DNA of 64,000 nt, from positions 372,001 through 436,000 of the forward strand of contig NZ_JAPMLQ010000003.1 in the NCBI RefSeq assembly GCF_026410305.1, given 5' to 3'. A model generated the notes under the pieces. That model saw nothing but the letters and a program-made list of their open reading frames with translations, was not told the origin of the DNA and searched no databases. Below are positions 1 through 64,000 of this stretch, piece by piece (position 1 is the stretch's first letter; every line of letters begins with the position of its first letter). The DNA is from Sulfitobacter sp. F26204 (GTDB taxonomy: Bacteria; Pseudomonadota; Alphaproteobacteria; Rhodobacterales; Rhodobacteraceae). The position numbers and the translations under genes were made by a program.

Positions 1-772
1 GGGAGGCAAGGGCGACGTGGAGGGCAGGATCGTCAAGTTTCGGGTCATGGGTCAACAGGACCAGGGCAGTCCGCGCATCCACGCCGATTTTGCGCAGCGC
101 CTCGTCAGGCCAGTCGTTGATCACCTCGGCATTGGGGAAGCGTTCTGTTGAACCAAAGGCTTCGCGTGGGTCCACGACAATCGGGTCATAACCGGTGGCC
201 TGTGCCATTGCGACCAGTGTTTGCGCGATATGTACCCCGCCCACGACAATCAACCGCAAGGGTGGATTGTGAATTGCAACAAAGATCTGTCCGTCTTCAC
301 TGAGACCCGAACGATCCGTGCGAAACCGTGACTGGTGCCGGTCACGTACCAAGGCACGGGCCGAACCATCCAGCGCCACTTCATAGGCGATTGCCTCGCG
401 ATCCTCACGTGCGGCGACCAATTCTTCGAGCATCTCGACAGGGATCCCGCCTTCGCCGACCGGCTCTACCAGAATCCGGATTGTTCCGCCGCAGGCCAGC
501 CCGACAGCAAAGGCGTCACCGTCACTGACACCATATTCGAGAATTCTGGTGCCGCCCCGTTCCAGGACTTCCAGTGCTTCGAGAACCACGGCACCTTCGA
601 CGCAACCGCCCGAGACAGAGCCTTCCATCGCACCATCGCGCGACACAACCAGTTGCGCGCCCACCCGACGAGGTGCCGACCCCCAGGTTTCAATCACCGT
701 GGCAAGAGCCGCGCCCTTTCCTTTGCGAACCCAGTCAAGGGCTTGTTCAGGTGCATTTTCACTTGGTTGCAT
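1..772 (-). CDS. XdhC/CoxI family protein, 3' end cut by window edge
   Basis: The N-terminal 257 codons of a minus-strand gene whose end lies outside the window. XdhC/CoxI proteins help insert or protect the molybdenum cofactor of xanthine dehydrogenase or CO-dehydrogenase-type enzymes. Visible family marks are TWGSAPRRVG (residues 29-38), SGGCVEG (54-60) and GLACGG (91-96) of the XdhC_CoxI domain, then a Rossmann-like segment with VVGGVHIA (176-183) and THDPKLDDP (241-249) of the C-terminal XdhC domain. The ATG at 772 follows AAGGAGG with a 6-base gap, a strong ribosome site. Its client enzyme is not in the window, so the partner is unknown. Confidence 0.85.
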   Translation of the reverse strand, partial: MQPSENAPEQALDWVRKGKGAALATVIETWGSAPRRVGAQLVVSRDGAMEGSVSGGCVEGAVVLEALEVLERGGTRILEYGVSDGDAFAVGLACGGTIRILVEPVGEGGIPVEMLEELVAAREDREAIAYEVALDGSARALVRDRHQSRFRTDRSGLSEDGQIFVAIHNPPLRLIVVGGVHIAQTLVAMAQATGYDPIVVDPREAFGSTERFPNAEVINDWPDEALRKIGVDARTALVLLTHDPKLDDPALHVALAS

Positions 773-967
773 CTCGGTCCTCCTTCGGGGCCTGAATAGG
801 ACTGACTACATTACATCTAGTGGCGCGCCTCGACACTCTCAATGAAATAAAGCGATCTCACGACATCACCCAAAGCCGGAAAATTCTGCACCCTCGCTTG
901 CACAGTCTTCCCCGCCCGACTACATCATAGCCAAATACGATGCCGCAAACCAACCGGAGCCAGTCCC

Positions 968-1204
968 ATGCCCATGCAAGCCCAAGAGATCGAAGATCTG
1001 ATCCGCGCCGCGTTTCCGCAGGCTGAAATCACCGTACAGGGTAATGACGGCGTGCATATGGCCGCAATGGTTGTCGACGCTTCGTTCAAGGGCATGAACC
1101 GTGTTCAGCAACAACGTGCCGTATATGCCGCCCTCAAGGGCAAGATGGACGGGCCAAGCGGTGAATTGCACGCGCTCGCGCTGACCACCAAGGCACCGGA
1201 CTGA
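968..1204 (+). CDS. bolA: BolA family protein
   Basis: A 78-residue protein that matches the short alphaproteobacterial BolA type. The BolA/IbaG fold is seen in the segments IRAAFPQAEITVQG, HMAAMVVDASFKG and RVQQQRAVYAAL. BolA proteins bind monothiol glutaredoxins and take part in iron-sulfur cluster trafficking and iron sensing. The monothiol glutaredoxin gene grxD lies two genes downstream on the same strand (968-1204, 1209-1541, 1546-1908), and the short gaps suggest one transcript. It is expected to be cytoplasmic. The start ATG follows GGAGCCAGTCCC; an ATG two codons further in is also possible. Confidence 0.93.
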   Translation: MPMQAQEIEDLIRAAFPQAEITVQGNDGVHMAAMVVDASFKGMNRVQQQRAVYAALKGKMDGPSGELHALALTTKAPD

Positions 1205-1208
1205 TATC

Positions 1209-1541
1209 ATGTGGGTCGGGTTGCTCATCATGGTTGTTATCGGGGTCGTTGCTATTGCCTCCCTGCAATTCCGCGCCCAACGATCGACCTATAAACCGCT
1301 TGCCTCGCGTCAACCTGCGCGACGCCAAAGCGATGTCCCCTTGGGAATGGAAGCAACAGACCTGGACGCAGTTTCGCGCACCAACCGGCGCAATGAAAGC
1401 CTTGAGCGGGGTCAGACCAATTGGTTGACCGCCAAAGGTTTTTTTGGACGTGCGGACACCGAAGTAGCGCCGCTGGCCGATGATGAAACCTATGCAGCGC
1501 GGTTTCACACCGCGTTCCACACCACAAAATCAAAGGATTAA
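1209..1541 (+). CDS. Small membrane-anchored protein of unknown function
   Basis: 110 residues. It begins with one hydrophobic segment (about residues 2-20, WVGLLIMVVIGVVAIASL) followed by a basic, polar tail with no motif I recognise. The topology suggests an N-terminal membrane anchor. The gene sits 4 bases after bolA and 4 bases before grxD, so it is probably co-transcribed with both. A link to the BolA-glutaredoxin pair is only inferred from this position. Codon use looks like its neighbours. Confidence 0.75.
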   Translation: MWVGLLIMVVIGVVAIASLQFRAQRSTYKPLASRQPARRQSDVPLGMEATDLDAVSRTNRRNESLERGQTNWLTAKGFFGRADTEVAPLADDETYAARFHTAFHTTKSKD

Positions 1542-1545
1542 TATC

Positions 1546-1908
1546 ATGAGCGATACCGCTGCCCAGATCAAAGAAACCGTCACCAACAATGACGTTGTCC
1601 TGTTCATGAAAGGCACCAAAGAGATGCCGCAATGTGGGTTTTCATCCCGCGTGGCAGGTGTGTTAAATTACATGGGCGTAGAATTTGCCGACGTGAATGT
1701 TCTGGCGGATGAGGAATTGCGCCAGGGCATCAAGGATTTTTCGGATTGGCCAACCGTGCCTCAGCTTTACGTCAAAGGCGAATTTGTGGGCGGTTGTGAC
1801 ATCGTAACAGAAATGACCCTGTCCGGTGAACTGGACACCTTGTTCGCAGAGAACGACGTGAAGTTCGACCAGGAAGCGGCAAACAAGATCCGCGAAGCCA
1901 ACGGATAA
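1546..1908 (+). CDS. grxD: Monothiol glutaredoxin, Grx4 family
   Basis: 120 residues. The CGFS active site (residues 30-33, in MPQCGFSS) marks a Grx4/Grx5-type monothiol glutaredoxin, which bridges a [2Fe-2S] cluster with glutathione and hands it to apo-proteins, often with BolA. Further family marks are MKGTKEMPQCGFS, WPTVPQLYVKGEFVGGCDI and the downstream GG pair of the glutathione site. The ATG at 1546 follows AAAGGATTAATATC. An in-frame ATG at 1480 would add 22 residues that lie inside the preceding gene and match nothing in the family, so I reject it. Confidence 0.96.
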   Translation: MSDTAAQIKETVTNNDVVLFMKGTKEMPQCGFSSRVAGVLNYMGVEFADVNVLADEELRQGIKDFSDWPTVPQLYVKGEFVGGCDIVTEMTLSGELDTLFAENDVKFDQEAANKIREANG

Positions 1909-1919
1909 TCCAGTCTTCT

Positions 1920-2048
1920 CTACAGCGGCGCGGGGCCTATTGACCCCTTGACCAAGGGGCGTCGACCCGTTCCGCGACGAAAGGCGGACCGGTTTTTCAT
2001 TTTCCGTGGAATGGTAAATGGGCCAGATGCCCTGCCCTGCGCCGACAT
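1920..2048 (-). ncRNA. ssrS: Probable 6S RNA downstream of zapA
   Basis: A gene-free stretch directly after the zapA stop that folds, on the minus strand, as a long rod. The closing stem pairs CGGCGC near 2044 with GCGCCG at 1926-1931 and continues with 4 more pairs after one mismatch. A terminal stem of about 10 bp with an 8-base loop pairs segments near 1968-2000. A perfect 7-bp hairpin (CCCCTTG/CAAGGGG, 1943-1958) sits on the 3' side of the central bubble. In proteobacteria ssrS commonly lies right after zapA, and 6S RNA has this rod-with-bubble shape. Ends are approximate. Position and fold support the call; no sequence search was possible. Confidence 0.55.
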
Positions 2049-2446
2049 CAGGAAGTGGTGGCGGATTTTTCTTCCACAGCGGCTGCCAATGCTTCAGCCT
2101 GAGCGGCAACTTCGGCCAGCGTATCAGTGACCTGTTGTGGCACGACCGGAACTTCGATGCGTTCCGGTTCGACCACTGCATTGCGCAAGCCGGCCAGTTC
2201 GGCCTCGCGTTCTGCCAGTTCCGCACGGACCTCCTTGATCTTGTCTTCAACGCTGGCGGTCTTGTCAGCCAGTAACAGCCCCGCCATCAGCAACATCCGC
2301 GCCTCTGGCATGCGCCCGACTTGATCACTCAGAACCTGGGCCTCGTCGTCCAGCATTTTGGCGGCGGCATGCAGATAGCCTTCTTCGCCTTCCTGACAGG
2401 CCACTTCGAACTGACGACCACCGATTGTAATACGTGTTTCCGGCAT
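2048..2446 (-). CDS. zapA: Cell division protein ZapA
   Basis: 132 residues. ZapA binds FtsZ and cross-links protofilaments in the division ring. The N-terminal globular domain is recognisable (ETRITIGGRQFEVAC, then EGYLHAAAKMLDDEAQVL), followed by a long helical segment with heptad spacing (about residues 55-100) that forms the ZapA coiled coil. The ATG at 2446 overlaps the TGA of the preceding gene by one base (TGATG), implying translational coupling. The C-terminal tail (about 30 residues) is rich in Val, Ala and Glu. Confidence 0.88.
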   Translation of the reverse strand: MPETRITIGGRQFEVACQEGEEGYLHAAAKMLDDEAQVLSDQVGRMPEARMLLMAGLLLADKTASVEDKIKEVRAELAEREAELAGLRNAVVEPERIEVPVVPQQVTDTLAEVAAQAEALAAAVEEKSATTS

Positions 2447-2925
2447 CAAACTGTCTCCTCATCGCTTGCAGTTTCCAACAAGGGCGTCAAAGCAGCAAGT
2501 ATGGCAGTCGATTCCGCCACATCCGATGCCCGTGCCGCACGCAGGCCTTCCAACTCGGCCAGCATGGCCTTGTTGATCAGATGTGGGTCGCCCGCACCTT
2601 CGCTATTGGCTTTTTGCAGCGCTTCGCAGGCTTCAGTCAATTGCAGATTGGCCCGTCGTACCCGCTGCAGATCTACGTCCAGTTGCGCCAGACGGGTCTC
2701 GGCTTCTTCGACCTGCGCCCGCAATTTTGCGGTTTCGCCGTCCAGCTTTGTCTTGAGCGCACGAACACGTTCTGTCAGTTGCGCATTCGCGGTTCTCTCA
2801 TCTTCTAGTGCCTGCACGGTTTCCGGGTCCGGTCCGGCAGGCCCTGTGCCGATTTTGTCCAAGCCGCTGGCCACCCGGTCCATCGCGGTAGTGATACGGC
2901 GCTGTAGCTCGTCGATGTTGCGCAT
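2446..2925 (-). CDS. Coiled-coil protein upstream of zapA
   Basis: About 159 residues from the ATG at 2925; an ATG at 2952 would add 9 residues but has no usable ribosome site. Almost the whole chain is predicted helix with charged heptads (about residues 45-115), and there is no signal peptide or membrane segment. A short coiled-coil gene next to zapA is common in this group. Its stop/start overlap with zapA suggests a division-related role, but that is an inference and I know no characterised function. Confidence 0.75.
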   Translation of the reverse strand: MRNIDELQRRITTAMDRVASGLDKIGTGPAGPDPETVQALEDERTANAQLTERVRALKTKLDGETAKLRAQVEEAETRLAQLDVDLQRVRRANLQLTEACEALQKANSEGAGDPHLINKAMLAELEGLRAARASDVAESTAILAALTPLLETASDEETV

Positions 2926-3185
2926 GTCCCTGACATCCCCTTTAGCGTTCATCCTATTGTCGGCCTTTTCGCATTTCCGTCACCGAATCGCTGAAAAGCC
3001 CTGTTTAGGCAATCCTACCCAAAGAAATCAGCAAATGCGCCCCCCGTTTGAGATCAGCCACTTGAACGGCGAAGTTGAACCGTTGCAACAGGTCTGCCTG
3101 TGGTCAGTATCGCCTTTGGCTTGAACTTTGCGGGTCTGCTGGTATGCACAGGCGCAAATCCCCCTCTCCGATAAGGAAGCATCTC

Positions 3186-5207
3186 TTGGATCTGAACGCC
3201 CTGCGCACCGCAAACCCTGACCATTGGTCCAAAGCCACCGCCATCCGCGCCCTGACGCTGGATGCCGTCGCCGCAGCAAACTCTGGCCACTCCGGCATGC
3301 CGATGGGCATGGCTGATGTCGCCACTGTGTTGTTTGGCAACCACCTGAAATTCGATGCGGCCAATCCGCTTTGGCCCGACCGGGACCGTTTCATCCTCTC
3401 GGCGGGACACGGCTCCATGTTGCTTTATTCACTGCTTCATCTGGTAGGTGACGCGCAGTTTCCGCTCGAAGAGATCAAGAACTTTCGTCAGATGGGTGCG
3501 CGCACTGCAGGCCACCCCGAGAACTTTCTTGCGGACGCCATCGAAGTCACGACAGGACCTCTGGGCCAGGGCATCGCCAATTCGGTTGGCTTTGCAATGG
3601 CCGAGGAAATTCAACGGGCGACCTACGGCGACAAGATAGTCGATCACTATACCTATGTGATAGCCGGCGACGGATGTCTGATGGAAGGTGTCAGCCAGGA
3701 AGCGATTTCATTGGCGGGCCGACACAAGTTGTCCAAGTTGATCGTGATGTGGGACAACAACAATATCACCATCGATGGCCCCGTCACCCTGTCGGACCGT
3801 ACCGATCAGGTAAAACGATTCGAGGCTGCCGGCTGGGAAACCATCGAAATCGATGGCCATAATCCAGCAGAGATTGACGCCGCCCTCACGGCTGCACGCA
3901 AGTCGGATATGCCGACAATGATCGCCTGTAAAACTCATATCGCTCTGGGGCACGCGTCACAGGATACGTCCAAAGGCCACGGTGCCTTGACGGACCCTGC
4001 GCAACTTGAGGCTGCCAAGGCCGCCTATGGTTGGACAGCAGGTTCTTTTGAAGTGCCGGATGATGTGAAATCCGCATGGGAGGCCATCGGCAAACGCGGT
4101 GTGGCCGAACGCAAGGCTTGGGAAGAGCGTTTCGACAAGATGCCGCGTGCCAAGCGCGAGACTTTCAATCGCGCCCTGGCAGGTGATGCCCCCAAGAAAC
4201 TGAGCGCGACCATCAAGGCCTTTAAAAAGCAGATGTCTGAAACCGCGCCAAAGCTCGCGACCCGCGCTTCTTCGGAGAAAGCCCTCGAAGTGATCAACCC
4301 GATCCTTTCCGAAACCGTTGGCGGCTCGGCCGACCTGACTGGGTCAAACAATACCAAGACCGGTGATCTGGGCGTATTCGATGTCGACAATCGTGCCGGC
4401 CGATATGTCTATTGGGGGGTGCGCGAACACGGCATGTCCAGCGCGATGAACGGCATGGCGCTACATGGGGGCATCCGTCCTTATGGCGGTACCTTCATGT
4501 GTTTCACGGATTACGCCCGCCCTGCGATGCGTCTGGCGGCGCTGTCCAAGATTCCGACGGTTTTTGTGATGACCCACGACTCCATCGGCCTCGGCGAAGA
4601 CGGGCCGACCCATCAACCGGTTGAGCATCTGGCCATTTCCCGTGCCACTCCGAATACCTATGTTTTCCGCCCCGCAGATACCATTGAAACGGCTGAAGCC
4701 TGGGAAGTCGCACTAACGGCCAAGTCGACGCCTTCGGTTCTGTCTCTGACCCGCCAGGGGCTTCCTACGCTACGGACCGAGCACAAGAATTCCAACATGG
4801 TCGAAAAAGGCGCTTATGTCCTGGCGGACGCGGAAACAGGAACAAAGCGCCAGGTGATCCTGATCGCCACCGGCTCAGAAGTACATCTGGCTTTGCAGGC
4901 GCGCGAAATGTTGCAAAGCGAAGGCATTGGCGTCCGCGTCGTTTCAATGCCCTGCATGGAATTGTTTGCCGCCCAGGACGATGCTTATCGCAAGCGCATC
5001 CTGCCCGGTGGCGCGGTGCGCGTCGGCATCGAAGCCGGTGTGCGTATGGGATGGGATCGCTGGCTGCTGGGTGAGCGTGGCAAATTCGGCAAAGCCGCTT
5101 TTGTCGGCATGGACAGCTTTGGTGCTTCTGCCCCGGCTGAAGAATTGTTCGAGAAGTTTGGCATTACCGCCCAAGGCATTGCCACAGCGGCCAGAGACCT
5201 GCTTTAA
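3186..5207 (+). CDS. tkt: Transketolase
   Basis: 673 residues from a TTG start, the usual length for bacterial transketolase. It moves two-carbon ketol units between sugar phosphates in the pentose phosphate (or Calvin) pathway with thiamine diphosphate. Seen: the N-terminal substrate region [12 protein letters not shown], the TPP motif GDGCLMEG (about residues 161-168) ending in [10 protein letters not shown] (about 188), and GEDGPTHQP (about 470) of the pyrimidine domain. The start at 3186 is chosen because AAGGAAG lies 6 bases upstream and the product then begins [13 protein letters not shown] as in relatives. An upstream in-frame ATG at 3075 would add 37 non-conserved residues. Confidence 0.95.
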
Positions 5208-5241
5208 CCCTGACAATTGACGTTGAAATAAATAGTTTCAA

Positions 5242-5275
5242 ATGATGCCCCGCCACACAAAGGCGGGGCATCCTT
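5242..5275 (+). terminator. Intrinsic terminator after tkt
   Basis: GATGCCCCGCC and GGCGGGGCATC form an 11-bp perfect stem with a loop of about 7 bases, followed by CTTGTTT. It lies 35 bases after the transketolase stop. Confidence 0.85.
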
Positions 5276-5459
5276 GTTTCAGCTCCTGGTTTTAAGCGCA
5301 AAACCGCTCATGACCAGCCATCGACCGCTCGTTTCCGCGCGCCGACAGATTTGCGTCGCCTTGTTCCCGACCTTAACCTATGGTTGTGTGGTGGCTTGTT
5401 AATATCTTGTTATCTCCTGCTGCGCTAAGCTAAATCCTCAACCCGCGAAAGGAGTACAC

Positions 5460-5627
5460 ATGCCCATTGCATTATTGATGGCTGCATTTTGCTTTGGCCT
5501 GATGGTTGCACTGCTTTGGCTATGCTTTGGCGGGTCAGGGATGATGGCGTTGGTTCTGTATGTCCTGTCGGGCCATTTGGTCATCGCGGGGGTGTTGAGC
5601 CAATTCGCCATGCGTCGCCAGCGATAG
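5460..5627 (+). CDS. Small hydrophobic membrane protein, 55 residues
   Basis: A 55-codon ORF with a strong ribosome site (AAAGGAG, 5 bases before ATG). The product has two hydrophobic stretches (about residues 3-22, ALLMAAFCFGLMVALLWL, and 27-48) separated by Gly-Gly-Ser-Gly, and ends in the basic tail RRQR. This is the pattern of a two-helix inner-membrane protein with a cytoplasmic C-terminus. I do not recognise a family. It stands alone between the tkt terminator and the convergent DUF808 gene, so it probably has its own promoter. Confidence 0.6.
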   Translation: MPIALLMAAFCFGLMVALLWLCFGGSGMMALVLYVLSGHLVIAGVLSQFAMRRQR

Positions 5628-5799
5628 ATACAGATCACGATGGTTCTATACAAACGATTGTCAAACCTTTCCCGTGCATTACCCTGCTTAGGTTTAAATA
5701 TTGTTCTGTTTCAATCGGATATGGTGCATTCTACAGGCACAGGTCGACGGGCCTTCAGATTATTGAAGGTTCAAGAGGAATAGTTCGCTCGCCTGAATT

Positions 5800-6789
5800 T
5801 CAGTGCCCGTTGTTTGCCTTGGCATCCCGCTGAAAGAGCTTGCGCCACAAGGGCGTAACCAATTTTTCACCCACGGGAATAAGCGCGAGCCCCAATATCA
5901 GGCCGAATACGCCGTCCATCGCCGCCTTGGTAAACCATTCGGTAACGCCCTGAAACTGAGCAGGCACAAGGTGCCCTACCTTCGCAGCCAGATCATGAAT
6001 CAGGTGGCCCGGTTCATTCAATCCAAGTTCCTGCATGCCGTGAATGATGATTGATCCACCAACCCAGAGCATCGCCGCTGTGCCGATGACAGTCAGCGTT
6101 TTCAGAAATCCCGGCATGGCTCGTACCAATCCGCGCCCCATGGCGCGCGAGATGGCAAGGCGACCGCGGTTGGCCATGGCAAGGCCCAGATCATCCATTT
6201 TGACAATGACGGCCACGGCCCCGTAAACAACCACTGTGATCATCACGGCAACAGCAGCCAGCGTTGCCGCCTCCATCCAGAAATTGCTTGTCGGGATGGC
6301 GGCCAAGGCAATTGTCATGATCTCGGCCGACAGGATGAAATCAGTCTTGATTGCCCCTGCTGCCTTTTGTTCTTCGAGACGCGCAGGGTCTTCAAGGGTG
6401 GTTTTCTGCCCCGGAAATTCCGCATGGCCATGGCTCAGCCCAAGCACATAGGCAACCTTCTCGGCCCCTTCGAAACACAAATAGGCACCGCCCAGCATCA
6501 AAAGGGGTGAAATGGCCCCCGGCGCAAATGCGGACAAGGCCAGCCCGGCGGGTAACAAATATAGCAATTTGTTGCGCAGACTGCCCTTGGTGATCTTCCA
6601 GATGATCGGCAGTTCGCGGTGGGCGGCAAATCCCTGCACATATTTCGGTGAGACAGCCGCATCGTCGATCACCGCCCCGGCTGCCTTGCTGCCAGCCTTG
6701 GCCGCTTGACCGATGACGTCATCAATCGACGCTGCAGCGACTTTGGCAATCGCTGCGACATCGTCAAACAAGGCTATCAAACCGCTCAT
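5800..6789 (-). CDS. DUF808 family inner-membrane protein (YedI-like)
   Basis: 329 residues from the ATG at 6789, preceded by AGGGGATAGC. The start MSGLIALFDDVAAIAKVAAASIDD and the segment AGSKAAGAVIDDAAVSPKYVQG are signatures of DUF808, a family of multi-pass membrane proteins that includes E. coli YedI. Six or more hydrophobic segments are visible, for example LLYLLPAGLALSAFAPGAI and LAAVAVMITVVVYGAVAVIV. The function of the family is not established. It is divergent from gap and shares its 190-bp control region, where two LacI-type operator candidates sit. Confidence 0.88.
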   Translation of the reverse strand: MSGLIALFDDVAAIAKVAAASIDDVIGQAAKAGSKAAGAVIDDAAVSPKYVQGFAAHRELPIIWKITKGSLRNKLLYLLPAGLALSAFAPGAISPLLMLGGAYLCFEGAEKVAYVLGLSHGHAEFPGQKTTLEDPARLEEQKAAGAIKTDFILSAEIMTIALAAIPTSNFWMEAATLAAVAVMITVVVYGAVAVIVKMDDLGLAMANRGRLAISRAMGRGLVRAMPGFLKTLTVIGTAAMLWVGGSIIIHGMQELGLNEPGHLIHDLAAKVGHLVPAQFQGVTEWFTKAAMDGVFGLILGLALIPVGEKLVTPLWRKLFQRDAKANNGH

Positions 6790-6861
6790 GCTATCCCCTG
6801 TACTTTGTGCCTCACAGTTAGCGCACCCGTCCAAAGGGGCAAACCCACTATGGCAATCGCT

Positions 6862-6890
6862 TTAACGCTAACATAAAAATTTAGCGCTAA
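6862..6890. promoter_or_regulatory. Two LacI-type operator candidates ahead of the first gap gene
   Basis: A perfect 10-bp palindrome TTAGCGCTAA (6881-6890) and a 9/10 copy TTAACGCTAA (6862-6871), 19 bp centre to centre, about two helical turns. Both are followed by CA. Palindromes of this kind are bound by LacI-family regulators of carbon metabolism; in Rhodobacterales a CceR-type site is the likeliest assignment, from memory. They lie between divergent DUF808 and gap genes. Confidence 0.65.
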
Positions 6891-6979
6891 CAGCAACTTA
6901 TACTTAGCTTTCCCTCTTTAATCTATGTCCTTGCCCCCGTTATAGAGCGCACAAGCTCCCAGACCAAAGGACGACCCTC

Positions 6980-7981
6980 ATGCCCATCAAAGTCGGAATC
7001 AACGGATTTGGCCGCATTGGCCGCTGCACGCTGAATCATATCGCCGCATCTGGCCGCGATGACATTCAGGTGGTCAAAATCAACGCCACCGGTCCAATTG
7101 AGACTGCAGCGCATCTGCTGAAGTACGACTCGGTGCATGGTCGTTTTCCAGGGCAGGTCAATATTGACGGAGGGTATCTGAACCTGGGACAGAACGACAT
7201 CGAAGTCATGTCTTCCTACAATCTGGAAGAACTGGATTGGACCGGTTGCGATCTGGTGCTGGAATGTACGGGCAAATTCAACGATGGCAACAAGGCAAAG
7301 GTGCATCTTGAACAAGGTGCAAAACGCGTTTTGCTCTCCGCACCCGGCAAGAACGTCGACCGTACGGTCGTTTACGGCGTTAACCACGACCAGTTGCAGA
7401 AATCCGACCGGATGATTTCAAACGGATCCTGCACGACAAACTGTCTTGCGCCACTTGCCAAGGTCATGCACGAAGCCGTGGGCATCGAAAGTGGTCTGAT
7501 GACCACGATCCACAGCTACACAGGCGACCAGCCGACGCTCGATCGTCGCCATTCAGACCTGTACCGCGCCCGTGCCGCTGCAATGGCGCTGATCCCGACC
7601 TCCACCGGTGCGGCCAAAGCACTGGGCGAAGTATACCCCGCGATGAAGGGCAAACTTGACGGCACTGCCATCCGTGTCCCCACTCCCAATGTCAGCGCAG
7701 TGGATCTAACCTTTACGGCGTCGCGTGATGTCACAGTTGAAGAGGTCAATGCCGCGGCCAAATCAGCTGCCAGCGGGTCCATGAAAGGCGTGTTGGGATA
7801 TGATCCCGAACAAAAGGTCAGCGTTGATTTCAACCACACCGAGGAATCCTGCATTTTCGCGCCGGATCAAACCATCGTGGTGGCAGGGCGTACCGTCCGC
7901 GTGCTGGGTTGGTATGACAATGAATGGGCCTTTTCAGTGCGCATGGCGGATGTGGCTGTGGCTATGGGAAAACTGGGCTAA
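6980..7981 (+). CDS. gap: Glyceraldehyde-3-phosphate dehydrogenase, GapB-like cofactor pocket
   Basis: 333 residues. It interconverts glyceraldehyde-3-phosphate and 1,3-bisphosphoglycerate. The NAD(P) fold begins INGFGRIGR (residues 7-15); the catalytic Cys151 lies in SCTTNC and the His in TTIHSYTGDQ (about 178). At the ribose-binding turn it reads INATGP (34-39) where NAD-dependent enzymes read INDL. The Asp-to-Ala change, with APGKN near 121, resembles the NADP-preferring, gluconeogenic GapB type. ATG follows AGGACGACCCTC. Operator candidates lie 90-118 bp upstream. Activity is certain by family; cofactor preference is inferred. Confidence 0.95.
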   Translation: MPIKVGINGFGRIGRCTLNHIAASGRDDIQVVKINATGPIETAAHLLKYDSVHGRFPGQVNIDGGYLNLGQNDIEVMSSYNLEELDWTGCDLVLECTGKFNDGNKAKVHLEQGAKRVLLSAPGKNVDRTVVYGVNHDQLQKSDRMISNGSCTTNCLAPLAKVMHEAVGIESGLMTTIHSYTGDQPTLDRRHSDLYRARAAAMALIPTSTGAAKALGEVYPAMKGKLDGTAIRVPTPNVSAVDLTFTASRDVTVEEVNAAAKSAASGSMKGVLGYDPEQKVSVDFNHTEESCIFAPDQTIVVAGRTVRVLGWYDNEWAFSVRMADVAVAMGKLG

Positions 7982-8074
7982 ACGCCCTACCCGAGCTTTC
8001 CCCATGGGGCCAGCCCCTTGCACGACCTGCCAGCCCCTGTCATATCGGGGCGGACCATTTCGGAGTGGAGCCAC

Positions 8075-8218
8075 GTGACCAATCTTATCGCCTTTATCCT
8101 GGGGATATTGCTTGTTGGGGCAATAGCGGTGGATTGGGCGTTCTACGGCACCGAACACATGATTTTTCTTGGCAAGAAAATGCTGGAATTGATCGAATGG
8201 GTTGCCTTCTGGCGCTAG
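8075..8218 (+). CDS. 47-residue membrane protein between the two gap genes
   Basis: A short ORF from a GTG at 8075 with GTGGAG just upstream. The product begins with a hydrophobic helix (VTNLIAFILGILLVGAIAVDW) followed by an amphipathic, partly aromatic tail ending WVAFWR. One membrane span is likely. An in-frame ATG at 8018 would add 19 polar residues without a ribosome site, so I prefer the GTG. No family recognised. It sits 93 bp after the first gap gene and 113 bp before the second. Confidence 0.65.
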   Translation: MTNLIAFILGILLVGAIAVDWAFYGTEHMIFLGKKMLELIEWVAFWR

Positions 8219-8284
8219 GCCGGTCGAAATCATCTATATTGTATTGGTACTTGTTTCCCGCGCCCCAGGCGTTGACATGAGCCA

Positions 8285-8309
8285 CACAGTGATCATTTTC
8301 TACACTGTG
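8285..8309. promoter_or_regulatory. Inverted repeat in the promoter region of the second gap gene
   Basis: CACAGTG (8285-8291) and CACTGTG (8303-8309) form a perfect 7-bp inverted repeat with an 11-bp spacer, 18 bp centre to centre, 23 bases before the ATG. A TTGACA lies at 8272-8277. It differs from the operators of the first gap gene, so the two genes look separately controlled. Confidence 0.4.
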
Positions 8310-8331
8310 CATTTGATCAAAAGGTGATGTC

Positions 8332-9333
8332 ATGACGGTAAAACTTGCCATCAACGGCTTTGGCCGCATCGGGCGCAACATCTTGCGGGCGCTTGTCGAG
8401 CGTGGCGGCACCAACTTCGAAGTGGTGGCCATCAACGACCTTGCCCCGTTGGAAACCAATGCGCATCTTTTTGAGTTCGACTCCGTGCACGGACGGTTTG
8501 GCCGCCCGGTGCGCCTTGGCGACAATACGCTTGACGTGGGGCATGGGCCGATCCGCGTCACCGCCGAACGATCACCCGACAATCTGCCCTGGGAGGATGT
8601 GGATATTGCCCTCGAATGCACGGGGTTCTTCCGCAGTCCCGAAAAAGCGGCGCTGCATCTTGCCAATGGCAGCAAACGTGTGCTGATCTCTGCTCCCGCA
8701 AAGGGAGATGTCAAGACAGTGGTTTACGGCGTCAACCATGATCAGATCACTGCCACGGACCAGATCATCAGCAATGCTTCCTGCACGACGAATTGTCTGG
8801 TGCCGGTTGCACATGTCCTGCATGAGACCTTTGGCATCTTGCGGGGTCATATGACCACCGTGCACAGCTATACCGGCACGCAGCCGGTACATGACCGCGC
8901 CCACAAGGATCTTTATCGTGCGCGGGCGGCCGCCCTTTCGATGATCCCAACCACCACAGGTGCTGCTCAGACGCTCGGCGTCGTATTGCCTCATCTGGAA
9001 GGGTTAATCACGGGAACGGCCATCCGCGTGCCCACACCCAATGTATCCTGCTGTGATCTTGTGGTCGAACTTGGCCAAGATGCAAACGAATCCCAGATCA
9101 ATCAGGCAATGCAGGATGCTGCCAACGGCCCATTGAAGGGTGTGCTTGATGTCACCGCACGCAAGTTGGTCTCGACAGATTTCAACCACGACCCGGCAAG
9201 CGCGATTTTCGCCAGCGACCAGACAGCGGTGCAACAGGGCAATCTCGCCCGGGTCCTGGTTTGGTATGATAACGAATGGGCCTTTTCCAACAGGATGCTG
9301 GATACGGCAGGTGTCATCGCCCGCTTTCTTTAG
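8332..9333 (+). CDS. gap: Glyceraldehyde-3-phosphate dehydrogenase, NAD-type
   Basis: 333 residues, the second GAPDH in the window, recognisably similar to the first but not a recent copy. Catalytic Cys151 sits in NASCTTNC and the His in TTVHSYTGTQ. The ribose-binding turn reads INDLAP (residues 34-39), with the acidic residue that fixes NAD, so this is probably the glycolytic NAD-dependent enzyme. The C-terminal WYDNEWAFSNRM is conserved. ATG follows AAAGGTGATGTC. It has its own upstream inverted repeat. Confidence 0.95.
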   Translation: MTVKLAINGFGRIGRNILRALVERGGTNFEVVAINDLAPLETNAHLFEFDSVHGRFGRPVRLGDNTLDVGHGPIRVTAERSPDNLPWEDVDIALECTGFFRSPEKAALHLANGSKRVLISAPAKGDVKTVVYGVNHDQITATDQIISNASCTTNCLVPVAHVLHETFGILRGHMTTVHSYTGTQPVHDRAHKDLYRARAAALSMIPTTTGAAQTLGVVLPHLEGLITGTAIRVPTPNVSCCDLVVELGQDANESQINQAMQDAANGPLKGVLDVTARKLVSTDFNHDPASAIFASDQTAVQQGNLARVLVWYDNEWAFSNRMLDTAGVIARFL

Positions 9334-9356
9334 GCTCAGCGTTTGTTACTCTGGGT

Positions 9357-9851
9357 CTAGCCTGCGAATTTCGCCCGCACCTGAACATCCACGCTTGGCG
9401 TCACAAATTTGCTGATGTCGCCGTTCAACCGTGCGATTTCTTTGACCAACTTGCTTGCAATCGCCTGATGCTGCGCCTCGGCCATCAAGAATATGGTTTC
9501 AATCGTGTCGTTCAACTGCCGGTTCATGCCGACCATCTGATATTCATATTCAAAATCCGCGACGGCCCGCAATCCGCGCACGATGATCTGCGCGCCGACA
9601 TCATTGGCACAATCAATCAGAAGATTCTCAAAAGGATGAACAACAATTTCGATGCCCGTCTGCTTGGCGAGGGACACACATTCCTCTTCAATCATCGCAA
9701 CGCGTTCTTCCAGGGAAAACAATGGTCCCTTGTCCCGGTTGATCGCAACGCCGATCACCAACTTGTCCACCAACGTGGCCGCACGTCGAATGATATCGAT
9801 ATGGCCCAATGTGATAGGGTCAAAAGTGCCGGGGTAAAGGCCAATGCGCAT
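9357..9851 (-). CDS. coaD: Phosphopantetheine adenylyltransferase
   Basis: 164 residues. Catalyses the fourth step of coenzyme A synthesis, joining 4'-phosphopantetheine and ATP to dephospho-CoA. Seen: GTFDPITLGH (residues 8-17) with the nucleotidyltransferase TxGH site, IVRGLRAVADFEYEYQM and MNRQL of the substrate pocket. The start at 9851 gives the usual 160-165 residues; an ATG at 9908 would add 19 residues not found in the family. It converges with the gap gene upstream of it, with 23 bases between stops. Confidence 0.95.
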   Translation of the reverse strand: MRIGLYPGTFDPITLGHIDIIRRAATLVDKLVIGVAINRDKGPLFSLEERVAMIEEECVSLAKQTGIEIVVHPFENLLIDCANDVGAQIIVRGLRAVADFEYEYQMVGMNRQLNDTIETIFLMAEAQHQAIASKLVKEIARLNGDISKFVTPSVDVQVRAKFAG

Positions 9852-9932
9852 GCGGCGTCCTGACTGTTCAGTTATGGGCGGCGGTTCATTCGCTGCACAT
9901 GCAAACATGCAGTGCAGATCGGTGCAAGCAGG

Positions 9933-10367
9933 TTAGTGCCCCATTATCATCCCTTCAAGGGCATCTTTTTCCATCGCCAGTTCTGTCAACCGCGCTTTGA
10001 CAACGTCACCAAGGCTGATCAGACCTACCAGTTCCCCGTCTTCCAGGACTGGCATGTGTCGGAACCTGCCATCGGTCATTTGCTGCAAGATAACATCCGC
10101 GCGGTCATTCAAGCTGCAGGTCACCAATTCGCGTGTCATCAATCTGTCCACAGTCAGCGGCAGACAACTGGCCCCCTGTTTGCCAAGTTCGCGCACGATG
10201 TCGCGTTCTGAAAGGATGCCATCCGGTGTCTTGCCGTCGGATGAGATCACCAGCGTCCCGATGCGTTTCTCCGACAACATCCTTGCCGCTTCCGAGATCA
10301 ACATGGTTGGCGGTGACGTGACCACAGACTGATCGGATTTGGATTTCAGGATTTGTGAGACATGCAT
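9933..10367 (-). CDS. CBS-domain protein
   Basis: 144 residues made almost only of two CBS domains (about 8-65 and 75-132), which usually bind adenine nucleotides and sense energy state. Seen: SEAARMLSEKRIGTLVISSD in the first and ADVILQQMTDGRFRHMPVLE with LVGLISLGDVV in the second. This stand-alone two-CBS architecture is common in alphaproteobacteria; the target is unknown. The ATG at 10367 follows AAGGAACTGCA. The longer form to 10526 adds 53 residues without conservation. Confidence 0.85.
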   Translation of the reverse strand: MHVSQILKSKSDQSVVTSPPTMLISEAARMLSEKRIGTLVISSDGKTPDGILSERDIVRELGKQGASCLPLTVDRLMTRELVTCSLNDRADVILQQMTDGRFRHMPVLEDGELVGLISLGDVVKARLTELAMEKDALEGMIMGH

Positions 10368-10428
10368 TGCAGTTCCTTCCGATTGGCGACCCTCAGAGTC
10401 CAATCGTTCGCCACAAAGGTACGTAGTG

Positions 10429-11325
10429 TCAAGCTTTCCTCTCCAACCGTGAGACTTCGCTGCGCAAAGCGCCGCTGAGGATCTCTGCAAACTGACCAAG
10501 CTTCTGATTGCCCTGGTCGTCAGCATGCCGGATCAGATAGAAGGCGCGGCGCAGGGAAACCTCCCGAGATAGGACTTTCTCGACTCCCGACAGAAACGGC
10601 AGGGCAAAGTCATGCACCACACCGATACCACCCCCCTGCTGGATCATATGCCCTTGAACCGAGACAGAGTTCGATCCCAGTGTCACCGACGCCAAGCCAA
10701 GATCCTCAAGATAATCCAGTTCCCTGTCAAAGATCATATCCGGGATGTAACCGACAATGCGATGGCTCTTGAGCGTGTTCACGTCACTGATCGGTCCGTG
10801 TTTCTCAAGATATTGTCGAGAGGCAGCCAGATGCAGTTGATAATCGGTGATTTTCTGCACGGTCAACCGCCCGGCCTCAGGTGCGCTGACGGCGATTGCC
10901 ATATCTGCTTCGCGCCGCGACAGGTTGAAGACCCGCGGCAAGGCGACAACCTGAATGTCCAGTCCGGGATGGTCCGAGGCGATTTGAGCACAGACCTGCG
11001 GCAACAGGAAATTCGCGATGCCATCAGGGGCACCGATACGGATTTGTCCGGTCAACCTGTCGCTGGCTGCCGCCACGCCCGCAATGGCCAACCGCATCGC
11101 CTGCTCTGCGGCCTCCGCACGTTCCAGCAGTTGCGCCCCTGCAGCGGTCAAAGCATAGCCCTGCGGTGATTTTACAAACAACACCGCCTCAAGAGCCGCC
11201 TCCAGGCGAACCACCCTTCTGCCCAGAGTTGCCGGATCCAGCCGCAAGGCCTTGCCCGCCCCGGACAGGCTTTGAGCCCGCGCCACGGCAAGAAAGAGGC
11301 GCAGGTCGTCCCAGTTATATGCCAT
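10429..11325 (-). CDS. LysR family regulator, divergent from mmsA
   Basis: 298 residues. N-terminal winged helix-turn-helix (about residues 1-60, with DDLRLFLAVARAQSLSGAGKAL) and a C-terminal LysR substrate-binding domain (about 90-290). It is transcribed away from the mmsA gene with a 150-bp shared control region. LysR proteins often control the adjacent divergent genes, so regulation of valine breakdown is the natural inference; the inducer is unknown. The C-terminus is rich in Glu and Arg. Confidence 0.88.
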   Translation of the reverse strand: MAYNWDDLRLFLAVARAQSLSGAGKALRLDPATLGRRVVRLEAALEAVLFVKSPQGYALTAAGAQLLERAEAAEQAMRLAIAGVAAASDRLTGQIRIGAPDGIANFLLPQVCAQIASDHPGLDIQVVALPRVFNLSRREADMAIAVSAPEAGRLTVQKITDYQLHLAASRQYLEKHGPISDVNTLKSHRIVGYIPDMIFDRELDYLEDLGLASVTLGSNSVSVQGHMIQQGGGIGVVHDFALPFLSGVEKVLSREVSLRRAFYLIRHADDQGNQKLGQFAEILSGALRSEVSRLERKA

Positions 11326-11379
11326 TGCGCGTGTCCCCTCCTGAAGGCTCCCCCGATTGCGGGTTCGGATGTCAAAACG

Positions 11380-11438
11380 TTTTGCAAAAAAGCAAATTCA
11401 ATTTGCATTCTTGCCTCTTTGCTTTGCCTTTTTGCAAG
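11380..11438. promoter_or_regulatory. TTTGCAA-type elements in the lysR-mmsA intergenic region
   Basis: A 10-bp palindrome TTTTGCAAAA (11380-11389), TTTGCATT (11402-11409), two overlapping TTTGC half sites (11418-11427) and TTTGCAAG (11431-11438). TTTGCAAG recurs at 13057-13064 ahead of the acyl-CoA dehydrogenase gene. TTTGCAAA is, from memory, the type of box bound by the ScfR/PccR/RamB short-chain acyl-CoA regulators. Confidence 0.45.
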
Positions 11439-11475
11439 ACTAGGATGCCGTTAAACCAATATTGCGGAGAACACC

Positions 11476-12975
11476 ATGCAAGAACTCACCCACTATCTGA
11501 ACGGCGCGCGTGTCAAAGGGACCTCCGGCCGGTTCTCGGACGTGATGAATCCCGCGACAGGCGAAGTGCAGGCAAAATGCCCACTCGCTTCGAAAGAAGA
11601 ACTGGAACAGGCCGTCGCCTATGCCGCGGCGGCGCAACCCGCCTGGGCCGCCACCAATCCACAGCGCCGCGCACGGGTGCTGATGAAACTTGTAACGCTT
11701 CTGAACCGCGACATGGACAAGTTGGCCGAAGCCCTGTCACGCGAGCATGGCAAGACCCTGCCCGATGCTGCAGGCGACGTGCAGCGCGGGCTGGAAGTCG
11801 TTGAATATTGCATCGGTGCGCCTGAACTTCTGAAAGGTGACTACACCGATTCCGCCGGCCCCGGCATCGATATGTATTCCATGCGTCAAGCTCTTGGTGT
11901 GACAGCGGGCATTACCCCTTTCAACTTTCCAGCCATGATCCCGATGTGGATGTTTGCGCCTGCCATTGCCTGCGGCAATGCCTTCATTCTCAAGCCCTCC
12001 GAACGTGATCCGTCCGTTCCTCTGATGCTCGCCGAGTTGTTCGAGGAAGCCGGCCTGCCCAAAGGTATCCTGCAGGTCGTGAACGGCGACAAAGAGGCCG
12101 TGGATGCGATCCTTTATGACGACACCATCCAGTCTGTCGGCTTTGTCGGGTCAACCCCGATCGCCGAATATATCTATGGCACCGGCTGTGCACAGGGCAA
12201 ACGCGTCCAGTGTTTCGGGGGCGCAAAGAACCACATGATCATCATGCCGGACGCCGATCTGGATCAGGCGGCTGATGCATTGATTGGTGCAGGCTATGGC
12301 GCTGCGGGCGAACGTTGCATGGCGATTTCAGTCGCTGTTCCGGTAGGTAACGAGACAGCGGACCGCCTGATTGAAAAGCTTGTTCCCCGCATCGAAAGCC
12401 TGAAAGTAGGTCCCTATACATCGGGCAATGACGTGGATTACGGTCCGGTTGTCACCGCTGCGGCCAAGGCAAACATCGAACGACTGGTGCAGACCGGTAT
12501 CGACCAGGGTGCGGAACTGGTTGTCGACGGTCGCGATTTCAAACTGCAAGGCTATGAAAACGGCTATTTCGTCGGGCCGCATCTGTTTGATCATGCCACC
12601 AGGGACATGGACATCTACAAACATGAAATATTTGGCCCTGTCCTGACCTGTGTGCGGGCGAAAACCTATGAAGAAGCCATCGGTCTTGCCATGGATCATG
12701 AATATGGCAACGGCACTGCGATCTATACCCGTGACGGCGATGCAGCGCGTGATTTCGCCAACCGTGTCAACGTCGGCATGGTGGGTATCAACGTACCGAT
12801 CCCGGTGCCGCTGGCCTATCACACCTTTGGCGGTTGGAAGAAATCCGTCTTTGGTGATCTGAACCAGCACGGGCCGGATGCGTTCAAGTTTTACACACGC
12901 ACCAAGACCGTGACCGCGCGCTGGCCCTCGGGCATCAAGGAAGGTGGCGAGTTTTCCATTCCCGTAATGGAATAA
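11476..12975 (+). CDS. mmsA: CoA-acylating methylmalonate-semialdehyde dehydrogenase
   Basis: 499 residues. Oxidises methylmalonate semialdehyde to propionyl-CoA, the last valine-specific step. It is an aldehyde dehydrogenase fold protein: TPFNFPAMIPMWMFAPAIACGN in the cofactor region, FVGSTPIAEYIY (glycine motif) and catalytic Cys281 in AAGERCMA. The Met-Ala-Ile after the Cys and the length fit the CoA-dependent MmsA class. ATG follows GCGGAGAACACC. It leads a plus-strand run with acd, hydrolase and mmsB, although a 183-bp gap before the next gene suggests a second promoter. Confidence 0.94.
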   Translation: MQELTHYLNGARVKGTSGRFSDVMNPATGEVQAKCPLASKEELEQAVAYAAAAQPAWAATNPQRRARVLMKLVTLLNRDMDKLAEALSREHGKTLPDAAGDVQRGLEVVEYCIGAPELLKGDYTDSAGPGIDMYSMRQALGVTAGITPFNFPAMIPMWMFAPAIACGNAFILKPSERDPSVPLMLAELFEEAGLPKGILQVVNGDKEAVDAILYDDTIQSVGFVGSTPIAEYIYGTGCAQGKRVQCFGGAKNHMIIMPDADLDQAADALIGAGYGAAGERCMAISVAVPVGNETADRLIEKLVPRIESLKVGPYTSGNDVDYGPVVTAAAKANIERLVQTGIDQGAELVVDGRDFKLQGYENGYFVGPHLFDHATRDMDIYKHEIFGPVLTCVRAKTYEEAIGLAMDHEYGNGTAIYTRDGDAARDFANRVNVGMVGINVPIPVPLAYHTFGGWKKSVFGDLNQHGPDAFKFYTRTKTVTARWPSGIKEGGEFSIPVME

Positions 12976-13158
12976 ACAACAGCCGGCGCAGGGGGGAGGC
13001 CCGCCCTGCGCCCCTGCCCCAAGGTGGCGCATGTTGTTGGTGCGGGATTGAGTTTATTTGCAAGATGAAGCCTGAAGTGCGGCACACCTGTGCCGTCATG
13101 CAAGATTTCTGAAAAGATTGAAGAATAGCATGCGTTCATTAACCAAAGCGAGCACACG

Positions 13159-14301
13159 ATGGATTTTGCACTGAGTGAAGAACAAACCGCCATTTTTGAC
13201 ATGGCACATGCCTTTGGCCAGGAGCATATAGCGCCTCATGCCCAGACTTGGGAAAAAGAAGAAACCATCCCCAAGGATTTGTGGCCCAAGATTGCCGAAC
13301 TCGGCTTTGGTTCGCTTTATGTGTCTGAAGAATCGGGGGGATCCGGACTGAGCCGGCTTGATGCCACGCTGGTTTTTGAAGCGCTTTCCATGGCCTGCCC
13401 GTCAGTGGCAGCCTTTCTGTCTATCCATAACATGTGTGCCAAGATGCTGGACAGTTTTGCCGATGATGCCTTGAAGGCACGGGTCATGCCGGATGTCCTG
13501 TCGATGCATACCGTGCTCAGCTATTGCTTGACCGAACCCGGTTCAGGGTCGGATGCCGCGGCGCTGAAGACCAAAGCAACCCGCACAAACGATGGATACA
13601 GTCTGAACGGCACCAAGGCTTTCATTTCCGGCGGTGGTTATTCTGATGCCTATGTCTGCATGGTGCGCACTTCGGAAGACGGGGCCGCGGGCGTTTCAAC
13701 CGTCTATGTGCAAGACGGTACTGACGGGCTTTCCTTTGGTGGTCTGGAAGACAAAATGGGCTGGCGCAGCCAACCAACGGCGCAAGTTCAATTCGACAAT
13801 TGCAACATTCCCGCCGGAAATCTGGTGGGTGAAGAGGGCCAGGGTTTCAAATATGCGATGAAAGGCCTTGACGGCGGACGTCTGAACATTGCCGCCTGTT
13901 CCCTTGGCGCCGCACAGACAGCCCTGAACAAGACGCTGGATTACATGGGGGAACGCAAGGCTTTTGGCAAGCCGATCGACCAGTTTCAGGGCTTACAGTT
14001 CCGGCTTGCCGATATGGAAATCGAATTACAGGCGGCGCGTGTCTTTCTACGCCAAGCAGCCTGGAAACTTGATACAGGCGCGCCGGATGCGACCAAGTTT
14101 TGCGCGATGGCAAAGAAGTTTGTCACCGAAGCAGGCAGCAGGATTGTCGACCAATGTCTTCAATTGCATGGTGGATACGGCTATCTTGCGGATTATGGGA
14201 TCGAGAAACTGGTGCGCGATTTGCGGGTGCATCAGATTCTTGAAGGTACCAACGAGATCATGCGTGTTATCGTTGCCCGTGAAATGTTGAAAAACAGATG
14301 A
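13159..14301 (+). CDS. Acyl-CoA dehydrogenase, probably isobutyryl-CoA dehydrogenase
   Basis: 380 residues with the three ACAD domains: N-terminal helical (1-115), beta domain with YCLTEPGSGSDAAALKTKA (FAD/substrate contact) and C-terminal helical domain with RKAFGKPIDQFQGLQ. The catalytic Glu is expected at 362 in LEGTNEIMR, the position used by short branched-chain and isobutyryl-CoA dehydrogenases. Its place between mmsA and 3-hydroxyisobutyryl-CoA hydrolase argues for isobutyryl-CoA as substrate, feeding methacrylyl-CoA to the pathway. The stop overlaps the next start by 4 bases (ATGA). Confidence 0.9.
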   Translation: MDFALSEEQTAIFDMAHAFGQEHIAPHAQTWEKEETIPKDLWPKIAELGFGSLYVSEESGGSGLSRLDATLVFEALSMACPSVAAFLSIHNMCAKMLDSFADDALKARVMPDVLSMHTVLSYCLTEPGSGSDAAALKTKATRTNDGYSLNGTKAFISGGGYSDAYVCMVRTSEDGAAGVSTVYVQDGTDGLSFGGLEDKMGWRSQPTAQVQFDNCNIPAGNLVGEEGQGFKYAMKGLDGGRLNIAACSLGAAQTALNKTLDYMGERKAFGKPIDQFQGLQFRLADMEIELQAARVFLRQAAWKLDTGAPDATKFCAMAKKFVTEAGSRIVDQCLQLHGGYGYLADYGIEKLVRDLRVHQILEGTNEIMRVIVAREMLKNR

Positions 14302-15329
14302 GTGACGTCGAGATACGAATTCTCGGGCGTGCTGGACGGATCACCTTGAATCGCCCCAAGGCATTGAATGCGCTCACTTATGAGATGTGCCTTGCGATTG
14401 AAAATGCCTTTGATTCCTGGCGGGATGATGCAACTGTCGATCTGGTTGTCATCGATGCCGCGGGCGATCGCGGATTTTGTGCCGGTGGCGATATTGCCGA
14501 ACTGTATGCACAGGGCATCAAGGGGAACTATAGCTATGGTCAGAAGTTCTGGGCTGATGAATACCGACTGAATCACAAGATATACACCTATGCCAAACCG
14601 GTCGTTTCCTTTTTGCAGGGTTTCACCATGGGTGGCGGTGTTGGCATCGGTTGTCATGGTTCGCGCCGTGTGGTCGGCGAAAGCAGCCAGATCGCGATGC
14701 CCGAGTGCGGGATTGGCCTTGTCCCTGATGTCGGCGGTTCGATGATTCTTGCACGCGCGCCGGGGCGGCTTGGGGAATACCTGGGGATAACCGCCACCAG
14801 AATGGGACCAGCAGATGCAATTTTTGCAGGTTTCGCAGATATATATGTGCCAGAACGAATGTGGACACCCTTGACCAGGGAGATGGAGGAAACTGGCTCT
14901 GCAGACGGGCTTGTCGTGGCGGCACAGACCCCACCAGAGGGGTGGCTGGAAGGGCAGATCGAACAGATCACAGCCCTTTTTACCGGTGAGGATCTGCGGG
15001 ACATTGTGACGAAGCTGGGCAATGATGGCAGTGACTTTGCCATGGCCGCGCTCAAGAACATCCGCCGGAATTCCCCCCTGTCTGCAGCCTGTACTGTCGA
15101 AATGATACACCGGTTGCGTGGTCCTGCCCTTACCATGGAAAAGGCGCTTGATCTTGAGTATCGCTTTACCCACCGTGCTTGCGAACACGGAGATTTCCTC
15201 GAAGGGATCAGGGCGGCGATCATTGACAAAGACCGTGCCCCCAAATGGCAATATCCAAGCGGTGAGGTACCCTATGCCGCGGTCACCAAAATGCTGCAAC
15301 CTCTGGGCGCACAGGCCCTCAAACTTTAG
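14298..15329 (+). CDS. 3-hydroxyisobutyryl-CoA hydrolase
   Basis: 343 residues, crotonase fold. Releases CoA from 3-hydroxyisobutyryl-CoA in valine degradation. The oxyanion-hole motif GFCAGGD (59-65) and MPECGIGLVPDVGGS (134-148), with Glu136 and Asp144, separate the HIBCH hydrolases from plain enoyl-CoA hydratases; the length (340-350) also fits the hydrolase rather than the 260-residue hydratase. It overlaps acd by 4 bases and precedes mmsB by 9, so the three are co-transcribed. A dedicated methacrylyl-CoA hydratase gene is not in the cluster. Confidence 0.88.
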   Translation: MSDVEIRILGRAGRITLNRPKALNALTYEMCLAIENAFDSWRDDATVDLVVIDAAGDRGFCAGGDIAELYAQGIKGNYSYGQKFWADEYRLNHKIYTYAKPVVSFLQGFTMGGGVGIGCHGSRRVVGESSQIAMPECGIGLVPDVGGSMILARAPGRLGEYLGITATRMGPADAIFAGFADIYVPERMWTPLTREMEETGSADGLVVAAQTPPEGWLEGQIEQITALFTGEDLRDIVTKLGNDGSDFAMAALKNIRRNSPLSAACTVEMIHRLRGPALTMEKALDLEYRFTHRACEHGDFLEGIRAAIIDKDRAPKWQYPSGEVPYAAVTKMLQPLGAQALKL

Positions 15330-15338
15330 GAGAGACCA

Positions 15339-16223
15339 ATGACACCCCTCACCATCGGATTTATCGGATTGGGCAACATGGGTGCGCCGATGGCGGCCAA
15401 TCTGGCCGCTGCTGGCCATCGTGTGACAGGGTATGACGTTGCGGGCACAACAGCCGAAGGCGTGACACAGGCCGGCGATATCGAAGCGGCGGTAAAAGAA
15501 GCCGATGTGGTCATCACCATGTTGCCAAACGGGTCCATTCTCAGACAGGTCGCGGCCCAGACGATCACCCATATGAAAGCGGGTGCTCTGTTGATCGATT
15601 GTTCGACAGTTGATGTCGAAAGCGCGAGAAACACCTCGGAAGCCGCTGAAAAAGCGGGGTTTCTGTCCGTCGACGCTCCTGTTTCGGGGGGCATTGGCGG
15701 CGCATCTGCAGGGACATTGACCTTTATGGCGGGGGGGTCCGTCGATGCATTTGCCAAGGCGCAACCCCTGTTTGACATCATGGGACAAAAAGCTGTTCAT
15801 TGCGGTGAAGCCGGTGCCGGACAGGCCGCTAAGATCTGTAACAACATGATCCTTGGCGCCACGATGATCGCCACCTGCGAAGCCTTTGCCCTGGCAGACA
15901 AGCTTGATCTCGACCGCCAGAAAATGTTTGACGTGGTCAGCACTTCATCGGGTTTTTCCTGGTCGATGAACAACTATTGCCCGGCCCCGGGCGTTGGCCC
16001 GACGTCGCCTGCGGACAATGGGTACAAACCCGGTTTTGCCGCTGAACTGATGTTGAAAGACCTTGGGCTGAGCCAGCAAGCAGCCGAGGCCGTGAACGCC
16101 GACACGCCGATGGGGGCGCTTGCGCTGGAACTGTACCGGCAATTCGTCGAAGACGAAGACGGACGGGGGAAGGACTTTTCAGCAATGCTGCCCCGGCTTT
16201 CAGCACGCAATCGCGACGGTTGA
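15339..16223 (+). CDS. mmsB: 3-hydroxyisobutyrate dehydrogenase
   Basis: 294 residues. Oxidises 3-hydroxyisobutyrate to methylmalonate semialdehyde with NAD, supplying the MmsA substrate. Beta-hydroxyacid dehydrogenase marks: GFIGLGNMGAPMAANL (7-22), DAPVSGGIGGASAGTL (about 111-126) and the catalytic Lys165 in QAAKICNNM. ATG follows TAGGAGAGACCA. It closes the valine cluster. Confidence 0.94.
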   Translation: MTPLTIGFIGLGNMGAPMAANLAAAGHRVTGYDVAGTTAEGVTQAGDIEAAVKEADVVITMLPNGSILRQVAAQTITHMKAGALLIDCSTVDVESARNTSEAAEKAGFLSVDAPVSGGIGGASAGTLTFMAGGSVDAFAKAQPLFDIMGQKAVHCGEAGAGQAAKICNNMILGATMIATCEAFALADKLDLDRQKMFDVVSTSSGFSWSMNNYCPAPGVGPTSPADNGYKPGFAAELMLKDLGLSQQAAEAVNADTPMGALALELYRQFVEDEDGRGKDFSAMLPRLSARNRDG

Positions 16224-16292
16224 GGTCGCAATCAGGCATTTCTGAGTGGTCTTGCGCCCTAGGCTGAAGGTGAAACAGCCGGAGTACGCGTC

Positions 16293-17630
16293 ATGTCCCT
16301 GCCCTTTCAGCACTTTGTCGCTGATCTGACCTATGATGACTTACCGGATGCTTTACTCGCGACCTTGCGCCGGTCTTTTCTGGATACCATGGGCGTTGCG
16401 GCCGTTGCATCGACCACGCAAATGGCGCGGATCGCGGTGCGAGGAGGGCGAACCATGTTCGGCCCCACAACCGAAAGTTCGGCGCGTGTCCTGATGAACG
16501 GCACCCCCCTGTCAGCTGCTGGTGCGGCGATGGCCGGTGGTTTTACAGTCGATGCAGTGGACGCCCACGATACGACCTCTCCTTGCAAGGGGCATGCCGG
16601 TTCGGCGGTGTTTCCCGCCCTGCTTGCCCTTGCGGATGCATCACGCATCCCGCTGACAGGACGCGATTTTGCTGTTTTTCTCGCGATTGGATATGAGATC
16701 AGTTACCGTGCCGGACTGGCCCAGCATGCGACCTGCACGGATTATCACACGTCCGGCGCATGGACGGCTGTAGGTGTTGCAACCGCCGCTGCCCGAATGT
16801 TGCAATGCACAGCTGATCAAATTCGACACGCAGCAGGAATTGGCGAATATCACGGGCCGCGCAGCCAGATGATGCGTTGTATCGACCATCCTACCATGGT
16901 GCGCGACGGTGTTGGCTGGGGGGCCCCCTCTGGTGTTGTCGCAGCCTACCTCGCCCGCGAAGGATTTACCGGCGCGCCCGCCCTGACCTGCGAAGACGCA
17001 CCGGAATTCTGGGCCGATCTGGGTCAGGCCTGGCGTACGGTTGAAGATACCAGTTACAAACCCTATCCTTGCTGCCGATGGGCGCACCCCAGTATCGACT
17101 CCGTGGCATCCCTGATGGCGACCCATGGCCTGACCCATGACAACATCGAAGCTGTTGACATCAAAACATTTCACAATGCGACCCGGCTTGCCGGGCATCG
17201 ACCTGCGACAGTGGATGAATTTGCCTATGGTATCGCCTTTCCCGTTGCCACAATGATCGTGCGCGGTCAAATCGGGGTACAGGAACTGGCCCAGGACACG
17301 CTGTCGGATCCGGAAATCTTGCGGGTCAGCGACAAGATACGGCTGATTGACGATCCGCATCTGACCAGGATTTCCCAAGGGAAACGTTGGGCTCAGGTGA
17401 CAATACATACGACAGATGGGCGCAGCTTTGAAGATGTCGCCCGCACGCCCAAGGGCGATAGCGATCTGCCACTCTCGGACGCTGAGATCTCAGACAAGTT
17501 CCATCTTTTCGCCGACCCGGTCCTGGGCAGCGCAGGCGCGACCGAGCTTGCGCAGCTGAGCAGCGGCTTTGACAAGCTTGACGCCTCTGGTTTTGCCCGT
17601 CTGCTCGATCTTTGCCTCTCAGCACCCTGA
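16293..17630 (+). CDS. MmgE/PrpD family protein
   Basis: 445 residues, the usual size of the MmgE/PrpD fold, which includes 2-methylcitrate dehydratase, cis-aconitate decarboxylase and related lyases. Marks seen: FLDTMGVAAVASTT near the N-terminus, AHDTTSPCKGHAGSAVFPALLAL (split by active-site residues, about 90-112) and YKPYPCCRWAHPSIDS (about 254-269), which carries the conserved Lys-Pro-Tyr-Pro site. Substrate cannot be told from sequence. It follows mmsB by 69 bases. A link to propionyl-CoA disposal via methylcitrate is possible, but no prpB or prpC is nearby. Confidence 0.85.
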   Translation: MSLPFQHFVADLTYDDLPDALLATLRRSFLDTMGVAAVASTTQMARIAVRGGRTMFGPTTESSARVLMNGTPLSAAGAAMAGGFTVDAVDAHDTTSPCKGHAGSAVFPALLALADASRIPLTGRDFAVFLAIGYEISYRAGLAQHATCTDYHTSGAWTAVGVATAAARMLQCTADQIRHAAGIGEYHGPRSQMMRCIDHPTMVRDGVGWGAPSGVVAAYLAREGFTGAPALTCEDAPEFWADLGQAWRTVEDTSYKPYPCCRWAHPSIDSVASLMATHGLTHDNIEAVDIKTFHNATRLAGHRPATVDEFAYGIAFPVATMIVRGQIGVQELAQDTLSDPEILRVSDKIRLIDDPHLTRISQGKRWAQVTIHTTDGRSFEDVARTPKGDSDLPLSDAEISDKFHLFADPVLGSAGATELAQLSSGFDKLDASGFARLLDLCLSAP

Positions 17631-17646
17631 ACTGGTCAGCACTGTT

Positions 17647-20508
17647 TCATTGCGCCGCGACTGATGTCTGTTTTTCCAGCATCGGTTTCAGGTATTTTCC
17701 AGTGTAGCTTTCTGCAAAGCCAGCCACCTCTTCCGGCGTTCCGGTGGCAACGACACGACCACCGCCGTCGCCACCTTCGGGACCAATATCGATGATATGA
17801 TCCGCGGTTTTAATCACGTCGAGATTATGCTCGATCACGATAACAGAATTCCCTTGATCAACCAGTTCATGCAGCACTTCCAATAACTTGCGAACATCTT
17901 CAAAGTGGAGCCCCGTGGTTGGTTCGTCCAGAATATATAATGTCCGGCCTGTGGACCGCTTGCTCAACTCCTTGGACAGTTTGACCCGCTGGGCCTCTCC
18001 GCCCGAGAGGGTTGTTGCCTGCTGGCCAACCTTGATATAGCCAAGGCCCACACGCATCAACGCATCCATCTTTTCACGGATGGAAGGGACCGCGGCAAAG
18101 AAGGTCTGCGCATCTTCGACTGTCATATTGAGCACATCGGCAATCGATTTGCCCTTGAATTTGATTTCCAGCGTTTCGCGGTTGTACCGGGCACCCTTGC
18201 AGGTTTCGCATTCCACATAGACGTCGGGAAGGAAATGCATTTCGATCTTGATAACCCCATCACCTTGACAGGCCTCGCAACGTCCCCCCTTGACGTTAAA
18301 GCTGAAGCGGCCGGGCTTGTACCCCCTTGCCTTGGCTTCAGGTAATCCCGCGAACCAGTCGCGGATCGGAGTGAACGCTCCCGTATAGGTGGCAGGGTTC
18401 GAGCGCGGCGTGCGTCCGATGGGGCGTTGGTCAATGTCGATCACCTTGTCCAGATGCTCAAGCCCTTTGATGGTCTCGCAGGGGGCCGGAGTTTGGCGTG
18501 CTCCGTTCAAATTCATCGATGCGGTCTTGAAAAGGGTTTCGATCGTCAGTGTGGATTTACCACCGCCGGAAACCCCCGTAACACAAACAAATTTGGCGAG
18601 TGGGAAATCGACCGTGATATTCTGAAGATTGTTACCAGTAGCCTTAACCACCTGTATTTTTTTGTTATTTCCTTTACGTCGTTCGTCAGGCACGATAATT
18701 TTCCGGGCGCCTGTCAGATATTGCCCTGTGATTGAATTCGGATCTGCCGCAATTGCAGCAGGCACACCGTGACTGACAATTTGCCCGCCGTGTACGCCCG
18801 CGCCGGGACCAATATCAAAGACATAATCCGCCTCGCGGATAGCCTCTTCGTCATGTTCGACCACGATGACAGTGTTCCCCTGATCACGGAGGTTTTTCAG
18901 CGTCAGTAACAGACGATCATTGTCGCGCTGGTGCAATCCGATCGACGGTTCGTCCAGAACGTAGAGAACCCCCGTCAAACCAGAACCGATCTGTGATGCA
19001 AGGCGAATGCGCTGGCTCTCTCCACCACTTAAAGTACCACTTGAGCGTGCTAACGTAAGATACTCCAATCCAACGTTATTCAGAAATCCAAGCCGCTCAC
19101 GGATTTCCTTCAAAATCGCCTTGGCGATTTCATTCTTCTGCTTGCTCAATTGAGATGGGACCGTTTCGCACCATGCCAGCGCATCGCGGATCGACATCTG
19201 AACGACCTGGCCCGCATGCAGCCCGGCAATCTTGACCGCCAGTGCCTCTGCGCGCAGACGATAGCCATCGCAGACACCGCAGGGTCTGTTGTTCTGATAG
19301 CGTTCGAACTCCTCCCGAATCCAGTTGCTGTCGGTCTCTCGGTAGCGGCGTTCCATATTGGGGATCACCCCTTCAAACACGCGGCTGACCTCATACACAC
19401 GTCCCCCCTCGTCATACCGGAACTTGATCTCTTCTTTGCCAGAGCCATAGAGAAAAACCTGTTGGACTTTCTTGTCGAGGTCTTTCCATTTTGTGTTCTG
19501 GTTGAACTTGAAATGGGCGGCGATGGCTTCGATCGTCTGTTTGAAATAGGGGCTTTTGCCCTTGCGCCATGGGGCAAGAGCTCCGTCGTAGACTTTCAGA
19601 TTCTGGTCCGGCACCACCAGACGCTCATCAAAGAACAACTCTTTGCCCAGACCGTCACATTCCGGGCAGGCACCAAAGGGCGCGTTAAAGGAAAACAGGC
19701 GCGGTTCGATTTCGGGAATGGTAAAGCCGCTGACGGGACAGGCGAATTTTTCGGAAAACGTCAGGCGTTCCGGGTCCCCCTCGCTGGGCGCGGTTTCAAG
19801 CACCGCAATGCCATCAGCCAGATCAAGAGCGGTGCGCAGGCTGTCTGCAAGACGTGTTTCCAACCCTTCGCGCACCACAATACGGTCAACGACAACGTCA
19901 ATGTTATGGCGAAACTTCTTGTCCAGAACGGGCGGTTCATCGAGTTCGTGAAAGGCACCGTTCACCTTGACCCGTTGAAAGCCGGTCTTTCGTAACTCAA
20001 TGAATTCCTTTTTGTATTCCCCCTTTCGATCCCTGACGATTGGGGCAAGAAGATAGGCACGCGTGCCCTCTTCCATCGCCATGATCCGGTCTACCATGTC
20101 CTGTACCTGCTGCGCCTCGATCGGCTTGCCTGTGGCCGGTGAATAAGGCGTCCCGACGCGCGCAAACAGCAGGCGCATATAGTCGTAAATTTCGGTAACG
20201 GTGCCAACGGTTGACCGGGGGTTTTTCGACGTGGTCTTTTGTTCGATCGAAATAGCGGGGGACAGACCGGAAATATGGTCAACATCGGGCTTTTGCATCA
20301 TGTCGAGAAACTGACGCGCATAGGCTGACAGGGATTCAACATAGCGACGCTGGCCCTCGGCATAGATCGTGTCAAACGCAAGCGAAGATTTCCCCGAACC
20401 GGAAAGCCCTGTGATAACAACCAGTTGGTCACGTGGAATATCCACGTCGATGTTTTTGAGATTATGTTCGCGCGCGCCGCGCACCTCAATATTTTTCTGC
20501 TCTGCCAT
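17647..20508 (-). CDS. uvrA: Excinuclease ABC subunit A
   Basis: 953 residues, full length. DNA damage sensor of nucleotide excision repair. Two ABC ATPase halves: Walker [10 protein letters not shown] (about 34-42) and GVSGGGKST (about 645), ABC signatures [13 protein letters not shown] and [13 protein letters not shown], and Walker [12 protein letters not shown] and [11 protein letters not shown]. The second zinc finger is intact ([14 protein letters not shown]). The first reads CPVSG rather than CPxC before FGACPECDG, so one usual Cys is absent. A LexA-type SOS box lies 64-78 bp upstream, so induction by DNA damage is likely. Confidence 0.97.
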
Positions 20509-20571
20509 GAGACACCCCTGTTAACACTTCAGACATAAGTGTCCGCTAAGGATTCTCCAATGAAAAAATGA

Positions 20572-20586
20572 GAACCAAAGGGGAAC
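20572..20586. promoter_or_regulatory. SOS (LexA) box upstream of uvrA
   Basis: GAAC at 20572-20575 and GAAC at 20583-20586 with exactly 7 bases between, which reads GTTC-N7-GTTC toward uvrA. This is the alphaproteobacterial LexA site. It lies in the 84-bp gap before uvrA, next to the stop codon of the upstream MFS gene. Confidence 0.75.
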
Positions 20587-20592
20587 GCACTA

Positions 20593-21771
20593 CTATCTTC
20601 GCAAGCGGCCTAACAGGAGATGCACGAAAAGGCCAAGGGCAAGAACGATACCCGCAACGACGGGCAAGGCCTGATAGCCCATCGCAGCCAATGCAAGGGC
20701 GATTACCGGTGTACCCAGCGTGTTGCCGATATTTCCCATCTGGGCCATCGCACCGTTGGCTTGGGCTTGGGTGGCGGCTGTTTTGTTCAACTGGGGGACA
20801 GCGGCAAAACTGGCCCCCTGCACAAGGCCGAGCGTGCCGGCCAAAGCGATACAGGCCCAGGGAGAGGCCGGTGCGCACCAAAGCCAGACCATGCATAGCG
20901 CACTGGCACCAAAACCGCATTCAACAACCCGCACCGCCGGCAGGAAGCGTAACAGCATTACACCGAATGTCATGGATACCGCGATGCTGGTCAGGGGCAT
21001 TGCCGTGACGACGATGGCACGTATCTCCGGGGCTAGGTAGGGCGGCAAAAGCGTCAGGAGGGATACGAAACTGAAGGTGTAGAACAACCAACCTGCTGCA
21101 GGTGCTGCAATATGCGCAGAACGGTAAATGGTGACATGATCCTGCAGGATCTTGCGCAAGGAAAACGCAGGATGTTGTTGTTTGCCGGGCAGCGCGCGCA
21201 GGCGCGAGGCAAGCAAGAAAGCGAATACCGCCATATAGAGGGAATGGGCCGCAAACAGGGCTGCGGGGCCCAACCCCAGTGCCAAAGGCCGACCGCCAAA
21301 AGCCAGAACCGCGAAAGCGACCCCAAAGAAGGTACCCCAAAGCGTCAATGCCAATCCTCGATCAGAAGGCGCACAAAGTTGCGCGATCAAAGTTGGCGCG
21401 GCGACAACGATGGCAAGATGCGATACCCCCTCGACAATGCGGCTCAACAACATCCACGGCAGAGGTGGCAGGCTGGCCTGGAATAGGGAGACCGCCGCCC
21501 CGATCCACAGCGCAGCAAGCAAGGCGCGTCGATAACGTATCCGCGCGACAAGCAGACCTGCGGCAACGCCGAACAGGATACCTACAAACCCTACCAGCGA
21601 CACGACCCACCCCAGCGATGAACCAGCCTGCGGATAGAGATCGGGCAACAAGTCAAATATCACAGCGATTTTGGCGTATTGCGCCGCCCCGCCAAGGCCT
21701 GCCCCCCAAAGCAACAGAACCAATGTCCATGACGTAGGGGCTGTCACGGCGGTTTGCGGCTCTACCTGCAT
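20593..21771 (-). CDS. MFS transporter
   Basis: About 392 residues from the ATG at 21771; upstream in-frame ATGs reaching 21939 would overlap the methyltransferase gene and add polar residues. Twelve hydrophobic segments are visible and the loop after the second carries GLLVARIRYRRALL, the typical MFS basic loop. No substrate motif. The second half holds QNNKT-like polar residues near an inner helix. Translated just after the methyltransferase stop (7 bases), so the two are probably co-expressed. Family is clear, substrate unknown. Confidence 0.8.
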   Translation of the reverse strand: MQVEPQTAVTAPTSWTLVLLLWGAGLGGAAQYAKIAVIFDLLPDLYPQAGSSLGWVVSLVGFVGILFGVAAGLLVARIRYRRALLAALWIGAAVSLFQASLPPLPWMLLSRIVEGVSHLAIVVAAPTLIAQLCAPSDRGLALTLWGTFFGVAFAVLAFGGRPLALGLGPAALFAAHSLYMAVFAFLLASRLRALPGKQQHPAFSLRKILQDHVTIYRSAHIAAPAAGWLFYTFSFVSLLTLLPPYLAPEIRAIVVTAMPLTSIAVSMTFGVMLLRFLPAVRVVECGFGASALCMVWLWCAPASPWACIALAGTLGLVQGASFAAVPQLNKTAATQAQANGAMAQMGNIGNTLGTPVIALALAAMGYQALPVVAGIVLALGLFVHLLLGRLRR

Positions 21772-21778
21772 GCGAACA

Positions 21779-22342
21779 TCAAACTTTTTGCGCCAATGCC
21801 CATGCACAAATCGGCATGTCTGGGTCATTATTGATGTCATCTGTTTCGGGGTCATACACCGGAGGCCAAGGTTTTTCGAGATTGCGTCGGGCGACATGGC
21901 GGTTGCCCCACTGCTCCGCATGTATGGCATCTTCGACAAAGCCTGCTTCGATCAACAGGTTTTTCAATCCCCGCGCGGTCCAGCGTGAACAGTCCTGGGG
22001 TGCGGCGTGCAGCGGTACGAAAAACGGTACCGCCACCCAGAAATACCCGCCGGGACGCAGCATGGCATAAACATTTCGGGTCGCAGCATAGGGCCGGTCC
22101 AGATGTTCCCAGACCTGATTGGCAAGGATCAGATCAAAATCCAGCTGCTGGCCGGTCGATTTGTCAACAAATGCGCCAGCACATATATCGTAAACGGGAT
22201 AGCGGAATTTCGTATAGCTCTTGAAATCGAAACGCTCCCCCCACTTCCCGGAAATCTCAGCCGTATCAAGTTCTTGGGGACCAAGAGCCTTGATCATCCG
22301 ACGGCTGGAGGACTGCATTACAACGCGATTGAGACTGACCAT
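21779..22342 (-). CDS. SAM-dependent methyltransferase, class I-like
   Basis: 187 residues. The middle fits the second half of a class I methyltransferase: LDFDLILANQVWEHLDRPYAA (post-motif II, about 68-88) then MLRPGGYFWVAVPFF (motif III, about 93-107), as in Methyltransf_11/23 proteins. The N-terminal glycine motif that binds SAM (GxGxG) is not apparent, and SSRRMIKALGPQELDTAEISG replaces it, so the protein may be a shortened or diverged form. Substrate unknown. It precedes the MFS gene on the same strand. Confidence 0.65.
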   Translation of the reverse strand: MVSLNRVVMQSSSRRMIKALGPQELDTAEISGKWGERFDFKSYTKFRYPVYDICAGAFVDKSTGQQLDFDLILANQVWEHLDRPYAATRNVYAMLRPGGYFWVAVPFFVPLHAAPQDCSRWTARGLKNLLIEAGFVEDAIHAEQWGNRHVARRNLEKPWPPVYDPETDDINNDPDMPICAWALAQKV

Positions 22343-22540
22343 CCGTCTTGTATGACAGCCAGTTCAGGGGCCGTCCATACATCACCGCGCGCTATTGCAT
22401 TCATACGCGTGAAACTTTTAGCGACGATCCTGCGTGCCTACGACGTAACGAGTAGCCTTTTTACCGGCCTGCCTGTGCAGGCCAACAGGGTCAGGGGCAC
22501 CCATCAAGGGCGTCACCACCTCCTTGAGCTCCTGAGTCGG

Positions 22541-22564
22541 GGTCCGTACCTACAAGTGCGGACC
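22541..22564. other. Hairpin downstream of lpdA
   Basis: GGTCCGTAC and GTGCGGACC form a 9-bp stem (one T-G pair) with a 6-base loop, 23 bases beyond the lpdA stop. There is no T tract on either side, so it is not a canonical intrinsic terminator; it may stabilise the lpdA transcript end. The rest of the 244-bp gap (22343-22586) shows nothing else. Confidence 0.4.
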
Positions 22565-22586
22565 CTTCTGTGAGGTGAAACTGAGA

Positions 22587-23981
22587 TTACACATGGATCA
22601 CACGATCATAGGCATCGAGCACGGATTCATGCATCATCTCCGATAATGTCGGATGCGGAAAGACCGTGTTCATCAGGTCTTCTTCTGTGGTTTCCAATTG
22701 ACGTCCCACGACATAGCCCTGGATCAGTTCGGTAACCTCGGCCCCGATCATATGCGCCCCCAGCAACTCTCCGGTTTTCGCATCGAAAATCGTTTTGATC
22801 ATGCCGTTTTCTTCACCAAGAGCGATGGCTTTGCCATTGCCGATGAAAGGGAAACGGCCCACTTTGATGTCAAATCCCAACTCTTTGGCCTTTGCTTCGG
22901 TATACCCCACCGAGGCCACCTGTGGATGACAATAGGTACAGCCCGCGATGCTTTCGGGTTTCACGGGGTGGGCATGTTTGCCGGCGATCAAATCTGCCAC
23001 CATGACGCCTTCGTGACTGGCCTTATGAGCCAGCCAAGGTGCGCCTGCAATATCGCCAATTGCATAAAGCCCCTCTACCCCCGTGCGGCAAAATTCGTCC
23101 GTGAGGACATGCGTGCGGTCAATCTTGACACCCAATGCCTCCAGCCCCAGCCCCTCGACGTTTCCAACAATTCCAACAGCGGAAATGACCGTGTCGAAAT
23201 CCATTTTCTCGGTCTTGCCGTTCACCTCGATATGGGCGGTGACACTGTCCCCCTTGCGATCCAGTTTCTGGACCATGGCCTTTTGCATGATCTTCATGCC
23301 TTGCTTTTCAAATGCTTTTTTGGCAAAGGCCGAAATCTCGGCGTCTTCGACAGGTAACACTCTGTCCATTACTTCGACCACTGTAGTATCGGCACCTAGC
23401 GTATTGTAAAAGCTTGCAAACTCAATGCCGATGGCCCCGGATCCGATGACCAGCAGTTTTTTGGGCATATGCACAGGTTGCAACGCATGCTTGTAGGTCC
23501 AGACACGTTTGCCATCGGCTTCAAGTCCGGGCAATTCGCGTGCACGCGCACCGGTTGCCAACACGATATTCTTGGCGCTAAGGTCTTCGTTGCCTTTGTC
23601 GGTCTTGACGGACACCCTGCCCTTGGTCGGGAGGGTTGCGGTGCCCATGAATACGGTAACCTTGTTTTTCTTCATCAGATGGCCAATGCCGCCTGACAAT
23701 TGTGCGGCCACCTTGCGCGAACGTTTGACCACCGCATCCAGATCATAACCGACGCCTTCGGCCTTGAGACCAAATTCCTTTGCACGGTGCATCAGGTGGA
23801 ACACCTCGGCAGAGCGCAGCATCGCCTTGGTCGGAATGCAGCCCCAGTTCAGACATATGCCGCCAAGATGCTCGCGTTCGACGATCGCGACCTTCATACC
23901 TAATTGCGCTCCGCGGATTGCGGCAACGTAGCCGCCCGGCCCGGCTCCGATTACGATCAGATCAAAGGAATGTTTGGCCAT
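22587..23981 (-). CDS. lpdA: Dihydrolipoyl dehydrogenase (E3)
   Basis: 464 residues. FAD enzyme that reoxidises lipoyl groups of 2-oxoacid dehydrogenase complexes with NAD. FAD motif GAGPGGYVAA (12-21), redox pair Cys43/Cys48 in GGICLNWGCIPTK, NAD motif GSGAIGIEFA, and the C-terminal HPTLSE His-Glu site. Stands alone, 13 kb from pdhA-B-C, but carries the same upstream inverted repeat as pdhA, so it probably serves pyruvate dehydrogenase. Start ATG follows GCGAGGTTTATGCC. Confidence 0.97.
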   Translation of the reverse strand: MAKHSFDLIVIGAGPGGYVAAIRGAQLGMKVAIVEREHLGGICLNWGCIPTKAMLRSAEVFHLMHRAKEFGLKAEGVGYDLDAVVKRSRKVAAQLSGGIGHLMKKNKVTVFMGTATLPTKGRVSVKTDKGNEDLSAKNIVLATGARARELPGLEADGKRVWTYKHALQPVHMPKKLLVIGSGAIGIEFASFYNTLGADTTVVEVMDRVLPVEDAEISAFAKKAFEKQGMKIMQKAMVQKLDRKGDSVTAHIEVNGKTEKMDFDTVISAVGIVGNVEGLGLEALGVKIDRTHVLTDEFCRTGVEGLYAIGDIAGAPWLAHKASHEGVMVADLIAGKHAHPVKPESIAGCTYCHPQVASVGYTEAKAKELGFDIKVGRFPFIGNGKAIALGEENGMIKTIFDAKTGELLGAHMIGAEVTELIQGYVVGRQLETTEEDLMNTVFPHPTLSEMMHESVLDAYDRVIHV

Positions 23982-24010
23982 GGCATAAACCTCGCGAATG
24001 GATTTTTTAA

Positions 24011-24034
24011 ATGTAGTTTAACGGTAAACTACAT
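24011..24034. promoter_or_regulatory. Operator-like inverted repeat ahead of lpdA
   Basis: ATGTAGTTTA and TAAACTACAT, a perfect 10-bp inverted repeat with a 4-base spacer (ACGG), 30 bases upstream of the lpdA start. The core TAGTTTA-N4-TAAACTA is repeated ahead of pdhA (37344-37363). Confidence 0.7.
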
Positions 24035-24061
24035 ATGCTGGCCCCACAACCGCGACCTTGA

Positions 24062-24649
24062 TCAGGCGGCTTTGTCCTGCTGACGCATATTGCGCAGAGT
24101 GCTACTATACCCGCCATCCGCGAGGTATTCTTTTTCCAGAACGGTACTGACACGCGACAGGGCGTCATTGCGATAGGGGAACCGTCCAAAACGGCGGATC
24201 ACATCACGGTGGGCGCGTGCATGCAAAAGGTTGTTTGCCCCCTCTTTCGGCATACGCTCGCACATCAGACGCACACAACGGTCCTGATCACATAGGTTCT
24301 CGGAATGCATCAACGGCATATAGAAAAACTGCCGTGCAGGTTCGTCAATCTGCATATCCCAGTTACGTTCGATCGAAGATTTGGCAGCGGCCAACGCAAT
24401 GCGATCAGAAGCAAAGGCACGCCCCTCGCCGCGAAACATGTTGCGCGAAAACTGGTCTGTCAGGATGATATAGGCCAGCGCGCCGGAGGGATAGGTCAAC
24501 CAAAGGGAAAACTTGCCGTCGCAAGCTGCCTGCCACGCATCACCAAACCTGTCGCAGATCTGGGCGTCCAATGCATTGCTTTGTTCGTACCAACCTTTTG
24601 GCCCGACCTCATCAAGCCAGAATTCGAGGATCTCCTGAGGATCAATCAT
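24062..24649 (-). CDS. DUF924 family protein
   Basis: 195 residues, helical. Family marks: the start ILEFWLDEVGPKGWYEQS, LAYIILTDQFSRNMFRG (about 59-75) and FFYMPLMHSENLCDQ (about 108-122), which are the conserved segments of DUF924, a TPR-like soluble family found widely in proteobacteria. The role is not established. It stands between lpdA and an MFS gene, with no sign of coupling to either. Confidence 0.85.
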   Translation of the reverse strand: MIDPQEILEFWLDEVGPKGWYEQSNALDAQICDRFGDAWQAACDGKFSLWLTYPSGALAYIILTDQFSRNMFRGEGRAFASDRIALAAAKSSIERNWDMQIDEPARQFFYMPLMHSENLCDQDRCVRLMCERMPKEGANNLLHARAHRDVIRRFGRFPYRNDALSRVSTVLEKEYLADGGYSSTLRNMRQQDKAA

Positions 24650-24752
24650 ACCGTGTTCCTTTGGCCGAAATGGCCCAACCTCTTTACCTTAGGGACATTT
24701 TTAACCAACTGCCCACTCACGAATTATATCAAAACCGACATCTTTGACCGTT

Positions 24753-26012
24753 TCATGGGGAATTCTGCGTGTCTTGTTCCGCTTCCAGGGCGATTTCCTG
24801 CGCATATTCCATTGCGATACCGGTCGCCGCTGCCGTTAACGGCACATAATCGCCTGTCTCTTCGGCCGGAATGGCCTCGCGCTGGGTGGCTCGATAGGCC
24901 GCATAAAGCGCAAGCACGATAAACAGTGCCGCGGTAAAGAGGTAAAATCCGCCCGGCCCCAGTGAGGTGCCCATCATCCAACCCGTGATGACCGGCCCGG
25001 CAATCGCGCCCAGACCGTTGATGAATACCATACCGCCAGAAGCAGCCGCCATATCTTCATGCTCAAGAAAGTCGTTCGTATGCGCGATAAGCAATGAATA
25101 CAAAGGGTTAGACATTCCCCCAACCACAAAGGCAGAAACCAGAAGGACGGGAAATACATGCCCCAGCAACATCCCTACGAATGATCCCAAAGCCCCGAAA
25201 ATGGAGACAATCGCAATCAAGGTCCGCCGGTTCATCCGGTCCGAAATCCATCCAATCGGAAATTGCAGCAACACGGAACCAACAAAGAAGGTCGCTACAA
25301 ACATCGAGATTTGCGCTACGCTCAGCCCCGCTTCGGCACCGTAGACAGGGGCCATGCCAAACTGGGCCGAAAATACGCCCCCCAACAAGAACATGCCGAC
25401 ACAGCCCAGTGGTGAAAAATTGACCAGTTCACGAAGACTCATCGGCTTGGTTGTATCAAAGGCAGGCGTGGGACTGATTGACAACAGGATTGGCGTGACC
25501 GCAAGGCTGACCAACACAGACGGGATCACAAACAGGACAAAACCCGAGGGATCTGCAGTCAACAGCAATGCCTGGGCAATGACGATGCCAAGGGTTTGAA
25601 CCATCATGTACAACGACAGGGCCTGACCGCGGTTGGAATTGTTCGCCGCATTGTTCAGCCAGCTTTCCGCAACCACATAGACGGCTGAAAAGCAGAACCC
25701 GATCAACACACGCCCCAGCGACCAGACAACGAGGTTTGGAAAGGTCGGGTACAGAATCATCACAGCTGAGATCATGGATGCCAAGGCGGCAAAGACCCGC
25801 ACATGCCCTACCCGACGGATCATGCCGGGTGCCATGCGCGAGCCACCAAGAAAGCCGACAAAATAGGACGACATGACGATGGACATCTCGAAGGTCGAAA
25901 ACCCTTCAAGCGCGCCACGGATACCCAGCAGCGTGCCCTGCATGCCATTGCCGATCATCAGCAATCCCATGCCCAAGAGCAGCGCCCATGCGCTTGTTAA
26001 AACCTGTAGCAT
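24753..26012 (-). CDS. MFS transporter, YcaD-like
   Basis: 419 residues, 12 predicted spans. N-terminal half: LLLGMGLLMIGNGMQGTLLGIRGALEGFSTFEMSIVMSSYFVGFLGGS split over the first two helices, MVQTLGIVIAQALLLTAD; second half: FPIGWISDRMNRRTLIAIVS, the MFS-type loop with GWxSDRxxRR. This layout resembles the YcaD group. A cytoplasmic C-terminal tail rich in Glu (last 25 residues) follows. Substrate unknown. Confidence 0.8.
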   Translation of the reverse strand: MLQVLTSAWALLLGMGLLMIGNGMQGTLLGIRGALEGFSTFEMSIVMSSYFVGFLGGSRMAPGMIRRVGHVRVFAALASMISAVMILYPTFPNLVVWSLGRVLIGFCFSAVYVVAESWLNNAANNSNRGQALSLYMMVQTLGIVIAQALLLTADPSGFVLFVIPSVLVSLAVTPILLSISPTPAFDTTKPMSLRELVNFSPLGCVGMFLLGGVFSAQFGMAPVYGAEAGLSVAQISMFVATFFVGSVLLQFPIGWISDRMNRRTLIAIVSIFGALGSFVGMLLGHVFPVLLVSAFVVGGMSNPLYSLLIAHTNDFLEHEDMAAASGGMVFINGLGAIAGPVITGWMMGTSLGPGGFYLFTAALFIVLALYAAYRATQREAIPAEETGDYVPLTAAATGIAMEYAQEIALEAEQDTQNSP

Positions 26013-26121
26013 TGCAGCCCGTCCTTACTGTGCGTTGCCTCCGCCTAAGACCGTTGAGGTGGAAGGGTCAGTCCTGTCTGCGACATGAAATGCCGTTTAC
26101 CAGGGTTTTGCGATTTCTTGT

Positions 26122-27192
26122 TCAGCTACGTTCTAACGCAGTGTGGGGGATTAACAACGACGCATCGCCATATGAGAAAAAGCGGTAGCCATGGGCAACG
26201 GCATGTTCGTAGACCCTTTTGATCTGATCCTGCCCCATAAACGCCGCGACCAGCATCATCAGCGTGGACTTGGGTAAATGAAGGTTTGTCATCAAGGCAT
26301 CTGCCACATGAAAGCTGAACCCCGGCGTGATAAAGATGTCGGTGTCGCCTTCCCATGCAGTGATCTGACCGGTCGCATGGGCTGCGGTTTCAATCAGACG
26401 CAATGCGGTGGTGCCCACCGGAATGACACGCCCGCCCGCCGCCTTGGTTGCAGCAATCTCGGCTGCCGCCTTGCCGCTAACCTGCCCCCATTCAGAATGC
26501 ATCTTGTGATCGGATATATCATCGACCTTGACCGGCAAAAAAGTGCCTGCCCCGACATGAAGCGTGACATAGGTAAAACCGACTCCAAGGTCGCTGAGAC
26601 CCTGCAACAAGGTTTCATCAAAATGCAGTGACGCCGTGGGAGCAGCCACCGCACCTGCGGTTTTTGCCCAAACCGTTTGATAGTCAGTCTTGTCGCGGGC
26701 ATCCGCAGCACGTTTTGCGGCGATATAGGGGGGCAGCGGCATTGCACCTGCCGCCTCCAGCGCTGTGTCAAAGGCATCACCTTTACAGTTAAACCTCAGA
26801 TGGCCCTGTCCTTCTTCGATCTTCTCCAGCCGGGCATGCAGATCATCGGCAAAGATCACGGTTTCGCCCGGCTTGAGTTTACGCAGTGGTTTAATCAATG
26901 CCGACCAGGTGCCATCACTACGAGGTTCAAGCAGGGTCACTTCGATTTTGGCCTCGACCCGGCCCTGAACACTGTTGCGCACGCGCATGCCGAACAGGCG
27001 CGCCGGAATAACGCGGGTATCGTTCAGCACCAACCGGTCGCCCCGACGCAACCAGCTGGTCAGGTCGGTAACGCGCTGGTCATGAATTTCCACGCCATCC
27101 GACACAAGCAATCGGGCGGAAGACCGTGGCACCGCAGGCCGGGTGGCGATCAAGTGATCGGGCAGATCAAAATCAAAATCAGAAAGTTTCAT
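26122..27192 (-). CDS. queA: tRNA preQ1(34) S-adenosylmethionine ribosyltransferase-isomerase
   Basis: 356 residues. Transfers and isomerises the ribosyl part of SAM onto 7-aminomethyl-7-deazaguanine in tRNA, making epoxyqueuosine. Family marks: [15 protein letters not shown] at the start, [12 protein letters not shown] (about 57-68), PTASLHFDE (about 186-194), [14 protein letters not shown] (about 210-223) and [16 protein letters not shown] near the C-terminus. ATG is 9 bases after the stop of the large AsmA-like gene, so the two may share a transcript. Confidence 0.96.
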
Positions 27193-27201
27193 GAGCGCGC
27201 T

Positions 27202-30200
27202 CTATCTGCCTTCAAAGCGACGTTCAACGGGTGTTTGCTCTGCTGGTTTTTGCCGGGGCAAGGTGCTTTCGCTTACGCCATCGACCTCGGGCAGTTCCGG
27301 GGGCGGCGCGCGAAATATCTCGCGAAACATCGCCGGGGTCAGCGCGGAGAGTGGATTGACCGAAACCTTGGGCTCCCTTGCTTGCCCGCTCAGGGAGTAG
27401 TTGAACCCGATCAACCCTTCCCCCTTGCGGGTAAACAGTGACCCGATTCCATTCAACAGATAGACTGGCGAAATCACGCCCTGCATCGCGATCTCCCCTG
27501 TATCCAGCGCATAGGTCCCATCCATGGACAATCCCATGGAAGCACCCACTGCACTGGCTTCGGTCAGGGTCAAGCGGTTGGGTGTCAGACGAAAGCTGGC
27601 CTCCACATCCTCAAAATAGATGCCATCCCCGTTCAGCTCGTTAACCAGCCCAACAACAGAAACAGCGTTCAGCAAGGCGGCAATGCCCGGTGCATCCTTG
27701 ATCGCGACGCCGCCGATTTCAAGGCGCCCGTCAAAGGCACCGCCAGAGCCTACCGGCAGCAGAACCAGCGACAAACTGCCTCCAACGACCTGTTTTAGCA
27801 ATCCGGCGGCCCGTAAAACCTGTCCGGCGTCCGAGGAGACCAATCGCACCGTGCTGCGTTTTGATTGCGGCACCAAATTACCCTCTACCGGTGCCTCGCC
27901 GTTCAGCAACGCCTTAAATCGGCCATCAAGGCCCTTGATGGTATCAAATCGCCCATTCATTTGTGTCAATGCAATTGTGTCGGTGATTTGCAATCGGTCG
28001 AGTGCCACTTCCATTGGAGGCGTGTCCGGGTCCGGCACCCCGGAACCAAATGCCGCTCTGCGCAGGTCAAGCGATCCGCCGCGCAACACTACCTGTACCG
28101 GTTTGCCAGCGCCACGCCCAACCAGATCCAGCGGCACGTCAAGCCAATTGCCGACCTTGACCTGATCAAAGCGTATGCGATCCAAAGTACCGCCCTGTTT
28201 GAGTTGCACCAGCCCTGATGCAGACAAGCCGTTGGCCGAAACCTCCAGCCTGTCTACTGAAGGAACCGCCCCCAGGGTCACGCCGACATCAAGCCGGCCC
28301 GCCCGGTTTGCAGGTTTGCGCCAGGAAACCTGCGGCACTGTCAGCCTCAGCCCGACCAGATCAGAGCGCAGTCGCAATCGCGGAGGGGCACCCCGGTTCA
28401 GCGTCACCTCAACCTCGCCGCGACCTTGACCGGACACCGACCCTTCGGGCAATCGGATGCCAAACCGGTCCAGGGAGTCATTGTTCAGGGGAAATTGCGC
28501 ATTTAGTTTTCCCGCGGCAGCATCAGGCCCAACCGGTTGCTTGAGAACCGCATCAAAGGGAACACCGTCAATCTGCCCCTTGCCGGTTAGGGTAAAACCG
28601 CTGTTGTCTACAAACAACGCCAACTTTGCTGCCTCAATGCTGCGGCCCTTCACCAGAACATCAGATTGCAACCCGATGAGATCGCCCTGCACGTGATAAT
28701 CAACCTTGACCCGCTGTCCGCGTTTCAACGGCAGGGCGAGCGTACCGCTCAGTGCCGCCTCACCGCTGGCAAGGGCCACAGGCAGCTTGGCCTTGTCCAT
28801 CACGGACAGGGGAGGCATGTTCAACAATGATAAAGCTGCGGTGATGCCCGACCGCGCCTCCAGCCGGACAATCGCCGGCGTGCCGTCCTTGGCGCGAATG
28901 TTCGGGATGATGAAGGATGAACCAGTCATCTTAATTGCGCCCCCCTCGGGCGGCGTGAGGTTTCCGCTGTCCAGAGAGACCACCAGACGATCATTGGTCA
29001 GAGTGACGTGGCCACGCCCTTCACTGACCGGCGGCAAGGTTTTGGAAAAACGCACCGTCGCTTCTTCGAAATCAAGGGCAAGATAGGTCTGGGGCGGCGC
29101 ACCCGGCGAGCGGCGCACAGCCGCGTCAATATTGTGAACAACACCGGCCATGAGGTTTTTTTCTAGCCAGCCGCGCGTATGGCTTGCTGCGCGTTGGGGC
29201 CACAGTTCCAACAAGCGCTCAGGTGCCAGGGCATCCATGCGGGCATCCAGGGCAACATGCCACCCGTCACTGTTCGCCGACACTGCGCCGGACACCACAG
29301 CGGTTTGACCCTGATCAGAGATCTGCCCCCTCCCCAAAGTAAGGCGGAAAGGGTCCAGTTCCAGACGGAAATCCACCTCGGCCCGCGCAAGGCTTACAGG
29401 CGCATCGTAAAGGTCGCTCGGATTGGCGGAAAGGCCCGACAGTTGAATCTGGCCGACAAGATCCTTCAGCTTGCCCGTGTCACCGTCCAGTCCCAAGACA
29501 GCCGTGCCCGCCGCCTGCCCGGTCACCCATTTGCTGCGCAGGGAAAGTTCGGCGAAAGTCAGCAATTTTTCCGCAGGTTCGTAGCTAAAGTAACTGCGCG
29601 CCCCTTCAAAGGGGATCGCGCTGGTGCCGGCATTGGGCTGCACCACACCAGCGCCAATTTGCAGGGTCGCGGCCAGCGGCTTGAAAGTGGCATCTTCGTT
29701 CAGCCCCGACCTGACCGACCCCGAAATCGGGGCCTTGAGCACCCCCAGCCATGCAAAGGCCGGGCCTTGTGCAGCAATATCCTGCGCCCCGACATCTTCG
29801 AATGCCATCCCGAATTCCGCAGCAGTTTCGCCAATCTGGCTGGTGTAGTTCGCCGCCAGTGTCGCGACCCCGACTCCTCCATCGAGAATCGCAAGATCCG
29901 CGTTGATGCGCAGGGCGTCCCCATCACGCACCAGCTTCATGCGACCGCCATCCAAGGTCCAGACCCGCCCCGAACGCGCATCTTCAAAGCGCAGGGTCAG
30001 TGACCGCAGATCAACATCACGCAGCATGTTCAATGCCGGGCTTAGCAGCACATCATCCACCTGTCCGATCAGTTCTGGCAGTGTCGCCGCTTCGCGTTCC
30101 GCGCCAAAACCGCTGAGACCGGTCTGCACCGACACGCGGCCGTCCTCATCGCGTCTGAGACGCGCCACGAGGCCGGTCAGTGCAATGGCTTTTGGCTGAA

Positions 30201-30612
30201 CGTGGCCTTCCAACATGCTCCGGGTGGAAAAAGTGGCCTTGAATTCACTGAACCTGATGAGTTCCTCACCCGTGACGGCGCGAACGGCCACATTGCGCAG
30301 GCGAATGCGGGGGCGCCAGCCTTCCTCCATCAAAAACGCCATTTCACCGAAACGCACCCGCGCCTGAGGCAGTTCCCTCGCAATCCTTGCCTCAATCATC
30401 GTGCGAGCCCAGGCTGGTGCTGTTACTGCGTTGTTTTTGAGATAATAAACCGCACTTCCGACCAACAACACAGCCACGGTCGCGAATCCAAGGGCGGCAT
30501 TCAGGATCCACACCAGCGACCGCCCCAAATAGCGCGACGGCCTTTTTGCGGATCCGGATTTTTCCGGTCGAGGTGTGGCGGAATCGCTCATCTTCATCCG
30601 ATTCAGGGTCAT
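27202..30612 (-). CDS. Large AsmA/YhdP-like envelope protein
   Basis: 1136 residues. A cytoplasmic N-terminus with basic residues, one membrane span (about 36-60, WILNAALGFATVAVLLVGSAVYYL) and a very long periplasmic part of beta-rich repeats typical of DUF3971/AsmA-like proteins such as YhdP and TamB, which are thought to carry phospholipids to the outer membrane. The end has an AsmA-type C-terminal region (about 960-1080, ALLNAVSVVGLVNELNGDG, ISPVYLLNGIGSLF) and a Pro-rich tail. M1 at 30612 is kept; ATGs at 30597 and 30591 are also possible. Confidence 0.82.
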   Translation of the reverse strand: MTLNRMKMSDSATPRPEKSGSAKRPSRYLGRSLVWILNAALGFATVAVLLVGSAVYYLKNNAVTAPAWARTMIEARIARELPQARVRFGEMAFLMEEGWRPRIRLRNVAVRAVTGEELIRFSEFKATFSTRSMLEGHVQPKAIALTGLVARLRRDEDGRVSVQTGLSGFGAEREAATLPELIGQVDDVLLSPALNMLRDVDLRSLTLRFEDARSGRVWTLDGGRMKLVRDGDALRINADLAILDGGVGVATLAANYTSQIGETAAEFGMAFEDVGAQDIAAQGPAFAWLGVLKAPISGSVRSGLNEDATFKPLAATLQIGAGVVQPNAGTSAIPFEGARSYFSYEPAEKLLTFAELSLRSKWVTGQAAGTAVLGLDGDTGKLKDLVGQIQLSGLSANPSDLYDAPVSLARAEVDFRLELDPFRLTLGRGQISDQGQTAVVSGAVSANSDGWHVALDARMDALAPERLLELWPQRAASHTRGWLEKNLMAGVVHNIDAAVRRSPGAPPQTYLALDFEEATVRFSKTLPPVSEGRGHVTLTNDRLVVSLDSGNLTPPEGGAIKMTGSSFIIPNIRAKDGTPAIVRLEARSGITAALSLLNMPPLSVMDKAKLPVALASGEAALSGTLALPLKRGQRVKVDYHVQGDLIGLQSDVLVKGRSIEAAKLALFVDNSGFTLTGKGQIDGVPFDAVLKQPVGPDAAAGKLNAQFPLNNDSLDRFGIRLPEGSVSGQGRGEVEVTLNRGAPPRLRLRSDLVGLRLTVPQVSWRKPANRAGRLDVGVTLGAVPSVDRLEVSANGLSASGLVQLKQGGTLDRIRFDQVKVGNWLDVPLDLVGRGAGKPVQVVLRGGSLDLRRAAFGSGVPDPDTPPMEVALDRLQITDTIALTQMNGRFDTIKGLDGRFKALLNGEAPVEGNLVPQSKRSTVRLVSSDAGQVLRAAGLLKQVVGGSLSLVLLPVGSGGAFDGRLEIGGVAIKDAPGIAALLNAVSVVGLVNELNGDGIYFEDVEASFRLTPNRLTLTEASAVGASMGLSMDGTYALDTGEIAMQGVISPVYLLNGIGSLFTRKGEGLIGFNYSLSGQAREPKVSVNPLSALTPAMFREIFRAPPPELPEVDGVSESTLPRQKPAEQTPVERRFEGR

Positions 30613-30736
30613 GGGTACCTGGGAAATGTCAGCCGTTTGATTGTAGGCTTGGCACGCGCCAGTATCGCTCTAGTATGTCAGGCCACAATCGCGCTTCCAA
30701 GTGCCAACCCTAAGCCAAGCAAAAGAGATCTTTTTC

Positions 30737-31198
30737 ATGCCAGAAATCGCCGACTTAGCCCCCGATTTTACGTTACCCGTCACCGGTGGTGGCAGCGTAA
30801 CGCTCAGTGCACTTCGGGGCGCACCTGTTGTCTTGTTTTTTTATCCACGCGACGACACACCGGGGTGCACCACAGAAAGCATCGGTTTCTCTGCGAAACT
30901 GGCCGATTTTGAAGCTGCCGGCGCAAAGGTGTTTGGCATCTCACGCGATACCATGGCGAAACATGACAAATTCACAGCCAAGCATGAATTGACCGTGCCG
31001 TTGCTATCTGACGAAGACGGCACCGCAACCGAGGCCTACGGCGTATGGGTCGAGAAAAATATGTACGGCAAGAAATCGATGGGGATAGAGCGGGCGACCT
31101 ATCTGATTGGCGCGGACGGCAAGGTTGCGCAGGTTTGGCGCAGGGTAAAAGTGGCAGGTCATGTCGATGCTGTTCTTGAAACGGTTCGCGGGCTGTGA
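30737..31198 (+). CDS. bcp: Peroxiredoxin, BCP/PrxQ family, 1-Cys form
   Basis: 153 residues. Thiol peroxidase that reduces peroxides. Peroxidatic Cys44 sits in DDTPGCTTES. It is the only Cys in the protein: the position five residues on, where E. coli BCP has its resolving Cys, is Ile49. It must therefore be reduced by another thiol, perhaps a glutaredoxin or thioredoxin. Thioredoxin-fold marks PDFTLPV and VVLFFYPRD are present. ATG at 30737 follows AAAGAGATCTTTTTC; the upstream ATG at 30701 lacks a site. Confidence 0.92.
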   Translation: MPEIADLAPDFTLPVTGGGSVTLSALRGAPVVLFFYPRDDTPGCTTESIGFSAKLADFEAAGAKVFGISRDTMAKHDKFTAKHELTVPLLSDEDGTATEAYGVWVEKNMYGKKSMGIERATYLIGADGKVAQVWRRVKVAGHVDAVLETVRGL

Positions 31199-31998
31199 TG
31201 GCCTTGGCCCAAATGGCCGAATCCGTGCTGAACTGTGCGGACGGGCGCGAAAAAACGGCATTGTCACGACGCCTGGCAGCAGAATGGCAGGCCGCCCGCT
31301 CCGCTGGTGAAAGCCCTGAAATCGGCCATGGTGATCCGCCCCTGCATCCGGCACGTCCGGCCAAACCCGAGTTGCTCAGCCCGCGCGAGGTGCCCAGCCG
31401 CAAACCGGGAACGCCCGAAGGCCGGATCGCGATGTTGCACGCAGTGGCGCATATCGAACTCAACGCCGTTGACCTGCACTGGGACATAATTGCCCGGTTT
31501 AGCGATGTCGAAATGCCCATGGGGTTTTATGACGATTGGGTCAAAGCGGCAGATGAAGAATCCAAGCATTTCAATCTGATGGCTGATTGCCTTGAGGAAC
31601 TGGGCAGTTTTTATGGCGCCCTGCCCGCCCATGCTGGCATGTGGCGTGCTGCCGAAGATACCGCAACAGATTTCATGGGTCGTCTTGCCGTTGTGCCGAT
31701 GGTGCTAGAGGCGCGCGGCCTTGATGTGACACCGGGCATGATCAAACTGTTCAAACAGGCGAAGGCCGAGAGCGCCGTCGCAGCACTTGAGACCATCTAT
31801 GCCGAAGAAGTCGCGCATGTCGCATATGGCAGCAAATGGTTTCATTTTCTTTGCGGCCGATACAATGAGGATCCCAAAGAGCGGTTTCACGCGCTGGTAC
31901 GGACCTATTTTCATGGATTGTTGAAACCACCTTTCAACGAAGAGAAACGCGCAGAGGCAGGCATTCCACCCGATTTCTATTGGCCATTGACCGCCTGA
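31198..31998 (+). CDS. DUF455 family ferritin-like protein
   Basis: 266 residues. A four-helix ferritin-like domain carries repeated Glu and ExxH carboxylate-histidine sites: AHIELNAVDLHWD (about 84-96), ADEESKHFNLMAD (about 118-130), EARGLDVTPG, and YAEEVAHVAYGSKWFHF (about 201-217). These are the marks of DUF455. A di-iron role is likely by fold but the reaction is unknown. The ATG overlaps the bcp stop (GTGATG), so expression is tied to the peroxiredoxin. A GTG at 31195 could also start it. Confidence 0.85.
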   Translation: MALAQMAESVLNCADGREKTALSRRLAAEWQAARSAGESPEIGHGDPPLHPARPAKPELLSPREVPSRKPGTPEGRIAMLHAVAHIELNAVDLHWDIIARFSDVEMPMGFYDDWVKAADEESKHFNLMADCLEELGSFYGALPAHAGMWRAAEDTATDFMGRLAVVPMVLEARGLDVTPGMIKLFKQAKAESAVAALETIYAEEVAHVAYGSKWFHFLCGRYNEDPKERFHALVRTYFHGLLKPPFNEEKRAEAGIPPDFYWPLTA

Positions 31999-32222
31999 GC
32001 TGGCCCGGATGTAGCGTGAACCACACTACCCAAGTCACTGGAATAGGCGGATTTATGCCAATTTGCACCTTTCCGGCTATTTGACGCTGGGACATTGTTC
32101 AACAGGCTTGCCCCGAGGGGGTGCACTGGCTAGGAAGCTTTAAGCAAAAAACATGCCGGCAAGACGGCACGACAAGAATGCCAAAAACGGCAGGACAACC
32201 GGGACGCTGAGAGGGATCATAC

Positions 32223-33551
32223 GTGCGCACAAGGCTCGCCATCAAAACCCATGCCATTTTGGAAAAATATTTTCCTGAACGTCGCGTCTTTCTCAAGTCC
32301 GACAATGATACACGATTCATACGTCTGCGCCCCAGCACGCAGTTGATTGCATTCACGGGCTGCGCCTGTCTGGTCGCCTGGTCGATTGTGGCGACGGCCG
32401 TCATCTTGATGGACAGCATCGGGTCGGGCAATTTTCGCGAACAGGCCAAGCGCGACCAACGCACCTATCAGGCCCGGCTGAACGATCTTTCTTCGCAGCG
32501 TGACAGCCGCGCAAGCGAAGCACTGGCCGCCCAGGAACGTTTTAACGCCGCTTTGAAACAGATTTCGACCATGCAATCCGAATTGCTTCAATCAGAAACC
32601 CGCCGCCGCGAGCTGGAAACCGGGATCGACGTGATCCAGAGCACCCTGCGCGACACCATGCACGATCGAGAGGATGCACGCGCGCAGCTTGCGGAGCTGG
32701 AGGGCAGTCTTGACGAAGGCGGGACCGGGGCAGTGCGCATGGCGACTAATGCGGCACCTCTGGGTTTTTTGGCCGAAGCGCTTGAACAGACCGCCAAAGA
32801 GCGGGATCAGGTTGTCGCCGACGCACAGGAAGCCCTGCTAGAAGCAGATCGCATGTCGCAACAAATTGCATTGATGAAAGATCAAAACGATACGATTTTC
32901 CGCCAACTCGAAGAGGCAATGACCGTTTCGGTGGCACCGCTTGATAAAATGTTCCGCAGCGCGGGCATGCCGACAGACCGGATCTTGGCAACGGTGCGCC
33001 GTGGTTATTCCGGCCAGGGTGGCCCGCTTGCACCACTGTCTTTCAGCACCCGTGGCGAGGCACCTTCAGGCGACACCTTGCGCGCCAACCGTCTGTTGAA
33101 CCAGATGGACCGCCTGAATCTCTACCGGATCGCCGCCCAAAAGGCCCCTTTTGCCAACCCGGTGAAAGATGCATTCCGATTCACCAGCAAGTTCGGCTTC
33201 CGTCGTGACCCCAAGACCGGTGGTCGACGCATGCATTCTGGCGTTGATTTCGCTGCGGGAAGCGGCACACCACTTTATGCGACGGCGGACGGTGTTGTGA
33301 CTCATGCAGGTTGGCAATCAGGATATGGTAGACTTGTCAAAATCCAGCATGAATTCGGCATTGAAACCCGCTATGCACACCAGTCCCGTATCCGCGTAAA
33401 AGTTGGACAAAGGGTCTCGCGTGGGCAACATATCGGTGATATGGGAGCTTCTGGACGAGTAACCGGCGTTCACCTACATTACGAAGTGCGTGTAGGTGGC
33501 AAGGCTGTAAACCCGATGATCTATATCAAGGCAGCAAACGATGTTTTCTAA
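32223..33551 (+). CDS. M23 family peptidoglycan endopeptidase with coiled coil
   Basis: 442 residues from a GTG with GAGAGGG upstream. An N-terminal cytoplasmic part, a single membrane span (about 39-62), a long coiled coil (about 75-230) and a C-terminal LytM domain (about 325-440). The zinc site is complete: HSGVD (about 338) and HLHYE (about 417), so the enzyme should be active on peptide cross-links rather than a dead activator. It shares 11 bases with the downstream bactofilin gene, implying coupled expression and a common role in cell shape. Confidence 0.93.
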   Translation: MRTRLAIKTHAILEKYFPERRVFLKSDNDTRFIRLRPSTQLIAFTGCACLVAWSIVATAVILMDSIGSGNFREQAKRDQRTYQARLNDLSSQRDSRASEALAAQERFNAALKQISTMQSELLQSETRRRELETGIDVIQSTLRDTMHDREDARAQLAELEGSLDEGGTGAVRMATNAAPLGFLAEALEQTAKERDQVVADAQEALLEADRMSQQIALMKDQNDTIFRQLEEAMTVSVAPLDKMFRSAGMPTDRILATVRRGYSGQGGPLAPLSFSTRGEAPSGDTLRANRLLNQMDRLNLYRIAAQKAPFANPVKDAFRFTSKFGFRRDPKTGGRRMHSGVDFAAGSGTPLYATADGVVTHAGWQSGYGRLVKIQHEFGIETRYAHQSRIRVKVGQRVSRGQHIGDMGASGRVTGVHLHYEVRVGGKAVNPMIYIKAANDVF

Positions 33552-34056
33552 AAGCAAAATCAACGACCCCGCCCCGAACAAGGACGCAGACACATCTAAA
33601 CCCGCAGGCACCACGCCACCAGCAACGCCACAGGCGTCTCCACAGGCCAAGCCAAGCGAATTCAAGGCCAGCGCACCAAAAGCAAAGCCCCCTGCTTCGT
33701 TGCTGTCGGCTGACCTTCACGTCACCGGCAACATGAAGACTACCGGCGATATTCAGGTCGAAGGTACAGTTGAGGGCGACATTCGTGCGCATTTGCTAAC
33801 CATCGGTGAAAGCGCAACCATCAAAGGCGAAGTGATTGCTGATGATGTTGTGATAAACGGCCGCATTGTCGGACGTGTACGCGGCCTGAAAGTGCGCCTT
33901 ACGTCAACAGCACGTGTTGAGGGTGATATCATCCACAAGACCATTGCGATTGAATCCGGTGCGCATTTCGAAGGATCCGTGCAGCGCCAGGACGATCCTC
34001 TGAACCCCGGTGCGAAATCTTCGCCAGTGCCAAAGGGTAACCCGGCTGCTGGCTGA
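33541..34056 (+). CDS. Bactofilin
   Basis: 171 residues. A Pro/Ala/Lys-rich N-terminal tail (1-50) precedes the beta-helical bactofilin domain (about 58-150), marked by GNMKTTGDIQVEGTVEGDI, AEVIADDVVINGRIVGRVRG and RVEGDIIHKTI. Bactofilins polymerise without nucleotide and anchor peptidoglycan enzymes at the membrane. The start codon lies inside the end of the M23 gene. A terminator follows 27 bases after the stop. Confidence 0.95.
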   Translation: MFSKSKINDPAPNKDADTSKPAGTTPPATPQASPQAKPSEFKASAPKAKPPASLLSADLHVTGNMKTTGDIQVEGTVEGDIRAHLLTIGESATIKGEVIADDVVINGRIVGRVRGLKVRLTSTARVEGDIIHKTIAIESGAHFEGSVQRQDDPLNPGAKSSPVPKGNPAAG

Positions 34057-34082
34057 ACCGCCCCCCAATGATATGCAGTTTA

Positions 34083-34115
34083 GGCATCGCCGCGTACCGG
34101 CGGTGCCTTTTCTTT
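34083..34115 (+). terminator. Intrinsic terminator after bactofilin
   Basis: GGCATCGCCG and CGGCGGTGCC pair over 10 bp (one T-G) around a 5-base loop CGTAC, followed by TTTTCTTT. It closes the M23-bactofilin transcript. Confidence 0.9.
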
Positions 34116-34380
34116 GTATATCGCCTGATGAAGTTGTGTAAGCCAACCTCACTTCATACGCCAATAGCAAAACCACACCGGATACGGTTTTTTAGACCCA
34201 CCTGCCCGCTCGGACTTGATCGGGGTCTGGTCCAATTTCAAGGAAGATACCGGCTTTCCTGTCTTGATCCCCTGATTGCCGGGCCGCACCAGGTCTAAAA
34301 CAAGCCATTCCCGCCTCCCGGTTTGCCAGGCTCTTTAACACCTGCGGGCGCATGATCCGGCCCCCCCTGGCGCAATCTGA

Positions 34381-34410
34381 AATAAAAAGGGCACGCTTTG
34401 CAGCGCGCCC
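34381..34410 (-). terminator. Intrinsic terminator after the cyclophilin pair
   Basis: On the minus strand GGGCGCGCT and AGCGTGCCC form a 9-bp stem with a GCAA loop, followed by TTTTTATT. It lies about 38 bases beyond the stop of the secreted cyclophilin. Confidence 0.9.
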
Positions 34411-34447
34411 TTCAATCCCTATAGGCTTTCGATCAGCACAGGGGAAA

Positions 34448-35017
34448 TCAATCGATGACCGTAACGGTTTTCATCATATCAGGTGTGCCGACCACTGCGC
34501 CATTGGCACCAGTGCCAAGTTTGATCGCATCAACCACATCCTGTCCTTCGGTGACGCGACCGACGACAGTGTACTGGCCGTTCAGGAAATGCCCCGCATC
34601 GAACATGATGAAAAACTGGCTGTTTGCAGAATCCGGATTTTGCGAACGGGCCATGCCGACCACGCCCTTGTCGAAGGGTTCATCAGAAAATTCTGCTGGC
34701 ACATTGGGAAGATCAGAGCCACCCATGCCAGCGCGACGGATGTCGCCCCCCTCGGCCTTCCCGAATTTCACGTCCCCGGTCTGGGCCATGAAGCCTTCGA
34801 TCACCCGGTGAAACACGACGCCGTCATAGGCGCCTTGCTTGGCCAATGTTGTGATCCGCTCGACATGCTGGGGTGCCAGATCTTCAAGCAGGTCGATTGT
34901 GATGGTGCCGTTGGCTTCGCCTGCCACTTCGATCTTGAGGCCCGTCGCTGCTGCCGACGTGCCCAGGAGGGCTGCCAGAATACTGCCGGTAGCAAATGCC
35001 TTAAACATCCGCTGCAA
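34448..35017 (-). CDS. Peptidyl-prolyl cis-trans isomerase, secreted cyclophilin
   Basis: 189 residues with a signal peptide (MQRMFKAFATGSILAALLG, likely cut near residue 23), so it is a periplasmic folding helper. Cyclophilin marks: VVFHRVIEGFMAQTGD (about 69-84), NPDSANSQFFIMF (about 127-139) and FLNGQYTVVGRVTEG. It overlaps the end of the preceding cytoplasmic cyclophilin gene by 17 bases. An ATG three codons on is an alternative start. Confidence 0.95.
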   Translation of the reverse strand: MQRMFKAFATGSILAALLGTSAAATGLKIEVAGEANGTITIDLLEDLAPQHVERITTLAKQGAYDGVVFHRVIEGFMAQTGDVKFGKAEGGDIRRAGMGGSDLPNVPAEFSDEPFDKGVVGMARSQNPDSANSQFFIMFDAGHFLNGQYTVVGRVTEGQDVVDAIKLGTGANGAVVGTPDMMKTVTVID

Positions 35018-35507
35018 CCTTCATGCTGATCATACGATCCGGTTTTGCCGGGGGTTCGCCACGTGCGATCGCATCCACATGTTCCATGCCCGAAGTCACC
35101 TGTCCGTAGACGGTATATTGGCCGTTCAGGAAATCATTGTCGGAAAAATTGATGAAAAACTGGCTATTCGCGCTGTCAGGGTTGGCCGAACGTGCCGCAC
35201 CGATGGAACCACGCGCATGTGGCACCTTGGAAAACTCTGCCGGTACATTGCCCAGATCAGAACCGCCTGTTCCGGCCATGCGCAGGTTAAAGCCATCTTC
35301 CATATTGCCGTGTTCTACGTCACCGGTCTGAGCCATGAAGCCCTCGATCACGCGATGAAAGCAGACATTGTCATATTTGCCTGCACGCACCAGCTCTTTC
35401 ATGCGTTCAACATGTTTAGGGGCAAGGTCCGGCAGCAACTCGATTGTGACAGTGCCACCAGTAAGTTCCATCAGGATGGTGTTTTCGGGGTCTTTGGTCT
35501 CGGCCAT
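35001..35507 (-). CDS. Peptidyl-prolyl cis-trans isomerase, cytoplasmic cyclophilin
   Basis: 168 residues without a signal peptide. Cyclophilin marks VCFHRVIEGFMAQTGDVEHG (about 48-67), NPDSANSQFFINF and FLNGQYTVYGQVTSG. Its segments are close to those of the next gene, which differs mainly by its export signal, so the pair looks like a local duplication with one copy sent to the periplasm. ATG follows AAAGGAGCGCCGC. Confidence 0.95.
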   Translation of the reverse strand: MAETKDPENTILMELTGGTVTIELLPDLAPKHVERMKELVRAGKYDNVCFHRVIEGFMAQTGDVEHGNMEDGFNLRMAGTGGSDLGNVPAEFSKVPHARGSIGAARSANPDSANSQFFINFSDNDFLNGQYTVYGQVTSGMEHVDAIARGEPPAKPDRMISMKVAADV

Positions 35508-35633
35508 GCGGCGCTCCTTTAACTGATTTTCTCTTAACTAAGCGTGATCACCCCAATTGCCAAGCGAGTGGATTGACCATTTGCGCAAGAAAGGCAAAAC
35601 ACCTGTGAAACTTATGGGACAAGGATACAGAAC

Positions 35634-36839
35634 ATGGGCTGGAAATCGCTGGATGACATGAATGTGACGGGCAAGCGGGTGCTTGTGCGCGTCGATATCA
35701 ATGTACCGGTGGATGGTTCGGGCCGCGTCACCGACGCCACGCGGATCGAACGGATCGTGCCCACTGTACATGACATTCTTGCCAAAGGCGGCAAACCCAT
35801 TTTGCTGGCGCATTTCGGCCGCCCCAAGGGACAGGTCAAACTTGACCTCAGCCTTGCACAGGTTCTGCCTGCGTTACGAACCGAACTGGCACGGTCTGTC
35901 GTCCTGCTTGAAACCCTCGAAGGAGCAGAGCATCTCACACAAGAGGCCAAACAGGCGGAGGTTCTGCTGCTTGAGAATATCCGTTTCCACCCCGGCGAAG
36001 AATCCAATGATCCCGAATTTGCCAAGCGGCTGGCCGCCCTTGGCGACATCTATTGCAACGATGCCTTTTCCGCGGCGCATCGTGCCCATGCCTCAACAAC
36101 GGGCATTGCCCACTTGTTGCCCGCCTGTGCAGGGCGTTTGATGCAAGCTGAATTGAGCGCGTTGGAATCCGCCCTGGGAAAGCCAGAGCGTCCAGTTGGC
36201 GCAGTCGTGGGCGGTGCCAAGGTATCGACCAAGATTGCATTGCTGGAAAATCTGGTGAACCGGCTCGACACGTTGATCATCGGCGGCGGTATGGCGAACA
36301 CCTTTTTGGGTGCAACAGGGGCAAATCTGGGCGCATCCCTGCAAGAGCCTGACTTATATGACATTGCCCGTGATATTATTGCCCAGGCAAAACGTGCCGG
36401 CTGTCGCGTGATCCTGCCCGAAGACGGTCTGGTTGCACGTAATTTCGCTGCTGACGCCCCTTACGAGGTCAAACAGTTGAACCATGCTACCGAACTGGAT
36501 GCGGACCAGATGGTGCTCGACGCAGGACCAGCCAGCATCGACGTGGCGCGCGCCGCCTTTGAAGGGATGAAAACCGTCATTTGGAATGGTCCAATGGGGG
36601 CTTTCGAAATCTCTCCGTTTGACACGGCCACTGTCGCTGCTGCAAGAATCGTGGCCGAGCGCACGAAAGATGGGGCTTTGGTATCAGTTGCAGGGGGCGG
36701 CGACACGGTCGCGGCATTGAACAAGGCGGGGGTCGCTGACGATTTTTCCTATATCTCGACTGCCGGTGGTGCCTTCTTGGAATGGATGGAAGGCAAAACC
36801 CTTCCGGGAGTCGCAGCACTGGAAGGGCGCGCCGTTTGA
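35634..36839 (+). CDS. pgk: Phosphoglycerate kinase
   Basis: 401 residues. Transfers phosphate between 1,3-bisphosphoglycerate and ADP. Marks: [13 protein letters not shown] (about 15-27), AHFGRPKG (about 59-66), [12 protein letters not shown] (about 112-123), GGAKVSTKI (about 188-196), GGGMANTFL and the C-terminal nucleotide loop [10 protein letters not shown] (about 346-355). Stands alone with its own 126-bp upstream region; the gap operator motif is not present there. Confidence 0.96.
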
Positions 36840-36963
36840 TCGTCAAAAAACACACAATACATTTGAAAACATGCATTTGCGGTGCTTGAGGGATTCACAT
36901 AGCAGTAAACTTGTGTCATAGTCCCAACATACGTCCATCAAGAGACGTTCGAGGCAGACCGTT

Positions 36964-37263
36964 ATGAACCGCACCCCACGCCCCGCATTTGGCACATTGA
37001 TTTTCTTTGCAATTGCCTTTGCTCTGAGCCTTTATTTCACCTTTGCCGCTGTTCAGGGCGACTATGGGTTGTTCCGGCGTGCCGAGATTGTCGCCGAAAG
37101 TCAGGATTTGCGCCAACAGTTGACAACTGTGCGCATTGAAGTGGCACGGATGGAAAACCTGACCAAACGCATGTCTGACGATTACCTCGACCTTGATCTA
37201 CTGGATGAACAGGCCCGACGTGTTCTGGGCATGGTGCGCAGCGACGAGATTGTTATCCGCTAA
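36964..37263 (+). CDS. FtsB/DivIC-like septum formation protein
   Basis: 99 residues: short cytoplasmic N-terminus, one membrane helix (about 10-30, GTLIFFAIAFALSLYFTFAAV) and a coiled coil (about 40-75) with leucines at heptad positions, ending DLLDEQARRVLGMVRSDEIVI, the DivIC/FtsB-type end. These proteins stabilise the FtsL-FtsQ division complex. Alphaproteobacteria often place this gene just before pdhA. There is a 136-bp gap to pdhA with its own operator, so the two are probably transcribed separately. Confidence 0.88.
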   Translation: MNRTPRPAFGTLIFFAIAFALSLYFTFAAVQGDYGLFRRAEIVAESQDLRQQLTTVRIEVARMENLTKRMSDDYLDLDLLDEQARRVLGMVRSDEIVIR

Positions 37264-37343
37264 GCAAATTCCGGCGTTCAGACCGGTGCAGAGAAAGCCC
37301 GTCCTGAATCCCCCTACCCTTTGCCCTGCGAATCCGATAAAGA

Positions 37344-37363
37344 ATAGTTTAACACTAAACTAT
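37344..37363. promoter_or_regulatory. Operator-like inverted repeat ahead of pdhA
   Basis: ATAGTTTA and TAAACTAT, a perfect 8-bp inverted repeat with a 4-base spacer (ACAC), 36 bases upstream of the pdhA start. Same core and spacing as at lpdA (24011-24034). TATATAAGC follows and could be the -10 region. Confidence 0.7.
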
Positions 37364-37399
37364 ATAAGCGCAGCCCATGCGCTGGCGGAGGACGATCCC

Positions 37400-38410
37400 A
37401 TGGCGGCAAAGAAATCCACGAAAAAACCGAATGTCTCCGCGGAGGAGCTAAAGGCCTATTACAAGGACATGCTGCTGATCCGGCGTTTCGAAGAAAAGGC
37501 AGGCCAGCTTTATGGCATGGGATTGATCGGGGGATTTTGCCACCTCTACATCGGCCAGGAAGCTGTCGTCGTAGGCCTTGAAGCCACTGCCGAGGAAGGC
37601 GACAAGCGCATCACATCCTACCGGGATCATGGTCATATGCTGGCCTGCGGCATGGATCCGAACGGTGTGATGGCAGAACTTACCGGCCGCGAGGGAGGCT
37701 ATTCCAAGGGCAAGGGCGGCTCGATGCACATGTTCTCGAAGGAAAAACATTTCTACGGCGGTCACGGGATTGTCGCGGCACAGGTGCCACTGGGTGCGGG
37801 GCTCGCCTTTTCGGACAAGTACAAGGACAACGGCCGCGTGACCTTTACCTATTTCGGCGATGGCGCAGCGAACCAGGGCCAGGTCTATGAAACCTTCAAT
37901 ATGGCCGCTCTTTGGAAACTGCCCTGTATTTTCGTCATCGAAAACAACCAGTACGCCATGGGGACATCGCAACAGCGTTCGACGTCTTCTGCTGAAATCT
38001 GGGAACGCGGCAAGGCCTTTGGCATTCCTGGAGAAGCCGTGGATGGCATGGATGTTCTGGCCGTCAAAGCCGCCGGTGAAACCGCGGTGGCACACTGCCG
38101 TTCAGGCGAAGGCCCCTATATTCTGGAAATCAAGACCTATCGGTATCGTGGCCATTCGATGTCTGACCCCGCCAAATACCGCAGCCGTGAAGAAGTCCAG
38201 AAAATGCGCGATGAACGAGACCCGATCGAGGCCGTGCGCAGCTTGTTGCTTGAGGGCAAACATGCAACCGAGGACGATCTGAAAGCCATCGACAAAGAGA
38301 TCAAGAAAATAGTGAATGCTTCTGCTGATTTTGCAAAGGAAAGCCCGGAACCACATCTGGATGAGCTTTGGACAGACATTTACGCAACCGAAGTTCCGCA
38401 GGAGGCTTGA
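37400..38410 (+). CDS. pdhA: Pyruvate dehydrogenase E1 component, alpha subunit
   Basis: 336 residues from the ATG at 37400, which follows GCGGAGGACGATCCC. Decarboxylates pyruvate with thiamine diphosphate. TPP motif GDGAANQGQVYETFNMA (about 154-170) through IENNQYAMG (about 180-188); RYRGHSMSDPAKYRSREE is the phosphorylation-loop region of E1 alpha. The N-terminal Lys-rich tail (AAKKSTKKP) is usual. An in-frame ORF extends upstream into ftsB but has no support. Followed by pdhB after 3 bases. Confidence 0.97.
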   Translation: MAAKKSTKKPNVSAEELKAYYKDMLLIRRFEEKAGQLYGMGLIGGFCHLYIGQEAVVVGLEATAEEGDKRITSYRDHGHMLACGMDPNGVMAELTGREGGYSKGKGGSMHMFSKEKHFYGGHGIVAAQVPLGAGLAFSDKYKDNGRVTFTYFGDGAANQGQVYETFNMAALWKLPCIFVIENNQYAMGTSQQRSTSSAEIWERGKAFGIPGEAVDGMDVLAVKAAGETAVAHCRSGEGPYILEIKTYRYRGHSMSDPAKYRSREEVQKMRDERDPIEAVRSLLLEGKHATEDDLKAIDKEIKKIVNASADFAKESPEPHLDELWTDIYATEVPQEA

Positions 38411-38413
38411 ACA

Positions 38414-39793
38414 ATGGCCATTGAAATTCTGATGCCCGCCCTGAGCCCGACAATGGAAGAAGGCACCCTGGCCAAATGGCTGGTCAAGGAAGGCGATACT
38501 GTTGCTTCCGGTGACATTCTTGCCGAGATCGAAACCGATAAGGCCACGATGGAATTCGAGGCGGTCGACGAAGGCACCATCGGCAAGATCCTGATCGAGG
38601 AAGGCACCGAAGGCGTCAAGGTGAATACCCCTATCGCCGTGATGCTGGAAGACGGCGAAAACGCCGATGACATCGGCTCGGCTTCTTCTTCTGCGACGCC
38701 AGCCGAAGAACCTGCCAAAGCTGAGAAAAAGGAAAAGCCGAAAGAACCCGCCGCCGAAGGACATAAACAACCGGAACCCGATGTCACCCCCGATTGGCCC
38801 GACGGCACCAAGTTGAAACAACAAACGGTCCGCGAAGCCCTGCGCGACGGCATGTCCGAAGAAATGCGCCGCGATGACAGTATCTTTCTGATGGGGGAAG
38901 AGGTCGCTGAATATCAGGGCGCATACAAGATCTCGCAGGGGATGCTGGACGAATTCGGCAACAAACGGGTTATCGACACGCCGATCACCGAACATGGCTT
39001 TGCCGGCATCGGTGTTGGTGCCGCATTCGGCGGTTTGCGCCCGATTGTGGAATTCATGACCTTCAACTTTGCCATGCAAGCCATTGACCAGATCATCAAC
39101 TCCGCGGCGAAAACGCTCTATATGTCCGGGGGACAGATGGGTGCGCCGATGGTGTTCCGCGGCCCCAATGGCGCCGCCGCCCGTGTCGGGGCGCAGCACA
39201 GCCAGGACTATGCAGCATGGTACATGCAGGTGCCGGGTTTGAAAGTCGCAATGCCCTACTCTGCTTCCGACTACAAAGGTCTGATCAAAACAGCGATCCG
39301 CGATCCCAATCCGGTGATTTTCCTCGAAAACGAGATCCTTTACGGTCGTTCCTTTGATGTGCCTGATCTGGAGGATTATACAGTCCCCTTTGGCAAGGCC
39401 CGCATTTGGCGCGAAGGCGATGATGTGACCATTGTCAGTTTTGGGATCGGGATGAGCTATGCTTTGGAAGCCGCAGAGAAATTGGCCGACGAAGGCATCA
39501 ACGCCGAAGTCATCGACCTGCGCACCCTACGTCCGATGGACACGGGCGCAATCCTGAAATCAGTCAAGAAAACCAACCGTCTGGTCACTGTCGAAGAAGG
39601 CTGGCCGCAGGGATCGGTAGGCAGCTACATTTCATCCATAGTGATGCAGGAAGCATTTGATTATCTAGACGCGCCGGTAATCAATTGCACTGGCAAGGAC
39701 GTGCCGATGCCCTATGCGGCGAACCTGGAAAAACACGCGTTGGTGACGACCAAAGAAGTCATCGAAGCCGCGAAAAAAGTGACGTACAAGTAA
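38414..39793 (+). CDS. pdhB: Pyruvate dehydrogenase E1 beta subunit with lipoyl domain
   Basis: 459 residues, about 120 longer than E1 beta of most bacteria because of an N-terminal lipoyl domain (about 1-80) with the acceptor Lys in [14 protein letters not shown], then an acidic Ala/Pro/Glu/Lys linker (about 90-130) and the transketolase-like beta domain (about 135-459, with [28 protein letters not shown] and [15 protein letters not shown]). This fusion is known in alphaproteobacteria. The lipoyl domain resembles that of pdhC closely, suggesting duplication within the operon. Confidence 0.97.
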
Positions 39794-40165
39794 ATGACGC
39801 TGCGCAGCCTGATCCTCGGCTTCGTTACTGGGTGTGCCGTTACAGCCGCCGGATTCTACGTGACGCGCACGCTAAGCGTTCTGGATGAGGGAATCTCCAC
39901 CACGTATTTGTCTTTCGAGCTTGAGACACTACAAAAAGCAAGCGATGTCACAAGGAAGATGGCGGAGCCACACTGGCGCGGGCTGTCACGGCAAAACGCC
40001 ACCGCACGACCGACCGAACCTTCGCTTTTCGACTTCGCGAAAGGGGATGAGGGCCTTGTCGCCGATCCCGTGTTTCTGAAGCGGGAAAGTGGCTACATCG
40101 CTGAGATCCAGACCCATTGCCACCGTTTGCCCGGCGCCGACTGTGAACAAAAAGGAACCAACTGA
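39794..40165 (+). CDS. Membrane-anchored protein of unknown function inside the pdh operon
   Basis: 123 residues starting directly after the pdhB stop (TAA then ATG). One N-terminal hydrophobic helix (about 4-26, [19 protein letters not shown]) and a polar remainder with two Cys near the end ([11 protein letters not shown]). No domain recognised. It ends one base before the pdhC start, so it is clearly part of the operon. A gene between E1 beta and E2 is unexpected; a periplasmic or membrane-facing role would not match a cytoplasmic complex. Confidence 0.75.
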
Positions 40166-40166
40166 G

Positions 40167-41462
40167 ATGCCAACAGAAATCCTCATGCCCGCGCTGTCGC
40201 CCACGATGGAAGAAGGTACACTTGCGAAATGGCTGGTCAAGGAGGGTGACAGCGTGTCCTCCGGCGATGTCATGTGTGAGATTGAAACCGACAAGGCGAC
40301 GATGGAATTCGAAGCTGTCGACGAAGGTGTGATCGGCAAGATATTGATCCCGGACGGCACGGAAGGGGTGGCTGTGAACACCGCCATCGCCCTATTGCTG
40401 GAAGAGGGCGAAACGCAAGACGACATAAGGTCCGCACCTGGGAAACCGACAGAACCTCAGCAAGTTGAAGAAAAAACTGACGCTGCACCGGCCCAAGACG
40501 CCCCGCAGACGCCGCCCTCGCTGCAAACCGAAGACGGCGACCGGATTTTCGCCTCTCCACTTGCGCGGCGCATTGCGGCCGACAAAGGCATCGATCTGGC
40601 CGAAATATCCGGATCAGGGCCGCGTGGACGGATCATAAAGGCAGATGTCGAAGGACTGTCCAAATCACAAACCCCGTCGGACAAGGCGGCCAGCGCCTCT
40701 GCCCAGCCTGCCAAACCCGCGGCACCATCCGGTCCTGCGACCGACACCATCCTGAAAATCTACGAAGGGCGTGAATACCAAGAAATCGCTTTGGACGGCA
40801 TGCGCAAGACCATTGCCGCCCGCCTGACCGAAGCCAAGCAAACCGTGCCGCATTTCTACCTGCGCCGTGATATTCGGCTTGATGCGCTGATGGCCTTTCG
40901 CGCAGATCTGAACAAGCAACTTGAAACTCGTGGCGTGAAGCTGTCGGTCAATGATTTCATCATCAAGGCCTGTGCATTGGCACTTCAACAGGTGCCCGAG
41001 GCAAACGCCGTCTGGGCCGGTGATCGTGTGCTGCAACTCACACCTTCCGATGTAGCCGTGGCCGTCGCCATCGAGGGGGGCTTGTTCACACCTGTCCTGC
41101 AAGATGCTGAAACAAAAAGTCTTTCTAGACTTTCGGCGGAAATGAAGGATCTTGCGGCCCGCGCCAAAGACCGCAAGCTGGCACCTCATGAATATCAGGG
41201 GGGCAGCTTTGCCATCTCCAACCTGGGAATGTTCGGAATCGACAATTTTGATGCGGTGATCAACCCACCTCATGGCGCAATTCTGGCCGTTGGGGCTGGT
41301 ACGAAAAAACCCGTGGTAGAAGCCGACGGTCAGATTGCAGTGGCGACTGTCATGTCAGTGACTTTGTCGGTTGATCACCGTGTTATTGACGGCGCTTTGG
41401 GCGCAGTCTTGCTTAACGCGATCAAGGACAATCTTGAATCACCGATGACCATGCTGGCCTGA
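40167..41462 (+). CDS. pdhC: Pyruvate dehydrogenase E2, dihydrolipoamide acetyltransferase
   Basis: 431 residues. Lipoyl domain (1-80, acceptor Lys in [14 protein letters not shown]), linker rich in Ala, Pro and Gln, peripheral-subunit-binding domain (about 127-162, [20 protein letters not shown]) and catalytic acetyltransferase domain (about 200-431) ending in the active-site [12 protein letters not shown]. The ATG at 40167 is chosen because the product then begins [17 protein letters not shown] like pdhB; upstream in-frame codons lie in the preceding gene. A terminator follows 90 bases later. Confidence 0.97.
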
Positions 41463-41553
41463 CCCGGCACTTTCGACGCGCAATCTGGCCCGTATGGCCC
41501 AAAGCGCCCTGCCGCTGATCAAGCCCGTTAACAACGCTGCGTTGACACCCTGT

Positions 41554-41582
41554 AAAACCCGCGCCTGGCGGGTTTTCATTTT
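41554..41582 (+). terminator. Terminator between pdhC and cysE
   Basis: AAAACCCGC and GCGGGTTTT form a perfect 9-bp stem with a 5-base loop, followed by CATTTT. As A-runs precede and T-runs follow the stem it can end transcripts from both sides: pdh operon (plus) and cysE/GTA side (minus). Confidence 0.85.
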
Positions 41583-41593
41583 CATGCCTGGGC

Positions 41594-42403
41594 TCAGTCC
41601 TGTGGCCCGAACATGTGGTTCATGGAAATCGAAGGCTGCTCACAGCCTGCCTCACCCACAATCCGTGCCGGAATACCAGCCACTGTTTTACAGGGCGGCA
41701 CGTCTTCAAGAACCACAGATCCGGCGGCGACCCGGCTACAGTGGCCAACTTTGATATTGCCCAGTACTTTGGCACCCGCCCCGATAAGCACACCATCGCC
41801 GATCTTGGGATGGCGGTCCTCTTCCTCTTTGCCCGTTCCACCCAGCGTCACCGAATGCAGCATGGAAACGTTATCCCCGACTACAGCGGTTTCTCCGATG
41901 ACAACCGAATGGGCGTGGTCAATCATCACCCCTTTGCCGATGCGCGCACCGGGATGAATATCAACTCCGAAAATTTCACTGACACGCATCTGAACAAAAT
42001 ACGCCAGATCATTCCGGCCCTTCGTCCAGAGATGGTGGCCGACTCGGTAAGCCTGCACCGCCTGATATCCCTTGAAATACAGGATCGGCTGGGCCAGCCG
42101 GTGGCAGGCGGGATCACGCTCATAGATCGCCATCAGATCAGCGCGGGCCGCTTCAACGAGGTCCGGTTCCTCAGTAAAGGCGTCTTCGACCATTTCACGC
42201 ACCACGACCATCGACATCTCATTTGATGCAAGTTTTGCGGCAATTCGATATGAGAGGGCTTTTTGCAGCGATTTGTGGTGCAAGATGCAGGCATGCACAA
42301 AGCCGCCGATCAACGGTTCGTCCTGAACGGCCTGTTGAGCCTCAATAGTGATCTGATCCCAAACAGGATCAAGCGAAGCAATTTTTCGGCGTGGTTCAAT
42401 CAT
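41594..42403 (-). CDS. cysE: Serine O-acetyltransferase
   Basis: 269 residues. Acetylates L-serine with acetyl-CoA in cysteine synthesis. N-terminal helical domain (about 15-140) and C-terminal left-handed beta helix of hexapeptide repeats: GVDIHPGARIGKGVMIDHA, VVIGETAVVGDNVSMLH and the loop GKEEEDRHPKIGDGVLIGAG. The conserved His in DHAHSVVIGE is present. It lies 93 bases beyond the last GTA-linked gene on the same strand; I recall cysE flanking GTA clusters in this order. Confidence 0.95.
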   Translation of the reverse strand: MIEPRRKIASLDPVWDQITIEAQQAVQDEPLIGGFVHACILHHKSLQKALSYRIAAKLASNEMSMVVVREMVEDAFTEEPDLVEAARADLMAIYERDPACHRLAQPILYFKGYQAVQAYRVGHHLWTKGRNDLAYFVQMRVSEIFGVDIHPGARIGKGVMIDHAHSVVIGETAVVGDNVSMLHSVTLGGTGKEEEDRHPKIGDGVLIGAGAKVLGNIKVGHCSRVAAGSVVLEDVPPCKTVAGIPARIVGEAGCEQPSISMNHMFGPQD

Positions 42404-42496
42404 AGGTCACATCCTCTATTGTCGCCTGCTTACAATATTCGGACCGGGGTTTCCAAACGCAAACCTGTGATAACTGGCATTTATCCTTTTGTAATG

Positions 42497-42799
42497 TCAC
42501 CAGGCCTTACATTCGGGCGCCTGTCGGTGTTCATGAATTGCCTGCAACACATGACACCAACAGGCGCAATAATCGGGATCATCGAAACCGGGTTCATCGC
42601 TCAAACGCCTGCGCCGTGCGGCTGCCAACAATGTCCCGTTGCCCCAGGCTGGATGCAGCCGGCCCAACCGTCGCACAAAGCGATCTGCGCTTTCCGCTTC
42701 GCGCAACATGCGGCTGCAAACCTGCTCGCGAAAGGCTGGCGGCGTAGCCAGTAAAACGCGAGCAGCAGCGGATACATCACTGTAATGCAGCGCACGCAT
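42497..42799 (-). CDS. Small Cys/His-rich protein coupled to the GTA cluster
   Basis: 100 residues. The start overlaps the stop of the 1360-residue GTA protein by one base (TGATG), so it is translated with the cluster. Mostly helical and basic (RRLGRLHPAW, LLAAARRRRL), with a Cys/His cluster near the end (DYCACWCHVL, then IHEHR) that could bind a metal. It is not one of the numbered RcGTA structural genes that I know. It may belong to a conserved roseobacter DUF. Role in GTA unknown. Confidence 0.7.
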   Translation of the reverse strand: MRALHYSDVSAAARVLLATPPAFREQVCSRMLREAESADRFVRRLGRLHPAWGNGTLLAAARRRRLSDEPGFDDPDYCACWCHVLQAIHEHRQAPECKAW

Positions 42800-45700
42800 C
42801 AGGCGACGTGCACCCGCTGAAACAAACCCGTTCCATATGCGCTTGATACCTGTGCCACTGCCACGTCAAATGGTGCCATCACACCATCGGTCAGCTGCAT
42901 TGCTGTGGTATATTGCCATGACGGCACCTCAACGAGCGTTTCGCGCAAGACCGAAGCCCCCTGCACCACCCGAACAACATAACGTTCGGTTTCCTCTCCC
43001 AAAGGCACTTCCGGAACGTCCCAACCATCGCCATCAACACGCGTGCGTCTGATCCATGTCACTGCAATATCCCCCCCGTATTGCGGTACCGCACGTAAAT
43101 GGCACGGACTGTAGGGCCGCAGCCCGTTACCATCAAATGCCTGGACCGAATGGCGGTAGGATGGATCATCATTGCTGCGCTTTGCAGGTCCAATACGAAA
43201 GTTCTGTACAACCCGGCGCAAGTTTGGGCTCAGTTCAATTTGTTCGGGTGTGCCGTCCAACAGGACAAACTTTGATCCACTCGGCCAAACGCCGGGCATC
43301 AAACCATCCGATCCCGCTTGTCCACGTAACCGGGTTTTCAACCAGTACCTGCGCGGCCCGATCAGTTCAGCTTCTGCAAACTGGAAAATTTCCCATTGAT
43401 CTGAACTGCCATCGCCGATTGCCGCCAGATTGGCCCCTGCCAATAATGCCTCCTGGCTCACGGACGACAGCTGACCGCTGATCAATTCCACCTCCAGAAC
43501 AGCACCACGGTCGAGGACCCCGGCGGAAGCAAAGGGTAAATCGCTATGGGTGACCCCCATGATCGAACGGTCGGTAATAATTTTGTCCAGTTGATAATTC
43601 GCATCGATACTGGAGCGATACAGCGCAACCCGCCCCGGCCAGGGCTGCGCTGTTGCGGCGATATGCGGCGCATGGGGCGTCTCATCCCCCCGCAGCAAGG
43701 GAATATCCAGGAAATGGGAAACGACAGGCGTCGGCGCAACAAAGGCGCGCGCCGTTACCACTTCATCAAAAATGTCCGCCAGATCATAAACCTGGGGCTC
43801 AATCCGAACAGCGTCAAGGATCTGCACATCTGACTGTTCAACCCGGTCAATTCTGTAAAGCGCTGCTCGTTCCGCCTGCTCTGCAGGCAATTCGATGACG
43901 TCGCCCGCACCTATTTGCAGCTTGGACGGCGGCAGCGCAAGCCGCAGCGTATCGCGCGCCACGCGCGCTTCCGTCAACCAGCGTTCAGCAACCTGCCGCC
44001 CTTCACCTCGGGTCAACATGATATTTACTTCTGATCCTGCAACAGAATGGGTCGCTTCATCCGCTAGCACGGCTTCTTCCGCGATAACTTCAAAATCTGC
44101 ATCCGCCTGAACAAACCGCAGCCGCATCCTGCCAGAGACTTCAGCATCGGAGTCCCGCACCTGTACGTAAGTTCCGTCAAGCTCGGCACTGACAGCGAGT
44201 TGCTCAAGATCAAGTTTGAAAGGTTTCAATCCGTCCCGCATGCGAAACTGCAATACGCCATCCCGCTCGATCGCATCAAAGCCATACCGGATCATCAATG
44301 GTTGCAAAGCCGATCGAGCATCTGTCACCTGTTCCACAGCATATCCCCGCACATAGCCGTACAGACCATCAGTACTGAAGTCCTCCAGCCCAGCGCGCCG
44401 ACAGATTTCGCCCACGACGGAAGCCAATGACCGTCCTGCCGTCCGCCCGTTGATCCAGTGACCCCGCATATAATTTTCCCCATCGCTCCATTTGCCGATG
44501 TTGTTGGGAAAAAACGGATAGGGCCGAGTATCAAAAGCCCAGACAAATGCCCGGCTCATGTCCAACATCCTGCCCTGATATTCAGTGGACATAGGGTTAT
44601 GGGCTGGGTCATCCCAGTAAGTGGCCATTGCCCGCAGATATTGCATCTGCATCAGTTCATCGCGCGCACCGTTCGAATAATGCGGTAGCTTGCTTTCAGA
44701 ACTCTTGCGATCAAGAAATTTGTTGGGCTGGTTGGCTCCCTTGTCTATCGCCGCACATCCATACTCCGTGAACCAAAGCGGTTTCGACATTGGCTCCCAG
44801 GATGTTGGCGTGGCCTGGCGTATTCCGTTGATACGTTCATGGTGGAAGTTTCCCCACCATCCCTGCAAATCCTTGAATCTGTAGATCCAAGGCTCAAAAT
44901 GCGCTTCATCCGTTATGTCGGTGCGAATCTGCGCATCCCGGGCTTCGGGCGAGTGATAATACCAATCATACCCTTCACCACCCTCGATATTGCTCTTGAG
45001 ATAGTCAAGATCATAGATCGCATCCCAGTTCCGCCCATCCAGATGATCCGGCGTGTCGCGCCAGTCCGCCAGAGGCATGTAGTTGTCAATGCCGATAAAA
45101 TCGATATTTTCATCCGCCCAAAGCGGGTCCAGATGAAAATAACGGTCACCTGTCCCGTCTTGCGGCTGATACCCGAAATACTCTGACCAATCCGCAGCAT
45201 AGCTGATCTTGGTATGCGGACCGAGAATCTTGCGCACCTCGGCTGCCAGGGCTCTCAGGCGTTGCACCGCAATGAACACACCTTCGCTCCCGCGAATCTG
45301 GGTGAGTCCGCGCATTTCGGATCCGATGCAAAACGCCTCGACTCCTCCAGCAACAGAACACAGCATCGCATTGTGCAGGATGAACCTTGTAAAGGACCAA
45401 TCTTCCGGCTTGTCTTCGAAGGTTTCCTCCTCCTCTTCCCCTTCACTCGGTGCTGCTCCTTCAGATCCTTCACCACTGGTCGGTCCCGTGCCGGTTTCTT
45501 CCCCCGCCCCGGTTGTTTCACCCTCTCCCGTGATCTCTGTTTCGCTCTCTTCCTCTGAGTCAGAGATGAAAACCACTTCGCCCTCGACAACCGTAAAACT
45601 TTCTGCGGTCGCCGTGCCGAAGAACGCTTCGACCTCGGACTGCGCTGCCGCAGTTCCATCCGGGCTGCCAGGCTGTCCCGGTGCCTTTGACAGGGTAATG

Positions 45701-46881
45701 CGCCCGCGCCAGGGCAGGACGGGTTGGTGTTCCGCGTCGCTGTAAGGATCCGGTAATCCGTTTTCATTATATTGATCCATCAGAATAAACGGATAGAACA
45801 TGACCGCGATACCCGCCTCTTTCAGGGCTTTTATGGCCTGAACGACAGACGCATCCGTGGGCGTGCCGCCGTATATCGGGCGCCCTTCTTCGTCCTTGAC
45901 GATGACTTGTGCAAATTCGCGCGGTAAACCGGACGAAACCCATGGTGAATCACTCGACTCGAACTCGGCGCTTTCTACCTTGGGACGGATCGTACATTGA
46001 CCACACCGCAGATCATCTCCGAACCAAGACACCACCAATGAAGCGGCCTTGAGGTTTGGCAACTCTTCCGTCAGCACTTCCGTTGACACCGTGAAATCCG
46101 GCTTGGCGGCCGGGGTGGAAACATTCGCGCTCTTGAACGATCCTGCACTTGCCTCAAAATTGACAGGTGTCGTGGCCAGGGCATATTCCCCGGTGCCCGG
46201 AATCAATGCCGCGCCCTCGATACCGAATGCAGGCGTGTACTCCCAATCCGGTGCATTGGTTTGTTCCGGGCGCAACACTTCAAACGAAAACTGCGGCACG
46301 CGGTTACCAAAGTGCGCAAGGCTCAGATCTTCCATGACCACATAGGCCGTGCCGCGATAGGCCGGCACCTTGCCTTGACCTTCTATGGCCTCCATCAAGG
46401 GATCGGGCAATTGCGTCGACGTTCCAGTATAGACCCGCATGTTCAAATCATCACGTGCCACTTCTTCACCATCCGCCCACACGCGGCCAACCCGCGTGAT
46501 TTCTCCTTCACACACCGCCACAGCCAGACTGACCGAATAACTGTATTCCGTTGTTGCCGGTTGCGATCGACTCCCCTTGCCGCCACCTGATGTGGTTGTC
46601 GTTTCCTGAAAATCAGAGGCCCAGATCACATGCCCGCCCACACGCATCCGGCCATAGATCTGTGCGATCGGGTCTCCCTCACCAGCACTGGTGATGCGAA
46701 ACCTGTCGACCTTTCCGGTTTCAATCGCCTGTCCACCTTGGCCCAGCAATCGCTGGTCCACGACCCGCCCCAAGGTGGCACCCACCGCACGCCCGATCGC
46801 CACAGACGACAACCCAGCAAAGGTGCCGCCTAAAGAGCCGCCAATGGCCGCGCCTGCGACCGAAAAAAGGACCGTTGCCAT
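42799..46881 (-). CDS. GTA g15: host-recognition/tail megatron protein with TIM-barrel domain
   Basis: 1360 residues. Largest GTA protein, forming the tail tip. An N-terminal glycine-rich part (GAAIGGSLGGTFAGLSSVAIG), a tail-hub-like region (about 30-290), a glycoside-hydrolase-like TIM-barrel domain (about 330-800) with GSEMRGLTQIRG, FIGIDNYMPLADW and LWFTEYGCAAIDKGANQPN, then phage-tail_3-type and C-terminal beta domains. The stretch at about 435-488 (45415-45575) is an acidic Glu/Thr/Gly/Ser insertion inside the barrel, apparently not typical. Overlaps g14 by 1 base. Confidence 0.9.
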   Translation of the reverse strand: MATVLFSVAGAAIGGSLGGTFAGLSSVAIGRAVGATLGRVVDQRLLGQGGQAIETGKVDRFRITSAGEGDPIAQIYGRMRVGGHVIWASDFQETTTTSGGGKGSRSQPATTEYSYSVSLAVAVCEGEITRVGRVWADGEEVARDDLNMRVYTGTSTQLPDPLMEAIEGQGKVPAYRGTAYVVMEDLSLAHFGNRVPQFSFEVLRPEQTNAPDWEYTPAFGIEGAALIPGTGEYALATTPVNFEASAGSFKSANVSTPAAKPDFTVSTEVLTEELPNLKAASLVVSWFGDDLRCGQCTIRPKVESAEFESSDSPWVSSGLPREFAQVIVKDEEGRPIYGGTPTDASVVQAIKALKEAGIAVMFYPFILMDQYNENGLPDPYSDAEHQPVLPWRGRITLSKAPGQPGSPDGTAAAQSEVEAFFGTATAESFTVVEGEVVFISDSEEESETEITGEGETTGAGEETGTGPTSGEGSEGAAPSEGEEEEETFEDKPEDWSFTRFILHNAMLCSVAGGVEAFCIGSEMRGLTQIRGSEGVFIAVQRLRALAAEVRKILGPHTKISYAADWSEYFGYQPQDGTGDRYFHLDPLWADENIDFIGIDNYMPLADWRDTPDHLDGRNWDAIYDLDYLKSNIEGGEGYDWYYHSPEARDAQIRTDITDEAHFEPWIYRFKDLQGWWGNFHHERINGIRQATPTSWEPMSKPLWFTEYGCAAIDKGANQPNKFLDRKSSESKLPHYSNGARDELMQMQYLRAMATYWDDPAHNPMSTEYQGRMLDMSRAFVWAFDTRPYPFFPNNIGKWSDGENYMRGHWINGRTAGRSLASVVGEICRRAGLEDFSTDGLYGYVRGYAVEQVTDARSALQPLMIRYGFDAIERDGVLQFRMRDGLKPFKLDLEQLAVSAELDGTYVQVRDSDAEVSGRMRLRFVQADADFEVIAEEAVLADEATHSVAGSEVNIMLTRGEGRQVAERWLTEARVARDTLRLALPPSKLQIGAGDVIELPAEQAERAALYRIDRVEQSDVQILDAVRIEPQVYDLADIFDEVVTARAFVAPTPVVSHFLDIPLLRGDETPHAPHIAATAQPWPGRVALYRSSIDANYQLDKIITDRSIMGVTHSDLPFASAGVLDRGAVLEVELISGQLSSVSQEALLAGANLAAIGDGSSDQWEIFQFAEAELIGPRRYWLKTRLRGQAGSDGLMPGVWPSGSKFVLLDGTPEQIELSPNLRRVVQNFRIGPAKRSNDDPSYRHSVQAFDGNGLRPYSPCHLRAVPQYGGDIAVTWIRRTRVDGDGWDVPEVPLGEETERYVVRVVQGASVLRETLVEVPSWQYTTAMQLTDGVMAPFDVAVAQVSSAYGTGLFQRVHVA

Positions 46882-47321
46882 CAGTTGCTCTCCTTGGGAA
46901 ACTCAAATCTTGCCACAACGCGCCGCCGCCAGGGCATACTCAAAGGGCTTTCGACGACCCCATGTCCTGAATAGGCGTGGATAAAACTCGCTTGTGCACC
47001 AACCAGCCCCTGAATCCCCAGATGCTTGGCCACCGCTTGGTCACGCATGCGAAAAAGGATCACATCACCGGCAGCCTCGACATCACGTTGTTTTTTCGTC
47101 AGATGGCGCGCCGCCGCTGCCCACAGACGTTCCTCCCCCTGTGGTTCCGACCAATCGCGTGAATAGGCAGGGACGGCCTCAGGCTCTGCACCACAAACCT
47201 CCCGCCAAACACCGCGCAGTAATCCCAGACAATCACAGCCCGCTCCCAAGGTCGAACATTGGTGCAGATAGGGCGTACCGATCCACCTGCGCGCCGCTGT
47301 CACGATCCGCTGCCCATTCAT
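46881..47321 (-). CDS. GTA g14: NlpC/P60 peptidase
   Basis: 146 residues. Predicted cell-wall hydrolase at the tail tip that helps DNA cross the recipient wall. Nucleophile Cys31 in GAGCDCLGLLRGVW; His100 in AKHLGI or His115 in FIHAYSGHG completes the site. Phage_TIGR02219 type. The ATG at 47321 overlaps the g13 stop by 4 bases; a longer form to 47375 runs into g13 and lacks support. Confidence 0.92.
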   Translation of the reverse strand: MNGQRIVTAARRWIGTPYLHQCSTLGAGCDCLGLLRGVWREVCGAEPEAVPAYSRDWSEPQGEERLWAAAARHLTKKQRDVEAAGDVILFRMRDQAVAKHLGIQGLVGAQASFIHAYSGHGVVESPLSMPWRRRVVARFEFPKESN

Positions 47322-48208
47322 CGCAATGATCCACCTGTGTTGGTGCCGGTGGATCTGGGTACCGAAATCACCCAATCCTCTCCGGGTAGATCAGGGAAAC
47401 CCTGAAAATTCAGAACGTTTTTGAACTTCAAACGACAGGTTTCAAATTGCTTGTTGCATCCCGCAATCAGCTTGACCTGGGTTCCGGGGCCCACGTCACC
47501 CTTTATCGGCTCCCAAAGTTCGATGATCCGCTTCTTACCCTTGACGCGATCATGTTTGATCAGCCCGAACAGCCCCTGTGCAGGCCCATCCAACACATTC
47601 ATGCGACCACGAATAAAGAATTGTTCGTCAAACCCAGGCAAACTGTCCCAGATGAATTTTCGCCCGTCCTTTTCGGTATCCACAGGCAACATCAACGTAT
47701 ACCCTGGCAAATCCAGATCAAACCCGCACTGTTTGTCCCCCAGTACCGCGGTACAGGGCTTTTGGTATACCCGCCCCAACGTACGGTTCAGTACCTCTGT
47801 CAAACCTCGCAATTCAGCGCGAAACGCTCCATCAACACGACGCATCTCGCCAATTGTGCCTCGAAACTGCACCCACCGCTGCGAAACATCTGCCCAATTG
47901 ACCAACCAGGCAACAACTTCGGCACTGTCAAATCGCCCCTGCTCAATTTCGTCCTCGCGGATCGACGCATCGCTCAACGCGCCGATCGCCTCGGTGTTGT
48001 CCACGGCAAGTCCGGTGGTCTGGGCAAGTGCCCTGGCACTCAGACCCGCATCTGGGCGAAACCTGCAATCCTCAAACTGCAGCGGTAAATCGTGGTCAGT
48101 GAAAGCAAATACCACCCCATCCTTGCGGGTGATTTTCCAGGCATGACAAACCGTGGTCAGCCCACCTTCCAAATGCGCCTGCAGTGCAGGATCAAAGCTG
48201 CCCATCAT
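47318..48208 (-). CDS. GTA g13: tail hub protein (DUF2163 / phage BR0599 family)
   Basis: 296 residues. N-terminal DUF2163 region (GLTTVCHAWKITRKDGVVFAFTD... in short segments, about 12-34) and C-terminal BR0599 domain (about 205-290) with Cys-rich iron-sulfur-like residues: CTAVLGDKQCGFD (about 148-160) and AGCNKQFETCRLKF (about 252-265). In RcGTA structure the equivalent hub protein binds an iron-sulfur cluster; the four Cys here agree. Overlaps g12 by 4 bases. Confidence 0.9.
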   Translation of the reverse strand: MMGSFDPALQAHLEGGLTTVCHAWKITRKDGVVFAFTDHDLPLQFEDCRFRPDAGLSARALAQTTGLAVDNTEAIGALSDASIREDEIEQGRFDSAEVVAWLVNWADVSQRWVQFRGTIGEMRRVDGAFRAELRGLTEVLNRTLGRVYQKPCTAVLGDKQCGFDLDLPGYTLMLPVDTEKDGRKFIWDSLPGFDEQFFIRGRMNVLDGPAQGLFGLIKHDRVKGKKRIIELWEPIKGDVGPGTQVKLIAGCNKQFETCRLKFKNVLNFQGFPDLPGEDWVISVPRSTGTNTGGSLR

Positions 48209-48837
48209 ATCCGCACCTCGATCACAGGAACCGATGGCACCTGCCCTGCCTGAAAGCTCTCTACACTGGTCAGAATGCGGTCCGTGTCAAAGCGCACCGG
48301 AACATCGAACTCATAACCGGCATAGATCTCCATGTCTGGATCGGGCGGATGCGCAAAGGTGATGATGCCAGTATTGGCATCTACCTCGTAATCAAGGCCC
48401 TCTTGCAGTTCATCCTGCTCAACTCCGACCTTTACTGTGCCGGCAACAGGCTTCTTGATCGGACGACGGTAAATTTGCCTGCCCGAACGATAGGTCTTCA
48501 TGATCTGAAAGGCATTTGTGACACCGTCACCGTAACCAATACTCTGATCATCAAACACCGGGTCCAATGTCGCGCGACCAGATTTGTAATCCGCCCAGTC
48601 TTTCCAGCGAAACCCGTACATCTGCCCCATACGCGCCTCGAAAAAGCCGATCAATATCTGCAAGTCGTCGATCGAACGCATGCCAAGCCCCGCATCATAG
48701 CTTCTGCGCGAATGCGCCCAGGGCGTGTTGCGTTCCTCGAACCCATTTGCCAGCGTTACAATGTCCGTGCGCCGCTGCGGTCCGCCGAGTGAACCGAAAC
48801 TCAAAGTCGGCGGAAATCGCACCTCATGAAAAGCCAT
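48205..48837 (-). CDS. GTA g12: distal tail protein (DUF2460)
   Basis: 210 residues, all of the DUF2460/TIGR02217 family. Marks: MAFHEVRFPPTLSFGSLGGP at the start, RTDIVTLANGFEERN, and MYGFRWKDWADYKSG (about 72-86). Forms the ring joining tail tube and baseplate. ATG follows TCAGGAGCAGAAGG. 46-bp gap to g11 without other signals. Confidence 0.93.
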   Translation of the reverse strand: MAFHEVRFPPTLSFGSLGGPQRRTDIVTLANGFEERNTPWAHSRRSYDAGLGMRSIDDLQILIGFFEARMGQMYGFRWKDWADYKSGRATLDPVFDDQSIGYGDGVTNAFQIMKTYRSGRQIYRRPIKKPVAGTVKVGVEQDELQEGLDYEVDANTGIITFAHPPDPDMEIYAGYEFDVPVRFDTDRILTSVESFQAGQVPSVPVIEVRI

Positions 48838-48883
48838 CCTTCTGCTCCTGACATTTATTCTGTTTGCTGCATTTGCGCGGGCT

Positions 48884-49543
48884 TCACCGGTTTCTGTTGC
48901 CCGAAGACAAGGCGCGACTCATCTGGGCGGCGATCTGGCTCTGTGAGCGCTGGAAACCTGTCACATCCGGCGTCGTGATATTCATGACGATTGCTGGTCC
49001 GGGGCTGCTTGCGCTGCGTACCCCCAGCTTGCCATCGGGACCACGTGCAAGCGGCATGATCGCCTCTGGTCCCGCCTCCCCCATCAGCCCCGTACCACCG
49101 CGCATTGGAAACGTGGTGGCACCGCTGACCACACCGCCCTGGGCAACGGGCATCACCCTGCCTTGCGAAAAAGCGGCACCCTTTGCAAAGGGCAATATTC
49201 CTTGGACCAGCGCTCCGACACCTTGGGAAACCAATCCACCAAAATGATCCGTAACCGGCTTCATTGCAGCGTTGTAGGTTGTGTTTGCCAAAGATTGCGC
49301 AACAGTCTTGAGCGCATCAGACAGTTTCATTCCATCAAAAACCACACCATCAAAAGCCCGGCGCAAACCTTTACTCAGCCCCTTTTCAAGGGTCTGAACA
49401 TCCTTGCCCGTGGCCGCCAATGCCCCGCTCATCCGGCGCAACTCGCTCTCAAATCCCGATACCAGAACCCCGGTCGTTTCCAGGGTAGCATTCAGATCCT
49501 CGGCTTTACCTTCAAGTCCGCCAAAATCATCAAATTCAGCCAT
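48884..49543 (-). CDS. GTA g11: tape measure protein
   Basis: 219 residues, far shorter than phage tape measures, in line with the short GTA tail. Helical start (about 15-70) then a hydrophobic central part (TDHFGGLVSQGVGALVQGILPFA), a Gly-rich loop and a region with GGTGLMGEAGPEAIMPL, typical of tape measure C-termini. Sets tail length and may form the DNA channel. Overlaps g10.1 by 8 bases; the ATG at 49558 would extend it only 5 residues. Confidence 0.9.
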   Translation of the reverse strand: MAEFDDFGGLEGKAEDLNATLETTGVLVSGFESELRRMSGALAATGKDVQTLEKGLSKGLRRAFDGVVFDGMKLSDALKTVAQSLANTTYNAAMKPVTDHFGGLVSQGVGALVQGILPFAKGAAFSQGRVMPVAQGGVVSGATTFPMRGGTGLMGEAGPEAIMPLARGPDGKLGVRSASSPGPAIVMNITTPDVTGFQRSQSQIAAQMSRALSSGNRNR

Positions 49544-49742
49544 CGTTCGGTCCTTCATTCTCGTCTGGATAAGCCGCCATCAACGCTGCCAGACCCTCGC
49601 TCAACATGGGTAAGGCCACACCCGAAGTGCCCAACATCAACCGCAATTCGACAGGTGTCAGCGCCCAGAACACATCAGGTTCCAGACCCAGCACATGCAG
49701 TCCGACCCGCATCAGCCCCGGCCAATCCAAGCCCGCGCTCAC
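49536..49742 (-). CDS. GTA g10.1: small tail-assembly protein
   Basis: 68 residues of the phage TIGR02216/rcc01693 type: MSAGLDWPGLMRVGLHVLGL, then FWALTPVELRLMLG. Tail assembly chaperone partner of g10, like the paired chaperones of phage lambda. Overlaps g10 by 4 bases and g11 by 8. Too small to be called without this context. Confidence 0.85.
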   Translation of the reverse strand: MSAGLDWPGLMRVGLHVLGLEPDVFWALTPVELRLMLGTSGVALPMLSEGLAALMAAYPDENEGPNDG

Positions 49743-50053
49743 TCCGGCACCACAAAAGCCCGTGCCAATAATTCCGCTGCCGCTTTCGCCGCCGCCATCG
49801 GCCCGCCTTCGATATGGGCATCCGCAACCTGCGCGTCAGTGATATGTTTTCCCGTCCCGCGCAGGCCCGCCCCCAACAGTGCCACGACATCTCGGCTGGT
49901 AAAACGGCTCCCCTCGAACCGCTCAACCAGCCCCACCAGCGATTCCGCATCCAGGCTGTCCTCCAATTCCGCTAAAGCACCCAGGGTCAACCGTGCTTCA
50001 CAGCGCTCCCCGTCAACCACCAGCGGCACATCCCCTCTCCAGCGATTTGCCAT
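49739..50053 (-). CDS. GTA g10: tail assembly chaperone
   Basis: 104 residues of the GTA_gp10 family: CEARLTLGALAELEDSLDA (about 18-36) and FTSRDVVALLGAGLRGTG. Works with g10.1 and the tape measure protein. Start ATG at 50053 is 2 bases past the g9 stop; a TTG two codons earlier would overlap. Confidence 0.9.
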   Translation of the reverse strand: MANRWRGDVPLVVDGERCEARLTLGALAELEDSLDAESLVGLVERFEGSRFTSRDVVALLGAGLRGTGKHITDAQVADAHIEGGPMAAAKAAAELLARAFVVPE

Positions 50054-50055
50054 GC

Positions 50056-50478
50056 TCAAACCACCAAATCTGGCGTAAAGGTCAGGATCCCCGCGGATTG
50101 CAGGCTCAACTCATAGGTCGCCTCACCGTTCAACTGACCCGCATACTCAAGCGCAGTCACCTGAAATGGCCCCTCAACCACCCCAAATTCAGGAATTACA
50201 ATCTGGAAATTCGGCGTCAGCCCGTCGAAAAACAACTGCCTTGTCCGCTCATCCGTACCTGAATCTCTGAACACACCTGCCCCAGAAATCGCAGCGGACC
50301 GAACGCCGGCACCCGCCAGCAACTCTCGCCAGCCGCCTTCACTGTCGAGCGTGGTCACATCCACTGGTTCTGCGTTAAAACTCACACGCGTTGCGCGCAG
50401 CCCCGCGATGGTCTCAAACTGACCGTCACTCGTCATGTCCACTTTTACCAAAAGGTCTTTACCTGCTTGAACAGCCAT
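50056..50478 (-). CDS. GTA g9: major tail tube protein
   Basis: 140 residues. Tube subunit of the phage_TTP_1 type: MAVQAGKDLLVKVD, GLRATRVSFNAEPVDVT (about 26-42) and RQLFFDGLTPNFQIVIP. Ring-forming beta protein that polymerises on the tape measure. Start at 50478 follows AGGAGACAAGGA; an ATG at 50544 lies within g8. Confidence 0.93.
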   Translation of the reverse strand: MAVQAGKDLLVKVDMTSDGQFETIAGLRATRVSFNAEPVDVTTLDSEGGWRELLAGAGVRSAAISGAGVFRDSGTDERTRQLFFDGLTPNFQIVIPEFGVVEGPFQVTALEYAGQLNGEATYELSLQSAGILTFTPDLVV

Positions 50479-50506
50479 TCCTTGTCTCCTGCTATACCGT
50501 GTAAAA

Positions 50507-50917
50507 TCAGTCGTCCTGCACACGTGCGGCGAACCGCAAATCAATCTGGCGCGTCGCTGCAGTCTCGACTCGTGCCGCCCTGGCCCGCTCGAACCGAAGG
50601 TATACCAACCGGCCCCTTGAAAGCGTCAGATCAGCGCCATGCAGCACATCACACACAGCAGCGGCCGCCGCCTTGGCCTGCGCAAATCCGGGACGTGAGG
50701 TGATGATCGAGACCGTGAATCTATGCAAGGCACCGGTTCCGCTGCCATCAGACGCATCCCTCGCTTCTTCTCCGCCCAGACGCACATGAATTGCCGGCAA
50801 CGCGCCTGCTGGCACCGCATCATAAATCGCGGTGCCGACAATCAAACCCAGTGCGGAATCTGCCAGCAACGCATCATAAACAGCAGCCTGTAAGGGCCCT
50901 GAGATTACATAGCTCAT
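50507..50917 (-). CDS. GTA g8: tail terminator protein (DUF3168)
   Basis: 136 residues of DUF3168: AAVYDALLADSALGLIVGTAIYDAV in the N-terminal third, AIHVRLGGEEARD and a C-terminal RQIDLRFAARVQ. Caps the tail tube for joining to the head. Overlaps g7 by 4 bases (ATGA). Confidence 0.9.
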   Translation of the reverse strand: MSYVISGPLQAAVYDALLADSALGLIVGTAIYDAVPAGALPAIHVRLGGEEARDASDGSGTGALHRFTVSIITSRPGFAQAKAAAAAVCDVLHGADLTLSRGRLVYLRFERARAARVETAATRQIDLRFAARVQDD

Positions 50918-51252
50918 ACCACGACCTCTTCTTCGGCAAAGCAGGTCAGATAACGCCCCTCAGGGTCACGCTCCGCCACTGCCTCAATGGTGAAAATTCG
51001 CTGGCCCAGCCGAAACCGTTGTTGTGGCCTGGGACGTTCGGGAGTGCCAAAGGGCGCACCGCGAACGACAATCTTGTATGCCATCCGACTTACAGGGCTG
51101 CCGATTTGCGCCGTTTCGCGTCCGGTCCGCCCGGTGATCTCGGCCCACAAGGTTCCCAGTGCAACCCAACCCTCGACATAGCCGCCCGCCCCGTCGCTCA
51201 CGCGCTCCGGCGTTTCCAACACCAACGCCTGATTCAGCCGCGGTATGCTCAT
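50914..51252 (-). CDS. GTA g7: head-tail adaptor (HK97 gp10-like)
   Basis: 112 residues. Beta-rich head-closure protein: MSIPRLNQALVLETPERV, GAGGYVEGWVALGTLWAEI (about 20-38) and GQRIFTIEAVAERD. The ATG at 51252 overlaps the g6 stop by 4 bases; the longer frame up to 51318 overlaps g6 and is not typical. Confidence 0.92.
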   Translation of the reverse strand: MSIPRLNQALVLETPERVSDGAGGYVEGWVALGTLWAEITGRTGRETAQIGSPVSRMAYKIVVRGAPFGTPERPRPQQRFRLGQRIFTIEAVAERDPEGRYLTCFAEEEVVV

Positions 51253-51839
51253 CTCACCGCTCCTAATCGCATTGACTTGTGCCGTTCTATCAAGCTCGTC
51301 ACGCCAAACGGCATACAACCGTCACTCAGTCCCGTGTCATGACGATATTCGTAATAATGGGATGCCAGCATCAAAACAGCCTGACGCAGGTCGCCGGGCA
51401 CGCCTTCCCAATTCACTGCAAAGCCGGCGTCAAAATGCACCACGACAGCCCCAGCTTGTGGTATCCGCGGCAATGCACCTCCCGTAGACCGCAATTTTGG
51501 TCCGTGCCCGTCCCGCTCCAGCCAATAACTGGTCGCCTCAACGTCACTGCGGGTGCCTTCACGATCAATCAACTCTACCTTCGTGACCGCACCAATTGGT
51601 GCAACAGGCAATTGATGCGCACAGGGGTTACGCCATACCGGTACAGTTTGCTGAAAGCTGCGTTCCAACAAAACCTTGCCTGTACGTGCCTCGACCGCGG
51701 CAATTGCTGCGCGCAGAAACGACATCAACACCGGATCCTGCACATCTCCCTGACCAAAGCCACTGCCCAGCCGTAGATGGGCCTTGAATGCCTCCACCGG
51801 CAGGGCCGCGTCGGGAACGGGTGTCTCTTCGATCAACAT
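51249..51839 (-). CDS. GTA g6: head-tail connector
   Basis: 196 residues of the phiE125 gp8-type head-tail connector family: MLIEETPVPDAALPVEAFKA at the start, LRAAIAAVEARTGKVLLE (about 44-61) and VPGDLRQAVLMLASHYYEYR near 150-170. Sits under the portal. Start ATG at 51839 is chosen by alignment to the usual length; the ORF to 51899 adds 20 Arg-rich residues. A 161-bp gap with a strong hairpin separates it from the capsid gene. Confidence 0.92.
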   Translation of the reverse strand: MLIEETPVPDAALPVEAFKAHLRLGSGFGQGDVQDPVLMSFLRAAIAAVEARTGKVLLERSFQQTVPVWRNPCAHQLPVAPIGAVTKVELIDREGTRSDVEATSYWLERDGHGPKLRSTGGALPRIPQAGAVVVHFDAGFAVNWEGVPGDLRQAVLMLASHYYEYRHDTGLSDGCMPFGVTSLIERHKSMRLGAVR

Positions 51840-51959
51840 AATGAAACTCTCCAATTTTCGGCCCCCTCGTGCGGGTCTCAAACCCGGACGCGCGGCCACC
51901 TGCTCTGCTTGGTCAGAGGGGAGCAGCTAGGCAAAGCAAGTATCTGAGGTCGCGCGTCC

Positions 51960-51985
51960 GGACCGGGGTCAACTCACCCCGGTCC
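51960..51985. other. Strong hairpin after the capsid gene
   Basis: GGACCGGGGT and ACCCCGGTCC form a perfect 10-bp stem with a 6-base loop, 15 bases after the capsid stop. No T tract follows in the cluster direction, so it is not a standard terminator. A weaker stem (CTGCTCTG with CAGAGGGGAGCAG, 51901-51926) follows. Together they could stabilise the capsid message or lower downstream expression. Confidence 0.5.
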
Positions 51986-52000
51986 CTCCGTCAGCGCGGT

Positions 52001-53164
52001 TTACGCCACACCGAATTTCAACAGCTTTATCGCGGCAAAATCGCTCACGTCGCCGCCCACGCGCTTGGTCGCATAGAACAACACATGCGGTTTGGCGCTG
52101 AACGGATCGCGCAAGATCCGCAGATCTGGACGTTCGGCCACTGTGTATCCGGCCCGGAAATCGCCAAAGGCGATCGAGAAACTGCCAGTGCTCGCATCCG
52201 GCATGTCCTCCGCCACCAACACAGGATAGCCCATCAACTTTGCCGGCTCACCCGACGCCAGACCATCAGACCACAAGAAGCGCCCGTCCCCATCGGTCAG
52301 CTTGCGCACCAGACCTGCAGTCTTGGAATTCATCACAAAGGCCCCATTGGCGCGGTATTGTGCACCCAGCGCATAAACCAGTTCGATTATCGCGTCCGGC
52401 GTCACTTCACCGTCCACTTCCGTTGGTACATACCCAAGGTTGCCCCAGGTCCAGACATCATTGTCAATTGCTGGATGCGACAAGAACCCCTTGGGCTTGT
52501 CCACGCCATCGCCATTGATAAAGGCCGCTGCCTCGGCGCGCGCGAACTTGTCAGCAATGCGCCCGGCAAGCCAGCCCTCAATGTCAAACGCAGAGTCATC
52601 CAGCAACCGCTGAGAGGCCTTTGGCAAGGCACTCAATTCATGTAGGCCAATTGTAATGCGATCAATCTGCGGGGTATCGGTCTCGGCTTGCGGACCCGCC
52701 TCTGTCGCCCAACCGGCTCCCACATCGGTATGATCCACCAAAACGTCATAGGAGGTCGCCTCGACCTGAACCACAGATGCAATCGCCCGGATGGACGCCG
52801 TTGCATTCAACACCGACTGAACCGTCGCCGAAGTTTGCGGATCCACAAGATACCCACCATCAGAATTAACCGCCGTCGAAAGCGATTTCCCCTCCAGCTC
52901 AAGCCCACGCAGCGCGTCATCATCGCCATTGCGCAAATAGGTATTAAACGCCTTCTGATGGGGAGCACCGGCATCCGTGGCCCCGCTCAAGGGGGTACGC
53001 AAAGGCAATGTTATTTTTCGATCCAGCATGGTCATCCGCTCTTCCGTTTGTTGAAGTTTCATCTCAATTTCCGCCTGAAAACCTTTGAATTCAGTGACAA
53101 AACCTGTCACCGCTCTGCGCACTTCCTCAGCCGGCGACATCTCTCCGTTTCTCATATTGCTCAT
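52001..53164 (-). CDS. GTA g5: major capsid protein (HK97 fold)
   Basis: 387 residues. An N-terminal delta/scaffold part with coiled coil (about 10-60) that the prohead protease removes, then the HK97 domain. Marks: KSLSTAVNSDGGYLVDPQT (about 93-111) at the likely start of the mature chain, VDHTDVGAGWATEAGPQAET, LPKASQRLLDDSAFDIEGWL and GDGVDKPKGFLSHPA. Follows the protease by 3 bases; ATG after GGGAGTAACGG. Confidence 0.95.
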   Translation of the reverse strand: MSNMRNGEMSPAEEVRRAVTGFVTEFKGFQAEIEMKLQQTEERMTMLDRKITLPLRTPLSGATDAGAPHQKAFNTYLRNGDDDALRGLELEGKSLSTAVNSDGGYLVDPQTSATVQSVLNATASIRAIASVVQVEATSYDVLVDHTDVGAGWATEAGPQAETDTPQIDRITIGLHELSALPKASQRLLDDSAFDIEGWLAGRIADKFARAEAAAFINGDGVDKPKGFLSHPAIDNDVWTWGNLGYVPTEVDGEVTPDAIIELVYALGAQYRANGAFVMNSKTAGLVRKLTDGDGRFLWSDGLASGEPAKLMGYPVLVAEDMPDASTGSFSIAFGDFRAGYTVAERPDLRILRDPFSAKPHVLFYATKRVGGDVSDFAAIKLLKFGVA

Positions 53165-53167
53165 CCG

Positions 53168-53812
53168 TTACTCCCGAATTTGCTGATTTACCGACGCAGG
53201 CTCCCGCTCCGCCATGTCGGCACGCGCCTCCTCAAAGGTCGCCGCCATCTCTCGCAGGACGTCACCGACGGCGACAAAATCGCCCTTCGCCGCCACCCGT
53301 GCACTGGGCAGCATCGGAAAGGTCACAAGCGACACTTCCCAAAGCTCCAGTTCAGACAAGAGCCGATGGCCCTTGGTGTTCTTTGTCGCCTTCACCGCAC
53401 GATAGCCGATCGACAGCCCATCTATCGCCTTGGCCGCGACCAGGGCCGCCGCTTCGCGCCCCTTTTCGACCGTGTCCAGAATGCGCCCCTTGACGAATAA
53501 CCCCTTGCCATCCTCACGCACCTCGTCCCAGACTCCGATCGGTTGATTGGGGTCGTGCTGCCACAGCATCTTGATGCTGCGCCCCGCTGAGGCCACCGCC
53601 GCAAGGGACGCCCCGTAAGCCCCCTTTTCAACAATGTCACCGCCCTGATCCACCATGCCGAACAGACTGGCGTACCCACTGATCTCGGTCCCGCCTTCGA
53701 CAGCAACCACATGCTCAAACGTCATGAACTTGCGTTCCAATGCAGGCATGAATGCAAATACATCTTTCCCGTTTTCCGGCGCAAAGCCGAAATTTCTCAC
53801 GTCATATCCCAT
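53168..53812 (-). CDS. GTA g4: prohead protease
   Basis: 214 residues, peptidase family U35/S78. Cuts the capsid scaffold during head maturation. Catalytic His86 in MLWQHDPNQPIGVW and Ser134 in AIDGLSIGYRAVK are in place. C-terminal part helical and acidic (EMAATFEEARADMAERE). Start MGYDVRNFGF at 53812 fits; AGCGATTG...GGATTTGTC upstream. Confidence 0.94.
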   Translation of the reverse strand: MGYDVRNFGFAPENGKDVFAFMPALERKFMTFEHVVAVEGGTEISGYASLFGMVDQGGDIVEKGAYGASLAAVASAGRSIKMLWQHDPNQPIGVWDEVREDGKGLFVKGRILDTVEKGREAAALVAAKAIDGLSIGYRAVKATKNTKGHRLLSELELWEVSLVTFPMLPSARVAAKGDFVAVGDVLREMAATFEEARADMAEREPASVNQQIRE

Positions 53813-53838
53813 GACAAATCCTCTTGATTTTCAATCGC

Positions 53839-54063
53839 TTAAGGGGCCACTGCCAACACGCTCTGAATCGCCTGCGCAAGTATCACCGCGACCACGCCAT
53901 AGACCGTCAACCATAACCGTCGCTCCATGCGCTCCATCAGTTTTTCCAGTTGGTCCATGCGCTTGGCCATATTTTCCTGATGGATCTGCGTCACCCGTTC
54001 GTGCGCTTGTAACTTGAGCCCGGGTGCGCATTCAAACCGCTCATACATCTCCTGCTCAATCAT
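53839..54063 (-). CDS. GTA g3.5: small membrane-anchored protein
   Basis: 74 residues from the ATG at 54063, which overlaps the portal stop by 8 bases. A coiled-coil middle (about 20-45, ENMAKRMDQLEKLMERMERR) and a C-terminal hydrophobic helix (about 46-68, LWLTVYGVVAVILAQAIQSVL). Matches the small ORF g3.5 kept between portal and protease genes in RcGTA-type clusters. Role unproven. Confidence 0.85.
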   Translation of the reverse strand: MIEQEMYERFECAPGLKLQAHERVTQIHQENMAKRMDQLEKLMERMERRLWLTVYGVVAVILAQAIQSVLAVAP

Positions 54064-55231
54064 TATCAGCGACCGTAGGCAGCCCCAGCAGGCTTCGCTT
54101 TTCGGCATCAGTCAGAAAATCCGCCTGCGCCACCCGGGACCATTGGGACTGGCGTTCATCAGCCAATGCCGGAACCTGATCAAGGTCGGGGCGCACCTCC
54201 ACCATCTCCCCGGTGAACCCGGCCAACCAGGATGCCAGCGACGCCGTTACCCGCGTCGCCAAAGGCAACACCGTCAGGCGATATAAGGCACGATGCGCCT
54301 CTTGATAATTGGCATAGGTCGCATCCCCTTGAATCCCCAACAACATCGGCGGGACACCATAGGCCAGCGCAATTTCGCGCGCGGCGGCTTCCTTCGTCTT
54401 GTGAAACTCCATGTCCGATGGCGAAAACCCCATCGGTTTCCAATCAAGCCCCCCTTCCAGCAACATCGGACGCCCTGCATTCCTTGCGCCTTGATGATGG
54501 TTTTCCATTTCCGCCACCAACCGGTCATATTGATCCGGTGCCAGGTGCCCCTGACCTTCGGCTCCTTTGTAAATGATTGCGCCCGATGGCCGCGCAGCAT
54601 TGTCCAGCAATGCTTTGGACCAGCGCGAGGCGGAATTATGCACATCCATGGCCATCGCAGCCGCCTGAAGAGGTGCAAACCCGTAGTGATCGTCTTGGGG
54701 GTGGAATGTCTTGATATGGCACACAGGTCGCGCCAGACCACCTATGTCAAACCGGTGTTTTTTGCCCGCAACCGCATATTCGTAGGCCACAGGCCAGCCA
54801 TCTGCGCCCGGGATCACCGACATCCGGTCAGACCTCAAGACGTGCAATTCCACGGGGATCCCGTCGCCCACTGCCTCGACATAGCCGTTACCGGACAACA
54901 GCATCTGCCCGTAAAGCGCTTCAAGCAACTCCGCCTTGCCCTGAGAGGCATTAGGACGCGCCAGCAGGGAAACCAACGGATGTGTGTCGTAACGCCGTTC
55001 GGCATCCTGCACGACCAGAGGCAAGGCTGCCGCTGCCTCGGCAATCAATTTGACGCACCGGAAACCAACGGGATTTCCGCAAAACCCGACCTTGGTCAGG
55101 CTCACAGAATCCCGTGGGCTCCACGCAACGCGGCCGGAAGTCTGATAGGCCACCACAGACCCAGTTGCCGAAGCCTTTTGTTCCGGCACATTCGCAGCCT
55201 CAGCCCCGCGTCGCAGAAAATCAAACATATG
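54056..55231 (-). CDS. GTA g3: portal protein
   Basis: 391 residues, HK97-type portal. Twelve copies form the DNA channel at one head vertex. Marks: NPVGFRCVKLIAEAAAALPL (about 50-69), LLARPNASQGKAELLEALYG, LSGNGYVEAV and ALAYGVPPMLLGIQGDATYA (about 280-299). ATG at 55231 has AGGAG 9 bases upstream; a GTG at 55237 would be too close to it. Confidence 0.93.
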   Translation of the reverse strand, partial: HMFDFLRRGAEAANVPEQKASATGSVVAYQTSGRVAWSPRDSVSLTKVGFCGNPVGFRCVKLIAEAAAALPLVVQDAERRYDTHPLVSLLARPNASQGKAELLEALYGQMLLSGNGYVEAVGDGIPVELHVLRSDRMSVIPGADGWPVAYEYAVAGKKHRFDIGGLARPVCHIKTFHPQDDHYGFAPLQAAAMAMDVHNSASRWSKALLDNAARPSGAIIYKGAEGQGHLAPDQYDRLVAEMENHHQGARNAGRPMLLEGGLDWKPMGFSPSDMEFHKTKEAAAREIALAYGVPPMLLGIQGDATYANYQEAHRALYRLTVLPLATRVTASLASWLAGFTGEMVEVRPDLDQVPALADERQSQWSRVAQADFLTDAEKRSLLGLPTVADND

Positions 55232-55371
55232 CACCAACTCCTATTGCCATTCCCTAATCAAAACAGGCTGCGGAACCCGCTCCAATCGGCTTGATTACAA
55301 ATTGCTACAAAGAGTTTAATTCTGTGCGACCCCACCGAACGCAGGCCCATGCAACACCGCTTGGATTTGCG

Positions 55372-56784
55372 CTATAGACTGCGCAACGCCGGGCGTCGCC
55401 ATTTGGCCGCCGGTTCAATCATCAACTCGTGCAAGGCCCAAACCAATGCGTCTACACGATCTGGGGACCCGCTGCCTTCATATCCATGCGCCGTCATTCG
55501 ACACATTTGATCCTCCAGCGCATCCAGCCCCCTTACATGGCCCACGCGCCCCTGTTCATACAAAGCTGCCACAGGCTCTGCTCGTGCCACCTTGCCCCTG
55601 GAGGCATGTACTGACTTCAACGGCACCAGCGGATCAATCTGGCGCAGGACCTCTCCTACCATTGCGCCGCCCTGATTGACCTCGGCGACCAACTTATCGG
55701 CCCCATATCGCACCATCGCCGCAATCGCCGCTTTCGCCCATCCCGAAGGGGTCGCGCCTTGGATCGAACAATCTGCCAGAACAACTGCCCGCCACTCTTG
55801 TACCGGCCCCCGAGCGATCGCTCCAACAACGACAATTCCGCATTCGTCCGCTTCGATACCGGCCGAGGTCGCAGGATCCAGACCAACAACAATTCGGTCA
55901 AACTCGGGTGGATGCTCTACCCGTTGCGCTTCCAATGACGCAGAGGTCCACAAAGCCCCTTCTGCATCCGCCAGCAAAACCCCATCCAGCTCCTGCCGGC
56001 CCAGGCGCGTGCCTTTGTAACGCGCTCTCACTTCTTCCATAAACGACTTGGCCAGGTTAGCAGCGTTCGCTTCCGTCGGCGCATGGGTCTGCACCGTCGA
56101 AGGCGAAGCCATCAACCGCCTTAACACCGAAACATTGCGCGGCGTTGTCGTGACACATACACGCGGATCCTCGCCCAGGCGCAGCGCGAACTGCAACTGG
56201 TCCCAAACTTCCTGCCCTCGTTTCCATTTCGCCAACTCGTCTACCCAGGCTGCGTCGAACTGCGGTCCGCGCAGCCCTTCGGGATCGTAGGCGGTATGGA
56301 CCGTCGCAATTGCACCATTCGGCCAGACCAACCGCTTTCGCCCGGCTTCCCACACAGGGCGGCGATCCTCGGGCGAACAGGCCAATATCCCGCTGTCGCC
56401 AAAGATCATGACTTCACGTACTTGATCAATAGTTTCGCCAACCAGCGCCACACGGCGGCAACGACCCTGATCCAGTGGCTTGGCCCCCTCGACCATCGAA
56501 CGCACCCATTCCGCGCCTGCACGTGTTTTTCCGGCACCACGTCCCCCCAAGACCACCCAGGTCCGCCAGGCTCCCTCTGGCGGCAACTGGTGATCCATCG
56601 CCCAGAACTCAAAGAGGTAAGGAAGCGCCAGTAGTTCTTCCTCTTCCAACTCATTCAGAAACTGCTCTTGGACATCCGCATCGGCGGAGGCGATCCAGCT
56701 TGCACCCGATCTCAACCCTTGCTCGGTCAAGATCGAGGGCGTATCCGCCCTTTGCGATTCCAGCTTGTTTACCTCGACATTCAT
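55372..56784 (-). CDS. GTA g2: large terminase (packaging motor)
   Basis: 470 residues. ATPase half: Walker A GGRGAGKT (80-87), Walker B AAWVDE (178-183), coupling motif VTTTPR (211-216). Nuclease half (about 290-450) with acidic residues Asp303 (VGLDPATS), Glu368 and Asp442/Asp445 (PDRVDALVW). Packages cell DNA head-full by head-full in GTA. Its start lies 134 bases inside g1; GGAG sits 10 bases before the ATG. Confidence 0.95.
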   Translation of the reverse strand: MNVEVNKLESQRADTPSILTEQGLRSGASWIASADADVQEQFLNELEEEELLALPYLFEFWAMDHQLPPEGAWRTWVVLGGRGAGKTRAGAEWVRSMVEGAKPLDQGRCRRVALVGETIDQVREVMIFGDSGILACSPEDRRPVWEAGRKRLVWPNGAIATVHTAYDPEGLRGPQFDAAWVDELAKWKRGQEVWDQLQFALRLGEDPRVCVTTTPRNVSVLRRLMASPSTVQTHAPTEANAANLAKSFMEEVRARYKGTRLGRQELDGVLLADAEGALWTSASLEAQRVEHPPEFDRIVVGLDPATSAGIEADECGIVVVGAIARGPVQEWRAVVLADCSIQGATPSGWAKAAIAAMVRYGADKLVAEVNQGGAMVGEVLRQIDPLVPLKSVHASRGKVARAEPVAALYEQGRVGHVRGLDALEDQMCRMTAHGYEGSGSPDRVDALVWALHELMIEPAAKWRRPALRSL

Positions 56785-56995
56785 TTAATAAAATCTCCGC
56801 TTTGGCGCATTGCAACACAAGGTCCTTAACCTTGTTCAAAGATTGCTTTGCCGCCGTTTCATCCAAAGTGCCTTCGACTCGCGCTGCGCGCGTCAGCTCC
56901 TCGATCTCGCGTCTTAGATCGGTGATCGAATTAAATAACGTGGTCAGAATTTCGCTTCCCCACGCAATATCGTCATCTTCGCTACAAGTAGTCAT
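56651..56995 (-). CDS. GTA g1: small terminase
   Basis: 114 residues. Helical, with a middle coiled coil (about 20-70, ILTTLFNSITDLRREIEEL) and a Cys-containing tail. In RcGTA this protein serves as TerS without the site-specific DNA-binding domain of phages, in line with random packaging; no helix-turn-helix is seen here. ATG follows GGGAGAGAGA. The gene begins 43 bases past a terminator-like hairpin and about 100 bases past a strong promoter. Confidence 0.85.
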   Translation of the reverse strand: MTTCSEDDDIAWGSEILTTLFNSITDLRREIEELTRAARVEGTLDETAAKQSLNKVKDLVLQCAKAEILLNECRGKQAGIAKGGYALDLDRARVEIGCKLDRLRRCGCPRAVSE

Positions 56996-57037
56996 TCTCT
57001 CTCCCGGTTCTCACGGATCCCCCGACCGAGCAGACAC

Positions 57038-57073
57038 AAAAAAAGCGGCCCTCGGAATCCCTCCCGAGGCCGC
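57038..57073 (-). terminator. Intrinsic terminator between the GTA promoter and g1
   Basis: On the minus strand AGCGGCCTCGG and CCGAGGGCCGCT form an 11-bp stem with one bulged base and a loop of about 8 bases, followed directly by TTTTTTT. Loop and stem are strong and the T tract is unbroken. It may end the fab-mltG transcript, and it also lies 20 bases after the promoter at 57101-57129, before g1. Confidence 0.85.
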
Positions 57074-57100
57074 TTGCCCACGTCTTCTAGCATGTCAAAA

Positions 57101-57129
57101 TCTATAGATCACATCGTCCGCAATGTCAA
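57101..57129 (-). promoter_or_regulatory. Sigma-70-like promoter facing the GTA cluster
   Basis: Minus-strand TTGACA (57124-57129), exactly 17 bases, then TATAGA (57101-57106). This is close to consensus for the housekeeping sigma factor, stronger than most in the window. The expected start site is near 57094. The terminator at 57038-57073 follows at once. Confidence 0.65.
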
Positions 57130-57242
57130 TGAAAAGAGGGTTACCAAACCCCTGTAAGACCGTGCGATCATTGGTTAATTTTTCATTACAGCGCTCTAGG
57201 AACAATGAGAGGACCAGGGGTGCTGCTGATCATTCCACTCGC

Positions 57243-58430
57243 TCAGTCTCCACCACCGGTGGAGGCGTTTCCTGCTGCTGCTGCACCACGCTCTGCTTCT
57301 ATCTGACGCCAGGCAGCAACATTGGCATTATGCTCTGCAAGAGTTTCCGCAAAGGCATGGCCACCGGTACCATCGGCCACGAAAAAGATATAATTGCTTT
57401 GGTCAGGCTGTGCCGCCGCCATTAGGCTTGCACGGCCCGGATTGGCGATTGGTGTTGGCGGTAATCCATTGATAACATAGGTATTCCATGGCGTTTCCGC
57501 ACGCAGTTCGGACCGACGCAATCCACGGCCCAATACGCCTTCGCCTTTGGTGATGCCATAGATCACTGTCGGATCGGTCTGTAACCGCATACCCTGGTTC
57601 AGACGGTTCACAAAAACGCTGGCGACTTGCCGGCGCTCCTCTGCCACACCCGTTTCCTTTTCGATGATTGAAGCCAGCGTCAGCAACTCTTCCGGGTTTT
57701 CGATGGGCAGATCGGGATCGCGCGCGTCCCATGCCTCGGCAAGCCGCTCTTGCTGTGCCTGTGCCATCCGCGCCACAACCGCCGCGCGGTCATCACCGGG
57801 TCGAACTTCATAGCTGTCCGGGGCAAGTGACCCTTCCGGCGGCACATCGCCCGCGCTTCCCTCAAGCACATCCATCGAAGCCATCGCATTGATGATTTGC
57901 CAACTGGTTACACCCTCGGCCAGGGCAATCCGAAACCGCGTGTCTGCCTGTGCCTTCATCTGTACATAAATTTCGGGAACAGCATCCTCTCCCGGTACGA
58001 ACTCAGCCTTTTCGACAAAACGGCTGGTGGCGGGGTCCAATTCGCGCACCTGTACCGAAACGCGATTGATCCCGATCCGGTAAACCACTTCTGTACCACA
58101 GGTACTGGCACCGCCCTTGGTGATGGTCTCTACGATCTCAGACATCGAGGTGCCTGGCTCCACCAGAAAACTGCCGGCTTTCAAGGCCGCAGTCTTATCC
58201 TCATAATCGGCCCCCATGCGAAAGATCGCAGCCGATCTGACAGCGCCTTCCGCGGCCAGATCCCTGGATACCCGGCGCATGGTCGACCCCGGTTTGACCT
58301 GCACACATATTGCCTGCTCAAGCGGTCCTTGGGCGGTATATTGCGACTGTCCCCAGATGATAACGCCGCCCAGCAGGAACAGCGCCACAACCAGGAAAGT
58401 CACGGCGTTCGAGGCAATATGCCGCCACAT
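57243..58430 (-). CDS. mltG: Endolytic transglycosylase MltG
   Basis: 395 residues. Inner-membrane lytic transglycosylase that cuts nascent glycan strands. One N-terminal span (about 8-28, VTFLVVALFLLGGVIIWG), then a LysM-like part and the YceG domain. Catalytic Glu in LTLASIIEKETG (about 258-269), followed by FVNRLNQGMRLQTDPTVIYGI and NTYVINGLPPTPIANPG. Start 3 bases after the fabF stop, so part of the fab transcript. The C-terminus ends in a Gly-rich run. Confidence 0.95.
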   Translation of the reverse strand: MWRHIASNAVTFLVVALFLLGGVIIWGQSQYTAQGPLEQAICVQVKPGSTMRRVSRDLAAEGAVRSAAIFRMGADYEDKTAALKAGSFLVEPGTSMSEIVETITKGGASTCGTEVVYRIGINRVSVQVRELDPATSRFVEKAEFVPGEDAVPEIYVQMKAQADTRFRIALAEGVTSWQIINAMASMDVLEGSAGDVPPEGSLAPDSYEVRPGDDRAAVVARMAQAQQERLAEAWDARDPDLPIENPEELLTLASIIEKETGVAEERRQVASVFVNRLNQGMRLQTDPTVIYGITKGEGVLGRGLRRSELRAETPWNTYVINGLPPTPIANPGRASLMAAAQPDQSNYIFFVADGTGGHAFAETLAEHNANVAAWRQIEAERGAAAAGNASTGGGD

Positions 58431-58433
58431 GGG

Positions 58434-59690
58434 TCAGACCTTTCCGAACAATACGCTGGCGTTTGTTCCGCCAAAACCAAAGGAATTGCTCAGCGCTACA
58501 TTGATCTCGCGTTTCACCGCCTTGTTTGGTGCCAAATCAATCTTGGTCTCAACCGCCGGATTATCAAGATTGATCGTTGGCGGGGCAACCTGGTCGCGGA
58601 TCGCAAGGATCGAAAAGATCGCCTCAATGGCACCCGCGGCCCCCAACAAGTGGCCTGTCGCAGATTTGGTTGACGACATTGTCACCTTTGACGCGTGCTC
58701 TCCCAACATCCGTTCAACCGCGCCTAGTTCAATCGTATCCGCCATGGTCGAGGTGCCATGCGCATTGATATAGTCAATGTCTTTCGGCTCTTTTCCCGCC
58801 ACACGCAGCGCGGCCCGCATCGAACGTTCCGCACCGTCGCCGTCCTCCGCCGGTGCCGTGATGTGATAGGCATCCCCGGACAGACCATAACCAATCACTT
58901 CGGCATAGATTTTCGCACCACGCGCCTTGGCATGTTCATACTCTTCCAGAACAACAATACCTGCGCCCTCGCCCATGACGAAACCGTCACGGTCTTCATC
59001 GTAGGGGCGGCTGGCCTTCTTGGGGTCGTCACCACGTTTTGTGCTCAGCGCCTTGCAGGCATTGAACCCTGCAATACCGATTTCACAAATCGCCGCTTCT
59101 GCGCCGCCTGCAATCATGACATCCGCATCACCGTACTGGATCAGACGAGAGGCATCGCCAATCGCATGTGCGCCGGTAGAGCAGGCCGTCACAACCGAAT
59201 GGTTCGGCCCCCGGAATCCATAGCGAATGGACACCTGACCGGAAATCAGGTTGATCAGCGCGCCCGGCACAAAGAACGGGCTCACGCGACGCGGACCCTT
59301 TTCCTTCATCATGACAGCGGTATTGGCTATCGAATTCAAACCCCCGATGCCCGACCCGATCAGAACGCCGGTGCGCTCCAAACTTTCGCGGTCCTCGGGC
59401 ATCCAGCCGGAATCCTCAACCGCCTGCTGTGCTGCCGCCATGCCGAACAGAATGAAGGTATCGACCTTGCGTTGGTCTTTTACAGGCATATAGGCGTCTG
59501 CATTGAATGACCCGTCAGATCCGTCGCCCAGCGGCACTTCACAGGCATATTGCGTGACCAGCGCAGAAGCATCAAACCCGGTTATTGGCCCTGCTCCCGA
59601 CTGTCCGTCCAGAATTCGGTTCCAGCTTGCCTCGACCCCATCGGCCAAAGGCGTCACCAGTCCCAATCCCGTTACAACAACTCTGCGCAT
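58434..59690 (-). CDS. fabF: 3-oxoacyl-ACP synthase II
   Basis: 418 residues. Elongates acyl-ACP with malonyl-ACP in fatty acid synthesis. Catalytic Cys170 in VVTACSTGAHA, His residues in NAHGTSTMADTIE (about 310) and TKSATGHLLGAAGA (about 345). Start MRRVVVTGLGLVTPL fits. Next gene is mltG with a 3-base gap. Confidence 0.97.
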   Translation of the reverse strand: MRRVVVTGLGLVTPLADGVEASWNRILDGQSGAGPITGFDASALVTQYACEVPLGDGSDGSFNADAYMPVKDQRKVDTFILFGMAAAQQAVEDSGWMPEDRESLERTGVLIGSGIGGLNSIANTAVMMKEKGPRRVSPFFVPGALINLISGQVSIRYGFRGPNHSVVTACSTGAHAIGDASRLIQYGDADVMIAGGAEAAICEIGIAGFNACKALSTKRGDDPKKASRPYDEDRDGFVMGEGAGIVVLEEYEHAKARGAKIYAEVIGYGLSGDAYHITAPAEDGDGAERSMRAALRVAGKEPKDIDYINAHGTSTMADTIELGAVERMLGEHASKVTMSSTKSATGHLLGAAGAIEAIFSILAIRDQVAPPTINLDNPAVETKIDLAPNKAVKREINVALSNSFGFGGTNASVLFGKV

Positions 59691-59772
59691 CCACCTGCCC
59701 CTTTTATCTCAATGAATGGCCTATACCTTGTCGAAGGCCCCCAGTTCAAGACATCAGGTGTCTCAAGCGGTC

Positions 59773-60306
59773 TCAAATCGGTGGCCCCTTGCGCGTCAAA
59801 AGGCAAATCGCCTCTCCGTCCATTTCGGTTTCACGCAGCAGGCCATAGCCCAATTCTTCGGCAATACGCAGCGACCCGGTATTTCCCGGGGTAATCATAC
59901 AAACGGTACGACACGCGATAACGCGATCAAACCAGTCATGTGCAGCCTGCACCGCGTCCAGGCCCAATCCACGCCCCTGCGCTTCGGGAGCAAGAACCCA
60001 GCCCGCCTCGGGGAAAGGGTCGAAATCCGCTCCCAACCCCCTTGAACCAAAAAAGAAACCGCATTGCCCTGCCATCTGGGATTCTCCGTGCGCCTGCACC
60101 GCCCATTGGCCGAAACCGCAAATCTGCCAATGGCCTGCATTGCGCAGGAATGCATCCCAGGACTGTGGCTTGCCCCGTGGCTTGCCAGAGATATGGGTCA
60201 CAACCTCGGGCGTCGCCCAGATCTCTGCAAAGCGCGAAAAATCTTCCGCCCGCATCGCGCGCAGAGTCAAACGGGACGTATTAATGGTCGGGATCGTTCT
60301 CGGCAT
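59773..60306 (-). CDS. GNAT family N-acetyltransferase, RimJ/RimL-like
   Basis: 177 residues. The start TINTSRLTLRAMRAEDFSRF and the acetyl-CoA loop APEAQGRGLGLDAVQAA (about 110-126, Q/R-x-x-G-x-G), then TPGNTGSLRIAEELGYG, are typical of RimJ/RimL-like GNAT enzymes acting on N-termini or small amines. Substrate unknown. It sits between fabF and acpP on the same strand, 82 bases from fabF. Confidence 0.9.
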   Translation of the reverse strand: MPRTIPTINTSRLTLRAMRAEDFSRFAEIWATPEVVTHISGKPRGKPQSWDAFLRNAGHWQICGFGQWAVQAHGESQMAGQCGFFFGSRGLGADFDPFPEAGWVLAPEAQGRGLGLDAVQAAHDWFDRVIACRTVCMITPGNTGSLRIAEELGYGLLRETEMDGEAICLLTRKGPPI

Positions 60307-60410
60307 GGGTTGGATACTCTGGGCTTGCTCATGGTCACGCTACATACCGGCGTTTGCGCCACTCTGCGAAGAGCCTGCAAGATGAGCAACCCCTCTCCTG
60401 CATGTCAGAA

Positions 60411-60445
60411 TCGAAAACGGCGTCATTCCGCTTGGAACAACGCCG
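60411..60445 (-). terminator. Terminator after acpP
   Basis: On the minus strand CGGCGTTGTTCC and GGAATGACGCCG pair over 12 bp (two G-T) with an AAGC loop, followed by TTTTCGA. It separates acpP from the GNAT gene, so GNAT, fabF and mltG probably have another promoter. Confidence 0.65.
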
Positions 60446-60493
60446 CTTCGAGAATTTTTGATGCCGAAAGGCCCCTGCAAGGACCCGCCGGAC

Positions 60494-60727
60494 TTAAGAG
60501 GCTTCGTTGATGAACTTTACCGCATCGCCGAACGTCTGGATGTTTTCAGCCGCGTCATCAGGAATTTCGATGCCGAACTCTTCTTCGAACGCCATCACCA
60601 GTTCGACGGTGTCAAGGCTGTCTGCGCCCAGATCGTCGATGAACGACGCATTCTCGGCCACTTTGTCCTCTTCCACACCAAGGTGCTCTACAACGATCTT
60701 TTTAACGCGGTCTGCGACGTCGCTCAT
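60494..60727 (-). CDS. acpP: Acyl carrier protein
   Basis: 77 residues, acidic. Ser37 in [12 protein letters not shown] carries 4'-phosphopantetheine. The ATG at 60727 ([10 protein letters not shown]) has AGGATT upstream; an ATG at 60742 would add 5 residues. 204-bp gap from fabG, so acpP probably has its own promoter as in many bacteria. Confidence 0.98.
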
Positions 60728-60931
60728 ACTATAAATCCTCATTCTTCAGGCCAACCGGCCCCTATTGATATCCGCATACCCGTGTGTCGGGCAATTGGAG
60801 AATGCCCCGTCTTAGGAGCGGCTCTTACCCCTGAGTACACAGGGCGGGGGAGCCAATCAAGCACCCCCAATCACGATTCTGCGCCCCCTTTAGCACATGG
60901 TACGCCATGCGCAAACGGTATCAGAAACGCT

Positions 60932-61669
60932 TTACAACATGGCCATACCACCGTTGACATGCAAGGTCGCACCCGTGACATAGCCTGCTTCGTCACTCGA
61001 AAGATAGACGACCGCACTCGCAATTTCAGCCGGATCACCCATGCGCCCCGCCGGAATTTGCTCCATGATACCAGACTTTTGGTCTTCCGTCAGCTTGTCT
61101 GTCATCGCCGTCGCGATGAATCCGGGGGCCACTGCATTCACTGTGATGCCACGGCTTGCCACCTCATAGGCCAGGGATTTTGACATTCCGATCATGCCGG
61201 CTTTGCTGGCTGCATAATTCGCTTGTCCGGGGTTGCCTGTGGCCCCCACAATGCTGGAAATATTTACAATGCGGCCCCACCGGGCCTTCATCATGCCCCG
61301 CATCACCCCCTTGCACAGCTTGAACGTCGCTGTCAGGTTCACGTTCAGGACCGACGACCATTCCTCGTCCGACATCCGCATGAACAGATTGTCACGGGTA
61401 ATCCCGGCGTTGTTGACCAGAATATCGACGGAGCCCATGGCGGAAATCGCCTGTTTGGGCAGCGCGTCGACTGCTTCCAAATCACTCAGGTTGCAAGGCA
61501 AGACATGTGCCCGTTCGCCCAGTTCCGCCTTTAACGCCTCCAGCGGTTCTGTACGCGTACCCGAAAGTCCGACGGTTGCACCCTGAGCATGCAAATGCCG
61601 CGCTATATCCGCGCCGATGCCTCCGGAGGCTCCGGTGATCAGCGCGTTTTTTCCTGACAGATCAAACAT
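60932..61669 (-). CDS. fabG: 3-oxoacyl-ACP reductase
   Basis: 245 residues, short-chain dehydrogenase. NADP motif TGASGGIG (13-20), NNAG (about 86-89), catalytic Ser about 138 (NISSIVG), Tyr and Lys in YAASKAG (about 151-157). C-terminal YVTGATLHVNGGMAML is typical FabG. 20 bases after fabD. Confidence 0.98.
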   Translation of the reverse strand: MFDLSGKNALITGASGGIGADIARHLHAQGATVGLSGTRTEPLEALKAELGERAHVLPCNLSDLEAVDALPKQAISAMGSVDILVNNAGITRDNLFMRMSDEEWSSVLNVNLTATFKLCKGVMRGMMKARWGRIVNISSIVGATGNPGQANYAASKAGMIGMSKSLAYEVASRGITVNAVAPGFIATAMTDKLTEDQKSGIMEQIPAGRMGDPAEIASAVVYLSSDEAGYVTGATLHVNGGMAML

Positions 61670-61689
61670 ATATTCTTCCTATTCCTTTT

Positions 61690-62622
61690 TCAGGCGTCTT
61701 TGACAGCCGCGACATCGTCCGGTGTGCCAATTGCACGGCAGGTGGTTTCTTTTGCGATCCGGCGGATCATCCCGGACAGGGCCTTGCCCGCACCGATTTC
61801 CCAGAATTCGTCAACGCCCTGCGCCACCATCCATTCAACCGAAGACCGCCACCGCACACGTCCTGTGACCTGCTCGACCAACAGCGCCTTGATGCGGGTC
61901 GCATCAGAAACGCTTTCGGCCAGTACATTTGCGACCAGCGGCACGGTAGGATCGTCAAACTGAACCGCTTCGAGGGCGCGCGCCATTTCATCCGCGGCAG
62001 GCTGCATAAGGGCGCAATGGAATGGTGCCGATACCGGCAATGGCAATGCCCGCTTGGCACCGGCCTCCTTAGCCAGCACAACTGCACGTTCAATAGCGGC
62101 CTTGCTGCCGGAAATGACGTTCTGTGTCGGGTCGTTCTCATTGGCCAGTTGACAGATTTCGCCCTGTGCGGCCGCCTCTGCCACCTTTTCGACTGCATCA
62201 GCCTCCAGTCCCAGCACCGCTGCCATTGCCCCCTGCCCGACAGGCACTGCCGCCTGCATGGCGCGACCGCGAATGCGCAACAATCGCGCCGTATCAGCCA
62301 GTGAAACCGCGCCCGCAGCACAAAGCGCCGAATATTCACCAAGTGAATGCCCCGCAACAAATGCCGAGCGCTCAAGCCCGATGCCTTCCGCTTTCAACGC
62401 CGCCATCGCGGCCATCGAGGTCGCCATCAAGGCTGGCTGTGCATTCTCAGTCAGGGTCAGCGCTTCAATCTCGCCCGACCAGATCAGATCAGAGAGCTTC
62501 TCGCCCAAGGCCTCGTCAACTTCTTCAAATACGGCCCGCGCGGCCGGATAGGTCTCGGCTAATGTGGCCCCCATGCCGATAGTTTGTGCGCCCTGTCCGG
62601 GAAAAACGAATGCAATGCTCAT
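61690..62622 (-). CDS. fabD: Malonyl-CoA-ACP transacylase
   Basis: 310 residues. Loads malonyl onto ACP. FPGQGAQTIGMG (7-18) and the catalytic Ser93 in GHSLGEYSAL; the His of the site lies near 200 in PVSAPFHCALM. ATG at 62622 has GGGGGCTATC upstream; the longer form to 62646 adds 8 residues. Confidence 0.97.
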   Translation of the reverse strand: MSIAFVFPGQGAQTIGMGATLAETYPAARAVFEEVDEALGEKLSDLIWSGEIEALTLTENAQPALMATSMAAMAALKAEGIGLERSAFVAGHSLGEYSALCAAGAVSLADTARLLRIRGRAMQAAVPVGQGAMAAVLGLEADAVEKVAEAAAQGEICQLANENDPTQNVISGSKAAIERAVVLAKEAGAKRALPLPVSAPFHCALMQPAADEMARALEAVQFDDPTVPLVANVLAESVSDATRIKALLVEQVTGRVRWRSSVEWMVAQGVDEFWEIGAGKALSGMIRRIAKETTCRAIGTPDDVAAVKDA

Positions 62623-62763
62623 GATAGCCCCCTCAATATATTTCAAAAATGTCTAGCCTGCACAGATGCGCGGAACAAGGGCGCAGAGTTGATGTGCACA
62701 AACAGACAATTGCAGCCAAATTTGGTTTGGCTATCTATGACCGGAAATTGTCAGGAGCAATAA

Positions 62764-63966
62764 ATGGCCATTACGAACACCGAAACGCGATATGGTAGTG
62801 TGACAAAAGGCTTTCACTGGCTGACCGCCTTTCTTATCATTACGTTGATCCCGCTTGGCTTGATCGCAAATCGCCTTCCCTTTGAAACTGACGCTGAACT
62901 GGCGCAAAAGGCCTGGCTGTTTTCCCTGCACAAGACACTTGGTGTCACTGTCTTTTTCGTGGCGATACTGCGCCTCCTTTGGACCCTATCCCAGCCCAAA
63001 CCTCGCCTGTTGAACACAGATAGGCTGGTCGAGAGCTTCACAGCAGAAATGGTGCATTGGCTGCTTTATGCCTCGTTGATCATTGTTCCCTTGTCAGGGT
63101 GGATCTCACATGCCGCCGCACAAGGATTCGCGCCGATCTGGTGGCCATTTGGCCAATCCCTGCCGCTGGTGCCAAAATCCACGGGAATCGAACACCTCTT
63201 TTCTTCCGTGCATTGGTTTGCCAGCAAGCTGCTGGCCCTGTCTGTGCTCCTTCATATCGCAGGTGCTCTCAAACACCACTTTGTCGATCATGATGTCACC
63301 CTGCGCCGAATGTTGCCCGGTGACCTGTCAATCGGTTCGCTGCCTATACAGAAGCATAGCCGCAAGCCGATCATCGTCGCCGCAGCTGTTTGGGCATTGG
63401 TCATTGCCCTGGGCACCACCCAAGGGATAAGCGACAAAAACAGCACGTTTTCAGGCAAGTCACTGGCTGAGGTCACCTCGGACTGGTTGGTGGACAGGGG
63501 AAGCATCGAAATCACCGTCGTCCAGTTCGGAAGCGAAGTAACCGGTAATTTTGCCGATTGGACTTCAGCAATCAGTTTTGATGAAACGATCCCCGAAGGC
63601 GAGGTCGGCCACGTCACAACAACGATTGCAATTCCTTCTCTCACGCTTGGTTCGGTCACACAGCAGGCCTTTGGAGTCGATTTTTTTGACGCCGCAACCT
63701 ATGAAACGGCCAAATTCGACGGGGTGATCCGCCACGCCATTGACGGCTACGAAGCGGTCGGCACCCTGACAATCAAGGACATAACAGTGCCGTTGGTCTT
63801 GCCTTTTAATCTGGCAGTGAACGAAGACGTCGCTGAAATGAGGGCCGATTTGACCCTGGACCGTCGAGACTTTGGCATCGGCGACAATATCGGCGATGAG
63901 GCCAGTCTTGCTTTTGCGGTCAAACTGGCGATCAAGCTTAAGGCCAGTCGCAGCGCGCCAGAATGA
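62764..63966 (+). CDS. Cytochrome b561-YceI fusion protein
   Basis: 400 residues. N-terminal cytochrome b561/b6 domain (about 8-190) with four spans and paired His ligands (FHWLT, SLHKTLG, SVHWFASKL, LHIAGALKHH), then a linker span (about 205-220) and a C-terminal YceI lipocalin-like domain (about 225-398) that binds isoprenoid lipids. The combination suggests electron transfer linked to a quinone-like ligand. RBS AGGAGCAATAA. Divergent from fabD. Confidence 0.9.
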   Translation: MAITNTETRYGSVTKGFHWLTAFLIITLIPLGLIANRLPFETDAELAQKAWLFSLHKTLGVTVFFVAILRLLWTLSQPKPRLLNTDRLVESFTAEMVHWLLYASLIIVPLSGWISHAAAQGFAPIWWPFGQSLPLVPKSTGIEHLFSSVHWFASKLLALSVLLHIAGALKHHFVDHDVTLRRMLPGDLSIGSLPIQKHSRKPIIVAAAVWALVIALGTTQGISDKNSTFSGKSLAEVTSDWLVDRGSIEITVVQFGSEVTGNFADWTSAISFDETIPEGEVGHVTTTIAIPSLTLGSVTQQAFGVDFFDAATYETAKFDGVIRHAIDGYEAVGTLTIKDITVPLVLPFNLAVNEDVAEMRADLTLDRRDFGIGDNIGDEASLAFAVKLAIKLKASRSAPE

Positions 63967-63975
63967 CAAAGACAA

Positions 63976-64000
63976 GGCCCACCGGTTCCCGGCAGGCCCT
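63976..64000 (+). terminator. Possible terminator cut by the window edge
   Basis: GGCCCACCGG and CCGGCAGGCC can pair with two central mismatches around a 3-base loop just after the fusion gene. Any T tract would lie outside the window. Confidence 0.35.

Follow-up and report, generated by a model that had tools for sequence, protein, structure and literature searches.

A conserved promoter–terminator unit ahead of the GTA cluster in Rhodobacteraceae: a candidate antitermination-controlled late promoter

The GTA cluster of Sulfitobacter sp. F26204 is preceded by a σ70-type promoter and, directly downstream of it, a predicted intrinsic terminator; judged by sequence comparison within the family (Rhodobacteraceae), the two are one conserved unit. 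Its anatomy is conserved, its stem covaries, its presence is tied to GTA, and the genome carries a gafA-type gene. We consider it probable that the unit is an antitermination-controlled late promoter which is opened by GafA and serves as the main switch of the GTA cluster. The stretch of DNA that was analysed (64,000 nucleotides, hereafter the window) is part of a genome of 4.24 Mb.

Promoter and terminator in the window

The features of the window are collected in Table 1. Direct reading of the sequence confirmed the preliminary description of a TTGACA-17-TATAGA promoter followed by a hairpin and seven T before g1; the 11-bp stem given there was slightly off, the stem having 14 pairs (A-U pairs with the T tract counted) and one single-base bulge. 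Transcription would be expected to start near 57094 on the minus strand, with +1 set seven bases after the −10 element. No −10-like sequence was seen by eye in the 42 bases from the T tract to the g1 ATG, and g1 itself matched no Pfam family at E 0.001.

Table 1. Features of the promoter–terminator unit and neighbouring genes, in window positions.
Feature	Position	Strand	Basis
mltG (YceG-like), upstream gene, outside the promoter–terminator unit	57243..58430	(-)	
−35 element, TTGACA	57124..57129	(-)	direct reading of sequence
Candidate factor-binding motif between −35 and −10, GCGGACGATG	57112..57121	(-)	alignment A1 and column counts
−10 element, TATAGA, spacer 17 bases	57101..57106	(-)	direct reading of sequence
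−10-like element, TGA-CATGCT, about −3 to +6, candidate sigma-dependent pause element	57089..57097	(-)	column counts
Conserved initial transcribed block, AGAAGACGTGGGC	57076..57088	(-)	column counts
Predicted intrinsic terminator, hairpin with one-base 3′-arm bulge and T7 (GC hairpin within 57075-57045; seven T at 57044-57038)	57038..57075	(-)	fold, covariation
g1, ATG at 56995	56651..56995	(-)	
terL, GTA large terminase, 470 aa	55372..56784	(-)	Pfam Terminase_6N/6C

The combination TTGACA-N16-18-TATA occurs once in the 64 kb, where 0.03 would be expected. In generic scans of 10 kb, neither promoters (3 found, 4.7 expected) nor terminators (4 found, 10.0 expected) were in excess of shuffled sequence; the promoter scan is blind to the TATAGA promoter because it demands T at the last −10 position, a base described as absent from most alphaproteobacterial σ70 promoters (PMC8407463). 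The 57-nt leader folds at −25.7 kcal/mol (z −2.95), and 2 of 200 shuffles did equally well. Hairpins with a T run at or below −20 kcal/mol numbered 0 in 300 shuffles of the intergenic stretch and 2 in five shuffles of 20.3 kb, and the leader terminator is the strongest among the hairpin-plus-T sites listed for both strands of the window.

Column counts over 76 family units delimit the conserved elements in and after the promoter. Each base of TTGAC is kept in 74–76 of the 76 units, counts that are partly so by construction, the model sequences having been picked for TTGA[CT]. Between −35 and −10 lies a motif of family consensus GCGnACGgTC, at about −26 to −18 (G at −25 in 74/76, C at −22 in 76/76, G at −21 in 69/76, and T at −19 in 62/76), which is a candidate antiterminator-binding element. 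The −10 element keeps T at −12 (75/76) and A at −11 (76/76), with T at −7 in only 7/76. Next comes a −10-like element of family form TGnCAwGCT, with TG at −3/−2 and CAwGCT at +1 to +6, the layout of an extended −10; A at +2 and T at +6 are kept in 75 and 76 of the 76 family units and in 68 and 69 of 70 named units, respectively, and the gap that separates it from the −10 element is one base shorter in 27/76. With +1 placed as above, it would be a candidate σ-dependent pause element. The spacer motif and the −10-like element are additions to the preliminary description, and both suit a promoter under antitermination control. The initial transcribed block that follows has the family form rGAAGAagTGGGC, with TG at about +15/+16 (G+8 in 75/76, A+12 in 73/76, T+15 in 70/76, and G+16 in 67/76). 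T at +15 and G at +16 would suit a pause at that point, by analogy with lambda.

Two further stretches were observed around the unit. A loose motif, CCGnACGGTTAGC, at window positions 57159-57166 resembles the spacer motif and turns up in some loci about 38 or 27 bases ahead of −35, at an interval of 11 bases; the search for upstream motifs returned two motifs mixed, a TTAA type among them. Between the T tract and g1, many relatives (e.g., L003) share by eye a conserved CTCGTGCGGAG, of which the window version is GCTCGGTCGGGG, near the likely ribosome-binding site.

Conservation of the unit and its link to GTA

A terL match was present in 136 of the 149 genomes sampled from the family, and 110 loci (30 + 80 by region) were taken from these 136. 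Two of them (L064 and L096) matched none of the three query proteins and so were skipped in the hairpin scan, which left 108 oriented loci. Within the interval scanned, an accepted GC hairpin with a T tract was found in 84/108, at a nearly constant distance to terL; some of these 84 are hairpins other than the unit (e.g., L030, L067, L082, L089, and L090), and most are directly preceded by TTGACt-nn-GCGnACGgTC-nnnn-GTATAnnTT-nTG-n-CAwGCTrGAAGAagTGGGC. The TTGA[CT] anchor was present in 74 of the 84 hairpin loci, of which 73 entered alignment A1; L087, where the T tract had been placed one run too far, was left out. From these 73 sequences a covariance model of promoter plus hairpin (R2) was built.

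The preliminary description had named conservation of the hairpin in GTA-bearing relatives as a test of its proposal, and the hairpin survived. At 30 bits or more, R2 matched at full length in 86 of the 110 family loci (76 of L001-L100 and 10 of L101-L110), a count that is not independent because the model was built from 73 of those loci; it found the unit in both skipped loci. It also matched at that score in 70 of the best 80 named relatives, which may overlap the model loci in species and do not include R. capsulatus; one of the 80 (L260) starts inside terL, where no unit is possible. The nearest of the best 80 by TerL are Sulfitobacter with 86 per cent identity, and very near records are possibly omitted. 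In its own genome the window unit was the one strong match (85.7 bits), with three others at 16–21 bits. Promoter and hairpin keep a nearly fixed spacing across the family units.

A more independent view of conservation than these counts comes from viral contigs, which were scanned with TTGAC plus CAwGCTrGAAGA only, the terminator being excluded from the pattern. At least 120 stretches matched, and of the 80 that were checked for genes, 45 carried a GTA terL (one of these calls, L200, rests on a short match); the same 45 were exactly those matched by R2, hairpin included. The other 40 stretches comprised 15 sources with the unit by R2.

The hairpin is conserved in more than its position. All 13 stem pairs of the family show changes on both sides, 84.6 per cent of stem cells pair (73.5 in shuffles and 39.6–62.5 when slid), and the covariation score is 0.354 (0.182 shuffled, 0.072–0.198 slid); by these comparisons the stem is under selection as a stem. 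It is also characteristically imperfect. Of 67 unit hairpins in the named loci, 49 carry one unpaired base in the 3′ arm and 3 are perfect; among 68 other hairpins from these loci, those of the best 80 relatives, 46 are perfect and 7 have that bulge. This contrast is conservative because the comparison set includes at least one unit (L258, a short locus). Among all 84 accepted hairpins, 75 have a stem defect (46 of them the 3′ bulge) and 9 are perfect.

Presence of the unit follows terL. Among 148 family genomes, it was matched at 30 bits or more in 100 of the 135 with terL versus 3 of the 13 without. The first (G141, L124) has fabF, mltG, and the unit; terL was not found in its genome, nor were the queried GTA proteins in the 8-kb locus. 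By eye, the next gene resembles the last gene of the window GTA cluster and the flanking genes beyond it are the same, so the GTA cluster seems to have been deleted between g1 and the last gene and the unit left behind (L124 2300-3000). In the second (G095, L125), an unrelated gene comes after the unit, whose T tract is decayed by eye. These two look like relics. The contig of the third (G108, L126) continues for about 510 bases beyond the unit and stops in g1 or shortly after it, and its terL may simply be cut off by the contig end.

The 35 terL-bearing genomes without a unit at 30 bits include four with a weak unit in place (G004, G080, G129, and G145), and 33 of the 35 still have a match to DUF6456 (see below), so the switch is not obligatory. 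The units of L030 and L014, among others, look decayed by eye, and some family terL matches are short or broken; other genomes that lack the unit may use another arrangement. Two further family genomes without the full unit came from a sample of the class (L335, partial at 23 bits, and L336, none). In that sample of 289 genomes, R2 gave six matches at E 1e-4, two of them in the window's own genus (itself included); only one of the other four, L120 (G201, another family, 800-2200), precedes a terL in its locus, and by eye it shows a TTGACA, a −10-like element, and a hairpin arranged as in the family. As far as this sampling of sequences goes, the unit as modelled is thus essentially a family trait. 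In a scan of 27 loci from other families, six (L341, L342, L349, L352, L354, and L358) have a hairpin with a T tract about 310–540 bases before terL, some preceded by TTGAC or TGTGACACGCTGAGAG, and the remaining loci have none nearer than 800 bases; leader terminators may thus be wider among GTA-like loci. In L120, an apparent small-terminase gene lies before terL (by eye), and a 194-aa protein, P0001, is encoded just upstream, in the position that Q holds in lambda. P0001 was considered as a GafZ relative and rejected, with no DUF6456 in Pfam and none above cut-off in the L120 genome; it gave only weak matches, to PHROG families that have no assigned function.

Two observations concern terL itself. 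A second hairpin with a T run lies inside terL of relatives (e.g., L257 at about 2635-2670, codons ~46-57) and is weak in the window terL, near 56640. The site folds at or below −16 kcal/mol in 45 of the 71 named relatives that have it, 44 of the 45 with a run of at least three T, compared with 108 among 2718 control windows within terL; the stem is kept while the residues that it encodes vary (EGEL, EGGL, or EGAL before ALP). This hairpin may be a further terminator within the coding sequence. In eight family genomes (G043, G070, G079, G092, G104, G137, G140, and G144), the TerL match stops at about residue 185 in a frame of 827–878 aa, which points to an insertion, for example an intein, in these GTA terminases; the match stops at the same place in frames of 418 aa (G055, of the window's genus), 609 aa (G139), and 246 aa (G030).

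Proposed antitermination by GafA and alternative readings

We infer the firing of the promoter, the pausing and termination of polymerase, and the part of GafA as loading factor as follows. The near-consensus σ70 promoter would fire without an activator; polymerase would pause early at the −10-like element and then halt at the hairpin terminator about 50 bases in, so that only an RNA of about 56 bases would be made. Once GafA is made, its GafZ-like C-terminal part would bind the motif between −35 and −10, and GafA would load onto the paused polymerase and render it termination-resistant; the modified polymerase would then proceed into g1, terL, and the rest of the cluster.

A protein with DUF6456, which we take to be the GafA/GafZ domain, is encoded in the same genome outside the window. 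Matches to DUF6456 were found in 136/148 family genomes and, among 14 control genomes, in Caulobacter alone. Phage proteins related to GafA (H1-H5) were noted in RDJL Phi 1, RDJL Phi 2, and a freshwater phage record (MW462191); a scan of the viral contigs for gafA found none. In R. capsulatus, GafA is described as binding 76–125 bases upstream of g1 (PMC6363796), which in the window corresponds, if the geometry is the same, to 57071-57120, a span that starts at the spacer motif and reaches the foot of the hairpin.

The published view in R. capsulatus is that GafA recruits polymerase via omega (Sherlock and Fogg, PMC9638019). If GafA were a classical activator of this kind, the hairpin would only shield GTA from stray transcription and would be passed by sheer rate, a reading that agrees with the published GafA–omega interaction (PMC9638019) and with the binding of GafA to a promoter fragment that holds the −10 and the start site (PMC6363796). 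We regard it as unlikely: with a −35 close to consensus, an activator is not obviously needed, and the Caulobacter GTA promoter, once given a near-consensus −35, worked whether or not GafYZ was present, if about sixfold more weakly (PMC11150451); an insulator should lie ahead of the promoter and not some 20 bases past the start; and the reading does not account for the −10-like element. GafA may act at both recruitment and antitermination. The word “terminator” is absent from the main texts of both GafA papers (PMC6363796, PMC9638019), figures and supplements aside, as is “antitermination” from the main text of PMC9638019, and the literature searched, with most subscription papers outside its scope, contained no report of a leader terminator in a Rhodobacterales GTA.

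Conservation of the leader RNA and of its bulged hairpin would also suit an attenuator or a small RNA, with GTA regulated by the terminated RNA itself or by a non-GafA signal that acts on the leader RNA; a weak Rfam match to the sRNA RcsR1 was found as well (21.1 bits, gathering threshold 60) and was taken as chance. Much of the conserved sequence is promoter DNA upstream of the start, however, and no alternative (antiterminator) fold was found, a result that weighs little since RNAalifold on the MAFFT alignment A1 returned no structure at all and missed the terminator stem too, because stem arms of different length were misaligned. (The consensus structure was subsequently set from column pairings.) This reading we hold to be very improbable.

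The preliminary description had also allowed that the hairpin merely ends the fab-mltG transcript, the adjoining promoter then being there by chance. mltG is the upstream gene in most loci, and the only other hairpin from the mltG stop to the promoter in the window is weak (−6.7 kcal/mol). Against this, 19/86 units have no mltG match in the upstream stretch of about 1.1 kb (among them that of L031, a locus which starts with the unit); in the viral contig L176, 4.3 kb separate the end of mltG (1719) from the unit (6018), which lies beside terL (6367); and in at least six loci (L007, L017, L021, L027, L055, and L058) a further terminator is predicted no more than about 80 bases past the mltG match, a count that omits L060 and L068, where this is the unit itself, and L045 and L103, where it is weak. 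The hairpin is therefore not simply the mltG terminator; in the window it may also end the mltG transcript. A hairpin that follows mltG with or without GTA was not the pattern found, and with the nearly fixed promoter–hairpin spacing and the lack of a unit in 10 of the 13 terL-less genomes (two of the other three being relic-like), this explanation fits badly and is very improbable in our judgement.

Antitermination at the leader can be extended to a wider reading, to which we give an even chance. In most of the Rhodobacteraceae GTA lineage, a constitutive promoter would be held shut by a leader terminator; GafA would be a processive antiterminator of the Q/AlpA kind, loaded at a σ-dependent pause, and not primarily a recruiter of polymerase; the bulged stem would be tuned; and the putative terL-internal terminator of many relatives would be a further gate, open to modified polymerase only. 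In the best-studied GTAs, GafA binds at the promoter and touches omega; the step that it controls may be passage of the pause element and the leader terminator. Selection would then have maintained a phage late-gene switch in a domesticated phage throughout much of a mostly marine family.

Comparison with known systems

GafA is homologous to GafY plus GafZ (PMC9632790). Caulobacter GafZ is reported to bind between −35 and −10, to associate with polymerase and Nus factors, and to let polymerase past the terminator after gtaT and past a foreign one (PMC11150451). The Caulobacter crescentus GTA promoter (GafY, GafZ, IHF) differs from the present unit in several respects: its −35 is degenerate, whereas the window has TTGACA and nearly all units TTGAC (selected for TTGA[CT]); its GafZ site is nearly palindromic and its start codon lies at +251, whereas by eye no GafZ-type palindrome was seen in the window spacer TTGCGGACGATGTGATC or in the family consensus; and its known terminator comes after gtaT, whereas here the terminator lies in the leader. 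Upstream of −35, where the GafY and IHF sites of Caulobacter-type promoters lie, only loose motifs were found. RcGTA of R. capsulatus is the same cluster, with a GafA-binding fragment at a matching distance from g1 (PMC6363796).

AlpA requires a −10-like element together with its binding site, GGGACG (−25 to −20), which N5-GGTA follows; the terminators begin 54 or 26 bases downstream of the start (PMC9371919, PMC7969949). In the GTA spacer motif, ACG is one base off the ACG of AlpA, and the target genes of AlpA are unrelated to GTA. We know of no homology between AlpA and GafA, and the sites may resemble each other through convergence or by chance.

The Q protein of phage 21 depends on a −10-like sequence among the first transcribed bases and on a Q-binding element (QBE) between −35 and −10, and PR′-tR′ of lambda and phage 21 resembles the GTA unit in having a binding element in the spacer, a −10-like pause element, and a terminator before the late genes (PMC6606751). 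Of the elements that mark promoters of the Q/AlpA type, the unit has the σ70 −35 and −10 (from sequence), a −10-like sequence in the putative initial transcribed region (from sequence, for the presumed +1), and a predicted intrinsic terminator between the expected start and the first gene (from sequence and fold). The conserved motif between −35 and −10 is a candidate for the binding element. The unit differs from the Q systems in that GTA is a domesticated element, that its factor, if GafA, has no similarity to Q on record (as stated for GafZ in PMC11150451), and that the gafA-type gene is found at another place on the chromosome instead of directly ahead of the promoter. Given the parallels with Q, AlpA, and GafZ, the homology of GafA, and the DUF6456 protein of this genome, the unit is most simply read as a leader-terminated promoter that GafA would open, and GafA would then join Q and AlpA as factors that act on one promoter anatomy.
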